Positions 1 through 41,114 of a DNA stretch of 41,114 nt are shown here, piece by piece (position 1 is the stretch's first letter; each line of letters starts with the position of its first letter). The stretch comes from a virus: positions 1 to 41,114 of the IMG/VR virus record IMGVR_UViG_3300022839_000033; one strand, given 5' to 3'. The translations under genes and the position numbers were made by a program. Under the pieces are notes generated by a model. It had not been told where the DNA came from and searched no databases. It saw only the letters and a program-made list of their open reading frames with translations.

Positions 1-223
1 CTTTCAAACTTTTCCTAATTGAATTGACTCGATCCTTTGCCGACAAAACGCACTCCTGCCAAATAATTGGGTCTTGGAGCGCGTCGTTCAAGTCGATCTC
101 AAGATCACTAAGCAGCGAGAAAGCATAGTCTCCGCTTGGGATCTTTTGAGTCTTAGGTTTGTCTCCTAGGATCGAGTCAATAACTCGCTTAACATCTTTA
201 GATTCTATTTTTTTAACGGTCAT
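1..223 (-). CDS. Small early protein, cut by window start
   Basis: The reading frame starts at ATG 223 and is still open at position 1. The intact homologue at 38214-38447 has 77 residues, so only the last few codons are missing here. No domain is recognised. The protein is acidic and probably helical (the stretch DLEIDLNDAL is typical). Its start codon shares one base with the stop of the gene at 223-432 (TAATG arrangement), so it is translationally coupled within the early operon. The RecE-like nuclease gene would follow directly, as it does in the right copy. Confidence 0.8.
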   Translation of the reverse strand, partial: MTVKKIESKDVKRVIDSILGDKPKTQKIPSGDYAFSLLSDLEIDLNDALQDPIIWQECVLSAKDRVNSIRKSLK

Positions 224-432
224 TAATAACCTTCCTTTCGTAAATCTTGAGTGATTTCATTGATTCTTTCGGTATATCTGTATGGCAATCCTTCCTCTTC
301 TTCCTCTTCTTCCTCTTCTTCTTCTAACTTTGCATTTTCAGAGCATAATTCTATAAATTCCTCAAAGGTTTTCGGCCATTCTTCTGGATGAGTTTCAAAC
401 CATCCTAATGTGTAATCCAGTCCGTCAATCAT
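223..432 (-). CDS. Acidic small protein with poly-Glu tract
   Basis: This 69-residue frame starts at the ATG that overlaps the stop of the 185-residue gene, preceded by an AGGT element. A start at 450 is also open. The protein begins MIDGLDYTLGW and carries a run of 11 Glu encoded by GAA/GAG repeats. The right-end homologue has only 8 residues there (4 Glu, Gln, 3 Glu), which fits replication slippage in a coding microsatellite. No family is recognised. High acidity could suit a DNA-mimic or a flexible linker, but that is only inference. Confidence 0.7.
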   Translation of the reverse strand: MIDGLDYTLGWFETHPEEWPKTFEEFIELCSENAKLEEEEEEEEEEEGLPYRYTERINEITQDLRKEGY

Positions 433-982
433 TGCGCACAGACCTGTCATATGACCATGCGATATTATTAAGAGCTTCTTTAAGACTATATTCGCATTCT
501 GTTTTCGCTAATAAATTATCGTATATTTTAATAGCCTCCCTCGAAGCCAAAAAAGCAGCGCACAATGCTGTGACCTCTCCCTTTTCGTCAATAAAGGCTT
601 TTCTTTTTATATTTCTATTTATCGCTGCTTTGCCGCTAGCATTGTCGTAATATCTAAAACCCGAATGAATATCGTCAAAACTTCCCAGCTTATAAAAAGG
701 CTCAGAAGTATACCCGATTAGGTGTCGACTTTCGTTCCGCATGTCACCCTTCCAGACTATAACGTGTACTAAACTGGACATCTTTTCGAAACTAAAACAA
801 TAATCTGGATATTTATTATTTAGCCAAGTTTCAATCCTTTTAGACACGGGTTTGCCCTCATTTAATTCGATGAATCCTGCAAGCATCTCATGCCGTTTAA
901 TAAGCTCCGAGTCCCTGTTAATTTCTGCTTGAATCTCAAGGACTACTGCAATTTTTAATTGTTTATTTATTGTTTCAATCAT
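425..982 (-). CDS. Conserved early protein of unknown function (185 aa)
   Basis: I do not recognise this family. The N-terminal half looks helical (MIETINKQLKIAVVLEIQAEIN), and the central part has alternating strands around VHVIVWKGDMR and FRYYDNASGK. The C-terminal 50 residues are helical again. The homologue at 38640-39197 differs at only a few positions, so the protein is under constraint. It lies in the early operon one base downstream of the 55-codon gene and overlaps the following acidic gene. An AGGTG ribosome site lies just upstream of ATG 982. Confidence 0.75.
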   Translation of the reverse strand: MIETINKQLKIAVVLEIQAEINRDSELIKRHEMLAGFIELNEGKPVSKRIETWLNNKYPDYCFSFEKMSSLVHVIVWKGDMRNESRHLIGYTSEPFYKLGSFDDIHSGFRYYDNASGKAAINRNIKRKAFIDEKGEVTALCAAFLASREAIKIYDNLLAKTECEYSLKEALNNIAWSYDRSVRND

Positions 983-983
983 C

Positions 984-1151
984 TTAATTCACCTCATCCA
1001 CAAAAAACTCGCTCATCTGTTCGTCAAATTCTTTCTCGTCTAGATGGTCAAAGTTTTCACGTATTTTTCCCCAAGCATCCTCAAAAGATTCTGATTCTCC
1101 ATAAAAATCTAAAATATTCCCAGCCCAATCTTTAACGATAAATTTTCTCAT
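984..1151 (-). CDS. 55-residue early protein with WAGN motif
   Basis: This short frame begins MRKFIVKDWAGNILDF and ends at TAA 984-986. Its ATG overlaps the TGA of the secreted-protein gene (ATGA). The layout (short strand, WAGN turn, strand, then SFEDAWGKIRE helix and acidic tail) resembles a small protein family common in phages and of unknown function. That resemblance is from memory of the motif, not a search. The same gene is intact in the right copy (39199-39366) with near-identical protein, which supports it being real. Confidence 0.8.
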   Translation of the reverse strand: MRKFIVKDWAGNILDFYGESESFEDAWGKIRENFDHLDEKEFDEQMSEFFVDEVN

Positions 1152-1417
1152 CTTATTTGCTCCAGCGCCTTTTTAATGCGCTTATTTCTATTTTCTATTT
1201 TTTTAATTTCTTTTTTGGTATTTTTTGCATCTGCGATACAAGTTTGAGCCGCTACGATCGCGCCAGTGCGGCCATGTGCCACGTCTTTAGCCTCGGTGTC
1301 ACAGTTATACTTGACAGCTTGACGGACGATTGCGACGAGAGCGGTAAACTCTTTGTCCGTCATTCGCCCCAAAGCATAAGTATTAAACGAGATTAAGGTT
1401 AATAGTAATAATCTCAT
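1148..1417 (-). CDS. Small secreted early protein
   Basis: The 89-residue product starts with a clear Sec signal peptide: MR, then a leucine-rich core, then SFNTYA, with likely cleavage after Ala-15. The mature part is about 74 residues, contains two cysteines that could form a disulfide in the periplasm, and has a Lys-rich coiled C-terminus. Its ATG overlaps the stop of the clamp-like gene. An exported protein in the early replication operon is unusual; superinfection exclusion or envelope modification is possible, but nothing in the sequence proves it. The right-end homologue keeps the signal peptide and both cysteines. Confidence 0.8.
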   Translation of the reverse strand: MRLLLLTLISFNTYALGRMTDKEFTALVAIVRQAVKYNCDTEAKDVAHGRTGAIVAAQTCIADAKNTKKEIKKIENRNKRIKKALEQIR

Positions 1418-1959
1418 TTTGATGCTCTCATTGGCATTAATACGCCGTTATTACCGTTAAAACTAACTGACATAGGGCTTAACTTACTAGTGGTGTCGAT
1501 CTCCAAAATGCATTGGTCTGATAGTTTGTTATCGCGCATCGACTCACATAATTGAGCCAATAAAAAGGGATTAAAACTTATTTTATGGTTTACATTTGTC
1601 GGCATTACTCTAGACGTGTCGGGGTAATCACCGACAATGCGCTCAAGTATGACTCCTGTAAGACCAACACATAACTCAATTTTGCCATTGTCATGCATTT
1701 TGATAACCCATACACATTTTTTATTACCAGCGTAGAGTAGCTTAAGCATTTTTACAGAATCTGGCTGTATTATATACGGATGATTAAGTTTTAGTCCCTC
1801 GGGGATGTCGAGATAAACTATAGCTAGAGCATGACCGTCTGTAGCACGCATTCTGAGCTTGTCGTTAACAATATCAAGGCATACTCCAGTTAATGAGTAT
1901 CTCATTTGATCTTTTGAAGCCTGTTTTTGCATATTTATTATTGATGTTATTAATTGCAT
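1414..1959 (-). CDS. Shortened beta sliding-clamp-like protein
   Basis: At 181 residues this is half the length of a bacterial DnaN (about 366). Its order of motifs matches DnaN domain II followed by the end of domain III. The frame has MRYSLTGVCLDI (cf. VRYYLNGMLFE), ATDGHALA at 39-46 (cf. ATDGHRLA), GDYPDTSRVMP at 110-120 (cf. GRFPDYRRVLP) and LMPMR at 174-178 (cf. VMPMR at the DnaN C-terminus). Domain I and the first half of domain III appear absent. Residues lining the DnaN peptide-binding pocket (Thr, Gly, His and Leu of TDGHxL; Pro; Arg-Val; Met of MPMR) are kept. It could form a non-standard ring or act as a binding decoy; both are inference. Confidence 0.8.
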   Translation of the reverse strand: MQLITSIINMQKQASKDQMRYSLTGVCLDIVNDKLRMRATDGHALAIVYLDIPEGLKLNHPYIIQPDSVKMLKLLYAGNKKCVWVIKMHDNGKIELCVGLTGVILERIVGDYPDTSRVMPTNVNHKISFNPFLLAQLCESMRDNKLSDQCILEIDTTSKLSPMSVSFNGNNGVLMPMRASK

Positions 1960-2012
1960 TATATTTCCTTATTGCCTGATTATAACGTAATCATTAGCAT
2001 TGCTTAATTAAG
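1960..2012 (-). promoter_or_regulatory. Promoter/operator module before clamp-like gene
   Basis: Read leftward, it holds a conserved block close to TTAATTAAGCAATGCTAA, a TATAAT -10 box (1979-1984 on the + strand as ATTATA), a dyad TGATTA-5 nt-TAATCA (1977-1993) covering that box, the block CAGGCAATAAGGA and the ribosome site TAAGGAAA, ending at the ATG. The same module recurs at 2981-3034, 40178-40232 and 40885-40937. A dyad on the -10 box suggests a repressor site. The -35 box is poor. Confidence 0.65.
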
Positions 2013-2023
2013 TGGTATTTTTG

Positions 2024-2056
2024 TTTATTTATTGTTTATTTATTATTTATTTATTG
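2024..2056. repeat. Three tandem 11-bp AT repeats
   Basis: TTTATTTATTG, TTTATTTATTA and TTTATTTATTG follow without gaps. The tract lies between the 87-codon gene and the clamp promoter and is absent from the right copy, so it marks the variable segment. Confidence 0.9.
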
Positions 2057-2062
2057 TTTTGC

Positions 2063-2326
2063 TTATTTTAATTGCTCTCCATACACAATTGAACTCAATT
2101 GTGAATCGGTGAGGCTGTCTAAAACATGCGGCTTTTTGTCTAAATCATAAAAGTCGGACTCTGGAATATCCAAAAAATTATTGCGCATCATCCAATTGGT
2201 TAAATTTTGAACCATCTCATTACGATCTGAGCCGCAATCATCCCATGTTGTCAGGATATCTGCGGCAAGCCTCTGGGCGTCCTTACGGGATTGGAAAAAT
2301 TTGTGGTGTATTGTTTTTTTGTTCAT
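2063..2326 (-). CDS. Strain-variable small early protein (87 aa)
   Basis: The product begins MNKKTIHHKFFQSRKDAQRL and is otherwise helical and acidic. No family is recognised. The ATG overlaps the TGA of the upstream gene (ATGA), so it is coupled. The right-end copy of this region lacks this gene completely and places the clamp promoter directly after the preceding gene. It is therefore an accessory cargo gene present in one haplotype and not the other. Confidence 0.7.
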   Translation of the reverse strand: MNKKTIHHKFFQSRKDAQRLAADILTTWDDCGSDRNEMVQNLTNWMMRNNFLDIPESDFYDLDKKPHVLDSLTDSQLSSIVYGEQLK

Positions 2327-2679
2327 TTGATTACTCCCAGTAGTTCGTCGTCTACGCCGAGGTTTTCCAAGGCCAGTGCAAAAGGCTGCACGCCTTGGTC
2401 ACAACGAAGCATGAGCTTGTAGGCTTCCTTTATGAAACTTTGTAATGCTGCGGGATTTTGCACGCCTTCCAACGCATTCACACACTCGACGATGCGAGCG
2501 GCGTTTGCTTCGGCATGGTAAGGTACGTCGTTATGCTCGCGCGCCCAATAGGAGTCGCTCAGTTGGAAGATATTAACGGAGCGGTCTCCTTCTTTTGCTT
2601 GGATGCAGTTATTTTCATGTGTCGCTACCGTGTTGCGGTTATATGTCCAAGGCGTTGGAGTATGTTTTGTTCTGCTCAT
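2323..2679 (-). CDS. Conserved phage protein, HTPxPW...ANAARIVECVNA type
   Basis: The 118-residue product starts MSRTKHTPTPWTYNRN and has EANAARIVECVNALEG in its centre. This combination belongs to a widespread group of small phage proteins of unknown function (recalled from motif, not searched). A strong AGAGGTG ribosome site lies 7 bases before ATG 2679, within the end of the previous gene. The homologue at 40221-40619 has extra residues (DEGVQPDGSNMC region) before the C-terminus and a different tail, so the C-terminal 25 residues are the variable part. Confidence 0.8.
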   Translation of the reverse strand: MSRTKHTPTPWTYNRNTVATHENNCIQAKEGDRSVNIFQLSDSYWAREHNDVPYHAEANAARIVECVNALEGVQNPAALQSFIKEAYKLMLRCDQGVQPFALALENLGVDDELLGVIK

Positions 2680-2680
2680 C

Positions 2681-2980
2681 TTAATTCACCTCTATGAATT
2701 CGAGACTATAAGTTTCGTCGTCGTCTATTTCGCCGCCGGTAACTGTGTACCATGCGACCAAAAAGTCGCCATTATCGGCGTCAATAGTAGATGCAGCCCA
2801 TCTATCGGGATTAACTGCATCGCTTTTGTAAGTGGGCTCACAATGGCGCGATAACAGTCGATTAATCGTAGCGGCTCCGTAGATTGCAATGGCGGCGTCT
2901 TTATACAAGCGTCTAAAGCTTGACGGTTGATCATTAGATGCCTGTATTTGGGATGTTATTTGGGATGTTTTTGATTGCAT
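2681..2980 (-). CDS. First early-operon protein (99 aa), unknown function
   Basis: This is the first gene after the main leftward promoter. It starts MQSKTSQITSQIQASND, an N-terminus shared in pattern with the clamp-like protein (MQLITSIINMQKQASKD). After that the proteins are unrelated. The body has IAIYGAATINRLLSRH and a C-terminal acidic stretch with WYTVTGGEIDDDETYSLEF. The right-end homologue lacks 12 residues (QPSSFRRLYKDA) after the leader-like part. No function is recognised. The ribosome site TAAGGAGA is 6 bases upstream of the ATG. Confidence 0.75.
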   Translation of the reverse strand: MQSKTSQITSQIQASNDQPSSFRRLYKDAAIAIYGAATINRLLSRHCEPTYKSDAVNPDRWAASTIDADNGDFLVAWYTVTGGEIDDDETYSLEFIEVN

Positions 2981-3034
2981 TTGTATCTCCTTATTGCCTG
3001 ATCATTATAAGATCATTAGCATTGCTTACTTAAG
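2981..3034 (-). promoter_or_regulatory. Main leftward early promoter/operator module
   Basis: Read leftward: TTAAGTAAGCAATGCTAA, then a dyad TGATC-7 nt-GATCA (2999-3015) enclosing a perfect TATAAT (+ strand ATTATA at 3004-3009), then CAGGCAATAAGGAGA and the ATG at 2980. It is the same module as at 1960-2012. It lies upstream of the whole early operon and is likely its main, repressible promoter. Confidence 0.7.
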
Positions 3035-3199
3035 GCGTAATATGATGGGCATTTAACTATATGTCAATATAAAAATAATAAAAAAATTGTATGGTCATTT
3101 ATGGTAATAAAAATAACGTATTGGAATCAAAATTTAATCATTCAGCAAGCAATTTGAAGCATTTTGAATCATATCGAATAATAATAATTGTATATATAT

Positions 3200-3222
3200 A
3201 GAGAGGATCATCTGCGCTCTCT
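3200..3222. repeat. Inverted repeat at end of shared region
   Basis: AGAGAG at 3200-3205 and CTCTCT at 3217-3222 can pair around an 11-base loop. The right copy of the terminal redundancy stops inside this element, at GATCATC. Confidence 0.5.
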
Positions 3223-3243
3223 CGATTAGTCCAGAGATTTATA

Positions 3244-3328
3244 TAGCGTGATTAAGAGATTACCAGCCTACCAGAGACCCTCTATTACTAATAAGGATTG
3301 TACTAGAGTTTATTTATTAGCGTGATTA
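3244..3328. repeat. Two copies of an 11-bp direct repeat
   Basis: TAGCGTGATTA occurs at 3244-3254 and again at 3318-3328, 74 bp apart (about seven helical turns). Both sit in gene-free AT-rich DNA. They could be binding sites for a replication or regulatory protein. The remainder of 3035-3435 shows no credible gene. Confidence 0.5.
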
Positions 3329-3435
3329 TAATATAGCCAGTCTGCCATGTGTTGTCACCATACTACTAAGTATAGGTTTTAATGTTTTAAATTGTGAAAC
3401 ACACATTTTTCCCAACTTAACCTACTATCGATTAA

Positions 3436-3473
3436 ATAGATACATCTAATTATATCTATCGTTTTAAACGATA
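3436..3473. promoter_or_regulatory. Cluster of palindromes, operator-like
   Basis: TATCGTTT and AAACGATA form a perfect 8-bp inverted repeat around one T (3457-3473). Just before it, ATAGATA and TATCTAT form another inverted repeat ending at 3459, sharing bases with the first. A one-base spacer is too short for an RNA hairpin, so a dimeric protein site is the better reading. Confidence 0.5.
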
Positions 3474-3649
3474 CATACACCACTATCCAAGGTATTTTTA
3501 TAGCTATAAATAACCCCTTTTTTAAGTATTAATCCACTATTTTCTTTACCTAGATAAGATATGCGAATATAAGCTAACCCCTTAATATAGTTGCCATAAT
3601 CAACCCTTCTAACCTCTATTTTATAGTGATGTATATGGTATGCATCCCA

Positions 3650-3681
3650 ACACAACAGATTTTAATCCAGACACAACAGAT
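3650..3681. repeat. Paired 11-bp direct repeat, 21-bp spacing
   Basis: ACACAACAGAT is found at 3650-3660 and 3671-3681. The centre-to-centre distance is 21 bp, exactly two helical turns, so a protein could bind both on one face. The surrounding 3474-3804 has only a weak 63-codon frame that I do not call. Confidence 0.55.
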
Positions 3682-3727
3682 CATAAAATAGAAGAGATAA
3701 AAGATAGAAATATCCCCCTCTATAATA

Positions 3728-3760
3728 TTTTTTTTTACAGTTTTTTTCACAGTTTTTTTT
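3728..3760. repeat. Three spaced T-tracts
   Basis: Runs of 9, 7 and 8 T (3728-3736, 3741-3747, 3753-3760) are separated by ACAG or CACAG and start 13 and 12 bases apart. Phased A/T tracts can bend DNA and are common near origins, though this spacing is a little longer than one turn. Confidence 0.45.
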
Positions 3761-3804
3761 ACAATTCCATACTAAAACCTCAGCTTGTCATCTAGAATAT
3801 GTAA

Positions 3805-3834
3805 TTGATTTAAAAGGGTAAAAAATGCTCTAAT
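3805..3834 (+). promoter_or_regulatory. Putative rightward promoter
   Basis: TTGATT (3805-3810), an 18-base spacer and TCTAAT (3829-3834) fit a sigma70-type promoter reading toward the gene at 3916. Both boxes are one or two bases off consensus. Confidence 0.4.
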
Positions 3835-3915
3835 GCCATTTAAACAGTAGTAGAGATTTAAAGTGTACTTTTTCATCAATGACAACTTCTAATTTGATAG
3901 ATGAGGGTTTTTTAC

Positions 3916-4233
3916 ATGGATAAGTGTTTGTTTTTATTGAGGAGAAGGCAGAAGATTAGGAACCATTGTGGGTATCTGAGGAAGAAGGGGGTGTTTATAC
4001 GGCCGCAAGAACTCATAAAATACCTACCTAAGAACTACGTTAAGGGAGATGTGCTTTGTAGTAGGGATGGATCTTGGGAGCTTAATACTCTCTGCTGGAA
4101 GAGTAAGGAATGGTTCTACCTTCAAAAGGCTAAGGATGGTTGTCATCTATATAAGTCTGGTGATCTCTGGTACTCAAAGAAACATAAGGGAGTCTGGAGG
4201 ACTAGAGAGGATGCTGTTCAAGAAATTAGCTAA
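3916..4233 (+). CDS. Basic small protein (105 aa), unknown function
   Basis: I start at ATG 3916 because GAGGG lies 8 bases upstream; an upstream ATG at 3901 is also in frame but has no such site. The product is basic and aromatic-rich, with RRRQKIRNHCGYLRKKG near the start and repeated Trp-Tyr stretches (ELNTLCWKSKEWFYLQKA, DLWYSKKHKGVWRT). No family is recognised; a nucleic-acid-binding role is possible from the charge. Its stop codon lies within a triple 12-bp repeat. Confidence 0.6.
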   Translation: MDKCLFLLRRRQKIRNHCGYLRKKGVFIRPQELIKYLPKNYVKGDVLCSRDGSWELNTLCWKSKEWFYLQKAKDGCHLYKSGDLWYSKKHKGVWRTREDAVQEIS

Positions 4234-4255
4234 GAAATTAGTTAAGAAATTAGTT
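4220..4255. repeat. Three tandem 12-bp repeats at convergent gene ends
   Basis: AAGAAATTAGCT is followed by two copies of AAGAAATTAGTT. The rightward gene stops inside the first boundary (4231-4233) and the leftward gene at 4242-4244, so the repeat supplies the stop codons on both strands. Confidence 0.9.
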
Positions 4256-4481
4256 TATGTTGAATTAGATATTCCTCATACATGTTAAAGAGGTCTTCGG
4301 TGGACTGGTAGGGTGGTGATAAGGTGTCCCTCCATAGATCAAACATGGCTCGTGATACGCTGACTATTTCAGTAGGTGACTTATGTGCTAGAGACATATT
4401 TGCATTGTAGACCTTGTTGAATGCCTCGAATTTCTTTGCTGTCTTTTGGACTATGGGTTTTGATAATTGCTTTTTCCACAT
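4242..4481 (-). CDS. Small leftward protein (79 aa), possibly leaderless
   Basis: The product MWKKQLSKPIVQKTAKKF... is helical and has no recognised domain. No ribosome site precedes ATG 4481, but TATAAT on the - strand (+ strand ATTATA at 4494-4499) lies 12 bases upstream, so the transcript would start within a few bases of the ATG. It diverges from the 55-residue gene and converges on the 105-residue gene. The composition looks protein-like, but support is limited. Confidence 0.5.
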   Translation of the reverse strand: MWKKQLSKPIVQKTAKKFEAFNKVYNANMSLAHKSPTEIVSVSRAMFDLWRDTLSPPYQSTEDLFNMYEEYLIQHKLIS

Positions 4482-4489
4482 GTTATAAT
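4460..4489 (+). promoter_or_regulatory. Strong rightward promoter
   Basis: TTGATA (4460-4465), an 18-base spacer and a perfect TATAAT (4484-4489) lie 30 bases before the ATG at 4520. It overlaps the start of the leftward gene, and a second TATAAT on the opposite strand is at 4494-4499, so the two promoters are face to face. Confidence 0.65.
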
Positions 4490-4519
4490 GTATATTATAT
4501 TAAGAGGAGATTTTCATTT

Positions 4520-4687
4520 ATGAAATGTAAAAAAACACCAAACAAAGTTATGCCTAAAGGTAAATCTGGTGGCGGTTCTTATTCTGTTAAGGGTCCTAAG
4601 GGTGCTGTTAAAGTAACTGGCAAAAAGAAAATGCCTGCTGCTAAAAAATCAACAATCCAATCTAAAATCGAAAAAGCTAAATTTTAA
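4520..4687 (+). CDS. Very basic 55-residue protein
   Basis: I start at ATG 4520, preceded by AGAGGAG at good spacing and the promoter at 4460-4489; the longer upstream frame reads through the promoter and is rejected. The product MKCKKTPNKVMPKGKSGGG... is about a quarter Lys, rich in Gly, Pro and Ala, and ends in a Lys-rich helix (STIQSKIEKAKF). It resembles histone-like tails in composition only. A nucleic-acid-binding or condensing role is possible. It is isolated as a single-gene unit, with its own promoter and a hairpin after the stop. Confidence 0.7.
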   Translation: MKCKKTPNKVMPKGKSGGGSYSVKGPKGAVKVTGKKKMPAAKKSTIQSKIEKAKF

Positions 4688-4691
4688 TTAT

Positions 4692-4709
4692 GGGGGGCTT
4701 CGGCCTCCT
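4692..4709. terminator. UUCG-tetraloop hairpin between convergent genes
   Basis: A 7-bp GC-rich stem closes a C(TTCG)G tetraloop at 4698-4703. It sits directly after the 55-residue gene and overlaps the stop of the leftward gene at 4708. No T-run follows on either strand, so it may be a weak bidirectional terminator or an mRNA end-protecting hairpin. Confidence 0.55.
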
Positions 4710-4971
4710 ATCTAACTTCTATATAATTAATTTCATTTATTTCCCTCTGCAGTCTGGTCGTTAGTTTACGAACGTCATCTGCATAGAACCTACGTAGAGC
4801 CTTCTGGTTACTATATTTGCTTTGCCGCTCAGCCTCTACATCGTACTCATTAACCTTGTCCCACATCTCCATCATTATAAAACTTATCCTCATCGACAAA
4901 GTCTTAACAAGTATCTTGTTGTCTTCTATTTGTTTTTCTGTCTGTTTTTCTGTCTGTTTTTCTATTTCCAT
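4708..4971 (-). CDS. Small helical protein, leaderless (87 aa)
   Basis: The product begins MEIEKQTEKQTEKQIEDN, with a short tandem TEKQ repeat, and continues as a long predicted helix with charged heptads up to EINEINYIEVR. No domain is recognised. A TTG start at 4983 is also open, but the promoter -10 box covers it. The start at 4971 lies only about 8 bases after the -10 box, with no ribosome site, which fits a leaderless message. Confidence 0.6.
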   Translation of the reverse strand: MEIEKQTEKQTEKQIEDNKILVKTLSMRISFIMMEMWDKVNEYDVEAERQSKYSNQKALRRFYADDVRKLTTRLQREINEINYIEVR

Positions 4972-4979
4972 TACGGTGC

Positions 4980-5009
4980 ACAATAAGATTTATATATATT
5001 TTGTGTCAA
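4980..5009 (-). promoter_or_regulatory. Leftward promoter with consensus -35
   Basis: On the - strand TTGACA (+ strand TGTCAA 5004-5009), an 18-base spacer and TATTGT (4980-4985) precede the ATG at 4971 by 8 bases. Confidence 0.6.
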
Positions 5010-5058
5010 GGCTTTCTTTTATATTTGTTTGTAGGTATGTTTTCCAAGTGGGGAAAAT

Positions 5059-5655
5059 ATGGAAGATAAAGAATTAAGAAAAATCATCTCAGACTTACAA
5101 GGCATAATTGCTGACCAGTCAAAGGTCATTAAGTCTTTAACAAAAAAAACTAAAAAAAACTCAGATCCTAATTCTGTTGTACTGAGACAAGCATTTGTTG
5201 ATGGGTATATTAATACCTTTGGACATGAATACCCTTGTTGGGGTGCTAAGGAGAATGCTCAAATAAGGGCTCTGTTGAATGGGGTTGGTTTGGATAAGGG
5301 TATGTGGCTTGTTGATTGGTATTTTAAATGGACTGATCCTTACATTGTGCAGGCTGGACATCCCCTAGGGTTGCTTACTCCTAACATTGTTAAGATGGAG
5401 GCTCAGTTAAGACGTAAGGGAAGATACTTTGAACAAGTGGCAACCTCTAGGGCCACCAAAAGAGTAATGCTAGAGGGAATAGAAAGAGATAAGGGAGTGG
5501 AAATTCATGGAGAACTCAAGGCTAGACAGAGGGGAAATATCTCGATTGGTTTCAGGACTAACGGAGAGCTACCAACATCATCAGAAAGTGAGCTACCTAT
5601 CGAGCGTAGTGGATCTAATATTAGAGAGAGATTACTCGAAACAAAAGACTCATGA
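5059..5655 (+). CDS. Putative replication-associated protein (198 aa)
   Basis: GGGGA precedes ATG 5059 by 6 bases. The N-terminus is a coiled helix (ELRKIISDLQGIIADQSKVI), followed by a Lys-rich linker and a folded-looking region, residues 40-130, with WGAKENAQIRALLNGV and FKWTDPYIVQAGHPLGLL. That pattern loosely recalls the helical N-terminal domains of phage replication or helicase-loading proteins, but I cannot assign it. The last 50 residues are low in hydrophobics and overlap the next ORF in another frame, so the true functional end may be earlier or the two frames may be linked. Confidence 0.6.
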   Translation: MEDKELRKIISDLQGIIADQSKVIKSLTKKTKKNSDPNSVVLRQAFVDGYINTFGHEYPCWGAKENAQIRALLNGVGLDKGMWLVDWYFKWTDPYIVQAGHPLGLLTPNIVKMEAQLRRKGRYFEQVATSRATKRVMLEGIERDKGVEIHGELKARQRGNISIGFRTNGELPTSSESELPIERSGSNIRERLLETKDS

Positions 5656-5977
5656 GAAGATTAATAAAATACCTCTAGAGTATAAAGACTTTCCAAGTAT
5701 GAAGGACTTCAACAACATATTTCCAGTCATAGCTAAGAGACAATCTAAGCTACAAGAAATCGTATGGGAATCTAAAGTCAAGGGAACTCCTGCCGCTGTA
5801 GAGGCATTGTTTAATATGATTGAAAGAGGAGAGACTGAGACTGGTAAGTTCCGTTACGGACTTAAACACTGTAGTTTGAATGAGGAACAATTGTTCGCAC
5901 ACTATGAAAAATTTGTGCTAGGAGAATGTGACGAGAGTCTCTTATATATTAACAGGAAAGGTTTTAAAAAAGAATGA
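5507..5977 (+). CDS. Overlapping downstream protein (156 aa), unknown
   Basis: This frame starts inside the previous gene (148-base overlap). AAGGGAG lies 9 bases before ATG 5507, a good ribosome site, so independent initiation is credible. The residues in the overlap (YQHHQKVSYLSSVVDLILER) look more protein-like than those of the first frame. The rest is mixed helix with no recognised domain. As a pair with the upstream gene it could be a two-part replication module. A frameshift joining the two frames cannot be excluded. Confidence 0.55.
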   Translation: MENSRLDRGEISRLVSGLTESYQHHQKVSYLSSVVDLILERDYSKQKTHEKINKIPLEYKDFPSMKDFNNIFPVIAKRQSKLQEIVWESKVKGTPAAVEALFNMIERGETETGKFRYGLKHCSLNEEQLFAHYEKFVLGECDESLLYINRKGFKKE

Positions 5978-6082
5978 GATTGAATCTTTCCTTCGCACAA
6001 AAGAAAAAACCCTTTAAGACTTTCATCTCTTAGGGAGTTTCCTTAGGTTTGCACCTGGGCATACAACATATCTACTTGACGA

Positions 6083-6407
6083 ATCTATATTTAGCAAATA
6101 GATATTAAAAATAGTCTGGGCATAGAGGGTTACTAGCTCCTCATAGTGAAGACTTTAAATATTGCTATAACAGAGCCCAAAAGGCACTAGTCTCGACGAT
6201 GCGACAACCGACCGATGGGGAAACATTGATTCGATAAAAGGTAAGATACAGTAACGAAGCATTCCTTAGGACGGCGCTGCGGGTTACCCATCCGACTACA
6301 ATCGGTTTCTTACTTCTGGAAGCATACTCCAGACTAAAAGGTTAAATCCTTGTCTCTTGTAGGTGATTGTAATTATTAAGTTTTTTGCTCTAAAGGGGCA
6401 TAGCCCC
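6083..6407 (+). ncRNA. Candidate structured noncoding RNA
   Basis: The 608 bases between 5977 and 6586 have no gene but contain many nested helices. These include ATCTAT/ATAGAT (6083-6103); a three-way junction closed by TGGGC/GCCCA (6117-6121, 6175-6179) holding GAGG/CCTC (6125-6142) and ATAGTGA/TTGCTAT (6143-6168); CGATG/CATTG (6213-6228); a long-range ACCGAT/ATCGGT (6211-6216, 6301-6306); and a branch CTACAA/TTGTAG (6296-6301, 6357-6362) around TCTGGA/TCCAGA (6315-6333, 7-base loop) and AAGG/CCTT (6338-6351). A GGGGC-ATA-GCCCC hairpin ends it (6395-6407). No known class (tmRNA, RNase P, group I intron) fits well. The RNA strand is inferred from the neighbouring genes. Confidence 0.5.
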
Positions 6408-6564
6408 CCTCGCCTCAACTCCTTCCTCTCTCTGAGGAAACAATAAAAAAAGTCCTAAACAAAATTTAAAAAATATGAGCGAAGCGAGTGTTTTTTGAGA
6501 CAAGCAGAGCGCGTCAGTCCGAATAAATACATACTAATAGTTATTAATAGTGATTAATCTATAA

Positions 6565-6580
6565 AAATCTAATAAGATTT
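6565..6580. promoter_or_regulatory. Inverted repeat over TerS translation start region
   Basis: AAATCT (6565-6570) and AGATTT (6575-6580) pair around AATA, ending 5 bases before the TerS ATG. No good ribosome site exists there, so the element could be an operator or a translational control hairpin. Region 6408-6564 shows GAGCGAAGCGAG-type sequence and AT-rich DNA but no clear promoter. Confidence 0.35.
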
Positions 6581-6585
6581 ATTAT

Positions 6586-7275
6586 ATGGAAAATGAACTT
6601 GAAATTGAAATTGAGAAAAAAAAGAGTCCTATCGAAATCTGGAGAGACTCACTCACTGATGAACAGAAAGAAGCACACAAAATTAAGCTCTCCCATGCTC
6701 GAACAGCAGCAGCCAAGAAGGTAAGAGAGACAAAAATCGAGGTAGAAAAGAAGGCTCAAGCCTTGCTGCCTGTTATGTTTGCTGAGCAGCTCAAGAGTCA
6801 GATAGACGGACGGGACTTCTCACCTAACCAAGAAACTATACAACGTCTGCGGTTCCTGATGGATCGTGGAATGACAATCAAGGAGATGAGAGGTAAGTAT
6901 TTCTCGGACATCGAACAGGCTATATGGGACAAGATCCTCAAGTTTCTGTTTCGTGACCAAGTGGCCAACACTGAAGAACTTGCCTTGTCGATCCTGAACT
7001 CTCAACAAAAACTATTGAAGGACATGGAACGACAGTTGAAGTCTGTTAAACGCGAGGTGCGCGGGTACAAGAAGAGAAAAGACTCCATCCCAATGTTAGT
7101 GCTAGGCATGGAGCTTAAGCTGTCTGAGAAGATCTACGCTCTTAAGGTTAACGTTTCTGAGGCTATGCTGAACTTGGGTGTGGTTGGCGAGAAGCAGAAG
7201 AATGCCTCAATCAACATCCACATGAGCGTTCCTAGACCAGAGAAGATAGTTAAAGACATTATAGAAGTTGTCTAA
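6586..7275 (+). CDS. terS: Putative terminase small subunit
   Basis: The 229-residue product is called by position, directly upstream of and overlapping (TAATG) the large terminase gene, and by character. It has a charged N-terminus rich in Glu and Lys, a helical middle with MDRGMTIKEMRGKYF that may form a DNA-binding helix-turn-helix-like element, and long coiled helices (residues 140-180) that could drive ring formation. The C-terminus ends in EKIVKDIIEVV. Small terminases recognise the packaging site and load the large subunit. Direct family recognition is weak, so the call rests mainly on context. Confidence 0.65.
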   Translation: MENELEIEIEKKKSPIEIWRDSLTDEQKEAHKIKLSHARTAAAKKVRETKIEVEKKAQALLPVMFAEQLKSQIDGRDFSPNQETIQRLRFLMDRGMTIKEMRGKYFSDIEQAIWDKILKFLFRDQVANTEELALSILNSQQKLLKDMERQLKSVKREVRGYKKRKDSIPMLVLGMELKLSEKIYALKVNVSEAMLNLGVVGEKQKNASINIHMSVPRPEKIVKDIIEVV

Positions 7276-8609
7276 TGGATATCGTCAACCAGTATATTCC
7301 AAACGACTGGCAATCAGAATTCCACGGCGATGATTGGCGATACACTTGCCTTGTCGGCGGAAAAGGTTCAGGCAAGACTTTTGCCGCTGTTCAAGAACTT
7401 GTTACCTGTGCATTAGAGAGCCCAGGAACGACTTACGTCATAGGTAGAAAGACGCTACCATCACTTAGGGACTCATCTTGGAAAGCCTTTATTGGCATTG
7501 TCGATAAGAACTTAATCAAAGAAATAACTAAAACTCCTATGCGTGTTGAACTTATTAACGGGTCTGAGTTCCTTGGTCGTCCTCTTGATGAGATGAAGAA
7601 ATTCGATTCAATGGAAATTGCAGGATGGTTTGTCGACGAGGCTGACGAAATTGAAGAGGATATGTGGAAGACACTCAAAGACCGTACTCGGCAGATGATA
7701 TATGTTAATGGGAAAAAAATAGTCCCTAGATACAGAGGGATCATCGGTCTTAACCCTACCGATGAGGACCATTGGATTCCTCAATTCTTTTTGTCTCCTG
7801 ACTGCCCTAAGGATCATAAAATCTACTACTCAACCCCAATGGACAACATGGAGAACCTGCCGCCGGGATACGTGGACCAATTAAAAGGCCAATACTCTCC
7901 CGACCAGCTCCAACGATTGTTATACGGACAATTCGGCAAGGTCCACAAAGGTCGACCGGTATTCCCTCAGTTTAACCGTGGAAATTATGTCTGGTCAGTA
8001 CAATATGATCCAGAGTCTACGATGTTTAGAACTTGGGACTTTGGCTACAACACTCCAGTTTGCGTATTCTTCCAGTTCATCAACGGACAAATGCGAGTCT
8101 TCGAGGAGGTCGTTGGTAAAAGAGAATACATTGATGACTTCGCTAAAAGAGTCTTAGAACATCAAAAAAAGATGTTTCCTGATGTCAGAATATTGAAGGA
8201 TTTCTGTGACCCTCACGGAGCCGATGAAAAGGACACGGGAGTAACGTCTGTTAGAGCGTTAAACGAGCTAGGAATTTATCCACAGTACCGCCGTCAGACT
8301 ATCGCTGAGGGCATTAAAGCTGTAAAGTGGTTGTTAGACACTTTAAATAGTGCAGGAGAACCTAATTTTTATATAAATGGGAGATGTAAGCGGTTGGTCG
8401 AGGGGTTTAGAGGCGGTTATCACCGTATGGATGGGGTAGAGCACCCAGAAAAAGATGGTTACTACGATCATGTATTCGATGCACTTAGATATGGTGCAAC
8501 TTTTATGGTCTCTAGGTTTATGTTCAACAAAGCCTCAGCTAACCACAACCCAGCAACTTTCATACACCCAAGGACCGGACGAAGAATAGAGTTACAGGGG
8601 GATAAATGA
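7275..8609 (+). CDS. terL: Terminase large subunit (packaging ATPase/nuclease)
   Basis: The 444-residue protein has a Walker A motif GGKGSGKT at 28-35, a Walker B AGWFVDEADE with Asp121-Glu122, and a C-terminal RNase H-like nuclease. The nuclease acidic residues are visible in RTWDFGYN (Asp255), LKDFCDPHG (Asp309/312) and YYDHVFDALRYG near residue 395. This is the layout of the Terminase_3/PBSX-like group. It powers DNA into the prohead and cuts the concatemer. Length is usual for the family. The start overlaps the TerS stop and its stop overlaps the portal start (ATGA). Confidence 0.95.
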   Translation: MDIVNQYIPNDWQSEFHGDDWRYTCLVGGKGSGKTFAAVQELVTCALESPGTTYVIGRKTLPSLRDSSWKAFIGIVDKNLIKEITKTPMRVELINGSEFLGRPLDEMKKFDSMEIAGWFVDEADEIEEDMWKTLKDRTRQMIYVNGKKIVPRYRGIIGLNPTDEDHWIPQFFLSPDCPKDHKIYYSTPMDNMENLPPGYVDQLKGQYSPDQLQRLLYGQFGKVHKGRPVFPQFNRGNYVWSVQYDPESTMFRTWDFGYNTPVCVFFQFINGQMRVFEEVVGKREYIDDFAKRVLEHQKKMFPDVRILKDFCDPHGADEKDTGVTSVRALNELGIYPQYRRQTIAEGIKAVKWLLDTLNSAGEPNFYINGRCKRLVEGFRGGYHRMDGVEHPEKDGYYDHVFDALRYGATFMVSRFMFNKASANHNPATFIHPRTGRRIELQGDK

Positions 8610-10693
8610 CAAGAAAAACGCTTGTAGTTCAGGCTACAGAAAAACAACTTAAATCTTTTGAGAAAAACTATGCGTCTGATTCAGAAATATCAGACAGGTT
8701 CTTAGATAAATATAAATCTAAGATATCGGATGCTAGAAAGAATCGGCTAGACCTAGAGAACCAATGGCTTGACGATCAAAGACTTTGGAGCTGTATCTTA
8801 GACGATCAAGGATACCAAGGCCGATCAAACATCTTCGTACCTGAGCTTCATTCACAGATTGAACTCTCTGTTGAAAAGAGTATGTCTGCACTGTTCCCCG
8901 GACCAGACATTGTTAAAGCTATCGGCATCAACGGGACGCCTCAAGATAAAGCCAAGAAGATTGAACATGCTGTTCGTTACGAGCTTGAACACAAAGCAAA
9001 CATATATACAAAGCACCAAGACTTCGAGAGAAACAAAATCCTCTTTGGAACTTCTATTTATAAAGGTGGATTCCGTAAAGATTTAAAAACTGTTTATACT
9101 CGTGATGTAAATGGCAAGCCGATCAAAGATCAGGTTCCAAAATACTATGGAGTTACTTGGGAAACTGTAGATCTTTTTAGATGGTACATATATCCAGAAA
9201 CAGGAAGTCTTTTAGATAATGAATTAATTTTTGAAGACCAATGGTATCCAATGGATGAGGTCAAAGATAATGAAGATTACGTCAACACTGACAACATGCA
9301 ATCTTCTACACTAGACCCTAACCACCAATGGGTAGATGCAGAACGATATGAAATGGTTTTAATAACTTCCGCTGCTGCAACTAGAAAAGATTATGTTTTC
9401 CTAACAGAAGTCTGGACTGAGTTTGCTTTTGATGGGAAAGAAAAAGTTCCTGCCAAGGCAATCATAGCTAACGATGGAACTTTAATTTATTTAAAGAAAA
9501 ATCAATTGTGGCACCAAGAACATCCTTACCTAGGAGAAAGATACATCGTTAGACCTGGGAAAATGTTTTACGGTTTCTCTTTGCCTGATAAATTAAGAAG
9601 CCCACAATACCAAATAAACGATACAACAAATCACATGATGGATTCTCTAACTTATATTTTGAATCCCATAACTGTTGTCGACCCCGGACTCATGGGAGAC
9701 ATAAACTCTATGAAGTTTCATCCCGGAGCGCGATGGTTTGGCTCTGTTGAGGGTATCAAGCCCATAACTTATCCAGACATTACTCCCTCAGGCTTGAGAA
9801 TGGTTCAAGAGTTAAGAGGACAGTTCGCACAGTTTTCCGACACTCAGCCGGGAGTGGCTCCACAGTTACAAGGCAAGGCAAGAAGCGCGACACAAGCAAA
9901 CATTATTAATCAGAACGTAACTCAGAGACAACGAATGATGTCTAAGGGTGAAGAGGCTTCAGTGTTGAGCCCAATGTGCAAGCTCACGCATTCTTTCTTG
10001 AAGCAGTTTATGGAAGATGATTGGCAAATCAAATACCAAGGTGCAGCGGCAGGTGAATGGATTGTAGAGAACCAAACACCCTCAGATATCTGGGGAGAAG
10101 CAGAGTGGGTATGGCTTGGAGCAAGTGCTGTTGAGAAGACCGCTGTTAGAAGCCAGCAATTACTAGCATTCCAACAACAAGCCCTACAGGCTGCTACGGT
10201 CATGGGTCCCGGAGAAATAGACTTGACCTTGTTGCTTAAGAAGATCGCCTCTGAAGCACTCGAACTCAACGACATTGACGACTTGTTCAAATCTTTGAGA
10301 GAGAAGAAAACTGTTAATCCAGAAGTTGAGAACACAGCTATTCTTATGGGTAGAGATGTCTACGTTAACTATGGAGATGATGACAAGTTGCACATGAAAG
10401 TAGTTCAAGAATTAATTGACGATAAGAAATTATCGGATGAGATTCGTCTTAAGGCTATCGACCACAGACGTGCTCATGAAGAGCAGTTGTACGCAAAAGA
10501 AGAAATGTCCAAGATGCAAGAGAGAATTCAAGGTCAGAAGATGGCAATGGAACAACAACAAGGTATGGAAGAGCAAGGCCCACCAGACGGAAGAGAAGGC
10601 GTTGCAGTACCAAGCCCACTAGAGGGAAACATGGGACAGTCAAGCTTTGGTGACATAGCTAAAAGCGCAAAAGGAAGCATGGGTAGTATATGA
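8606..10693 (+). CDS. Portal protein
   Basis: At 695 residues this is in the size range of podovirus portals. It follows TerL with an ATGA overlap, as usual. The N-terminal region has FLDKYKSKISDARKNRLDLE, the centre is rich in Trp and Tyr strands, and residues 400-560 are long helices (wing, stem and crown). The final 100 residues are Gln, Glu and Met rich (KEEMSKMQERIQGQKMAMEQ) and likely disordered or coiled. The portal forms the dodecameric ring at one capsid vertex through which DNA passes. Confidence 0.85.
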   Translation: MTRKTLVVQATEKQLKSFEKNYASDSEISDRFLDKYKSKISDARKNRLDLENQWLDDQRLWSCILDDQGYQGRSNIFVPELHSQIELSVEKSMSALFPGPDIVKAIGINGTPQDKAKKIEHAVRYELEHKANIYTKHQDFERNKILFGTSIYKGGFRKDLKTVYTRDVNGKPIKDQVPKYYGVTWETVDLFRWYIYPETGSLLDNELIFEDQWYPMDEVKDNEDYVNTDNMQSSTLDPNHQWVDAERYEMVLITSAAATRKDYVFLTEVWTEFAFDGKEKVPAKAIIANDGTLIYLKKNQLWHQEHPYLGERYIVRPGKMFYGFSLPDKLRSPQYQINDTTNHMMDSLTYILNPITVVDPGLMGDINSMKFHPGARWFGSVEGIKPITYPDITPSGLRMVQELRGQFAQFSDTQPGVAPQLQGKARSATQANIINQNVTQRQRMMSKGEEASVLSPMCKLTHSFLKQFMEDDWQIKYQGAAAGEWIVENQTPSDIWGEAEWVWLGASAVEKTAVRSQQLLAFQQQALQAATVMGPGEIDLTLLLKKIASEALELNDIDDLFKSLREKKTVNPEVENTAILMGRDVYVNYGDDDKLHMKVVQELIDDKKLSDEIRLKAIDHRRAHEEQLYAKEEMSKMQERIQGQKMAMEQQQGMEEQGPPDGREGVAVPSPLEGNMGQSSFGDIAKSAKGSMGSI

Positions 10694-10995
10694 TAAAGAT
10701 AACCGAAATTCCTGATTTCACTCAAGAAGATGAGGACACATTGGCGAAGCTTCACGGGAGTGAGGTTTTCCTAATTGTTCTCAAGCTTATTAAGAAGCAA
10801 TACTTCGTTGCTTGCTCACAGATGGAGGACTGCACTCCTGCCGAATTGGTTTCGTTTCAAGGTACAGCGAGAGGATTTAAAACTATTTTTACGATCATGC
10901 TGAACCACTCTTCGCCGAAACAAATTTTAGATAGCTCAAAAAAATCAGAAGGTGCCTTGATTTTTGGCAAGAAACTTAGTAATTTTAAAGGGTAG
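10690..10995 (+). CDS. Small protein between portal and scaffold
   Basis: The 101-residue product overlaps the portal stop (ATGA). It begins MIKITEIPDFTQEDEDTLAK and is mostly alpha-helical, with no recognised domain. In podovirus late operons a small gene at this place is often a virion or assembly accessory protein, but that is positional inference. A 110-base untranslated stretch with hairpins follows, so it closes the first packaging block. Confidence 0.6.
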   Translation: MIKITEIPDFTQEDEDTLAKLHGSEVFLIVLKLIKKQYFVACSQMEDCTPAELVSFQGTARGFKTIFTIMLNHSSPKQILDSSKKSEGALIFGKKLSNFKG

Positions 10996-11050
10996 GGAAA
11001 TAACGGGGTGCTCTCATAGGGGGGGGATTCTTTAACAACCTAAAAAATTT

Positions 11051-11065
11051 CGTGAGCCAATCACG
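11051..11065 (+). promoter_or_regulatory. Hairpin in scaffold leader
   Basis: CGTGA-GCCAA-TCACG forms a 5-bp hairpin in the gap before the scaffold gene. A GCTG-ATC-CAGC hairpin follows near 11080-11091, just before the AACGGAGGTAAC ribosome site. They may be processing or stability elements for the scaffold-capsid message. No convincing promoter is seen. Confidence 0.35.
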
Positions 11066-11105
11066 TTAAACATATAGGCGGCTGATCCAGCTAAACGGAG
11101 GTAAC

Positions 11106-11747
11106 ATGACAGACGAAAACACAGGCGCTAACCCGCAAGCTCAAGCCTCGTCAGCAGAGCAAACGATCCCAAAAGCAAGACTTGATGAAGTATTGGCCCG
11201 GTCTAAAATGTTAGAAGAACAGGTACGTTTTCAGCAACAGATGCTAACGCAATCTCAGCAAAGACAACCTGCTCAGCCAAATCCAGATCAGCAAAAGTTG
11301 ATGCGTTTAAGAGAAGAAAATCCTGAATTATATAAAGCTGAAGTTGAAAAATATAAGCTGAAACAGGAACTCTCTCAGACAAAACAAGCCGTAGCTGGAC
11401 TATGGGACGCACAAGATCGTATGCAACTTGTTAGCCGTTATGGAAAAACCGCCGAGAAGAGAGCCGATGAAGTCGAGCAAACTTTAGAGCAATTCCGTAA
11501 TCAAGGTAACTACAGTATTAATAGAGAACAGGTTCTCGTTTTATTGTTAGGACAAGACAAGCTACGTGAGGACCAAGCTAGAGCTTTGGCTCCAGTGTTG
11601 CCCGTTGTTTTACCTTCTGGAGATGACGACATGCCCGGTTCTAATCCTTCCTCCGCTTCGGCGCTAGTTGGTGGCAAGGCCCCTTCAAGTGGATCGAACA
11701 AGAGTTTTGCTGAGATCGAAAAAGATCTATCAAACATCGAATTTTAA
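11106..11747 (+). CDS. Putative capsid scaffolding protein
   Basis: The 213-residue protein is rich in Gln, Glu and Ala and almost free of aromatics. It has coiled segments (residues 20-65 and 80-100), a Gln-Pro linker (QSQQRQPAQPNPDQQ) and a Ser-Gly-rich C-terminal tail before a short acidic helix (FAEIEKDLSNIEF). This is the profile of scaffolding proteins. It sits immediately before the major capsid gene. GGAGG precedes its ATG. It would guide procapsid assembly and leave or be degraded before packaging. Confidence 0.75.
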   Translation: MTDENTGANPQAQASSAEQTIPKARLDEVLARSKMLEEQVRFQQQMLTQSQQRQPAQPNPDQQKLMRLREENPELYKAEVEKYKLKQELSQTKQAVAGLWDAQDRMQLVSRYGKTAEKRADEVEQTLEQFRNQGNYSINREQVLVLLLGQDKLREDQARALAPVLPVVLPSGDDDMPGSNPSSASALVGGKAPSSGSNKSFAEIEKDLSNIEF

Positions 11748-11765
11748 GCCGAGGAGGGCTGTAAC

Positions 11766-13040
11766 ATGACTATAAACTTATCATCTAATTTTTCTGGTGG
11801 AAGCATCAATGCGCACATCGCATCTAAACTTTTGCTTCTTGCACAGAAATCACTTGTATTTCATCAACTATCTGAAAAGGCCGTAATGCCAGCCGGTGAA
11901 GGTAAGGTTTTCCAATACAACCAGTATGGACGCCTAAACTTGCCTTTGAACTCTTTGAGTGAAGGTATCGACCCCAGCTCTAGTGACATGTCTTTGACTA
12001 CTGTTTCTGCTACTGCCGATCAGTGGGGAGCTTTCGTTGAATTGTCTGACGTAGCTGTTTTGACTATCAAGCACCCACTTTTGCAAGTAGCTATGAACTT
12101 GTTGTCTTACCAAGCTGCCGAATTGGTAGAGCGTGAGAACATTAACCTTTTGTTGACTGGAACTTCCGTTATTTTCGGTGGTACAGCAACTAAGCGTTCT
12201 GGTCTTTCTTCTTTATCAACTGACGTATTCTTGGACGCTGTTGCTCAAAAGGCAGTTAAAAACCTAAGAACTGACGGAGCACATGAGGACGAGTCTGGTT
12301 ACTTTGTTGGCGTTATCGACCCTTCAATGGAACAGGACATCTCTGCTTCTGGTGGAACTCTTGTGACTGCTGCTTCTTATTCTTCAATCAAAACTCTTTA
12401 TAAGGGTGAGATTGGCGAATGGCGTGGCGTTCGTTGGATGCGTTCTAACTTCATCCCTACACTAACTGGTGTAGCAGCTGCTAGTTATACGTCCCCTGAT
12501 TCTCCTGCTGGAACTTTTGCTGGTGCCAACTATCGCATCACAACTGCTTATTACAACAAGAGAACTGGATTCCTCGAAAAACTCACTGCGAACACAGCCG
12601 TAGCGGTTTCTGCTGATGATTCATTGGCTGCAACTATGCCTAGTGATACAAACTTTGTTTACAAGTTATTCGTTGGTATTGCTGCTGGTGGCGCTGATGA
12701 TGTTATGTATCAAGCCGTAGAGTCTACTCTAGCTAATGGCTTCATCCCTGCATCAACTGCTGCTGTTTTCTTGGCACCTCCTGTGTCTGGAGCATCAATC
12801 GCTGGATCTGATATTCCTGCTTCTACTAAGATCGTTCACTTTGGTTGGGTTTTCGGAAAAGAAGCTTACTGCAACGTCGATCTTCAGAACCTTCAGGTTT
12901 TCGTATCTGGTAAGGACGCAACTACTGACAACCCTCTAGTTCTTCGTAGAACTGTTGGCTGGAAGTGTATGTTCAAACCTGTCATTCAGAACAATTCTTT
13001 CATGGAACGTATTGAAGTATTGTCTGCTTTTGACGCTTAA
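11766..13040 (+). CDS. Major capsid protein, N4-gp56 type
   Basis: The 424-residue protein matches the pattern of the N4-gp56 capsid family: an N-terminal arm, then GEGKVFQYNQYGRL, DQWGAFVELSDVAVLTIKHPLLQVAMNLL-type central helix region (residues 86-120) and an LLLTGTSVIFGG turn at 128-139. Residues about 235-350 look like an inserted beta-rich domain, with YRITTAYYNKRTGFL and FVYKLFVGIAAGG as in Ig/fibronectin-like modules, before the fold resumes at TKIVHFGWVFGKEAY. A strong GGAGG site lies upstream. Codon use is regular and T-rich at third positions, fitting high expression. Confidence 0.9.
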   Translation: MTINLSSNFSGGSINAHIASKLLLLAQKSLVFHQLSEKAVMPAGEGKVFQYNQYGRLNLPLNSLSEGIDPSSSDMSLTTVSATADQWGAFVELSDVAVLTIKHPLLQVAMNLLSYQAAELVERENINLLLTGTSVIFGGTATKRSGLSSLSTDVFLDAVAQKAVKNLRTDGAHEDESGYFVGVIDPSMEQDISASGGTLVTAASYSSIKTLYKGEIGEWRGVRWMRSNFIPTLTGVAAASYTSPDSPAGTFAGANYRITTAYYNKRTGFLEKLTANTAVAVSADDSLAATMPSDTNFVYKLFVGIAAGGADDVMYQAVESTLANGFIPASTAAVFLAPPVSGASIAGSDIPASTKIVHFGWVFGKEAYCNVDLQNLQVFVSGKDATTDNPLVLRRTVGWKCMFKPVIQNNSFMERIEVLSAFDA

Positions 13041-13054
13041 TAATTAAGATTCCT

Positions 13055-13073
13055 AGGGGGGACAAGATCCCCT
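13055..13073 (+). terminator. GC hairpin after capsid gene
   Basis: AGGGG (13055-13059) and CCCCT (13069-13073) form a stem with a 9-base loop. No T-run follows, so it is more likely a partial terminator or RNA-stability element that sets capsid message levels. Confidence 0.4.
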
Positions 13074-13094
13074 CTGGGTCCATAAGGAGATAAA

Positions 13095-13481
13095 ATGCCA
13101 AAGAAAAAAGAAGACACCGTATTAGACACCGTATTAGACACTGTTAAATCTGAAGACAAAGTTTCTTTGGAAATGACAAAAGACGAGGCTGAGCAATTCG
13201 CTGCCTTTAAAATCAAGAAAGAAGCTGAAGCTGCTTTAGATTCTGTAAAAATAGAAGATAAAGAAGATTGGCTCGTCACGCTTTCTTACTCTCACCGTAT
13301 TAACGGGAAGAAGTATGGACCGGGACAAACAACAGTTCCTAAAGAAATCGTAGGACACCTTCAATCTTCAGAGCAAAAACAGCTTATAAACGAGCTTAAA
13401 CTTAACCAATCCACTAAGCACTTTTTCTCTGTTACTGGCCAAGGTCAGGCAACCAAAGTAAAAAACCTTCCACAAGGGTAA
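13095..13481 (+). CDS. Small virion-region protein (128 aa)
   Basis: The product begins MPKKKEDTVLDTVLDTVKSED, where TVLDT is a tandem repeat made by duplicated 15-base units. The first 60 residues are acidic and helical. The C-terminal half (WLVTLSYSHRINGKKYGPGQ) is beta-like and may be a small folded domain. No family is recognised. Its place after the capsid gene suits a decoration or head-completion protein. AAGGAG precedes the ATG. Confidence 0.65.
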   Translation: MPKKKEDTVLDTVLDTVKSEDKVSLEMTKDEAEQFAAFKIKKEAEAALDSVKIEDKEDWLVTLSYSHRINGKKYGPGQTTVPKEIVGHLQSSEQKQLINELKLNQSTKHFFSVTGQGQATKVKNLPQG

Positions 13482-13489
13482 GGATCATT

Positions 13490-13822
13490 ATGGTAGAGTC
13501 TGCACTAATTATTGGATTTTCATTAATCATTTCACAATTGTTGAAGTTATCTCATAGCATTAAACCTAAGAGAGCTTTAGCGCAATTGACCGTTGCTGGA
13601 CCGACTGAGCGTGGAGAAGAAACCATGCAGTTAACCGCGACTATCTTTGAAGATGATTCAATCGAACAAATTGATTCAAAAATCAAAGAGATATGTTCCA
13701 TTAGAGAAAGACGCGTACAGTTCTGCAATGAACGTATGATTAACATCACCGGCGATAGAGAAGAAATTCTCAACGAAGCTAAAAAAGTTGTTGAAGAATC
13801 AGGTCTCAAGGTAGTTGAATAA
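13490..13822 (+). CDS. Small protein with N-terminal membrane-like segment
   Basis: From ATG 13490 (AAGG upstream) the 110-residue product starts with a hydrophobic stretch (ALIIGFSLIISQLLKLS). A second start at 13625, preceded by GGAGAAG, gives a soluble 65-residue protein beginning MQLTATIFEDDSIEQ, which looks like the conserved core: acidic, alpha/beta, with INITGDREEILNEAKKVVEE. Which start is used cannot be decided here, and both could be. No function is recognised. Confidence 0.55.
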   Translation: MVESALIIGFSLIISQLLKLSHSIKPKRALAQLTVAGPTERGEETMQLTATIFEDDSIEQIDSKIKEICSIRERRVQFCNERMINITGDREEILNEAKKVVEESGLKVVE

Positions 13823-13828
13823 CTTATA

Positions 13829-13859
13829 GGGTAGGCTTACAATAAGAGTATGCTTACCC
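13829..13859 (+). promoter_or_regulatory. Hairpin covering a start codon
   Basis: GGGTAGGC (13829-13836) pairs with GCTTACCC (13852-13859) over a 15-base loop. The ATG of the next gene (13850-13852) lies at the foot of the 3' arm, and TTTT follows the stem. It could limit translation of the tail adaptor or act as a weak terminator. Confidence 0.45.
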
Positions 13860-14536
13860 TTTTACAAATGATGGATTACGCACTAGGGCAGGCTCAGCTT
13901 GACTCTTCCTTCAGACCAGACGCAAGACTCTGGTACAACATCATCGTAACAAGATTAACAGACAGATTTGATTACCCGTTCTACCGCAAGAGTGCTGATG
14001 GTACTTTTTTGGTAGGACAGAAATCATATGCTCTGCCGTCCGACTTCAAACGAGCTGACTTCTGCTATCAGACTAATGAGAATGGCAACCAAGGTGCGAT
14101 GATCCCGATTGTAGACAATTACTTGTTTGAACAGATGAATGGAGGGAGCATAAGCGGTCCCTCTTCTGTTGCAAAGATAGACACTGCCGGAGACTTGATA
14201 GTTTTCAACACCTCTGTAGGAAGTTCTGGGAGCACAAACGGGTATCGACTCTTTTACTTTAAGAAGCCCACTCAAGTTAATACTGACGGATCAAACGATG
14301 CAGCAGTTCCAGACTTTGACGATCAGAACACTTTAATGGAAGAATTAAAAGCAGAGGCTTTTGAGTTCCGTGATGACCAAAGATATGGTCAGAAAAAACA
14401 AGAAGCTAAAGATAGTCTAGTCCAGTACCAAAGAAATCAATACAACGATGACTCCTATTCTGTAGTTCCATTAAATGCAATTACTTTCCGTGGAACAAAT
14501 CGCAGAACTAAGAGCCGTGGATTTAGGAATGGATAA
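13850..14536 (+). CDS. Tail tubular A-like / head-tail adaptor protein
   Basis: This 228-residue protein precedes a 968-residue structural protein, the same size pairing and order as T7 gp11 (about 196) and gp12 (about 794). It starts MLTLLQMMDYALGQAQLDSSF and has LPSDFKRADFCYQ and ELKAEAFEFRDDQRYGQKKQEAKDSL, a pattern of a helical bundle plus a beta part as in podovirus adaptors. It would form the ring below the portal. Identification rests on size, order and general pattern. The stop overlaps the next start (TAATG). Confidence 0.65.
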   Translation: MLTLLQMMDYALGQAQLDSSFRPDARLWYNIIVTRLTDRFDYPFYRKSADGTFLVGQKSYALPSDFKRADFCYQTNENGNQGAMIPIVDNYLFEQMNGGSISGPSSVAKIDTAGDLIVFNTSVGSSGSTNGYRLFYFKKPTQVNTDGSNDAAVPDFDDQNTLMEELKAEAFEFRDDQRYGQKKQEAKDSLVQYQRNQYNDDSYSVVPLNAITFRGTNRRTKSRGFRNG

Positions 14537-17442
14537 TGGACAAAAAAACCAAGGTAGAAATAGGTAAGTTTGCTGGTATCGACAGGTTCGACAGAGGGAC
14601 CAATACACCTCCTAATTTTGCTAACGAGTTAAAGAATATACATCCGGTAAGTATGGGTGAATTGCAGGGAATTAAGGGGTATAAAACTCTTAATCAAGGG
14701 ACAGCTCTCGCCGGAGTCAGTAAGATTATCCACACAGCCGTACATAAGGAGATTGGCGGCAAAGAGAAATTACTACTATTCTTCAAGCCTGACGTAACCG
14801 CATCTACGGACTTTGGATTAAGTCTAATTACTTCAGACTTGTTTACGGGTGTTGGTGGGGTATCATCAACGCGCAACTACTATGTAGTTCTTTATGGTGC
14901 TGGTGGATGCTATAAAACAAAGGAGATTTTTGGAGTTACCTTAGATTCTGGCAGTGGGACAATATTCACTCTTCCGGATGGGCTTCCTGCGTTTGTATGT
15001 CAAATAAATATATATCAGATAGGGACTGTTGTAACGGGAACAGGTCGACCTGACAATGCTGCTTTGGTTTGTGCAATAAACAGAAGGGCTGACGGAACTT
15101 TCCCAGGTTGGGCAGGTTTTTATCACCCAACAAGAAGAACGACCGCATCTACGGCTTTAAATCAAATCACTCCTGACCACATGGCGGTAGAGATTTTTTC
15201 CGGTGCAGGGTCACTTGAGTCCGATAGAATTTATTATTTAGCAATCGCTCCAGAGATGGCACCAGCTTATAATATGGGGTTTGACGTTACATACCCTAGA
15301 GGATCTTTCACGTCTTTTGACGGGACCAATCACAAAACAATGTCATTTTTAATGCCTAGTGGTAAGCATTATGCAGGGGTGTCTTTTTATTATGCGAACA
15401 CTCTGTCCTTTATATCAACTAGTTATGACTTAACTGCTGCTGGAAATGAAGTATATGGTGCCTGGGGTTTTCTAGGCACTACTCCAGAAGACATGCTTTT
15501 ATGTGGTAAGGGGTACTTTTCTCAGGACGGAGTTTCAACGGTTTCCTCAAGGTTTCCCATATCTGTTACAGGAACAGGAAAATCATTTAACGCTACTGGA
15601 TTAATAGGAGGAATAAACAATTTCGATGAAGGGTCTCCCGTTCTGTATTTTAACTCAGGAGCAGGTGCTCCCGTAGGTGGCTTAACAAGTGGGACTAAGT
15701 ATTGGGTAACTAGATCTGGATCAAGTGGGTGTTACCTTTCTTCTAACTATGCCAACTATGTTGCAGGTGTTTATATTAGTCTTAGTGCTCCGGGTACTCC
15801 ATCGCAGAACACATTCAATCAAATCAAGTTTTCTTTTGGTTTTGACACTCTTGCCTACAATTCAAACAACGGACTTACGGTTGTAGACAGTTACACTACT
15901 AAACCAAGAGAATTAGGTGGGACTAATCAGCAAGGCGATTCCAATAGGCGCGATGGGGTTTTTATAAACAGCCAACTGTATCCTAATTTAGGAATATCTG
16001 ACCCGTTCACCTTCCTAAATTATCAAACAGGTGCCGACTATTTCCAGTATCCACTAACGGGAGCTGCTGAGAATATAGGTTGCTGGGTTTTTAGCTATGA
16101 CGATGACGGGAACGAACAATATTATCAGTTAATGGCAAACATAAATGAGAAGAATTTCTCTATTAAAAATGATACTGCGTTAATACAGTATTACCCTCAG
16201 GTTTCTGTTCTAACCAGTCCAGATATAAGTCCCTCTCTTTTATGGTCTCCAGACGATGACATCCTATCCACAGACCAGTTCACTATAAGAACATACATAG
16301 CCAATGGTATAAATACATTATTCCAGACTAATGGGTACAATCTTAAGCCATTAATCAGGTCCAACGGTAAGGCAAGAGTGCCTACGTCGAAGTATGTTAA
16401 AGCTTTTGGCAATAGATTAGTTTGTGGTGGGGGGAGAGACAGTTTTCAAAACTCAGCAAACCAAGTTTACTACAGTGGACCAGATCTTCCTTTTGATTGG
16501 GGAGTATCAATTCAAACCCTTAATGCTTTTTCTGAACAAGGGATCAACGGTTTTGGAGCCTACTCGCAGAACTTAACCACATCAGGCTTTGCACAGTATC
16601 TTCTTATATCTAAGAAGGATGCGTTATTTAGCTGGGACGGCAACACTGCGAATGGCCTACAACAGTTGTACTACAGCTTTGGAATGGCTAGTTCCTTGTC
16701 GTTTTTGGAGACTGACCAAGGACCTGTAATTGTAGCTAGAGATAACGTATACACCTTATCCGAAAATAACCTTATGGAGATCGGTGACAACATCTCAGAT
16801 ATTTTATTAGGCATGTCAGACGCTCAGCTTGATAAGATAGTAGCCGTATACCACAACAAGATTATTAAAATTGCCTACCCTTCCACAGCTATCTCGACCT
16901 CAGCCGATAAGGAAATATGGTTAGACCAGAGAATAGAAAAGGGACAGAAGATGAGGATCTACTCAGGACCTCATGACATTAAAACCATGAATCACCAATG
17001 TGCTGCGACTATCTTTGGAACAGACCGAGATTTAAGATTTAGTGCTATTGGTGCAACGTTCCAGTTAAGAGATTTTGGTTACGTCCTTACTGAGGGAGAG
17101 GTTAACAGTCCTATCGTTAGAACCATTGTTATTGATCGAATGGGACTTCAAGAAGATTACCTATGGAAGGTCATCACTGACATATACGTAGCCACTTCTT
17201 TAGGTCAAAACACAGACATCACTATCACCCTTGATTTTGAAGACGGTACAGCACCCTACATGGGGACTTTAAGCATGTTGCTCGCAAACACTAATCAGCT
17301 AGGACAACACCTTATTAGAGGCCGTCCTAGAGGGCGTATATCTAAGTTAACTTTGAGTATGAGCAACACGACTGCAATATCAATTTTTAACATAGGGTTG
17401 TTATATGAGATTCAAAAGAGAAAGCTTTTGAGATATACCTAG
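14536..17442 (+). CDS. Tail tubular B-like / nozzle protein
   Basis: The 968-residue protein is beta-rich with many Gly, Asn, Thr and Tyr. Its N-terminus (KVEIGKFAGIDRFDRGTN...NELKNIHPVSMGELQGIKG) has the look of podovirus tail-nozzle and DNA-stabilisation proteins that begin with a GG-D-x-R, then N-I-x-x-x-xGxLxxR-type segment. The middle contains repeated short strands suited to a beta-propeller (residues 640-860). It would extend the tail tube below the adaptor. The frame is closed by a stop 3 bases before the next ATG. Confidence 0.7.
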   Translation: MDKKTKVEIGKFAGIDRFDRGTNTPPNFANELKNIHPVSMGELQGIKGYKTLNQGTALAGVSKIIHTAVHKEIGGKEKLLLFFKPDVTASTDFGLSLITSDLFTGVGGVSSTRNYYVVLYGAGGCYKTKEIFGVTLDSGSGTIFTLPDGLPAFVCQINIYQIGTVVTGTGRPDNAALVCAINRRADGTFPGWAGFYHPTRRTTASTALNQITPDHMAVEIFSGAGSLESDRIYYLAIAPEMAPAYNMGFDVTYPRGSFTSFDGTNHKTMSFLMPSGKHYAGVSFYYANTLSFISTSYDLTAAGNEVYGAWGFLGTTPEDMLLCGKGYFSQDGVSTVSSRFPISVTGTGKSFNATGLIGGINNFDEGSPVLYFNSGAGAPVGGLTSGTKYWVTRSGSSGCYLSSNYANYVAGVYISLSAPGTPSQNTFNQIKFSFGFDTLAYNSNNGLTVVDSYTTKPRELGGTNQQGDSNRRDGVFINSQLYPNLGISDPFTFLNYQTGADYFQYPLTGAAENIGCWVFSYDDDGNEQYYQLMANINEKNFSIKNDTALIQYYPQVSVLTSPDISPSLLWSPDDDILSTDQFTIRTYIANGINTLFQTNGYNLKPLIRSNGKARVPTSKYVKAFGNRLVCGGGRDSFQNSANQVYYSGPDLPFDWGVSIQTLNAFSEQGINGFGAYSQNLTTSGFAQYLLISKKDALFSWDGNTANGLQQLYYSFGMASSLSFLETDQGPVIVARDNVYTLSENNLMEIGDNISDILLGMSDAQLDKIVAVYHNKIIKIAYPSTAISTSADKEIWLDQRIEKGQKMRIYSGPHDIKTMNHQCAATIFGTDRDLRFSAIGATFQLRDFGYVLTEGEVNSPIVRTIVIDRMGLQEDYLWKVITDIYVATSLGQNTDITITLDFEDGTAPYMGTLSMLLANTNQLGQHLIRGRPRGRISKLTLSMSNTTAISIFNIGLLYEIQKRKLLRYT

Positions 17443-17445
17443 TAT

Positions 17446-17826
17446 ATGCGCATAATAAAGGCAGAGATTAAAGATGCTTTTTTCGTCCACAAGACAATGA
17501 ATGAGTTCTTGCGAGACACAGGATGCAATCCATTAAAGGAAGCCGACTACATGAAGTGGGCTCAAGTTCTTGATTCTGACAATCATAGATATGTTTTATT
17601 GATGCATTCTAGAAAGGTTGTTGGGATGATATGGGGACGCGGAGAAGGTAATGACTTTCTTCTTGAGGGGAAGTTCCTTCGTCGAGCCTACAGAGGCAAG
17701 TTCAAGTTCACTAAAAAACTATTTAAAGCTAAGATGGAAATAGTCAAGGGCTATGTTACTATTAAAGAAGTGAGACCTGCTTGCGCGGTAATCGGGAAAC
17801 GCAAGATCAAGGGATATATTATTTAG
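17446..17826 (+). CDS. GNAT-like acetyltransferase-fold protein
   Basis: The 126-residue product opens MRIIKAEIKDAFFVHKTMNEFL and continues with RYVLLMHSRKVVGMIWGRGE and LEGKFLRRAYRGKFKFTKKL. This follows the GNAT order: strand, helix pair, strand with G-x-I/M, then the R/K-x-x-R-G pyrophosphate-loop-like segment (RRAYRGK). The domain is shorter than a full GNAT (about 150). Small GNAT-like proteins are often found inside podovirus tail operons with unknown substrate. It could acetylate a virion or host protein, or be a catalytically dead structural part. Confidence 0.6.
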   Translation: MRIIKAEIKDAFFVHKTMNEFLRDTGCNPLKEADYMKWAQVLDSDNHRYVLLMHSRKVVGMIWGRGEGNDFLLEGKFLRRAYRGKFKFTKKLFKAKMEIVKGYVTIKEVRPACAVIGKRKIKGYII

Positions 17827-17835
17827 GGGGTTTTA

Positions 17836-18606
17836 ATGGCTAATGTAAAAGGTGGTCTATACGGAGCTGGATCGGGAGCTGCTGCTGGATCTGCATTCGG
17901 ACCTTGGGGGACCGCTATCGGTGCCGGTCTTGGCGGCATAATGGGACTTATGTCAGGTGGCGGCGAAGAAATAAGCGCACCTACTCTCGACACATTAAGA
18001 ACTCAAAATCCTGAACTATACAAAGAATTCATGGCTACTCTTCAAGAGTCCAGAATAATGAGTGCAGAGGCTTCAAGAAGAGAAGGTCTCTCCGCTGCTC
18101 AACAGTTCCAATATCAAGATATGGAATCACAAGTTAACCAACAAATGGCTAACCGTGGTTTAGTCGGAAGCTCTGCTGGCGCTCAAATGGGTGCTGATGC
18201 AAGATCAAGATCCATGGCAAATCTCATGCAACAAGCAATGCAAGAGAAAATGCAACTTATACAAGGCGCTCAACAAGCTAGAGCTGCTGCCGGTAATATC
18301 TTTGCTCAAGGAACGGGCGGAGCTATGCAAGCGAATCAATACAACGCTGAATCAAGAGCTGCCGAGAGTCAGGCTATGAACCAAATGCTGTCTGATTCAC
18401 TTGCCGCTGCTGCCAACGCTTACGGAACTCGTCAAATGACGGGTGCTCAAGGGGGTAATAATTATGTTAACCCGTCTGACATGTATGCCTCACAACAGCC
18501 TTGGACTCCCGGAGTTAATTTCGGGGATTCTTACAAAGGTTACAAATCTAATAATTATGAAATGCCTAATTATGGTTTAGGTATGGATTACGGGTTCGGG
18601 GGTTAA
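17836..18606 (+). CDS. Putative ejection (internal virion) protein
   Basis: The 256-residue protein begins with a Gly-Ala-rich, membrane-active stretch (YGAGSGAAAGSAFGPWGTAIGAGLGGIMG in character, residues 8-40), as in many phage DNA-ejection proteins. A long Gln-Ala-Met-rich helix region follows (QQMANRGLVGSSAGAQM, NLMQQAMQEKMQLIQGAQQA). The C-terminus is Asn-Tyr-Gly rich. It sits where T7 gp14 or P22 gp7 equivalents lie and would be injected to build the trans-envelope channel. GGGG precedes its ATG. Confidence 0.75.
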   Translation: MANVKGGLYGAGSGAAAGSAFGPWGTAIGAGLGGIMGLMSGGGEEISAPTLDTLRTQNPELYKEFMATLQESRIMSAEASRREGLSAAQQFQYQDMESQVNQQMANRGLVGSSAGAQMGADARSRSMANLMQQAMQEKMQLIQGAQQARAAAGNIFAQGTGGAMQANQYNAESRAAESQAMNQMLSDSLAAAANAYGTRQMTGAQGGNNYVNPSDMYASQQPWTPGVNFGDSYKGYKSNNYEMPNYGLGMDYGFGG

Positions 18607-18607
18607 G

Positions 18608-19195
18608 ATGGGAACAAATGGATCACGTTCAACAAGTGACGGAATTCTTGGAGACTTAGACAAACAGCAACAGACTTCTGGGGCTCAGGGCTTTAAGCCA
18701 ACAGAACCTTATTCCGCAGGACTGAACGATACTCCTTGGGCAACTACTCAAGGCTTTGGTTCTAAGTATAATTCTATGCCCAAATGGCTTCAAGAACACA
18801 TGAAGTCACAAGAGGGCAAATTTAAAGGGCTTAATTACGATATTTCAGACATATACAATTCTTATAATCCAAAGATAAGTAACCTTTATAACAATTATTC
18901 TGCTGAGTATATAGCCAAGCCTTTTTGGTTAAAAGAGGGAAGAGCTTTCAAAGATAGTTATTTGAATGATGGAATCACAGGGCAGTTTGATTGGAGATCC
19001 GACACTCAAAACAATCCCAATGGATTAAAGGCGCTTTACAATCCTTGGTCAGGTCAGCAATTAACAAACGCATATCAGCCGGGAACTGCCCAACAATATG
19101 CTGAGACTAAAGGCCATTTTCCGGGGACAACGGCGAGCTATATGAAAAGAAGACCGACCGAAGCTCGCCCTCCAAATTATTTAGGTGGGGAATAA
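18608..19195 (+). CDS. Virion-associated protein (195 aa), unknown
   Basis: The protein is rich in Asn, Gly, Ser and Tyr with no hydrophobic core of note. Its middle repeats YN/YS elements (DISDIYNSYNPKISNLYNNY). It lies between ejection-type proteins and starts two bases after the previous stop. The composition suggests a disordered or fibrous internal virion component. No family is recognised. Confidence 0.6.
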   Translation: MGTNGSRSTSDGILGDLDKQQQTSGAQGFKPTEPYSAGLNDTPWATTQGFGSKYNSMPKWLQEHMKSQEGKFKGLNYDISDIYNSYNPKISNLYNNYSAEYIAKPFWLKEGRAFKDSYLNDGITGQFDWRSDTQNNPNGLKALYNPWSGQQLTNAYQPGTAQQYAETKGHFPGTTASYMKRRPTEARPPNYLGGE

Positions 19196-19197
19196 AT

Positions 19198-19545
19198 ATG
19201 AAAGACAAATATTCATTAATAGAAAGACTTAGTAGAAACTCAATCTTGGCAGTTTTCGAGGCTGCCACCAAGATGCTAGAAAACGATTATCTTCCTGCTG
19301 TAGAGCCAGAAGACGACGAGATTATGGAAGGTCTATCAATGGCCGACCAAGAAGACGACGAGAATTGGGAAGGCATGTCTTTGTTCCAAGGATTTAACGC
19401 CTTTGAAGTAGACCCTGATGATTATATTCAAGGTGGGGACATGGGAATCCCAAGAAACCAATTATTAGTATCTAGTCCTTATCAAGGGATGCTAAAGCCA
19501 ATGGCACCTTACGCTCAATTGTTCCACTTTCCTGAGGAGGAATAA
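19198..19545 (+). CDS. Small acidic virion-region protein (115 aa)
   Basis: After a short basic N-terminus (MKDKYSLIERLSRNS) the protein becomes strongly acidic, with a duplicated motif (EPEDDEIMEGLSMADQED, then DDENWEGMSLFQGFN). It ends with Pro-rich sequence and PEEE. The internal repeat E-x-MEGLSM / WEGMSL is visible. No domain is recognised. It is part of the ejection-protein block, with 2-3 base gaps on both sides. Confidence 0.6.
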   Translation: MKDKYSLIERLSRNSILAVFEAATKMLENDYLPAVEPEDDEIMEGLSMADQEDDENWEGMSLFQGFNAFEVDPDDYIQGGDMGIPRNQLLVSSPYQGMLKPMAPYAQLFHFPEEE

Positions 19546-19547
19546 TA

Positions 19548-20603
19548 ATGTCATTTGTAGGATTAAACTTCGGAAAAGCTGGGAATGTTTATGCTGATCT
19601 TTTGAGACAGGCTCACCAAGAAAAGATTAAGAACAACCAGTGGGAAGCTCAAAATAGAATCCAAGAGCAACAAGCTGCTTATCAATATGGTCTCCCAGTA
19701 GATGAAGACATGTTTATTCCTTCCGGTATGCAAGATATGCACCCTGCCGATTACGATGCTTTTAGAAGGTCGCAAGAGAATATGCCACGTCCTCCCAATG
19801 GTCCTATGGGCGGTAATTATCAACCTGAACAAGATCCAATGATGATCCCTGAACAAGATCTAAGCAGAGACCCTGCACAATTTAAAGTACACAATATTCC
19901 TGCGCCTCCCGATAGAAACTCGGGACAGTTAATTGAAAAGGGTTCAGACATAACCGAAGAAGAGGTCTCTAAACTAAACAAGATATTAGGTCCCATTCGC
20001 GCTCAAGAGATTCAAGACAAGCTTCGGAACAGAAACATGTTTGATACTCAAATAAGAGATGTTTATGCGTCTTCTAAGTCTGATGGAAAAGGCAATATAG
20101 ACCCTTACTCAGCAAGAAGAATCGCTGAATTGCAGGACATGCAGCTTAAGTCTGAAACAGGCGGCGGCGGCGGTCGTAGCATAGCGGATGCTGCATTACT
20201 GGCTATGTTGTCTAAGAGGAGCGACACAACTTATGTGCCTCCTCCTGCTCGTCGTGCTGCCGCAAGAGAGCCTAGAGTCAGTCCAGCTATAAACGTCCTA
20301 CAAAATCAGATTAAAGCACTAGAGAATAAAATACCTAAGGCATTTGAGGCCATTTTAAACCCAATGGACCCCACAGAAATATCTAAAATTAGAGGGAAGA
20401 TAGATGCTATGAGCAATGCTGTTCTAGCGATATCTTCGGGAACCATGTCAGCAGAGCAAGCAATGTCACAGTTTGGTTTAAATCCAAACTATAGTCCTGC
20501 TCCAAAAGCAGCTCCAAAAGCCGCTCCAAAAGGAAAAGTGATTAATGGAGTCCGTTACGAAACGGAAGCAGATTTTAAAAAAGCGAAAAAAGCAGGTAAA
20601 TAA
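19548..20603 (+). CDS. Putative internal virion protein (351 aa)
   Basis: Gln-, Pro- and Arg-rich with long disordered stretches. The N-terminus is a helix (NVYADLLRQAHQEKIKNNQ), the middle has a QEQDLSRDPAQF linker and a poly-Gly run (GGGGG), and residues 230-310 form likely coils. The C-terminus contains a PAPKAAPKAAPKGK repeat then VINGVRYETEADFKKAKKAGK, a short motif often seen at ends of ejection proteins. GAGGAG lies before the ATG. Position between small virion proteins and the giant protein supports an ejection role. Confidence 0.65.
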   Translation: MSFVGLNFGKAGNVYADLLRQAHQEKIKNNQWEAQNRIQEQQAAYQYGLPVDEDMFIPSGMQDMHPADYDAFRRSQENMPRPPNGPMGGNYQPEQDPMMIPEQDLSRDPAQFKVHNIPAPPDRNSGQLIEKGSDITEEEVSKLNKILGPIRAQEIQDKLRNRNMFDTQIRDVYASSKSDGKGNIDPYSARRIAELQDMQLKSETGGGGGRSIADAALLAMLSKRSDTTYVPPPARRAAAREPRVSPAINVLQNQIKALENKIPKAFEAILNPMDPTEISKIRGKIDAMSNAVLAISSGTMSAEQAMSQFGLNPNYSPAPKAAPKAAPKGKVINGVRYETEADFKKAKKAGK

Positions 20604-20605
20604 TT

Positions 20606-23600
20606 ATGTCTGACGACAAAAAAGCTCCTACTGGAAATTGGGAAGACTACCCTGAAGAGGGCTCCTCACTAGGAAATTGGGAAGACTACCCTGAAGAATC
20701 TAGCGAAGCATCTAATATAGGTGCGTCTGGTGGATGGGAAGAACAAGAAAAGTCCATAGCTACTTTAACGTCTGAAGCTGCTGCCGATACTCCAGAAAAA
20801 CAGGCAGAACGTGAATACTTAAAAACTCCTATTGATTGGAATGATCCCATGTCCGTAGCTAAGTCTATGAGCGTGGGCCCTACAGCCACTTCAGCAGCTA
20901 AGGCGATGTTGGCAATTCCAAACAGAGTCGTTATACAACCAGCGTTTGCCGCACTAGATATTTTAGCATCAACAGCAGCACAGACTGCCGGAAGAGTAGG
21001 TTCTGCATTAAACCCAGACCTAGATGAGACAGTATGGGAAGCTTTCAAAAATCCCACTATATTAAAGAATTCTAGACGAGAGTCCGGACTGCCAGAGTCT
21101 TTTGATGAAGCTTATAAATCAGCCGCATTACAAGGCGATTGGCGTACTGCTAAGATGCTACTTAGAGAAATATCTCCCACAGGACACGGGATGGATGAGG
21201 CCATAGACCCTAAAATATGGCAGGACTTAAGAGACTACGACAAAGACAAAGCTCCCTCTGAAAGAATGGGACCAGTCTTAGAAACTGTTGCCAGACTTGC
21301 CGTAAGGATTGGTGGAGACCCTCTCATAGGCTCAAGCTTTTTCTCTGCAATTCCTAAGAATCTTAAAAATGCGTCCAGCATTGAAGATGGACTGAGATTA
21401 GCTAAAGAAGCTTCTTATGCTCCTACACTAGGCTATGGTGACGCTATTAGAAAGGGAGAGCTTGCCGCTTTCCAATTCAAACTTCCATTAACAAAAAAAC
21501 CACTTCTTAATTACAAAGGAGAGTGGGCAGGAAACATGATAGACGCTGCCGCTCCTTACCTTGAATCAAAATTACTTAAGCCTTTTAGACCATTGATGAC
21601 TCTTAGCGGTTACAAGGACCATGATTCTTTTTCTTATGCCCATGAGATTGGAAGAGCAGAGGCTAATGCTGCTACGAATAGAATCTCTGAAGTTATTGGA
21701 AACCAAGCTTGGTCAAGTGATCCTGATGTTTGGCGTCTTGGGGATGCTATTAAACGATACGGGAATGAAGAAGCTGCTATCAAAATATTGAGCAGAGATG
21801 GAACTACCTTCGCACCTCATCAAATAGAGGCAGCAAATGAATCCATTAAGGTTCACAACCTTGTCGAACAAGAGATCAAAGATATGTACCGGAATGTTGG
21901 GCTTCCTCCTCCTGCGTACCTCGCTGCTACTCCAGAAGAACAGGCTAAGGTCCTAAAAAGACTTGGCGAGACTGTAGATGGAATCCCTAATTCAGCAATA
22001 CTTTTAGACAACGGGACTGCTTTCAATTTTTCTTTCGATAGAGGAAGAGGATTCGGTCGAAAACAATCTGACGTTGTTGCGCTTAAGAGAGCTGAGGAAA
22101 AGGCAACGAATGGGATGCGCAGTAGTGGGCTCATGTCTAAACCAGCCTTCCAGAACGAGAGAGAGAAGCTTTCCTCTGAACTGTATGGCGAAGTGCTTGC
22201 AAAACATTACGGCGTAGACCCTAAGGACGTATGGGGATCTTACCAAGAAAAAATCATTGATGACTTTTATGAAGCTGCTACGTACACAAATGATGTGCGC
22301 TTCGTCGACTCAATCAAAGGGAAGTATGGAATTAATCCTGCTAACCTCCAGGAAGAACTTGTAAACGCCAAATTTGCTGTAAAAAATGGGACAGCTACCT
22401 ATAGAGACACTAAATTATCTAGGCTATCTGAGACTGACTTTGTTCCTATTGATGCAAGGGCATTCAAACAGAAGAAAGCATTCTCAACTATTAAAGAAGA
22501 AAAAGAAACTGTTACTCTTTTTGACACTAGCTTGCTTTATCCTAGAGACATAGCCGACAGAATAAACAGTGTCGTGCGAACTCCTCCTAGTATTTTACTA
22601 GCTCCTACCGCTGCTTATATTCAAAAGAACTGGTCTAAGAGTGTTCTTACAAGCTTTGGTCGAGTGGGAAGACAGGCATTCGAGAACACGGTAAAACTAT
22701 TCTCTCTGCGTGTTACTCCTAAGACAGTGCTTGAAGAAACTGCGGCTATATTTAAACCTGACGATATATCAATAATCCAGAACTCCCTACCGTCACTCAC
22801 TGAAACAATATGGACTCTCGGGGATTTCTATAAAAAGGGTGGAGTCGGTAAATACAGTCCTGGGATGTTTAAAGATAAAACACTTATGGATGCTCCCTTA
22901 AGGATGATGGATTTCATCAAGGAAAAGGTAAAGGACAGCGGTGGTTCAACTAGATTCTTGTTAGCTGGTCCTAATGGAAAGCTATTAGACCCTATAAATA
23001 TAGCCAACAACAACGTAGTGAGTAGAACCATAAGAGGCTTCGGAGATGCTGCCGATTCAATGGCTCGTAAGGCTTACTTTAGACAATTGACTAAAGATGG
23101 GTATTCAATAGATCAGTCTTTGAGAATGGTTAACTCTCACCTTATGGATTTCTCTAGGAACACGAACCTAGTTAGAAAAGTAAGATACGTTTCTCCTTTC
23201 GGTAACTTCTTAATTAAGAATATCGAAGCTATCATTCCTATCATCGCTCAAAATCCGGGTGCAGCTAATGCTCTAAATCCTTACAATGGATCTTTGAAGA
23301 GGGCTATAGAGGACCACTCAGGATGGGACCCCGGAGCTTCGTCAAAGATAGCATCTATAAATCCTTTTATGAGTCATCCGACTTTAATGTGGGTTCTTAG
23401 AGGCAGCGACAAGTTAGCTGAAGACGATATTCTTAAGTCTACTGTAGGCGATTGGATGAGATTCAATAACGAGCACTACATTAAAGGTATGGGGGGGGAC
23501 CCTCAAGCTCCAGCGTTTAAGCAATCATTAGATTCAGGTATGCAGATGTACCTACAGCTACCCACGCATATCACTGCTGCAACTGACATACTCTCACTCG

Positions 23601-26293
23601 ACAAGTTAGGTGAGAACTTAATGGGTCCATTCATAACTGGTGCCATTATTGGTATCACAGGGTACGACCCATTCCTACAAAAGATGGGAGAGTTTAACGG
23701 GACTGTTTTAGAGGATCGGGAGAGAATAGGGAAATTCCTTGCTACCGTTAATCCTGCTCAATACCCTAAATCATACAATGCAATAGCTAACACTCTTGCA
23801 AAGTATTCCGACTCTTTCGTAAAAGCCATGCAACATCCTATGTCTTCCACACTAAAAGACACTCTTAGAATTAAGCTAGGAGAGGACAAGTTCAAGGAAT
23901 ACAAAATAGCGGAAAGTGCATTACGTCAAATAGTAGATTTCAAGTCCATGGGTCTTATGAAGATATCCAAGGCAGATGTACACATGGCCATGCAACAAAT
24001 TTCCTTGCTGAAGAAGTACGATAAATCAGCTAAAAAAATGGAGAGTGAGTACGACTTAGCCAAGATGAATCGTTCTGATATGTGGGAAATGACCAGAGAG
24101 CTTAGACATCTTGCCGCTGACATAAAAAGAAACAACGAAATATTTCAAGACTACAGAGCGCAATTTAAAAAAATGGGTGGAAGCATGTCTGCTGAGGCTC
24201 TCCAAGAGATCCAAGGTAACTTCTCCTTATTTGAGGGTGGACAAGAGGAAGACCCAGACGGCAAAGAATTATACGATGAGGTCCCTTATGATACGGGGAC
24301 TGCGGTAGATCCAGATTGGCAAGACATGCCCTACGAGGATGAGAACGAAGTAAGCAGAGACCCTCAATCAGAGACTTCCTTCCTAGAGATTCCTAAATAC
24401 GACGACTACAAGAAAGCCACAGACGCCGCGAAGAACATCCCTATCATGACAGGGATAGACAAATTTCAGGGGGCGAGCCCAGAGGGTTTAGCCCAGATTG
24501 ACTTTGAGAAAGACAAGGCGGTTTTAGATAATCTGCTTAAGCAGTACCCAAAGGCATCAGACACGGAAATCAAAGATATGCTTAATCAGATTAAATTTGA
24601 GCGTAAATCTGAGGTTGAAGGCACGATTAAGATGATGCGACACGATAACAGTAGGATTCCTGCTAGTGAGGAAGGTCGAGGACCTGCATCTGATCCCTCG
24701 AATGAGGAAGATTTTGTTAAAAAGCGCCTAAAACTTTTGTACGACATGGATAAAGCGAGTAGTTGGCCTATCTCATTAGCTCAAAAAGTATACCCGAGAG
24801 ATGGCGACAAAGAGCATAAACAATACTACGAGGAAGACGTCATGCGTCACCTCAACCAACAATTTTTAGATTTGGGGTTGGCAGATGATGGTCCGGAGAA
24901 GACACGTAACAGGCAGCAAATTATTATGGAGCGCATCCACAAAGACACAGAGCCTTTCCTAATGGGACCAGAGCAACGAAAAGAGCGTTTTAATGAATAT
25001 GGAACCCCAGAGGGTAGATGGGGAATTGGGGATCTAGCGCAAAACGAGGATTCTGCAGGAAGATCTCCTGCTGGGGCAAGGGCGTTTAGCGAGATTGGTA
25101 GCGGAGGTGGACCTTCTCTTGGTGGTGGAGCTGCATTAGGATTAGGGGCTGCCTCAATGTTACCTATGATAGAGGATGAGCCTCCTCCAGAGACTAGAGA
25201 GGTTGAGCAACAACGTGAACGAGTATCAGATGTTGAGTCTGGACTTGGAAGTAGGGCCAGTCGTGAGATGCGTCGATTGTATACTATGAGTGATGAGCAA
25301 CTTGCTGAGGAGCCTGATTCAGAAGAAAAAGATAAGATTATTGATATTAAATCTATGGAGAAAAGTAATCCTCGTTATGGAACATATGCTTTAACTAAGA
25401 ATAGTAAGAAGAAACTTCCGGGATACGTTGAGCTTCCTATGAAGTCAGACTTGGAAGGTATAGATTCTCATCTTGGTGGACCGTTCAAGGCCTGGGTTCG
25501 TGGATTCGCACCGACACCAGATACATTTGTAGTTATTGAGTCTCAACGTAATCCCAATGATGAATCAGGAAGTGGTACAGACGCATTAAAAGTCGGTGTT
25601 GAATACGCTAGGAAAGCTGGTTATAAGTATTTTGCTGTTCTTGATGCGGAGTCAGCGGCAAAAGCGCAGGGCTGGAGTGAGTATGCTGGTATCCCTGATT
25701 GGGCTGAAACCGCCTATAACAAAATGTATCCAAAAACTGCATCTAAGGCGACTAAGGATAAGAATCCTACGGTAGGGAAGTTTGGTGGAAATATTGCCTC
25801 TAAGAGTCAGCTTTCTCCAATATTCTTCGATACCTATATTAAAATAGATGCTATGCAGAAAAGGTATGACTCTCTTGTAATGGATAAAAAAAGCGACGCC
25901 TACTACGACATAAAAAGAAAAATCGATGCCTCTCATAATGAGACCGCGAACTCCTCTGACAACGCTTGGGGTATCTATAGTAAGTGGATTGACTATGGAA
26001 CCGAAGATGTTGAGAAGTTCTTTAAAGAGCTTAAGGACAATGGATATACAAGTCTTGATTTATCTCAAAGTAATAAGATGATTAGGGATTCCTTGGAAAT
26101 CAGAAAAATAGTAGATACCGAAGAATACCGCGAACTGAGAAATCACGAGTGGATGAAGAAAGGTTTAGAGCATCGTTTAAAAGATGAATACGACCGTATA
26201 AAAACTTTGACAAGTGAGGCAGAAGAGAAATCTAGGCCTGATTACCAAGCCATAAAGTTCAAGAAGTACCTTATAAAAGAGGGCGAAGAATAG
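20606..26293 (+). CDS. Giant internal virion / ejection protein (1895 aa)
   Basis: This is the longest gene and occupies the place of T7 gp16-like proteins. The N-terminus carries two GNWEDYPEE repeats, a motif seen in large phage internal proteins. Residues 80-1150 are mainly helical. A Gly-Ala-rich hydrophobic stretch (GGGAALGLGAASMLP) sits near residue 1520. The C-terminal 250 residues contain DTFVVIESQRN, YARKAGYKYFAVLDAESAAKAQGW and AYNKMYPKTASK, a pattern like the small alpha/beta domains with a Y-x-K-x-x-P-K-x-x-x-K end found in phage polyproteins. No clear transglycosylase motif was found. It is probably ejected to form the DNA channel. Confidence 0.75.
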   Translation: MSDDKKAPTGNWEDYPEEGSSLGNWEDYPEESSEASNIGASGGWEEQEKSIATLTSEAAADTPEKQAEREYLKTPIDWNDPMSVAKSMSVGPTATSAAKAMLAIPNRVVIQPAFAALDILASTAAQTAGRVGSALNPDLDETVWEAFKNPTILKNSRRESGLPESFDEAYKSAALQGDWRTAKMLLREISPTGHGMDEAIDPKIWQDLRDYDKDKAPSERMGPVLETVARLAVRIGGDPLIGSSFFSAIPKNLKNASSIEDGLRLAKEASYAPTLGYGDAIRKGELAAFQFKLPLTKKPLLNYKGEWAGNMIDAAAPYLESKLLKPFRPLMTLSGYKDHDSFSYAHEIGRAEANAATNRISEVIGNQAWSSDPDVWRLGDAIKRYGNEEAAIKILSRDGTTFAPHQIEAANESIKVHNLVEQEIKDMYRNVGLPPPAYLAATPEEQAKVLKRLGETVDGIPNSAILLDNGTAFNFSFDRGRGFGRKQSDVVALKRAEEKATNGMRSSGLMSKPAFQNEREKLSSELYGEVLAKHYGVDPKDVWGSYQEKIIDDFYEAATYTNDVRFVDSIKGKYGINPANLQEELVNAKFAVKNGTATYRDTKLSRLSETDFVPIDARAFKQKKAFSTIKEEKETVTLFDTSLLYPRDIADRINSVVRTPPSILLAPTAAYIQKNWSKSVLTSFGRVGRQAFENTVKLFSLRVTPKTVLEETAAIFKPDDISIIQNSLPSLTETIWTLGDFYKKGGVGKYSPGMFKDKTLMDAPLRMMDFIKEKVKDSGGSTRFLLAGPNGKLLDPINIANNNVVSRTIRGFGDAADSMARKAYFRQLTKDGYSIDQSLRMVNSHLMDFSRNTNLVRKVRYVSPFGNFLIKNIEAIIPIIAQNPGAANALNPYNGSLKRAIEDHSGWDPGASSKIASINPFMSHPTLMWVLRGSDKLAEDDILKSTVGDWMRFNNEHYIKGMGGDPQAPAFKQSLDSGMQMYLQLPTHITAATDILSLDKLGENLMGPFITGAIIGITGYDPFLQKMGEFNGTVLEDRERIGKFLATVNPAQYPKSYNAIANTLAKYSDSFVKAMQHPMSSTLKDTLRIKLGEDKFKEYKIAESALRQIVDFKSMGLMKISKADVHMAMQQISLLKKYDKSAKKMESEYDLAKMNRSDMWEMTRELRHLAADIKRNNEIFQDYRAQFKKMGGSMSAEALQEIQGNFSLFEGGQEEDPDGKELYDEVPYDTGTAVDPDWQDMPYEDENEVSRDPQSETSFLEIPKYDDYKKATDAAKNIPIMTGIDKFQGASPEGLAQIDFEKDKAVLDNLLKQYPKASDTEIKDMLNQIKFERKSEVEGTIKMMRHDNSRIPASEEGRGPASDPSNEEDFVKKRLKLLYDMDKASSWPISLAQKVYPRDGDKEHKQYYEEDVMRHLNQQFLDLGLADDGPEKTRNRQQIIMERIHKDTEPFLMGPEQRKERFNEYGTPEGRWGIGDLAQNEDSAGRSPAGARAFSEIGSGGGPSLGGGAALGLGAASMLPMIEDEPPPETREVEQQRERVSDVESGLGSRASREMRRLYTMSDEQLAEEPDSEEKDKIIDIKSMEKSNPRYGTYALTKNSKKKLPGYVELPMKSDLEGIDSHLGGPFKAWVRGFAPTPDTFVVIESQRNPNDESGSGTDALKVGVEYARKAGYKYFAVLDAESAAKAQGWSEYAGIPDWAETAYNKMYPKTASKATKDKNPTVGKFGGNIASKSQLSPIFFDTYIKIDAMQKRYDSLVMDKKSDAYYDIKRKIDASHNETANSSDNAWGIYSKWIDYGTEDVEKFFKELKDNGYTSLDLSQSNKMIRDSLEIRKIVDTEEYRELRNHEWMKKGLEHRLKDEYDRIKTLTSEAEEKSRPDYQAIKFKKYLIKEGEE

Positions 26294-26336
26294 CCAATTT
26301 TATTAAATACCGTGTATTCTCATTGGAGGGAAAAAA

Positions 26337-26768
26337 ATGAAAAACTTATTTAAAATATTGACCTTAATCTCAATCTCAATACCTTTGTACGCTCAACAGC
26401 TTAGCTATAGGCTACCAAGGGACGGAGCCAATCAGCCTCTCTCTTTTGGGGTTGGAAATCCTTATAGCTTTGTACTAACCGCAACTGCCGATACCTTTGG
26501 GACATCGGTTAGATATCAGATCCCCTCTACAGGCATTAACGCTGGACGAGCCTACAGGCACATATCAGTCATCAACCCCTCAGCAACTAGAATAATCTAC
26601 ATCTGCTTCGGAGACGTACTAGGGTGTTCCACAGACATGATTATCGTACCTCCTGAGTTCTCACTAGCTTACGAGCCTTTGAGATTCGGCAAGGCAGTCG
26701 ACACAGAATACGTATACATGAGACTTGATGCTGCTGGATCGGTGGCTGCAACAATCGGTGTCTGGTAA
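26337..26768 (+). CDS. Secreted beta-rich protein (143 aa)
   Basis: MKNLFKILTLISISIPLYAQ is a standard Sec signal peptide with likely cleavage after Ala-19. The mature protein is beta-rich (SVRYQIPSTGINAGRAYRHI, EYVYMRLDAAGSVAATIGVW) and has two cysteines in ICFGDVLGC that may form a disulfide. A strong GGAGGG site precedes the ATG. Its stop overlaps the next start (TAATG), so it is co-made with the exported fibre-like protein and may be its partner. The 43-base gap before it is the first real break after the giant gene. Confidence 0.75.
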   Translation: MKNLFKILTLISISIPLYAQQLSYRLPRDGANQPLSFGVGNPYSFVLTATADTFGTSVRYQIPSTGINAGRAYRHISVINPSATRIIYICFGDVLGCSTDMIIVPPEFSLAYEPLRFGKAVDTEYVYMRLDAAGSVAATIGVW

Positions 26769-28702
26769 TGAAAAAGATTCTCTTATTACTTTTAATATCT
26801 GCAACCTCTCATGCCTCTTATATTTATAAATCAGGTGGTGGGACTTCTATAGGTGGGAGTATTGTCGGAGGGTTGGATAACTCAATCCTATTTGTTGATC
26901 CCGCAGGAACACTTGCACAGGACAATGCGAACTTTTCATACAATTCATCTACAAAAGAAATAAGTCTTGGTGGGTACTCATTAATACCATTAAGCGTGAA
27001 CCCTAGTGCTGGAGCAGGAATAGCAGCTCCCGTAGGGTCAATTGGTTTTAGAAATAATTCTTCTGCTGGTGAGACATGGGTTAAGATTGGAGCTGCTGAC
27101 ACTGCCTGGGTTGACGTTCTTAGTTCTTTAAGCGGATGGGGCATTCTAGGTAATTCAAGCACAGTCGCAGGTACGAACTTCATAGGGACTAATGATTCCG
27201 TTGATTTTGTGATTAAGACTAATGCTGTAGAGCGGTTTAGAATCTCTGCGGCTGGGGCTTATGACACGACTTTGGGGACTGGGTTAGTCCACTCTAACGC
27301 TTCTGGGATTTTGTCTAGCTCCTTGCTGGTCAACGCTGATGTTGATGCGTCGGCTGCTATAGCCTACTCGAAATTAACTCTGACTAACTCGATTGTTAAT
27401 GCTGATGTGAATTCATCGGCTGCAATTGCCTATTCAAAGCTTGCGGCTCTCACGGCTTCAAGGGCATTACAATCTAGTGCAAGTGGATTCATAGAAGCAG
27501 CAACGACTACAGCTACAGAACTTGGATATGTAAACGGGGTAACTTCTGCAATCCAAACTCAGATAAATTCAAAACAAGCCACTGGTAACTACATTACGGC
27601 ATTGACTGGAAACATCACAGCATCGGGTCCTGGGTCGGTCACTGCCACAATCGCAAACGATGTGATAACAAACGCAATGGTTAACTCTGCGGCTGCTATT
27701 GTAGACACAAAGCTCGCGACCATAGCAACGGCTGGAAAAGTTTCAAACTCAGCCACCACGGCGGCATCTGCCAACACGGCAAGCGCAATAGTTGCTCGTG
27801 ATGCATCTGGAAATTTTACTGCTGGGACAATCACGGCGGCACTAACTGGGAACGCTTCAACTGCGACTGCTCTCGCAGCGAATCCTACCGATTGCGGTGT
27901 TGGAGAATTTGCCAATGCAATAAGTGCGAATGGCAATTTAATATGCGGGGAACCTCCGGGCGGTGATGTCGTCGGTCCTGCCTCTGCAACTGATTCAGCA
28001 ATTGCTTTGTTTGACACAGCAAGCGGAAAACTTCTTAAAAATAGTGCACTCACAATCGCTGATATCGGACTTTATACCGTAGAAGTTTACACATCTGGCG
28101 GCACTTTTACTAAAAGCGGTACTGATAAATTTATTATTGTTGAAGTCGTTGGCGGCGGCGGAGGCGGCGGCGGAATCGACGGCGCTGCATCGGGTGTGGC
28201 TGAGTCTGGCGGCGGCGGCGGCGGAGGGTATTCTTTCGAGAGAATTCTCAATTCTGCATTGGCGGCTACTGAAACTGTAACGGTTGGTGCTGGCGGCGGA
28301 GGCGGTGCTGGATCAGGATTCGCGACGGGAACTTCTGGTGGATCTTCAAGTTTCGGTTCACTTTTGAGTGCAACTGGCGGTTCTGGCGGTGTTGGAATGA
28401 ATGCAACGACTGGATCATCTGTGTCAGCTGGCGGTGACGGTGGAACAGGAACAGGCGGCGATATAAACCTTGTTGGCGGTGACGGTGGCAACGGAAGAGT
28501 TCTAGCGGGTGCTCCAGTAGAATTGTCGTGGGGCGGCTCTACAAAATACTCTCAAATTAATCGTGCGGAGGCAGCGGTTGGAGTGGGGCGGGCTGGTAAA
28601 ATATACGGCGGCGGTGCTGCTGGATCGATTACAGCGAGCAATGTTGACAGGGCTGGCGGCGCTGGTGCTGCTGGAATCGTCATAGTTTACCGTTACAAAT
28701 AA
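26768..28702 (+). CDS. Exported fibre-like protein with glycine-rich tip
   Basis: The 644-residue protein starts with a Sec signal peptide (MKKILLLLLISATSHA, cleavage near 16). Residues 180-380 hold repeated fibre-type units (SSAAIAYSKL, ADVDASAAIAYSKL, AAIVDTKLATIATAG) ending with NPTDCGVGEFANAI and LICGEPPGGD. The last 190 residues start TSGGTFTKSGTDKFIIVEVV and continue with many poly-Gly runs, like polyglycine adhesin tips of phage fibres. It is very likely the host-binding fibre or a surface adhesin. A signal peptide on a fibre is abnormal for a virion protein assembled in the cytoplasm. Confidence 0.75.
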   Translation: MKKILLLLLISATSHASYIYKSGGGTSIGGSIVGGLDNSILFVDPAGTLAQDNANFSYNSSTKEISLGGYSLIPLSVNPSAGAGIAAPVGSIGFRNNSSAGETWVKIGAADTAWVDVLSSLSGWGILGNSSTVAGTNFIGTNDSVDFVIKTNAVERFRISAAGAYDTTLGTGLVHSNASGILSSSLLVNADVDASAAIAYSKLTLTNSIVNADVNSSAAIAYSKLAALTASRALQSSASGFIEAATTTATELGYVNGVTSAIQTQINSKQATGNYITALTGNITASGPGSVTATIANDVITNAMVNSAAAIVDTKLATIATAGKVSNSATTAASANTASAIVARDASGNFTAGTITAALTGNASTATALAANPTDCGVGEFANAISANGNLICGEPPGGDVVGPASATDSAIALFDTASGKLLKNSALTIADIGLYTVEVYTSGGTFTKSGTDKFIIVEVVGGGGGGGGIDGAASGVAESGGGGGGGYSFERILNSALAATETVTVGAGGGGGAGSGFATGTSGGSSSFGSLLSATGGSGGVGMNATTGSSVSAGGDGGTGTGGDINLVGGDGGNGRVLAGAPVELSWGGSTKYSQINRAEAAVGVGRAGKIYGGGAAGSITASNVDRAGGAGAAGIVIVYRYK

Positions 28703-28711
28703 GGGGATAAC

Positions 28712-29131
28712 ATGAAATATATTTATTTATCATTACTAATAACTTTCAGTTTAAACGCACAAAATCTTGCAAGAGTTTCTGACGGTGGCCAAGTCTTAGA
28801 AATATTTCAAAGTGAAGGCATAGAAAAGAAGTTTCATGCTGATTTTATTAGAGGTCTTGTGAAAGTTTCAGAGGATGTTAAACAAAACGATTTTGTTTTT
28901 AAAGGTCAAAAAATAATACAACCAGACTCCAAGGCAAAGCTCAATAAAAACGGGAAGTGGGAATACTCTCAAGAAGATCTTAAGAAAGAAATAGACGATG
29001 CTCTCGATCAAGCCATCACAATAGAGCTAAAAGCATTTGCAGAGAAAGCTACTGTTACAAATAAAGAAGCTCAAAGGGCTGTGAAATTAATTTTGAAGAA
29101 ACTTGGTTTAATAGAAAAGAGTGCAGAGTGA
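28712..29131 (+). CDS. Secreted small protein (139 aa)
   Basis: MKYIYLSLLITFSLNAQN gives a Sec signal peptide, cleaved near Ala-16. The mature part has GGQVLEIFQSEGIEKKFHADFI, then a Lys-rich helix pair at the C-terminus (ALDQAITIELKAFAEKATVTNKEAQRAVKLI). Because it follows the fibre gene it may be a fibre assembly or periplasmic chaperone-like factor, but that is inference from order. GGGG precedes the ATG; the stop overlaps the next start. Confidence 0.7.
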   Translation: MKYIYLSLLITFSLNAQNLARVSDGGQVLEIFQSEGIEKKFHADFIRGLVKVSEDVKQNDFVFKGQKIIQPDSKAKLNKNGKWEYSQEDLKKEIDDALDQAITIELKAFAEKATVTNKEAQRAVKLILKKLGLIEKSAE

Positions 29132-29856
29132 GAAAACTTTATATAACTTTACTCACTTTACTCGCGGCGTGCGAGATTCCACAGAGTGGAGTCCCTGCGC
29201 CAATTCTTGAGCCGATTGAATCTTTTAGCGTTTCCAAAATCCCTGCCTGCAGGACTGGATACACGAAAGGCTCTCCTAAAAAAGCACCGACTCCCGATGT
29301 TTTTCTCGTAACACTTTTTGAGTTTGTAAAATCATCATGCAGCAATGACACACTTTATGGTGTGAACTCTGAAACTAGGGATGCGTTTAGCTACTTGTCT
29401 AAAGAGCTTGGCGTTTCAAAAGATAGTTCTAGGGCTTACCGATGCGCTGCCATGTTTGAGCTTGTTAGAGCAAGCGGAGCTTTTGAGTCTGACTATCGCT
29501 GGCAAGAGGGTCGAGACAAATCAGCTTCTAACTTTGATTTTTACACGATGGAATCTGGTCTATTCCAGACTTCGCCAAACTCGCATTATTACGGACATAA
29601 AGGCTATGGTCGTTGGGCCTATCTCGATGCGCTCGTGGCTAAGCATGGTGTTGGTATTGTAAAACAAGGAAGTCCTGAAAACGAGAAGTGGAATAAATTG
29701 ATGAAAGACGAGAGCAAAAAACACGTCATAATCGAGCACCACGTTTTCATGCTACGCCACAACTATCGACATTACGGGCCGATCATTGACAAAGCTAATC
29801 GTGTTGGTGTGAATCTAAACAAGGCGTGCATCACAGAGGTTTTAAAGTTTTTATGA
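29128..29856 (+). CDS. Lipoprotein with lysozyme-like domain
   Basis: The N-terminus MRKLYITLLTLLAAC is a lipoprotein signal with lipobox LAAC (Cys-15). Residues 105-152 hold FESDYRWQEGRDKSASN and MESGLFQTSPNS. This matches a lysozyme/transglycosylase-like family I recall with a RESSG...EGRDxSAxN...EAGLFQTSxN signature, placing the likely catalytic Glu at 120. The protein would be anchored at the inner or outer membrane, facing the periplasm, and could cut glycan strands. It may be part of lysis or of an entry/exclusion system. ATGA overlaps both neighbours. Confidence 0.75.
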   Translation: MRKLYITLLTLLAACEIPQSGVPAPILEPIESFSVSKIPACRTGYTKGSPKKAPTPDVFLVTLFEFVKSSCSNDTLYGVNSETRDAFSYLSKELGVSKDSSRAYRCAAMFELVRASGAFESDYRWQEGRDKSASNFDFYTMESGLFQTSPNSHYYGHKGYGRWAYLDALVAKHGVGIVKQGSPENEKWNKLMKDESKKHVIIEHHVFMLRHNYRHYGPIIDKANRVGVNLNKACITEVLKFL

Positions 29857-30476
29857 GTCCAGTCCATGCAATCATTGAAGCGGCAAAGCTACCAGAATTC
29901 GGCTTGCAAAACCCCTTCTTGGAACTTGCATCACTGGCTTTAGAGTCCCGCAAAGCCGGCTTGGATTACATGGCGATCAAAGAAACTTTTGATAGAATAA
30001 AAGAAGAGCGTCGTGTAGGGGTTGGACTCTTTCGACGCGCTCCAAAGGGTCACGGTTGGCATGGAATGAGTCTCAGTCATGACGAGCTGATCGGCATAGC
30101 AATTCTTTCAAGCCTTTTTGATGACGGAGAAACGATCAAAGAGATTATTGACCAAGGGTTATTTTTTGGGCTCTACCTCAACGGCAATAGCGCAAAGTAT
30201 TTCGACTCTGAGTGGTTCACGTATTGGCGTCCTGAATACAGAGCAATGATGAAACTTGGAGCTGGTAGAAAACTATCGTGGATTGAAGATCAAGCTCTTC
30301 AAATGAATTTAGTTTATGCTACGGCCTGGAATGTGAAACGAATTCGGTTATTGTTTTTAGAAGGGCTGGGATATAACGCTGTGCTCTTAAAACAAGTAAC
30401 TGAAAAACTCGGTGACAAATATAGAGGGCGCTATGGAAAAAATGATCTATACTTAAACTTGTGGGAAATCCAATGA
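29853..30476 (+). CDS. Conserved phage protein with SHDE motif (207 aa)
   Basis: I start at ATG 29853, which overlaps the previous TGA, instead of an upstream in-frame start at 29826. The protein is helical with GHGWHGMSLSHDELIGIAIL at about residues 70-90 and a Trp-rich EWFTYWRPEYRA segment. The His, Glu and Asp of the motif could bind a metal or be catalytic, but I recognise no enzyme family. The absence of a signal peptide puts it in the cytoplasm. Lysis genes surround it. Confidence 0.7.
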   Translation: MSPVHAIIEAAKLPEFGLQNPFLELASLALESRKAGLDYMAIKETFDRIKEERRVGVGLFRRAPKGHGWHGMSLSHDELIGIAILSSLFDDGETIKEIIDQGLFFGLYLNGNSAKYFDSEWFTYWRPEYRAMMKLGAGRKLSWIEDQALQMNLVYATAWNVKRIRLLFLEGLGYNAVLLKQVTEKLGDKYRGRYGKNDLYLNLWEIQ

Positions 30477-30676
30477 GTTTTGAAGCGTTTTGGGAGTTTA
30501 TGCAAGTCGCAATCATTCCTGTTTTTGTGTGGTTCGTTTATGAAATCCGAAGGGCTCGTGAGTCGATTGATAATTTAAACATCTCGGTTGCCGTTGCTGT
30601 GTCTAGAATCTCATACATCGAGACTGATCACGGAATCAGAATTTCAAGATTGGAGGCACATAATGAAAAAGCCTAA
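30473..30676 (+). CDS. Small membrane protein with coiled tail (67 aa)
   Basis: It starts at ATG 30473 inside the ATGA overlap. Residues 5-24 (AFWEFMQVAIIPVFVWFVYE) are a membrane segment, followed by RRARES and a helix with SRISYIETDHGIRISRLEAHN that could be a coiled coil. The small membrane-anchor-plus-coil form resembles phage holin-associated or XhlA-like proteins. It overlaps the start of the L,D-transpeptidase-like gene, whose GGAGG site lies inside it. Confidence 0.65.
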   Translation: MSFEAFWEFMQVAIIPVFVWFVYEIRRARESIDNLNISVAVAVSRISYIETDHGIRISRLEAHNEKA

Positions 30677-31184
30677 CGGATTAAACTGGATATCTAAAGC
30701 GATTAAATCACACAAGGTTACTCAAGATGTTTTACTTGTTGGAGTGCGCGGATTCTACGGAAAGAACAAGCGCGGAATATATGACGATGGTTTATTTTGG
30801 GTAAATCAAAAGACTGGATTTATCGCATCATACAACGCAAACACAGATCCAAGTTATGTTCGTAAGGGGTCGGGATACGGCAAGCTAAAGGGCATGGCAA
30901 AATTAAAGGCTGGAATCTGGAAGTATAAGATCGGGCCACATAATGGCTACCCTGCTTTCCGACAATTCGCTGACGTTATTGTAATTCGTGACGGTGCAAA
31001 TGGCGATTACTCTGACAAAGGTATGTTCGGGATAAATATCCATCGTGGTGGGACCAATGGAACTTCAAGTCTCGGGTGTCAGACTCTCCCTGTTTCACAA
31101 TGGTTCGACTTTAAAGAAACAGGATACAAACTAATCAAAGATTCGAAACAAATATATTTTGATTACATCTTACTGGATGCATGA
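30663..31184 (+). CDS. L,D-transpeptidase-like (YkuD-fold) lysis protein
   Basis: The start at 30663 is chosen because GGAGG lies 6 bases upstream. The 173-residue protein has the motif GINIHRGGTNGTSSLGCQTL at 123-142, which fits the H-x(n)-S-x-G-C pattern of YkuD enzymes (His-127, Cys-139). It shares GIYDDGLFWVN and YNANTDPS with a phage group I remember. YkuD enzymes act on peptidoglycan peptides; here it could be the endolysin cutting crosslinks. No signal peptide, so export would need the holin. Confidence 0.75.
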   Translation: MKKPNGLNWISKAIKSHKVTQDVLLVGVRGFYGKNKRGIYDDGLFWVNQKTGFIASYNANTDPSYVRKGSGYGKLKGMAKLKAGIWKYKIGPHNGYPAFRQFADVIVIRDGANGDYSDKGMFGINIHRGGTNGTSSLGCQTLPVSQWFDFKETGYKLIKDSKQIYFDYILLDA

Positions 31185-31693
31185 TGAAAATAGCGTTACT
31201 CAACCAAATTGAGCTAACGGATTTTAACATCGAAGCATGGCGCTTCTTTAAGGACGCGGGTCTAGAGTGCCAAATCTACACAGAAAACCCCATTGGAGAC
31301 TACATAATCGAGTGTAGGATTGGGTATCCAAAGATCGAAAAGTATTCAGGGTACGACCAATACGGCGACAAGAGAAAAGTTTCAATTGCTGATGAATCGT
31401 ATAGCGGCGTCCAGACTACCCACGACAACGATGTTCTAGGTAAATCTCTACATTATTCCGTGATTAAAAGCCTTACTGAGGAAAATCCTCTATGGGCTGA
31501 GCATAAGAGAGACATTAATAAGCTATCAAAACCCAAGGACCAAGGTCTGGTAAAGGTCGAAGGAAGTCACATAATCATATCCTTGTATAATGCCTACAAT
31601 AAGAGGGATTACGCAAGGTTCCAAAGAAACATGAGAAAATGTTCTCAATCTCTAGTTCACGGTTTCTGCCAGTTCATGCTACTATCTAAGTGA
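31181..31693 (+). CDS. Unknown protein in lysis region (170 aa)
   Basis: Two overlapping starts (31181 and 31184, ATGATG) are possible. The product is mixed alpha/beta with EAWRFFKDAGLECQIYTENP, YIIECRIGYPKIEKYSGYD and a basic C-terminal helix (YARFQRNMRKCSQSLVHGF). No domain is recognised. It lies between the YkuD-like gene and the holin and may be related to lysis or to packaging. Confidence 0.6.
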   Translation: MMKIALLNQIELTDFNIEAWRFFKDAGLECQIYTENPIGDYIIECRIGYPKIEKYSGYDQYGDKRKVSIADESYSGVQTTHDNDVLGKSLHYSVIKSLTEENPLWAEHKRDINKLSKPKDQGLVKVEGSHIIISLYNAYNKRDYARFQRNMRKCSQSLVHGFCQFMLLSK

Positions 31694-31705
31694 GGGGTAA
31701 ATAAT

Positions 31706-31903
31706 ATGAAACCGAAACCATGGTTTTTATCAAAAACAATTCTTGTTCAACTTATTGCAGCTATCGCTATCGCGATTGGTGTATTCGTTCCGTCTGCAGG
31801 AGCTTTCTTGCAGGTGCATTTTGCTGAAGCTGGTATGGCTTGGGCAATCATCAACGGCATCTTGCGATTCATCACCAAAGATGAAATTAAAATCATAAGC
31901 TAA
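31706..31903 (+). CDS. Putative holin
   Basis: This 65-residue protein has KPWFLSKTILVQLIAAIAIAIGVFVP as a first membrane segment, a second one around AEAGMAWAIINGILRFI, and a charged end (TKDEIKIIS). The KPW-x-x-SKTI start and the A-x-x-N-x-x-L-R second segment match a common small phage holin type. It would form holes releasing the lysis enzyme. GAGGGG precedes the ATG by 11 bases. The spanin-like pair follows directly. Confidence 0.75.
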   Translation: MKPKPWFLSKTILVQLIAAIAIAIGVFVPSAGAFLQVHFAEAGMAWAIINGILRFITKDEIKIIS

Positions 31904-31905
31904 TT

Positions 31906-32115
31906 ATGGCTTCTTTCTTAGCCATACTTCCCATAATTAAGATTCTTCTGGAGCTTTTTATTAAGACTCCGGAAGAAAAACTTGGGGACGTTTCTACAAA
32001 CATATCGCGCTATCTTTCAGAAATTAAAGATGGCGTACAGCATTTAAAGGAGAATAAAGGTGACACTTCTAAACTTGAAGATGCTCTCAACAGCGCTCGT
32101 CGTCGTTCTAAGTAA
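31906..32115 (+). CDS. Putative inner-membrane spanin (i-spanin)
   Basis: The 69-residue protein begins with one hydrophobic segment (SFLAILPIIKILLELFI, residues 3-19) and continues with a coiled helix (NISRYLSEIKDGVQHLKENKGDTSKLEDALNSARR). A lipoprotein gene begins inside its 3' end in another frame. That nested layout is typical of Rz/Rz1 spanin pairs, which fuse inner and outer membranes at lysis. The coil is shorter than usual, so the assignment is tentative. Confidence 0.55.
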   Translation: MASFLAILPIIKILLELFIKTPEEKLGDVSTNISRYLSEIKDGVQHLKENKGDTSKLEDALNSARRRSK

Positions 32116-32329
32116 TTGCGCTTTCTCCAAGGGTGCTAAACCTCCTGCGGATATCAAAGCCTATTCCAGTCAACCAGATGACTCATACTGTGGCGCTGGC
32201 TGGTGTAAAGGTAAGACTGGGGCTGTGCGAACACAGTCTCAAGAAGTCATCCCTTATTCAAAAACTGACGATTATATCATGATGAGTCCTGACCACTTTT
32301 CGAGATTATTAGAAGCGTGTCCGAAGTAA
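32060..32329 (+). CDS. Nested lipoprotein, putative o-spanin
   Basis: It starts at GTG 32060, with AAGGAG 7 bases upstream, and overlaps the previous gene by 56 bases. MTLLNLKMLSTALVVVLSNC gives a lipoprotein signal with lipobox LSNC (Cys-20). The mature part has Lys-Pro-Pro near the start and DSYCGAGWCKGKTG, with two more cysteines, ending HFSRLLEACPK. At 70 mature residues it is longer than most Rz1 proteins. A lipoprotein of unrelated role cannot be excluded. Confidence 0.6.
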   Translation: MTLLNLKMLSTALVVVLSNCAFSKGAKPPADIKAYSSQPDDSYCGAGWCKGKTGAVRTQSQEVIPYSKTDDYIMMSPDHFSRLLEACPK

Positions 32330-32330
32330 G

Positions 32331-32699
32331 ATGATAGAAATAGAACTCCCTTGTCTGCCCATAACGGTCAACCAAGCCTTTGCTACGTTCAGGGGGAGAA
32401 GAATAACAACAAGGGAATACAAGGCATTCAACGAGCTTGTGGAGAAGCTAATCCCTGATGGGATGCCTGATTGGGGTAAATTCACAACACTATCTGTTGT
32501 TATTGAATTCTATTCAGAGACTTGGTTCACCAAAAATGGAGTTAGGAAACGGGATGTCGACAACTTCATTAAGCCTCTTATTGATTCTATCTTTAAACAT
32601 TTTGATATTGATGATTCTCAAATTTTTGACCTGAAGGCTTCTAAAAAGTTCGGTCCTGATAGAACAGTCGTTAAGATATTCCACTTAGACGAGCATTAA
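32331..32699 (+). CDS. rusA: RusA-type Holliday junction resolvase
   Basis: The 122-residue product starts MIEIELPCLPITVNQAF and contains KRDVDNFIKPLIDSIF (73-88) and FDIDDSQIFDLKASKKFGP (91-109). This is the RusA pattern PxxxxDxDNLxKxxxDxL then DDxQI, with catalytic acids Asp-75, Asp-77 and Asp-94/95. RusA cuts Holliday junctions in phage DNA, here likely resolving branches before packaging. Length is normal. It ends the rightward operon and overlaps the HNH gene end by 29 bases. Confidence 0.9.
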   Translation: MIEIELPCLPITVNQAFATFRGRRITTREYKAFNELVEKLIPDGMPDWGKFTTLSVVIEFYSETWFTKNGVRKRDVDNFIKPLIDSIFKHFDIDDSQIFDLKASKKFGPDRTVVKIFHLDEH

Positions 32700-32949
32700 A
32701 CCACTTCTTAGCAACACAATCATACTGCCATCCGTTCAGTCTTAGCCATAATCTCACTTGTTGGTACTTATCTGAGAAGGTTTTACTGCCTAGCATATGT
32801 ATTTCTGAGTGATGGAGTCTACATACCGGCAAAAGATTAGCCTCATCATCCGATCCACCAGAATTACGAGTCTTAAAATGATGGAGGTCCACGCCTTTTT
32901 TAGAACAAACAGTGCAAACTTGATTTTGATCGGTGTATTTAGAAGCCAT
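32671..32949 (-). CDS. HNH endonuclease
   Basis: The 92-residue protein has a treble-clef HNH domain: CTVC at 12-15, VDLHH at 20-24, the Asn at 38 (EANLLPVC) and CRLHHSEIH at 43-51. The two CxxC-type pairs bind zinc and His-23/24 and His-47 form the active site. HNH proteins near terminases help DNA cleavage at packaging, while free-standing ones may be homing nucleases. It faces RusA tail to tail. No ribosome site is evident at ATG 32949. Confidence 0.85.
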   Translation of the reverse strand: MASKYTDQNQVCTVCSKKGVDLHHFKTRNSGGSDDEANLLPVCRLHHSEIHMLGSKTFSDKYQQVRLWLRLNGWQYDCVAKKWFNARLSGIS

Positions 32950-32969
32950 AAGACGGTAGACTCTAGTCC

Positions 32970-33191
32970 ATGGAAGAAGAAAAATCGAGCCTACACCAAG
33001 GCAATACCAAAATGCTTAGAGCTGTTAGGATTGACGTAACTGTATTGATGGAAGCTCATGAGACTACCGAAGAATTGATAAAATTTATAGGAGAGTTCTT
33101 TTGCGACCAAGGAGACTACCAAGGGTTAGAAGCCGTAGTAGTCTCTGAGGTTGAGGGGTATGTAATCCCTTATAGTGACGAAGTTAACTAG
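32970..33191 (+). CDS. Small protein diverging from HNH gene
   Basis: The frame is open from ATG 32970 (73 residues) but has no ribosome site there; ATG 33012 with AAGG upstream gives a 59-residue product starting MLRAVRIDVTVLMEAHE, which looks the better protein. It has an alpha/beta look with EELIKFIGEFFCDQGDY and ends in VEGYVIPYSDEVN. No family is recognised. Its stop meets that of the leftward helix-turn-helix gene. Confidence 0.5.
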   Translation: MEEEKSSLHQGNTKMLRAVRIDVTVLMEAHETTEELIKFIGEFFCDQGDYQGLEAVVVSEVEGYVIPYSDEVN

Positions 33192-33442
33192 CGTAAGTGC
33201 TTAGGCCCAAGCTGCGCATCATAAATTGAATACTGTCTCTTGCCGTTACCTCTAACACGTATCTTACGATCATGGAGCACCTTAGATACGTGCTCAGGAC
33301 TAACATCAAACCCATACCGCAACGATACGCGCTTAGCTAGGGCTACGCAGCTCATCCCAGTCTTATACAAGTCACAGATAGCGTCTTTAAATTCTTTTGT
33401 AGCTCTTATGTCGTGTCTCATTTTTCTAAACATTATAACCAT
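33188..33442 (-). CDS. Helix-turn-helix protein, last early gene
   Basis: The frame begins MVIMFRKMRHDIRATKEF; the starts at 33442, 33433 or 33418 are not separable. The domain (residues 10-65) reads as FKDAICDLYKTGMSCVALAKRV, then SPEHVSKVLHDRKIRVRG, the pattern of a resolvase/transposase-type helix-turn-helix. It probably binds DNA. It is the end of the leftward early operon, 26 bases after the zinc-finger gene, and could regulate early or late promoters. Confidence 0.7.
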   Translation of the reverse strand: MVIMFRKMRHDIRATKEFKDAICDLYKTGMSCVALAKRVSLRYGFDVSPEHVSKVLHDRKIRVRGNGKRQYSIYDAQLGPKHLR

Positions 33443-33468
33443 CCCGCAAACTCGTAGTAATAGATTTT

Positions 33469-33798
33469 TTACAGTGAGGGCATATCATCTCTTTTCTCTC
33501 CTTGCCAGTCTCCGAATCGCTCTTCCTTTGAGCAATAACGGCAGCTGATAAATCCACGGTGATCGCCCCAAGGGTAATACGGTTTTATAAAATCGTGCGG
33601 CTCGCCATTCGCGCAAGGAGCTTTAGAAGTAGAAAATATAACACTGCACTCTGGCTCGCAATTAAAGTTCTTTCCACAATTTTCGCATTCGACCATCCCT
33701 TTAGGTTTAGGTGGGCCATCTCCATAGCCTTGACCATTGTTAGCCCCACAATAAGGACATATAACGTTGTCTGTGTGCCTGTGGTGTATGTCTTTCAT
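33469..33798 (-). CDS. Zinc-binding protein (109 aa)
   Basis: I use ATG 33798, which lies one base after the stop of the upstream gene. The frame is open further up but those residues are the shadow of that gene. Cysteine pairs CPYC (14-17), CENC (38-41), C47/C51, then C62-H68 and CRYC (86-89) indicate two zinc ribbons. The first, CPYCGANNGQG, resembles treble-clef or rubredoxin-like ribbons of phage proteins. Role unknown; nucleic-acid or protein binding is likely. Confidence 0.75.
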   Translation of the reverse strand: MKDIHHRHTDNVICPYCGANNGQGYGDGPPKPKGMVECENCGKNFNCEPECSVIFSTSKAPCANGEPHDFIKPYYPWGDHRGFISCRYCSKEERFGDWQGEKRDDMPSL

Positions 33799-33799
33799 C

Positions 33800-34087
33800 T
33801 TATTCTGCTGCATCGTAGCTTTTTTCAAAAATATCGGGCTTGCATGGGTAAGTCTCACCATTAACCCCAGTGATGATCCAGTCCTTAGGGCAAACAATGT
33901 GCCCGCCTTCGAGCGTGTCGATCCATCCGTGATTCTGCATAATGTCGCCGCAATGTTTGCAATTAGACTGCGAGTTTCCTGATGGATGCCTGTAGTAGTC
34001 AACATCCCTTGTCTCTCCTTCGACGAATGGAGAAACCTTGTGCCACTGATAAGCTTCAATTGTTATTGGTTTTTTCTTGTATTTCAT
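33800..34087 (-). CDS. Conserved phage protein, MKYxKKPxxIEAxQW type
   Basis: The sequence MKYKKKPITIEAYQW...WIDTLEGGHIVCPKDWIITGVNGETYPCKPDIFEKSY carries the well-known phage signature KPxxIEAxQW ... GDxIIxGVxGExYPCKPDIFxxTY. The function of this family is unknown. I choose ATG 34087 by homology; an in-frame ATG at 34102 lies one base after the upstream stop and is also possible. The insertion with C-x-x-C (CKHCGD) in the middle may bind zinc. Confidence 0.8.
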   Translation of the reverse strand: MKYKKKPITIEAYQWHKVSPFVEGETRDVDYYRHPSGNSQSNCKHCGDIMQNHGWIDTLEGGHIVCPKDWIITGVNGETYPCKPDIFEKSYDAAE

Positions 34088-34103
34088 TCTGTTTACTCTC
34101 ATT

Positions 34104-34379
34104 TCATTCCCAAAGATTCTCGTATTCGGCTAACGCTTGCCGTGCCTTATCCCCACCTTCTTGTGATGTTTCGGAACCATCTTCGATCCAATTATGCGGC
34201 CTTGCATAGAAATTCAAAGCATCAATCAAAACATCAACCTTGCCTTGCTCTACTTCTATGCATTCGGAAACTTCATCGGCTATAGCGTTCACTAAATCAA
34301 CGTCAAGATCTTTAAATTTATTTTGCTCATGGCACCATCCTCTAGCTACTGCTTGACGAATTAATTCAATTGTTTTCAT
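34104..34379 (-). CDS. Conserved small phage protein (91 aa)
   Basis: IRQAVARGWCHEQN...DVDLVNAIADEV and ALNFYARPHNWIEDG...GGDKARQAL are two motifs that often occur in small phage proteins of unknown function; here both are joined in one protein. AAGGAG lies inside the end of the upstream gene, before the ATGA overlap. Mostly helical and acidic. Confidence 0.75.
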   Translation of the reverse strand: MKTIELIRQAVARGWCHEQNKFKDLDVDLVNAIADEVSECIEVEQGKVDVLIDALNFYARPHNWIEDGSETSQEGGDKARQALAEYENLWE

Positions 34380-34636
34380 TTTGTCTCCTTATTACATTTA
34401 AAATCAATATACTCTTGCGTGAATACATCGATAAGTTTCTTCTCTTGAAGGATCACGCTCCAAGGAATGCCGTTCTCATAGGCAAGAATACTATCATCAA
34501 CACGCCTAAACCACTCAAGCATATTTTCTTGCAATTTAACGTCATCAAAGAACGCGCCGTTTTCGTCGTATTCCACTTTTGACTTTAGGAAATCATAGAA
34601 TGATTTTTCTATTTCTGTTTTAAATATTGGGCTCAT
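34376..34636 (-). CDS. Small early protein (86 aa), unknown
   Basis: MSPIFKTEIEKSFYDFLKSKVEYDENGAFFDD... is helical and acidic with several aromatics. No family is recognised. ATGA overlaps join it to both neighbours, a sign of a genuine gene in a tightly coupled operon. Confidence 0.7.
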   Translation of the reverse strand: MSPIFKTEIEKSFYDFLKSKVEYDENGAFFDDVKLQENMLEWFRRVDDSILAYENGIPWSVILQEKKLIDVFTQEYIDFKCNKETK

Positions 34637-34917
34637 AAGACATTTTCCATCTTAACGCCATCTCTTTTATTACTAATCCAAATTGAAACAGCTTCATTAG
34701 AACCCCAGCAACTTGCAGGTACGTGGTTTACTAGGTAGCAAGCGTAAGTCGGGATAATTTTAATATTATATCCATCGGCCATGCCACATGCTCCCTTTAA
34801 ATCATTACACAGAACAGCGTTTAAAAAACCACCGCATTCTATCCTGTTTTCTACGTATCTTTTTATAGATTGCATCATGTGATGGGGGATTAATTCATAA
34901 TTGTATATGTCAGACAT
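34633..34917 (-). CDS. Conserved phage protein, GGFLxAVLxNDLxxA type
   Basis: The 94-residue protein reads IPHHMMQSIKRYVENRIECGGFLNAVLCNDLKGACGMAD...YLVNHVPASCWGSNEAVSIWI. This matches a very common phage family: P-x-H-x-x-x-x-x-x-RYxx-x-x-x-x-GxFLxAVLxNDLxxAxxxAD...PxxCWGSxxxVxxW. Its function is unknown. It starts at a TAATG junction and is likely a soluble helical protein. Confidence 0.85.
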   Translation of the reverse strand: MSDIYNYELIPHHMMQSIKRYVENRIECGGFLNAVLCNDLKGACGMADGYNIKIIPTYACYLVNHVPASCWGSNEAVSIWISNKRDGVKMENVL

Positions 34918-35186
34918 TATTTTTCCTCCACGGGTTGCATCGGGAAGAAAATATTATCCAAACTTTTTTCGCATTGTTTTAAAAGATCTTTCATTTTGTC
35001 TTTTGTTTCCCAAGCTAATTTCGCGTTGTAAACTGAACGGGCAAATAGAATAGTGCTAAATTCATTACCGTCTTTAATTTTAAATTTTTGGTGGTCATAA
35101 TGACAATCAATGCCAGTAATTGAACTAAAATCATCCCAAGTTAAAGAAACAACAAGTGTATCAATCCCTCTGCTAATTATTTTCAT
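34917..35186 (-). CDS. Small early protein (89 aa), unknown
   Basis: The N-terminus MKIISRGIDTLVVSLTWDDF and a C-terminal Lys-rich helix (AWETKDKMKDLLKQCEKSLDNIF) suggest an alpha/beta fold. No family is recognised. It begins in an ATGA overlap with the second paralogue upstream and ends at a TAATG junction. Confidence 0.65.
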   Translation of the reverse strand: MKIISRGIDTLVVSLTWDDFSSITGIDCHYDHQKFKIKDGNEFSTILFARSVYNAKLAWETKDKMKDLLKQCEKSLDNIFFPMQPVEEK

Positions 35187-35521
35187 ATCTCATACTCTCC
35201 CTTTAGTTCTACGCACGTGATCCTATCGGTACGAATGGTTCTGTCTGCACTATGTTTTGAATTATGAGACACACGATAATTGTTAGGAAAGATATTAACC
35301 CAAACAATAAATTCAACTTTTGTCTTCGGTCGCTCGACAAGCGTTAGAATTGAATGAGTGTGATCGTCTTCAAACCTACCATCTAAGTAAAATGCAAGAG
35401 AACAGCCATACTTCTCAATGTATAAATAGTTTGAAAATCCCTTTTCGATTAGCGTAAAAACCTTATCTCCGAAAAACGCACATTTAACCTTGTCACCTGC
35501 TCTATATAAAAAATTATTCAT
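35183..35521 (-). CDS. Paralogue B of tandem pair, GDKV-type protein
   Basis: The 112-residue protein is a diverged duplicate of the one at 35518-35859; both start MNNFLYRAGDKVKCAFFGDKVF. It shows YRxGDKV and FYLDGRF...THSILTL, a pattern common in phage proteins with an SH3-like barrel, and a C-terminal part EFIVWVNIFPNNYRVSHNSK...RITCVELKGE, a second small domain. The first barrel strands and last domain are conserved between the pair, the middle is not. Function unknown. Confidence 0.75.
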   Translation of the reverse strand: MNNFLYRAGDKVKCAFFGDKVFTLIEKGFSNYLYIEKYGCSLAFYLDGRFEDDHTHSILTLVERPKTKVEFIVWVNIFPNNYRVSHNSKHSADRTIRTDRITCVELKGEYEI

Positions 35522-35859
35522 ATCTCACATTCTCCCTTTAATTCTACGCACGCGATCCTATCGGACAGACATTTTTGGTCGGCAATTTCTTTCGAGGCGT
35601 AATATGTATTATCGTCCTTGTTAGGGTATAAATTCATCCAAACAATAAATTCAACTTTTGTCTTCTGTCGATCGACAAGCGTTAGAGTCGAATGCGTGTG
35701 GCTTTTCATGTGCCTACCTTCCGCACAAAATGAAATAAAACCGCCCTCATGCTCAATGTATAAATAACTTCCTTCACTATAAGCATATAGCTTAAAAACC
35801 TTATCTCCGAAAAACGCACACTTAACCTTGTCGCCTGCTCTATATAAAAAATTATTCAT
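35518..35859 (-). CDS. Paralogue A of tandem pair, GDKV-type protein
   Basis: This is 113 residues long with the same first 22 residues as paralogue B. The middle differs (KLYAYSEGSYLYIEHEGG), then it reads RHMKSHTHSTLTLVDRQKTKVEFIVWMNLYPN, and the C-terminus ISRIACVEL-like is kept (SDRIACVELKGECEI). AGAGGG precedes the ATG. The two copies adjoin with an ATGA overlap, so they arose by tandem duplication. Selection seems to have kept both ends while the ligand face diverged. Confidence 0.75.
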   Translation of the reverse strand: MNNFLYRAGDKVKCAFFGDKVFKLYAYSEGSYLYIEHEGGFISFCAEGRHMKSHTHSTLTLVDRQKTKVEFIVWMNLYPNKDDNTYYASKEIADQKCLSDRIACVELKGECEI

Positions 35860-35956
35860 CTCTATTCCCTCTTCTCCCTACCCACTCACCTATCAAGGCG
35901 GCTATAAATCCCATTAAAATCATACAAAACCCTATCCAAAAAATGTCGCTTGTCAT
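35852..35956 (-). CDS. 34-residue single-pass membrane protein
   Basis: A short frame begins MTSDIFWIGFCMILMGFIAA and ends GEWVGRRGNRDE. It has one membrane segment with a basic, cytoplasmic end. It fills an otherwise empty 98-base gap in a packed operon, starts one base after the stop of the helix-turn-helix gene, and overlaps the next ATG by 8 bases. No ribosome site is seen, so coupling would be needed. Confidence 0.5.
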   Translation of the reverse strand: MTSDIFWIGFCMILMGFIAALIGEWVGRRGNRDE

Positions 35957-35957
35957 T

Positions 35958-36158
35958 TTATTTCAAATGGGCAAATCGCCCAGTCCTTTCTTTCGGTCGG
36001 GTATGTTTTTTTAATTGTCTTGGCTCAAGACCATACTCTTTCAACCATTTTCTGGCTGTATTTGTAGATACCTGAGCCTTAAGAGCCACGTCTAAACAAC
36101 TAAGCCCTTCCTCATGTAGTTTGACCACAAGTTCCCTTAGGTGTTCTTTATGGCTCAT
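35958..36158 (-). CDS. Helix-turn-helix DNA-binding protein (66 aa)
   Basis: The domain reads LRELVVKLHEEGLSCLDVALKAQVSTNTARKWLKEYGL (residues 7-44): a three-helix unit where the VSTNTARKWLKE helix is the recognition helix, as in homeodomain-like/resolvase-type proteins. A basic tail (RQLKKHTRPKERTGRF) would add backbone contacts. It is a candidate regulator of phage promoters. It overlaps the upstream gene by 11 bases. Confidence 0.8.
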   Translation of the reverse strand: MSHKEHLRELVVKLHEEGLSCLDVALKAQVSTNTARKWLKEYGLEPRQLKKHTRPKERTGRFAHLK

Positions 36159-36339
36159 CTTGAAGCCTTACATTTAAGTTTTGAAGTGCCTCTTTAGTTT
36201 TAAGCATCATTGCCCTCTCACCTTGTAGAAAGTTGACTATTGTAAACTCATCCTTGGGGTCCTCCCAAACACTAATAACGTCTTGGGACCTTAATAAGAC
36301 CATTCTTCCATCTTCTGTGCTGATTATAATTCTTTTCAT
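36148..36339 (-). CDS. Small early protein (63 aa), unknown
   Basis: The product MKRIIISTEDGRMVLLRSQDVISVWED...TKEALQNLNVRLQDEP looks like a small beta-barrel with a final helix. No family is recognised; the pattern resembles the FlbD/LytTR-like small beta-fold proteins only in outline. ATGA overlap with the preceding gene supports it. Confidence 0.65.
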   Translation of the reverse strand: MKRIIISTEDGRMVLLRSQDVISVWEDPKDEFTIVNFLQGERAMMLKTKEALQNLNVRLQDEP

Positions 36340-36461
36340 AATTTCCTTGGTATGTAGAGGTGGCTATCCTCCGACTCGAATAGATAGCCACCATTAGTCA
36401 CTTGTTTTAAAACGAACGTTTTACCTACTGATTTAAAGGCATTAAAACGGTATTTCTTCAT
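36336..36461 (-). CDS. 41-residue early protein
   Basis: I use ATG 36461, which lies within the last codons of the SSB gene (20-base overlap). The longer in-frame version from 36563 overlaps 120 bases of the SSB acidic linker and its hydrophobic N-terminus is most likely a shadow. The 41 residues (MKKYRFNAFKSVGKTFVLKQ ... HLYIPRKL) look like a tiny beta protein. No function is recognised. Confidence 0.5.
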   Translation of the reverse strand: MKKYRFNAFKSVGKTFVLKQVTNGGYLFESEDSHLYIPRKL

Positions 36462-36930
36462 CCTTGATCGTCGATCCTTGGAAAGTTTCCAAAGCAGCAC
36501 CGATAGGGTCAGAATTATCAAAAGGGTCATCATTATTAAATGGGTCATTGCTAGCTCCCTCAATAAAATCAGCGTGTTTAACGTCTATTACTTTCATAAC
36601 TTGGAAAAAGTTCTTACCTGCGTATTCCATAACATCAACGTAAATAACAACTTCTTTGCCGATCAAGCCTTGGAAACCTTTGACGATAGCTGCCTCACCA
36701 TACTTCTTACAAGCTTCTCCGGTAACAGGACCTTTGAATAAGGAAAGCAGCTTAGCTGCCTTACCCCAATCGTATTCGTTCATAGGTTTATTAAAGCGCA
36801 TAGAACAAATACGCCCTAAAGTGTCCTTGAATTCTACATAAATAGCAGGTTTGTTTTTTGCTCCTGCTTCCTTTAGAATTATTTGATTGATTGATGCCTT
36901 AAAGGCTCCGATATTGTTTAAGTAGTTCAT
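36442..36930 (-). CDS. Single-stranded DNA-binding protein-like (DUF669 type)
   Basis: The 162-residue protein has a beta-rich core: MNYLNNIGAFKASINQII, AIYVEFKDTLGRICSMRF, GKEVVIYVDVMEYAGKNFFQVMKVID. An acidic low-complexity linker follows (NDDPFNNDDPFDNSDP-like, residues 130-150) with a final DEEIPF. An acidic tip ending in IPF is the hallmark of SSB proteins, which use it to recruit partners. It lies two genes upstream of the RecE-like gene in the operon, fitting a recombination module. It resembles phage DUF669-type SSBs in outline. Confidence 0.75.
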   Translation of the reverse strand: MNYLNNIGAFKASINQIILKEAGAKNKPAIYVEFKDTLGRICSMRFNKPMNEYDWGKAAKLLSLFKGPVTGEACKKYGEAAIVKGFQGLIGKEVVIYVDVMEYAGKNFFQVMKVIDVKHADFIEGASNDPFNNDDPFDNSDPIGAALETFQGSTIKDEEIPF

Positions 36931-37172
36931 TCTACGAACCCCAATATTTTCTCCATATCATTATTTAAAGAAACCATAAGCTTGTGAATAAGATTTGAAG
37001 ATTCTGGACTAGGGCTTAACTTTATATCGTTGTAGCCATTGAAGGCTTGCTTCGCTAAAATAGTGTCATTACTGCTCACTAATTCGTAATAACCTGATAT
37101 TTCGTATGTGCCTTTTTCAGCATTGCGCCTAATATCAAGACTTGGTAATCTAATTCCTTTCATAGTAATCAT
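36927..37172 (-). CDS. Small early protein next to SSB gene (81 aa)
   Basis: MITMKGIRLPSLDIRRNAEKGTYEISGYYELVSSND... reads as a beta-sandwich-like protein with a final helix (SSNLIHKLMVSLNNDMEKIL). TAATG and ATGA overlaps tie it to its neighbours. No family is recognised; its location between recombination genes suggests a supporting role. Confidence 0.65.
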   Translation of the reverse strand: MITMKGIRLPSLDIRRNAEKGTYEISGYYELVSSNDTILAKQAFNGYNDIKLSPSPESSNLIHKLMVSLNNDMEKILGFVE

Positions 37173-37378
37173 TATAAAATATCCTCTAGTTTAATTTCTT
37201 TGTGACATAGTGATTTTAATTGGTTCCCGATTTCTAACTTTTGAGCGGTAAGTTTGGCTATTTCATTCGTGATAGTTTGAAGCGTCCTAAGCTTATTGTT
37301 TATACAATCCTTAAGTTTGTATAATTCGTCACTATTGATTCTTTCTAATTGTTCATTGATTAGGTCGTTTGTATTCAT
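37172..37378 (-). CDS. Coiled-coil protein after RecE-like gene (68 aa)
   Basis: I start at ATG 37378, preceded by AAGGAG at 8 bases and overlapping the RecE-like stop (ATGA); the upstream extension to 37477 is an antisense-like shadow. The product MNTNDLINEQLERINSDELYKLKDCINNK... is one long helix with heptads, like prefoldin-style coils. Its function is unknown; it may be an accessory of the exonuclease. Confidence 0.7.
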   Translation of the reverse strand: MNTNDLINEQLERINSDELYKLKDCINNKLRTLQTITNEIAKLTAQKLEIGNQLKSLCHKEIKLEDIL

Positions 37379-38217
37379 AATATTTCTCCTTTTGAATCCC
37401 ATGACTCTTCTTTGAGCTGGGAAATTTGCCAAGAACTGGGGTAAATTGGCTCGACTCCGCAAGTATAGAACGGCCAATCATTTTTGGCCTCACACTCCGC
37501 AAGTCTCTCAAGCCATTGTTTGTATTTTCTTTTGCCGATCTCGTAAAAAGGGTTTGCATCATAAATGCCTATCGCATGCGGTGCCTTCTCCTCTAAAGCT
37601 ATCCAAACAAAGTTATCAGCTTCAAAGATATCCTGATACCACGCCGCTTTAGCATCGTAATGTAAATTAGATATGACTCGGCCGAATTCCTGCGAGCTGG
37701 CTCCTTTGGGTCTGCCGACTTTTTTGACATCCAAAACGACTTTGCCCATTGTTTTTGAGTTAACAACTATATCAGCCTTGCCCTTGCATGGCCTACCATT
37801 GAAATCTCTCACTAAAGGGACCTCAAATTCTCCAGACGAAAAGACTTCTGCTAGGGAGAGTTTCCCTCTATTAGCTTTAATTTCGTCGGCAAGTGACAAT
37901 AGAATGCCGGTTAAGCTCTCCATCTCTTGCGGTTTAAGGATGACTGCACCCTCTCCCTGATCGGCTCTCCATTTGTCCATGTATTCTCTATGTGCCTTTA
38001 GCCTATTGTTTCTCTCCTCTCCTAGGATTGTGTCGGGTTCCACCACATACAAACTTTTAAACTTCATAGGCTCCAAAATTGCTAAGTGGCAAATTGTGCC
38101 AAAATTAACCGCATCCGATTCTAGCGGAGCGTTTATCTGGTAATGTTTCGGCGAGTCTGCCATAAGCGCCAGTCTACTTACATTTAAAGCAGGATCTTCT
38201 CTATATTCATCTCTCAT
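37375..38217 (-). CDS. RecE-like exonuclease (PD-(D/E)XK)
   Basis: The 280-residue protein shows the RecB/RecE-type nuclease order: SRLALMADSPKHYQ at the start, FGTICHLAILEP with His-44, GKADIVV with Asp-149, VLDVKKV with Asp-163 and Lys-165, and YDAKAAWYQDIF (187-198) as the QxxxY-like helix. This is the exonuclease VIII C-terminal (DUF3799) type. It would resect double-stranded DNA ends for recombination. No annealase gene is recognised beside it; the SSB-like protein or an unknown small gene may fill that role. Confidence 0.85.
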   Translation of the reverse strand: MRDEYREDPALNVSRLALMADSPKHYQINAPLESDAVNFGTICHLAILEPMKFKSLYVVEPDTILGEERNNRLKAHREYMDKWRADQGEGAVILKPQEMESLTGILLSLADEIKANRGKLSLAEVFSSGEFEVPLVRDFNGRPCKGKADIVVNSKTMGKVVLDVKKVGRPKGASSQEFGRVISNLHYDAKAAWYQDIFEADNFVWIALEEKAPHAIGIYDANPFYEIGKRKYKQWLERLAECEAKNDWPFYTCGVEPIYPSSWQISQLKEESWDSKGEIL

Positions 38218-38447
38218 ATTTCACCTTTCAAACTTTTCCTAATTGAATTGACTCGATCCTTTGCCGACAAAACGCACTCCTGCCAAATAATTGGGTCTTG
38301 GAGCGCGTCGTTCAAGTCGATCTCAAGATCACTAAGCAGCGAGAAAACATAGTCTCCACTTGGGATCTTTTGAGTCTTAGGTTTGTCTCCTAGGAACGAG
38401 TCAATAATTCGCTGAACATCTTTAGATTCTATTTTTTTAACGGTCAT
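38214..38447 (-). CDS. Small early protein (77 aa), complete copy
   Basis: This is the intact form of the gene cut at position 1. It starts MTVKKIESKDVQRIIDSFLGD and ends RKSLKGEI. It is helical and acidic, with no recognised domain. It overlaps the RecE-like start by ATGA, so it is likely produced with that enzyme. Confidence 0.75.
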   Translation of the reverse strand: MTVKKIESKDVQRIIDSFLGDKPKTQKIPSGDYVFSLLSDLEIDLNDALQDPIIWQECVLSAKDRVNSIRKSLKGEI

Positions 38448-38647
38448 TAATAACCTTCCTTTCGTAAATCTTGAGTGATTTCATTGATTCTTTCGGTATA
38501 TCTGTATGGCAATCCTTCCTCTTCTTGCTCTTCTTCCTCTAATTTTGCATTTTCAGAGCATAATTCTATAAATTCCTCAAAGGTTTTGGGCCATTCTTCT
38601 AGATGAGTTTCAAGCCATCCTAATGTGTAATCCAATCCGTCAATCAT
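38447..38647 (-). CDS. Acidic protein, short poly-Glu form
   Basis: Counterpart of 223-432. It starts at the ATG overlapping the upstream stop, with AAGGT upstream; longer in-frame starts at 38665 and TTG 38686 exist. Here the acidic run is 4 Glu, Gln, 3 Glu, against 11 Glu in the left copy, showing tract length varies between haplotypes. Confidence 0.7.
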   Translation of the reverse strand: MIDGLDYTLGWLETHLEEWPKTFEEFIELCSENAKLEEEEQEEEGLPYRYTERINEITQDLRKEGY

Positions 38648-39197
38648 TGCGCACTGACCTTTCATAGGACCATGCGATATTATCAAGAGCTTCTTTAAGA
38701 ATAAATTCGCATTCTGTTTTAGCTAATAAACTATCGTATATTTTAATAGCCTCCCTCGAAGCCAAAAAAGCAGCGCATAATGCTGTGACATCTCCCTTTT
38801 CGTCAATAAAGGCTTTTCTTTTTATATTTCTATTTATCGCTGCTTTGCCGCTAGCATTGTCGTAATATCTAAAACCCGAATGGATATCGTCAAAACTTCC
38901 CAGCTTATAAAAAGGCTCGTCATTATACGCGATGAGGTGGCGGCTTTCATTCCGCATGTCACCCTTCCAGACTATAACGTGTACTAGACTGGACATTTTC
39001 TCGAACCTAAAACAATAATCTGGATATTTATTATTTAGCCAAGTTTCAATCCTTTTAGATACAGGTTTGCCCTCATTTAATTCGATGAATCCTGCAACCA
39101 TCTCATGCCGTTTAATAAGCTCCGATTCCCTGTTAATTTCTGCTTGAATCTCAAGGACTACCGCAATTTTTAATTGTTTATTTATTGTTTTAATCAT
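38640..39197 (-). CDS. Unknown early protein (185 aa), right copy
   Basis: Same length as the left-end copy at 425-982. Differences are conservative and scattered (for example LIAYNDEPF against LIGYTSEPF), which argues for purifying selection on a real protein. AGGTG upstream of the ATG is kept. Confidence 0.75.
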   Translation of the reverse strand: MIKTINKQLKIAVVLEIQAEINRESELIKRHEMVAGFIELNEGKPVSKRIETWLNNKYPDYCFRFEKMSSLVHVIVWKGDMRNESRHLIAYNDEPFYKLGSFDDIHSGFRYYDNASGKAAINRNIKRKAFIDEKGDVTALCAAFLASREAIKIYDSLLAKTECEFILKEALDNIAWSYERSVRND

Positions 39198-39198
39198 C

Positions 39199-39366
39199 TT
39201 AATTCACCTCATCCACAAAAAACTCGCTCATTTGGTCGTCAAATTCTTTCTCGTCTAGATGGTCAAAGTTTTCACGTATTTTGCCCCAAGCATCCTCAAA
39301 AGATTCTGATTCTCCATAAAAATCTAAAACATTACCGGCCCAATCCTTAACAATAAATTTTCTCAT
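39199..39366 (-). CDS. 55-residue WAGN protein, right copy
   Basis: Same frame and length as 984-1151, with start overlapping the upstream TGA and very few residue changes despite several base changes. Conservation across haplotypes supports this otherwise easily missed gene. Confidence 0.8.
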   Translation of the reverse strand: MRKFIVKDWAGNVLDFYGESESFEDAWGKIRENFDHLDEKEFDDQMSEFFVDEVN

Positions 39367-39632
39367 CTTATTTGCTCCAGCGCCTTTTTAATGCGCTTAT
39401 TTCTATTTTGTGTTTTTTTAATTTCTTTTTTGGTATTTTTTGCGGCTGCGATACAAGTTTGAGCCGCTACGATCGCGCCAGTGCGGCCATGTGCCACGTC
39501 TCTAGCCTCGGTGTCACAGTCATACTTGACAGCTTGACGGACTATTGCGACGAGAGCAGTAAACTCTTTGTCCGTCATTCGCCCCAAAGCATACGTATTA
39601 AACGAGATTAAGCTTAATAGTAATAATCTCAT
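39363..39632 (-). CDS. Small secreted early protein, right copy
   Basis: Counterpart of 1148-1417. The signal peptide and both mature cysteines are unchanged; substitutions fall in the coiled tail and around the second cysteine. ATGA overlaps on both sides are retained. Confidence 0.8.
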   Translation of the reverse strand: MRLLLLSLISFNTYALGRMTDKEFTALVAIVRQAVKYDCDTEARDVAHGRTGAIVAAQTCIAAAKNTKKEIKKTQNRNKRIKKALEQIR

Positions 39633-40177
39633 TTTGATGCTCTCATTGGCATTAATACGCCGTTATTACCGTTAAAAATAACTGACATAGGACTTAATTT
39701 GCTAGTGGTGTCGATCTCCAAAGTGCATTGGTCTGATAGTTTGTTATCGCGCATCGACTCACATAATTGAGCCAGCAAAAAGGGATTAAAACTTATTTTA
39801 TGGTTTAAATTTGTCGGCATTACTCTAGACGTGTCGGGGTAATCACCGACAATGCGCTCAAGTATGACTCCTGTAAGTCCAGCAACGCATAGCTCTATTT
39901 TCCCATTGTCATGCATTTTGATAACCCATGCACATTTTTTATTGCTAGCGTAAACGAGTTTAAGCATTTTCACCGAATCCGGCTGTATTATATACGGATG
40001 ATTAAGTGCCAATCCCTCGGGTATGTCGAGATAAACTACAGCTAGAGCATGACCGTCTGTAGCGCGCATTCTGAGCTTGTCGTTAACAATATCAAGGCAC
40101 ACTCCAGTTAATGAGTACCTCATTTGATCTTTTGAAGCCTGTTTTTGCATGTTTATTATTGATGTTATTAATTGCAT
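39629..40177 (-). CDS. Shortened beta-clamp-like protein, right copy
   Basis: At 182 residues this has one extra Ala (IELCVAGLTG against IELCVGLTG in the left copy). ATDGHALA, DYPDTSRVMP and LMPMR are identical, so the DnaN-type pocket residues are conserved while surface positions vary. The absence of domain I is therefore a stable property and not a sequencing artefact. Confidence 0.8.
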   Translation of the reverse strand: MQLITSIINMQKQASKDQMRYSLTGVCLDIVNDKLRMRATDGHALAVVYLDIPEGLALNHPYIIQPDSVKMLKLVYASNKKCAWVIKMHDNGKIELCVAGLTGVILERIVGDYPDTSRVMPTNLNHKISFNPFLLAQLCESMRDNKLSDQCTLEIDTTSKLSPMSVIFNGNNGVLMPMRASK

Positions 40178-40232
40178 TGTATCTCCTTATTATTGCCTGA
40201 TTATAACGTAATCATTGGCATTACTTACTTAA
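40178..40232 (-). promoter_or_regulatory. Promoter/operator module, right clamp copy
   Basis: TTAAGTAAGTAATGCCAA-like block, dyad TGATTA-5 nt-TAATCA, TATAAT (+ strand ATTATA 40200-40205), CAGGCAATAATAAGGAGA. It overlaps the last codons of the upstream gene. It keeps the dyad exactly as in 1960-2012 although flanking bases differ. Confidence 0.65.
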
Positions 40233-40619
40233 GTCGTATAGTACGGCGTCTACGCCGAGGTTTTCCAAGGCCATTGCAAAGCCTAAAGTACACATATTTG
40301 ATCCGTCAGGCTGCACGCCTTCATCTTGGTCACAACGAAGCATGAGCTTGTAGGCTTCCCGAATGAAGCTTTGTAATGCTGCGGGATTTTGCACGCCTTC
40401 TAGAGAATTAACACACTCGACGATGCGAGCGGCGTTTGCCTCGGCATGGTAAGGGACATTGTTATGCTCGCGCGCCCAATAGGAATCACGTAGGTAAAAG
40501 ATATTAACAGAGCGGTCGCCTTCTTTGGCCTGAATGCAGTTATCTGCATGTGTCGCTGCGGTGTTGCGGTTAAATGTCCAAGGTCCTGCAGTATGTGCAG
40601 TATGTTTTGTTCTGCTCAT
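40221..40619 (-). CDS. HTPxPW-type conserved protein, right copy
   Basis: Start at ATG 40619 (MSRTKHTAHTAGPWTFN), matching the left copy; an upstream in-frame ATG at 40634 lies in the previous gene. It has insertions (AHTA near the start, DEGVQPDGSNMCTLG before the C-terminus) and a different end (LGVDAVLYDLSK). Here its 3' end runs into the clamp promoter because the 87-codon gene is missing. Confidence 0.8.
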   Translation of the reverse strand: MSRTKHTAHTAGPWTFNRNTAATHADNCIQAKEGDRSVNIFYLRDSYWAREHNNVPYHAEANAARIVECVNSLEGVQNPAALQSFIREAYKLMLRCDQDEGVQPDGSNMCTLGFAMALENLGVDAVLYDLSK

Positions 40620-40620
40620 C

Positions 40621-40884
40621 TTAATTAACCTCAATAAATTCGAGATTGTAAGTATCGTCGTCGTCTATGTCGCCGCCGGTAACTGTGTACCATGCTGTGA
40701 GCGTATCGCCATTAACGTCAATAGTAGACGCCGCCCAATTGTCGGGATTATTAGCGTCGCTTTTGTACGTGGGCTCACAATGACGCAATAACAGTCGATT
40801 AATCGTAGCGGCTCCGTAGATTGCAATGGCCTCGTCTTTTGATGCCTGTATTTGTGATGTTATTGTTTTTGTTATTAATTGCAT
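40621..40884 (-). CDS. First early-operon protein, right copy (87 aa)
   Basis: It starts MQLITKTITSQIQASKDEA, closer to the clamp-like N-terminus than the left copy is, and then joins IAIYGAATINRLLLRH without the 12-residue insert. The C-terminal acidic end is kept. The ribosome site TAAGGAGA is preserved. Confidence 0.75.
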   Translation of the reverse strand: MQLITKTITSQIQASKDEAIAIYGAATINRLLLRHCEPTYKSDANNPDNWAASTIDVNGDTLTAWYTVTGGDIDDDDTYNLEFIEVN

Positions 40885-40937
40885 TGTATCTCCTTATTGC
40901 CTGATCATTATCAGATCATTAGCATTGCTTACTTAAG
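40885..40937 (-). promoter_or_regulatory. Leftward promoter/operator module, right copy
   Basis: Same order as 2981-3034: TTAAGTAAGCAATGCTAA, dyad TGATC...GATCA, CAGGCAATAAGGAGA. The -10 box here is GATAAT instead of TATAAT. The downstream AT-rich region 40938-41114 matches 3035-3212 and has no gene. Confidence 0.65.
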
Positions 40938-41114
40938 TGGTAATATGATGGATAATTAAATATATGTCAATATAAAATAATAAAAAAAGTGTATGGTCAT
41001 TTATATTAACAAAAATAACGTATTAGGATCAAAATTTAATCATTCAGCAAGCAATTTGATTCATTTTGAATCATATCGAATAATAATAATTGTATATATA
41101 TAGAGAGGATCATC

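Follow-up and report, generated by a model that had tools for sequence, protein, structure and literature searches.

A widespread half-length DnaN-type clamp of phages: a ring of a new kind, probably tetrameric, or else a decoy that targets host replication proteins

Textbook sliding clamps are built from two three-domain or three two-domain chains, joined head to tail and with one working face, and their structural units alternate in orientation. The bacterial clamp DnaN (DNA polymerase III beta subunit) has six beta-alpha-beta3 units per chain, while the chains of PCNA and T4 gp45 each comprise two complete domains and assemble head to tail into trimers; the bacterial, eukaryotic and T4 rings all have two distinct faces. 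The PCNA-like herpesvirus proteins EBV BMRF1, HCMV UL44 and KSHV PF-8 carry, to our knowledge, no DnaN-type pocket. Six domains are typical of ring clamps (PMC9690074), and EBV BMRF1 assembles into a tetrameric ring via head-to-head and tail-to-tail contacts (PMC11322364). The half-length clamp described here is homologous to DnaN in sequence and fold, and retains domain II, the IIIb half of domain III and the pocket for clamp-binding motifs; it has, however, three units per chain and lacks domain I, IIIa and the known dimer interface. It shares the unit fold with PCNA and T4 gp45, and a six-domain ring is likewise expected, however, its chain comprises 1.5 domains and its pocket is of the DnaN type.

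The window, a viral DNA stretch of 41,114 nucleotides (IMG/VR record IMGVR_UViG_3300022839_000033), encodes this clamp on its minus strand as a protein of 181 residues (haplotype A, 1414..1959, read from 1959 to 1414), in which the motifs ATDGHALA, GDYPDTSRVMP and a C-terminal LMPMR occur in DnaN order. The protein matches PF02767 (DNA_pol3_beta_2, the central domain of DnaN; E 6.7e-9 and 36.5 bits, the cut-off being 27), PHROG 3007 over nearly the full length (E 8.8e-14), the "processivity factor" PHROG 947 (4.6e-14), bacterial beta clamps of the PDB (1.8e-7) and TIGR00663 (5.7e-13), the last with 48.6 bits, below the full-length cut-off of 137.65. A second haplotype copy on the same strand (39629..40177, 182 residues) encodes a protein 96% identical to the first, which confirms the sequence-only reading that a protein with these three motifs is present in both haplotypes. 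In a blastn self-comparison the left contig end (1..3212) is a diverged copy of 38225-41114. The ends overlap by about 2.9 kb, with 94% and then 81% identity, hence "both haplotypes" is a fair reading; the repeat is not a true duplication, and on the simplest reading the ends are two haplotypes of one locus, assembled from two strains of a phage whose genome of about 38.2 kb is circular or has redundant termini.

Of the changes that separate the two gene copies, 24 are synonymous and 9 non-synonymous (dN/dS 0.086), and the pocket residues are unchanged between them, which implies that the gene is under purifying selection, functional and constrained. The deposited name of Bcep781 gp15, "DNA Pol III b subunit fragment", would suit a decaying, functionless piece of a captured dnaN, a reading to which we give next to no credence in view of the dN/dS, a single length class across 68 clusters and nearly invariant pocket residues; as a general explanation, pseudogene decay is refuted by these signs of selection and conservation. 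The clamp gene's leader, together with its first ~50 nt, is repeated at about 78-82% identity upstream of neighbouring genes and into them (1910-2017, 2927-3034, 40128-40238 and 40835-40942), for which a shared 5' regulatory module and a repeated start region are candidate readings. An Exonuclease VIII-like PDDEXK nuclease of 280 residues (37375..38217, minus strand; PHROG 412, E 1.8e-39; PF12684, E 5.4e-16) shares the minus-strand early cluster with the clamp.

Residues 1-114 (1618..1959, minus strand) are the domain II part with units IIa and IIb, as delimited by Pfam DNA_pol3_beta_2 (residues 6-114) and the secondary structure of the model, and carry the pocket segments MRYSLTG, ATDGHAL and GDYPD. 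Residues 122-181 (1417..1596, minus strand) form a third unit of the IIIb type, with a helix (131-143), three strands and the LMPMR tail; hhalign assigns it to DnaN IIIb with a probability of 97.3 (E 2.7e-11) versus 0.1 for IIIa. Occupancy by half clamps in an unconstrained alignment (72 half and 16 full-length clamps) is 5% for domain I, 88% for domain II, 10% for IIIa and 91% for IIIb. The protein lacks domain I together with IIIa, the first half of domain III, and keeps domain II and IIIb; the hhalign result supports the earlier claim of a lost domain I and an incomplete domain III. The half clamps fall short of a full three-domain DnaN in PF00712, domain I and IIIa, as does the window protein in the TIGR00663 cut-off, and the two models contain three units rather than the two complete domains (four units) per chain of PCNA and gp45. 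In none of 46 carrier records was a domain I protein (PF00712) that could complete the ring found above the Pfam cut-off, and completion by a clamp fragment from a second gene was rejected on this ground.

The AF2 models of the window protein (pLDDT 83.8, pTM 0.80; DnaN fold match E 7e-9) and of the family member L024 (pLDDT 90.3, pTM 0.82; E 4e-12) both consist of three helix-plus-strand units in DnaN order. Structure prediction of the monomer, proposed as a check in the sequence-only reading, gave a clamp fold and not an unrelated one. Model confidence is lower in the third unit of the window protein (pLDDT about 52-86 from residue 121 onward), the first strand of unit IIa is missing from this protein, and neither model has a proper strand ahead of the third helix, as might be expected if that strand requires a partner absent from the monomer. 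No solved half-length structure was found in the PDB, all 55 matching sequences being bacterial beta clamps of at least 366 residues; the best structural matches in BFVD include several short phage clamps. Compared with full-length clamps, helix 1 of the half clamps is about one turn shorter and helix 3 seemingly longer, and an apparent rotation of the hydrophobic moment of helix 3 by 37 degrees (central helix 2 being unrotated) is confounded by these helix lengths; the edge-helix moments were set aside as evidence for new interfaces.

The clamp is not the one-off that the earlier single-protein picture conveyed: the protein is real, however, the half-length form was found in hundreds of phage genomes. 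Used alone as a query against viral contigs the window protein retrieved no relatives, which were detected only with alignments of diverse members; alignments with BcepC6B gp31 and Vibrio phage 13VV501A as queries retrieved many, at least 541 being confirmed in one scan. The 155 loci sampled fall into 68 clusters at 75% identity, with lengths of 178-307 residues (median 205); cluster L131 looks full length and was excluded from the 65-row alignment. Named carriers infect E. coli, Salmonella, Vibrio, Burkholderia and Acinetobacter and include Dhillonvirus (TheodorHerzl/Bas14), EP23, SO-1, Skate-like Salmonella and E. coli phages (Bas77-79, Bas81), Vibrio and Listonella phages, Bcep781, BcepC6B, Acinetobacter 4316 and Pseudomonas TC7. 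In a FastTree analysis of the II and IIIb columns all full-length clamps lie on one side of a split with a local support of only 0.585, which is compatible with a single origin, the support being too low for a claim.

The window protein belongs to PHROG 3007 (members: EP23, SO-1, BcepC6B gp31, Bcep781 gp15, phiHSIC ORF2 and TheodorHerzl bas14_0007), whose length and unit composition it shares. The traits of these half clamps, IIa-IIb-IIIb order, roughly 170-240 residues and an MPMR-like tail, are all found in it, albeit as a divergent member without the first strand. In deposited records such proteins go by "DNA polymerase III beta subunit", "fragment" or, after the label of PHROG 3007, "RusA-like Holliday junction resolvase". 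The resolvase name is wrong since the proteins match DnaN, and a resolvase identity was rejected for the window protein, whose Pfam scan gives only DNA_pol3_beta_2 at E up to 1. The misannotation is carried in many RefSeq phage genomes (e.g. NC_005887.1 and NC_016566.1), and the clamp identity corrects it across phage databases. Burkholderia phage AH2 gp20 (209 residues) was published as "DNA polymerase III beta subunit", its length apparently passing without remark (PMC3483164). The gene is thus already annotated in public genomes, and its architecture appears undescribed: we found no paper on the unit composition or assembly of half clamps in the largely open-access literature searched.

Conservation is concentrated in the partner pocket. 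At the 18 pocket residues of DnaN given in a review (PMC11139829), 72 half clamps are 75% identical to E. coli, versus 18% at the other positions of II and IIIb (86% and 31%, respectively, in full-length control clamps). The window protein has 15 of the 18, in agreement with the earlier claim that the partner-binding pocket is kept. The published DnaN dimer-interface residues (I78, R103, F106, I272, L273, E298 and E304; PMC11139829), all seven, fall in domain I or IIIa, both absent from half clamps. The pocket is therefore kept while the known ring-closing surface is lost, which would make the half clamp either a ring of a new type, probably a tetramer, or a decoy aimed at the replication proteins of the host. 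The best explanation of the homology, unit composition, purifying selection, pocket conservation and absent loader and Pol III alpha genes is, in our tentative judgement, at a little under an even chance, a compact phage sliding clamp of 1.5 domains that is functional. A serious, albeit on balance unlikely, rival is a decoy that acts as a monomer or small oligomer without encircling DNA and whose pocket captures host proteins bearing the motif (possibly repair polymerases, MutL, Hda, RecBCD or the clamp loader), turning host replication or defence to the favour of the phage. The pocket being by far the most conserved surface and the loss of the known dimer interface both speak for such a capture. 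It would, however, have no need for the positive charge that the inner helices keep as in DNA-lining surfaces: on average over 65 family members the three helices are net positive (+1.6, +1.6, +0.2) and the remainder negative (-2.6), and two helix-3 positions are often lysine or arginine (63% and 55%). In the window protein, which lacks several of the family lysines, the helices have +1, +2 and 0. This charge pattern would fit the encirclement of DNA, and is less marked in the window protein.

Loss of the MPMR tail is seen in some members. One of them, BcepC6B gp31 (L005:8067-8582), has IAGCRL in its place, two BcepC6B-like relatives reading VVMGWQI, and pocket subsite II may be altered in this lineage. 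The Listonella phage phiHSIC has a second half-clamp paralogue, ORF43 (L172:31723-32265), with a degenerate pocket (RKHLNG, SNGH, APVK); the pair suggests a two-component clamp or a non-binding regulator.

Clamp loader and Pol III alpha genes were found in none of the 46 carrier records. A family A polymerase is present in 25 of them and was not found in the other 21, the window included. The earlier statement that no phage polymerase is visible holds in the window contig for family A and Pol III alpha, the two types for which absence is established; a search with PF03175 (family B) matched neither the carriers nor any control genome and carries no weight. In TheodorHerzl (L170:5007-5525), Bas79 (L171:16603-17139) and Bcep781 (L180:3998-4579) the half-clamp gene is found within or next to the cluster of head/structural genes, on the strand opposite to it and away from the replication genes. 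Family A polymerase and clamp genes adjoin in Acinetobacter phage 4316 and BcepC6B, and are mostly non-adjacent (4 of 25 within 4 kb). C-terminal clamp-binding motifs are not enriched in neighbouring phage proteins (1 seen, 1.5 expected), and nearby phage family A polymerases contain no strict motif and few loose matches, the strict pattern being perhaps too narrow; use of the pocket by these polymerases is conjectural.

The conservation of the pocket towards the bacterial sequence makes host proteins that bind clamps, the host loader and Pol III alpha among them, probably its likeliest ligands; such binding may serve replication or only compete with host DnaN. Capture of host proteins without encirclement would accord with the many carriers in which neither a family A polymerase nor Pol III alpha was found (among others the window, Bas79 and phiHSIC), with the motif count in phage-encoded proteins, and with the distance of the gene from replication genes in the three phages above; the clamp gene standing beside a polymerase gene in some phages argues against it. 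The hijacking of host replication, which the sequence-only reading found attractive as no phage polymerase was visible, is not a general explanation on its own, because over half of the larger sampled contigs carry a phage family A polymerase.

For a functional sliding clamp, the unit composition suggests how the ring may close. The pocket residues of IIa and IIIb meet at the II-III boundary and IIIa carries the dimer interface, from which the ring order Ib-Ia-IIb-IIa-IIIb-IIIa follows. Without domain I and IIIa this leaves a contiguous arc, IIb-IIa-IIIb, which is one quarter of 12 units and bears the partner pocket. With three beta-alpha-beta3 units per protomer (IIa and IIb of domain II, plus IIIb), four protomers would close a 12-unit, six-domain ring around the phage DNA. 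Of the two options in the sequence-only reading, a ring with a different subunit number and a monomeric pocket mimic, unit counting thus favours the ring, as a tetramer. As units alternate and their number per chain is odd, neighbouring protomers would be flipped, resulting in D2 symmetry with pockets on both faces. IIIb would pair with the IIIb of the next copy, standing in for IIIa, and IIb would meet IIb, so that packing would be head-to-head and tail-to-tail. We propose this homotetramer, in which each chain is a quarter ring and IIIb-IIIb pairing completes two of the six domains, with somewhat more reserve than the clamp function itself. For an assembly of the predicted kind, the closest precedent is the tetramer of BMRF1; the pockets on both sides would distinguish the ring from bacterial, eukaryotic and T4 clamps. 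The IIb unit and the exact quarter-ring composition, kept across the 68 sampled clusters, would be needless for a mere decoy.

A ring of mixed composition is a very unlikely alternative; in it, the host DnaN ring would take up the half clamp or be capped by it, or the half clamp would have a second phage paralogue as its partner. The two family members of phiHSIC, one with a degenerate pocket, would suit it; however, none of the known DnaN dimer-interface residues lies in a part that is retained, a second distinct member occurs in only 1 of 46 records, and the 46 carriers have no domain I protein above the Pfam cut-off.

In this proposal the clamp loader of the host, acting through the pocket, would load the tetrameric ring, which would tether host proteins with clamp-binding motifs (in phages that have no polymerase, Pol III alpha) and, in other phages, the phage family A polymerase. 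The absence of clamp loader genes from every carrier searched is also in line with an open, non-ring processivity factor similar to herpesvirus UL42/UL44, that is, a monomer or C-shaped dimer held on DNA by its positive helices and serving as a loader-free polymerase tether. Monomeric and C-shaped dimeric clamps have viral precedents (PMC11322364; PMC9690074). We regard such a factor as improbable: a host loader is available, and the net charge per protomer (family mean -0.3, +4 in the window protein) is not strongly basic. Its pocket is moreover conserved for canonical bacterial clamp-binding motifs, unlike UL42/UL44, for which we know of no such conservation.

A widespread 1.5-domain clamp without the known ring-closing surface breaks the textbook rule, and raises the testable question of whether a clamp can function if its two faces are equivalent or if its ring is not closed. 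The coliphages TheodorHerzl/Bas14, Bas77-79 and Bas81 of a public collection carry the half clamp, which makes gene removal and biochemistry feasible.

Elsewhere in the window, a small minus-strand gene without a family match is duplicated in tandem (35175-35525 and 35512-35863; 76% identical, products of 112 and 113 residues). The capsid (11766-13040; the major capsid protein is of the N4-gp56 type) and terminase (7275-8609) have their nearest annotated relatives in uncultured Manatee Spring phages, at about 29-32% identity.
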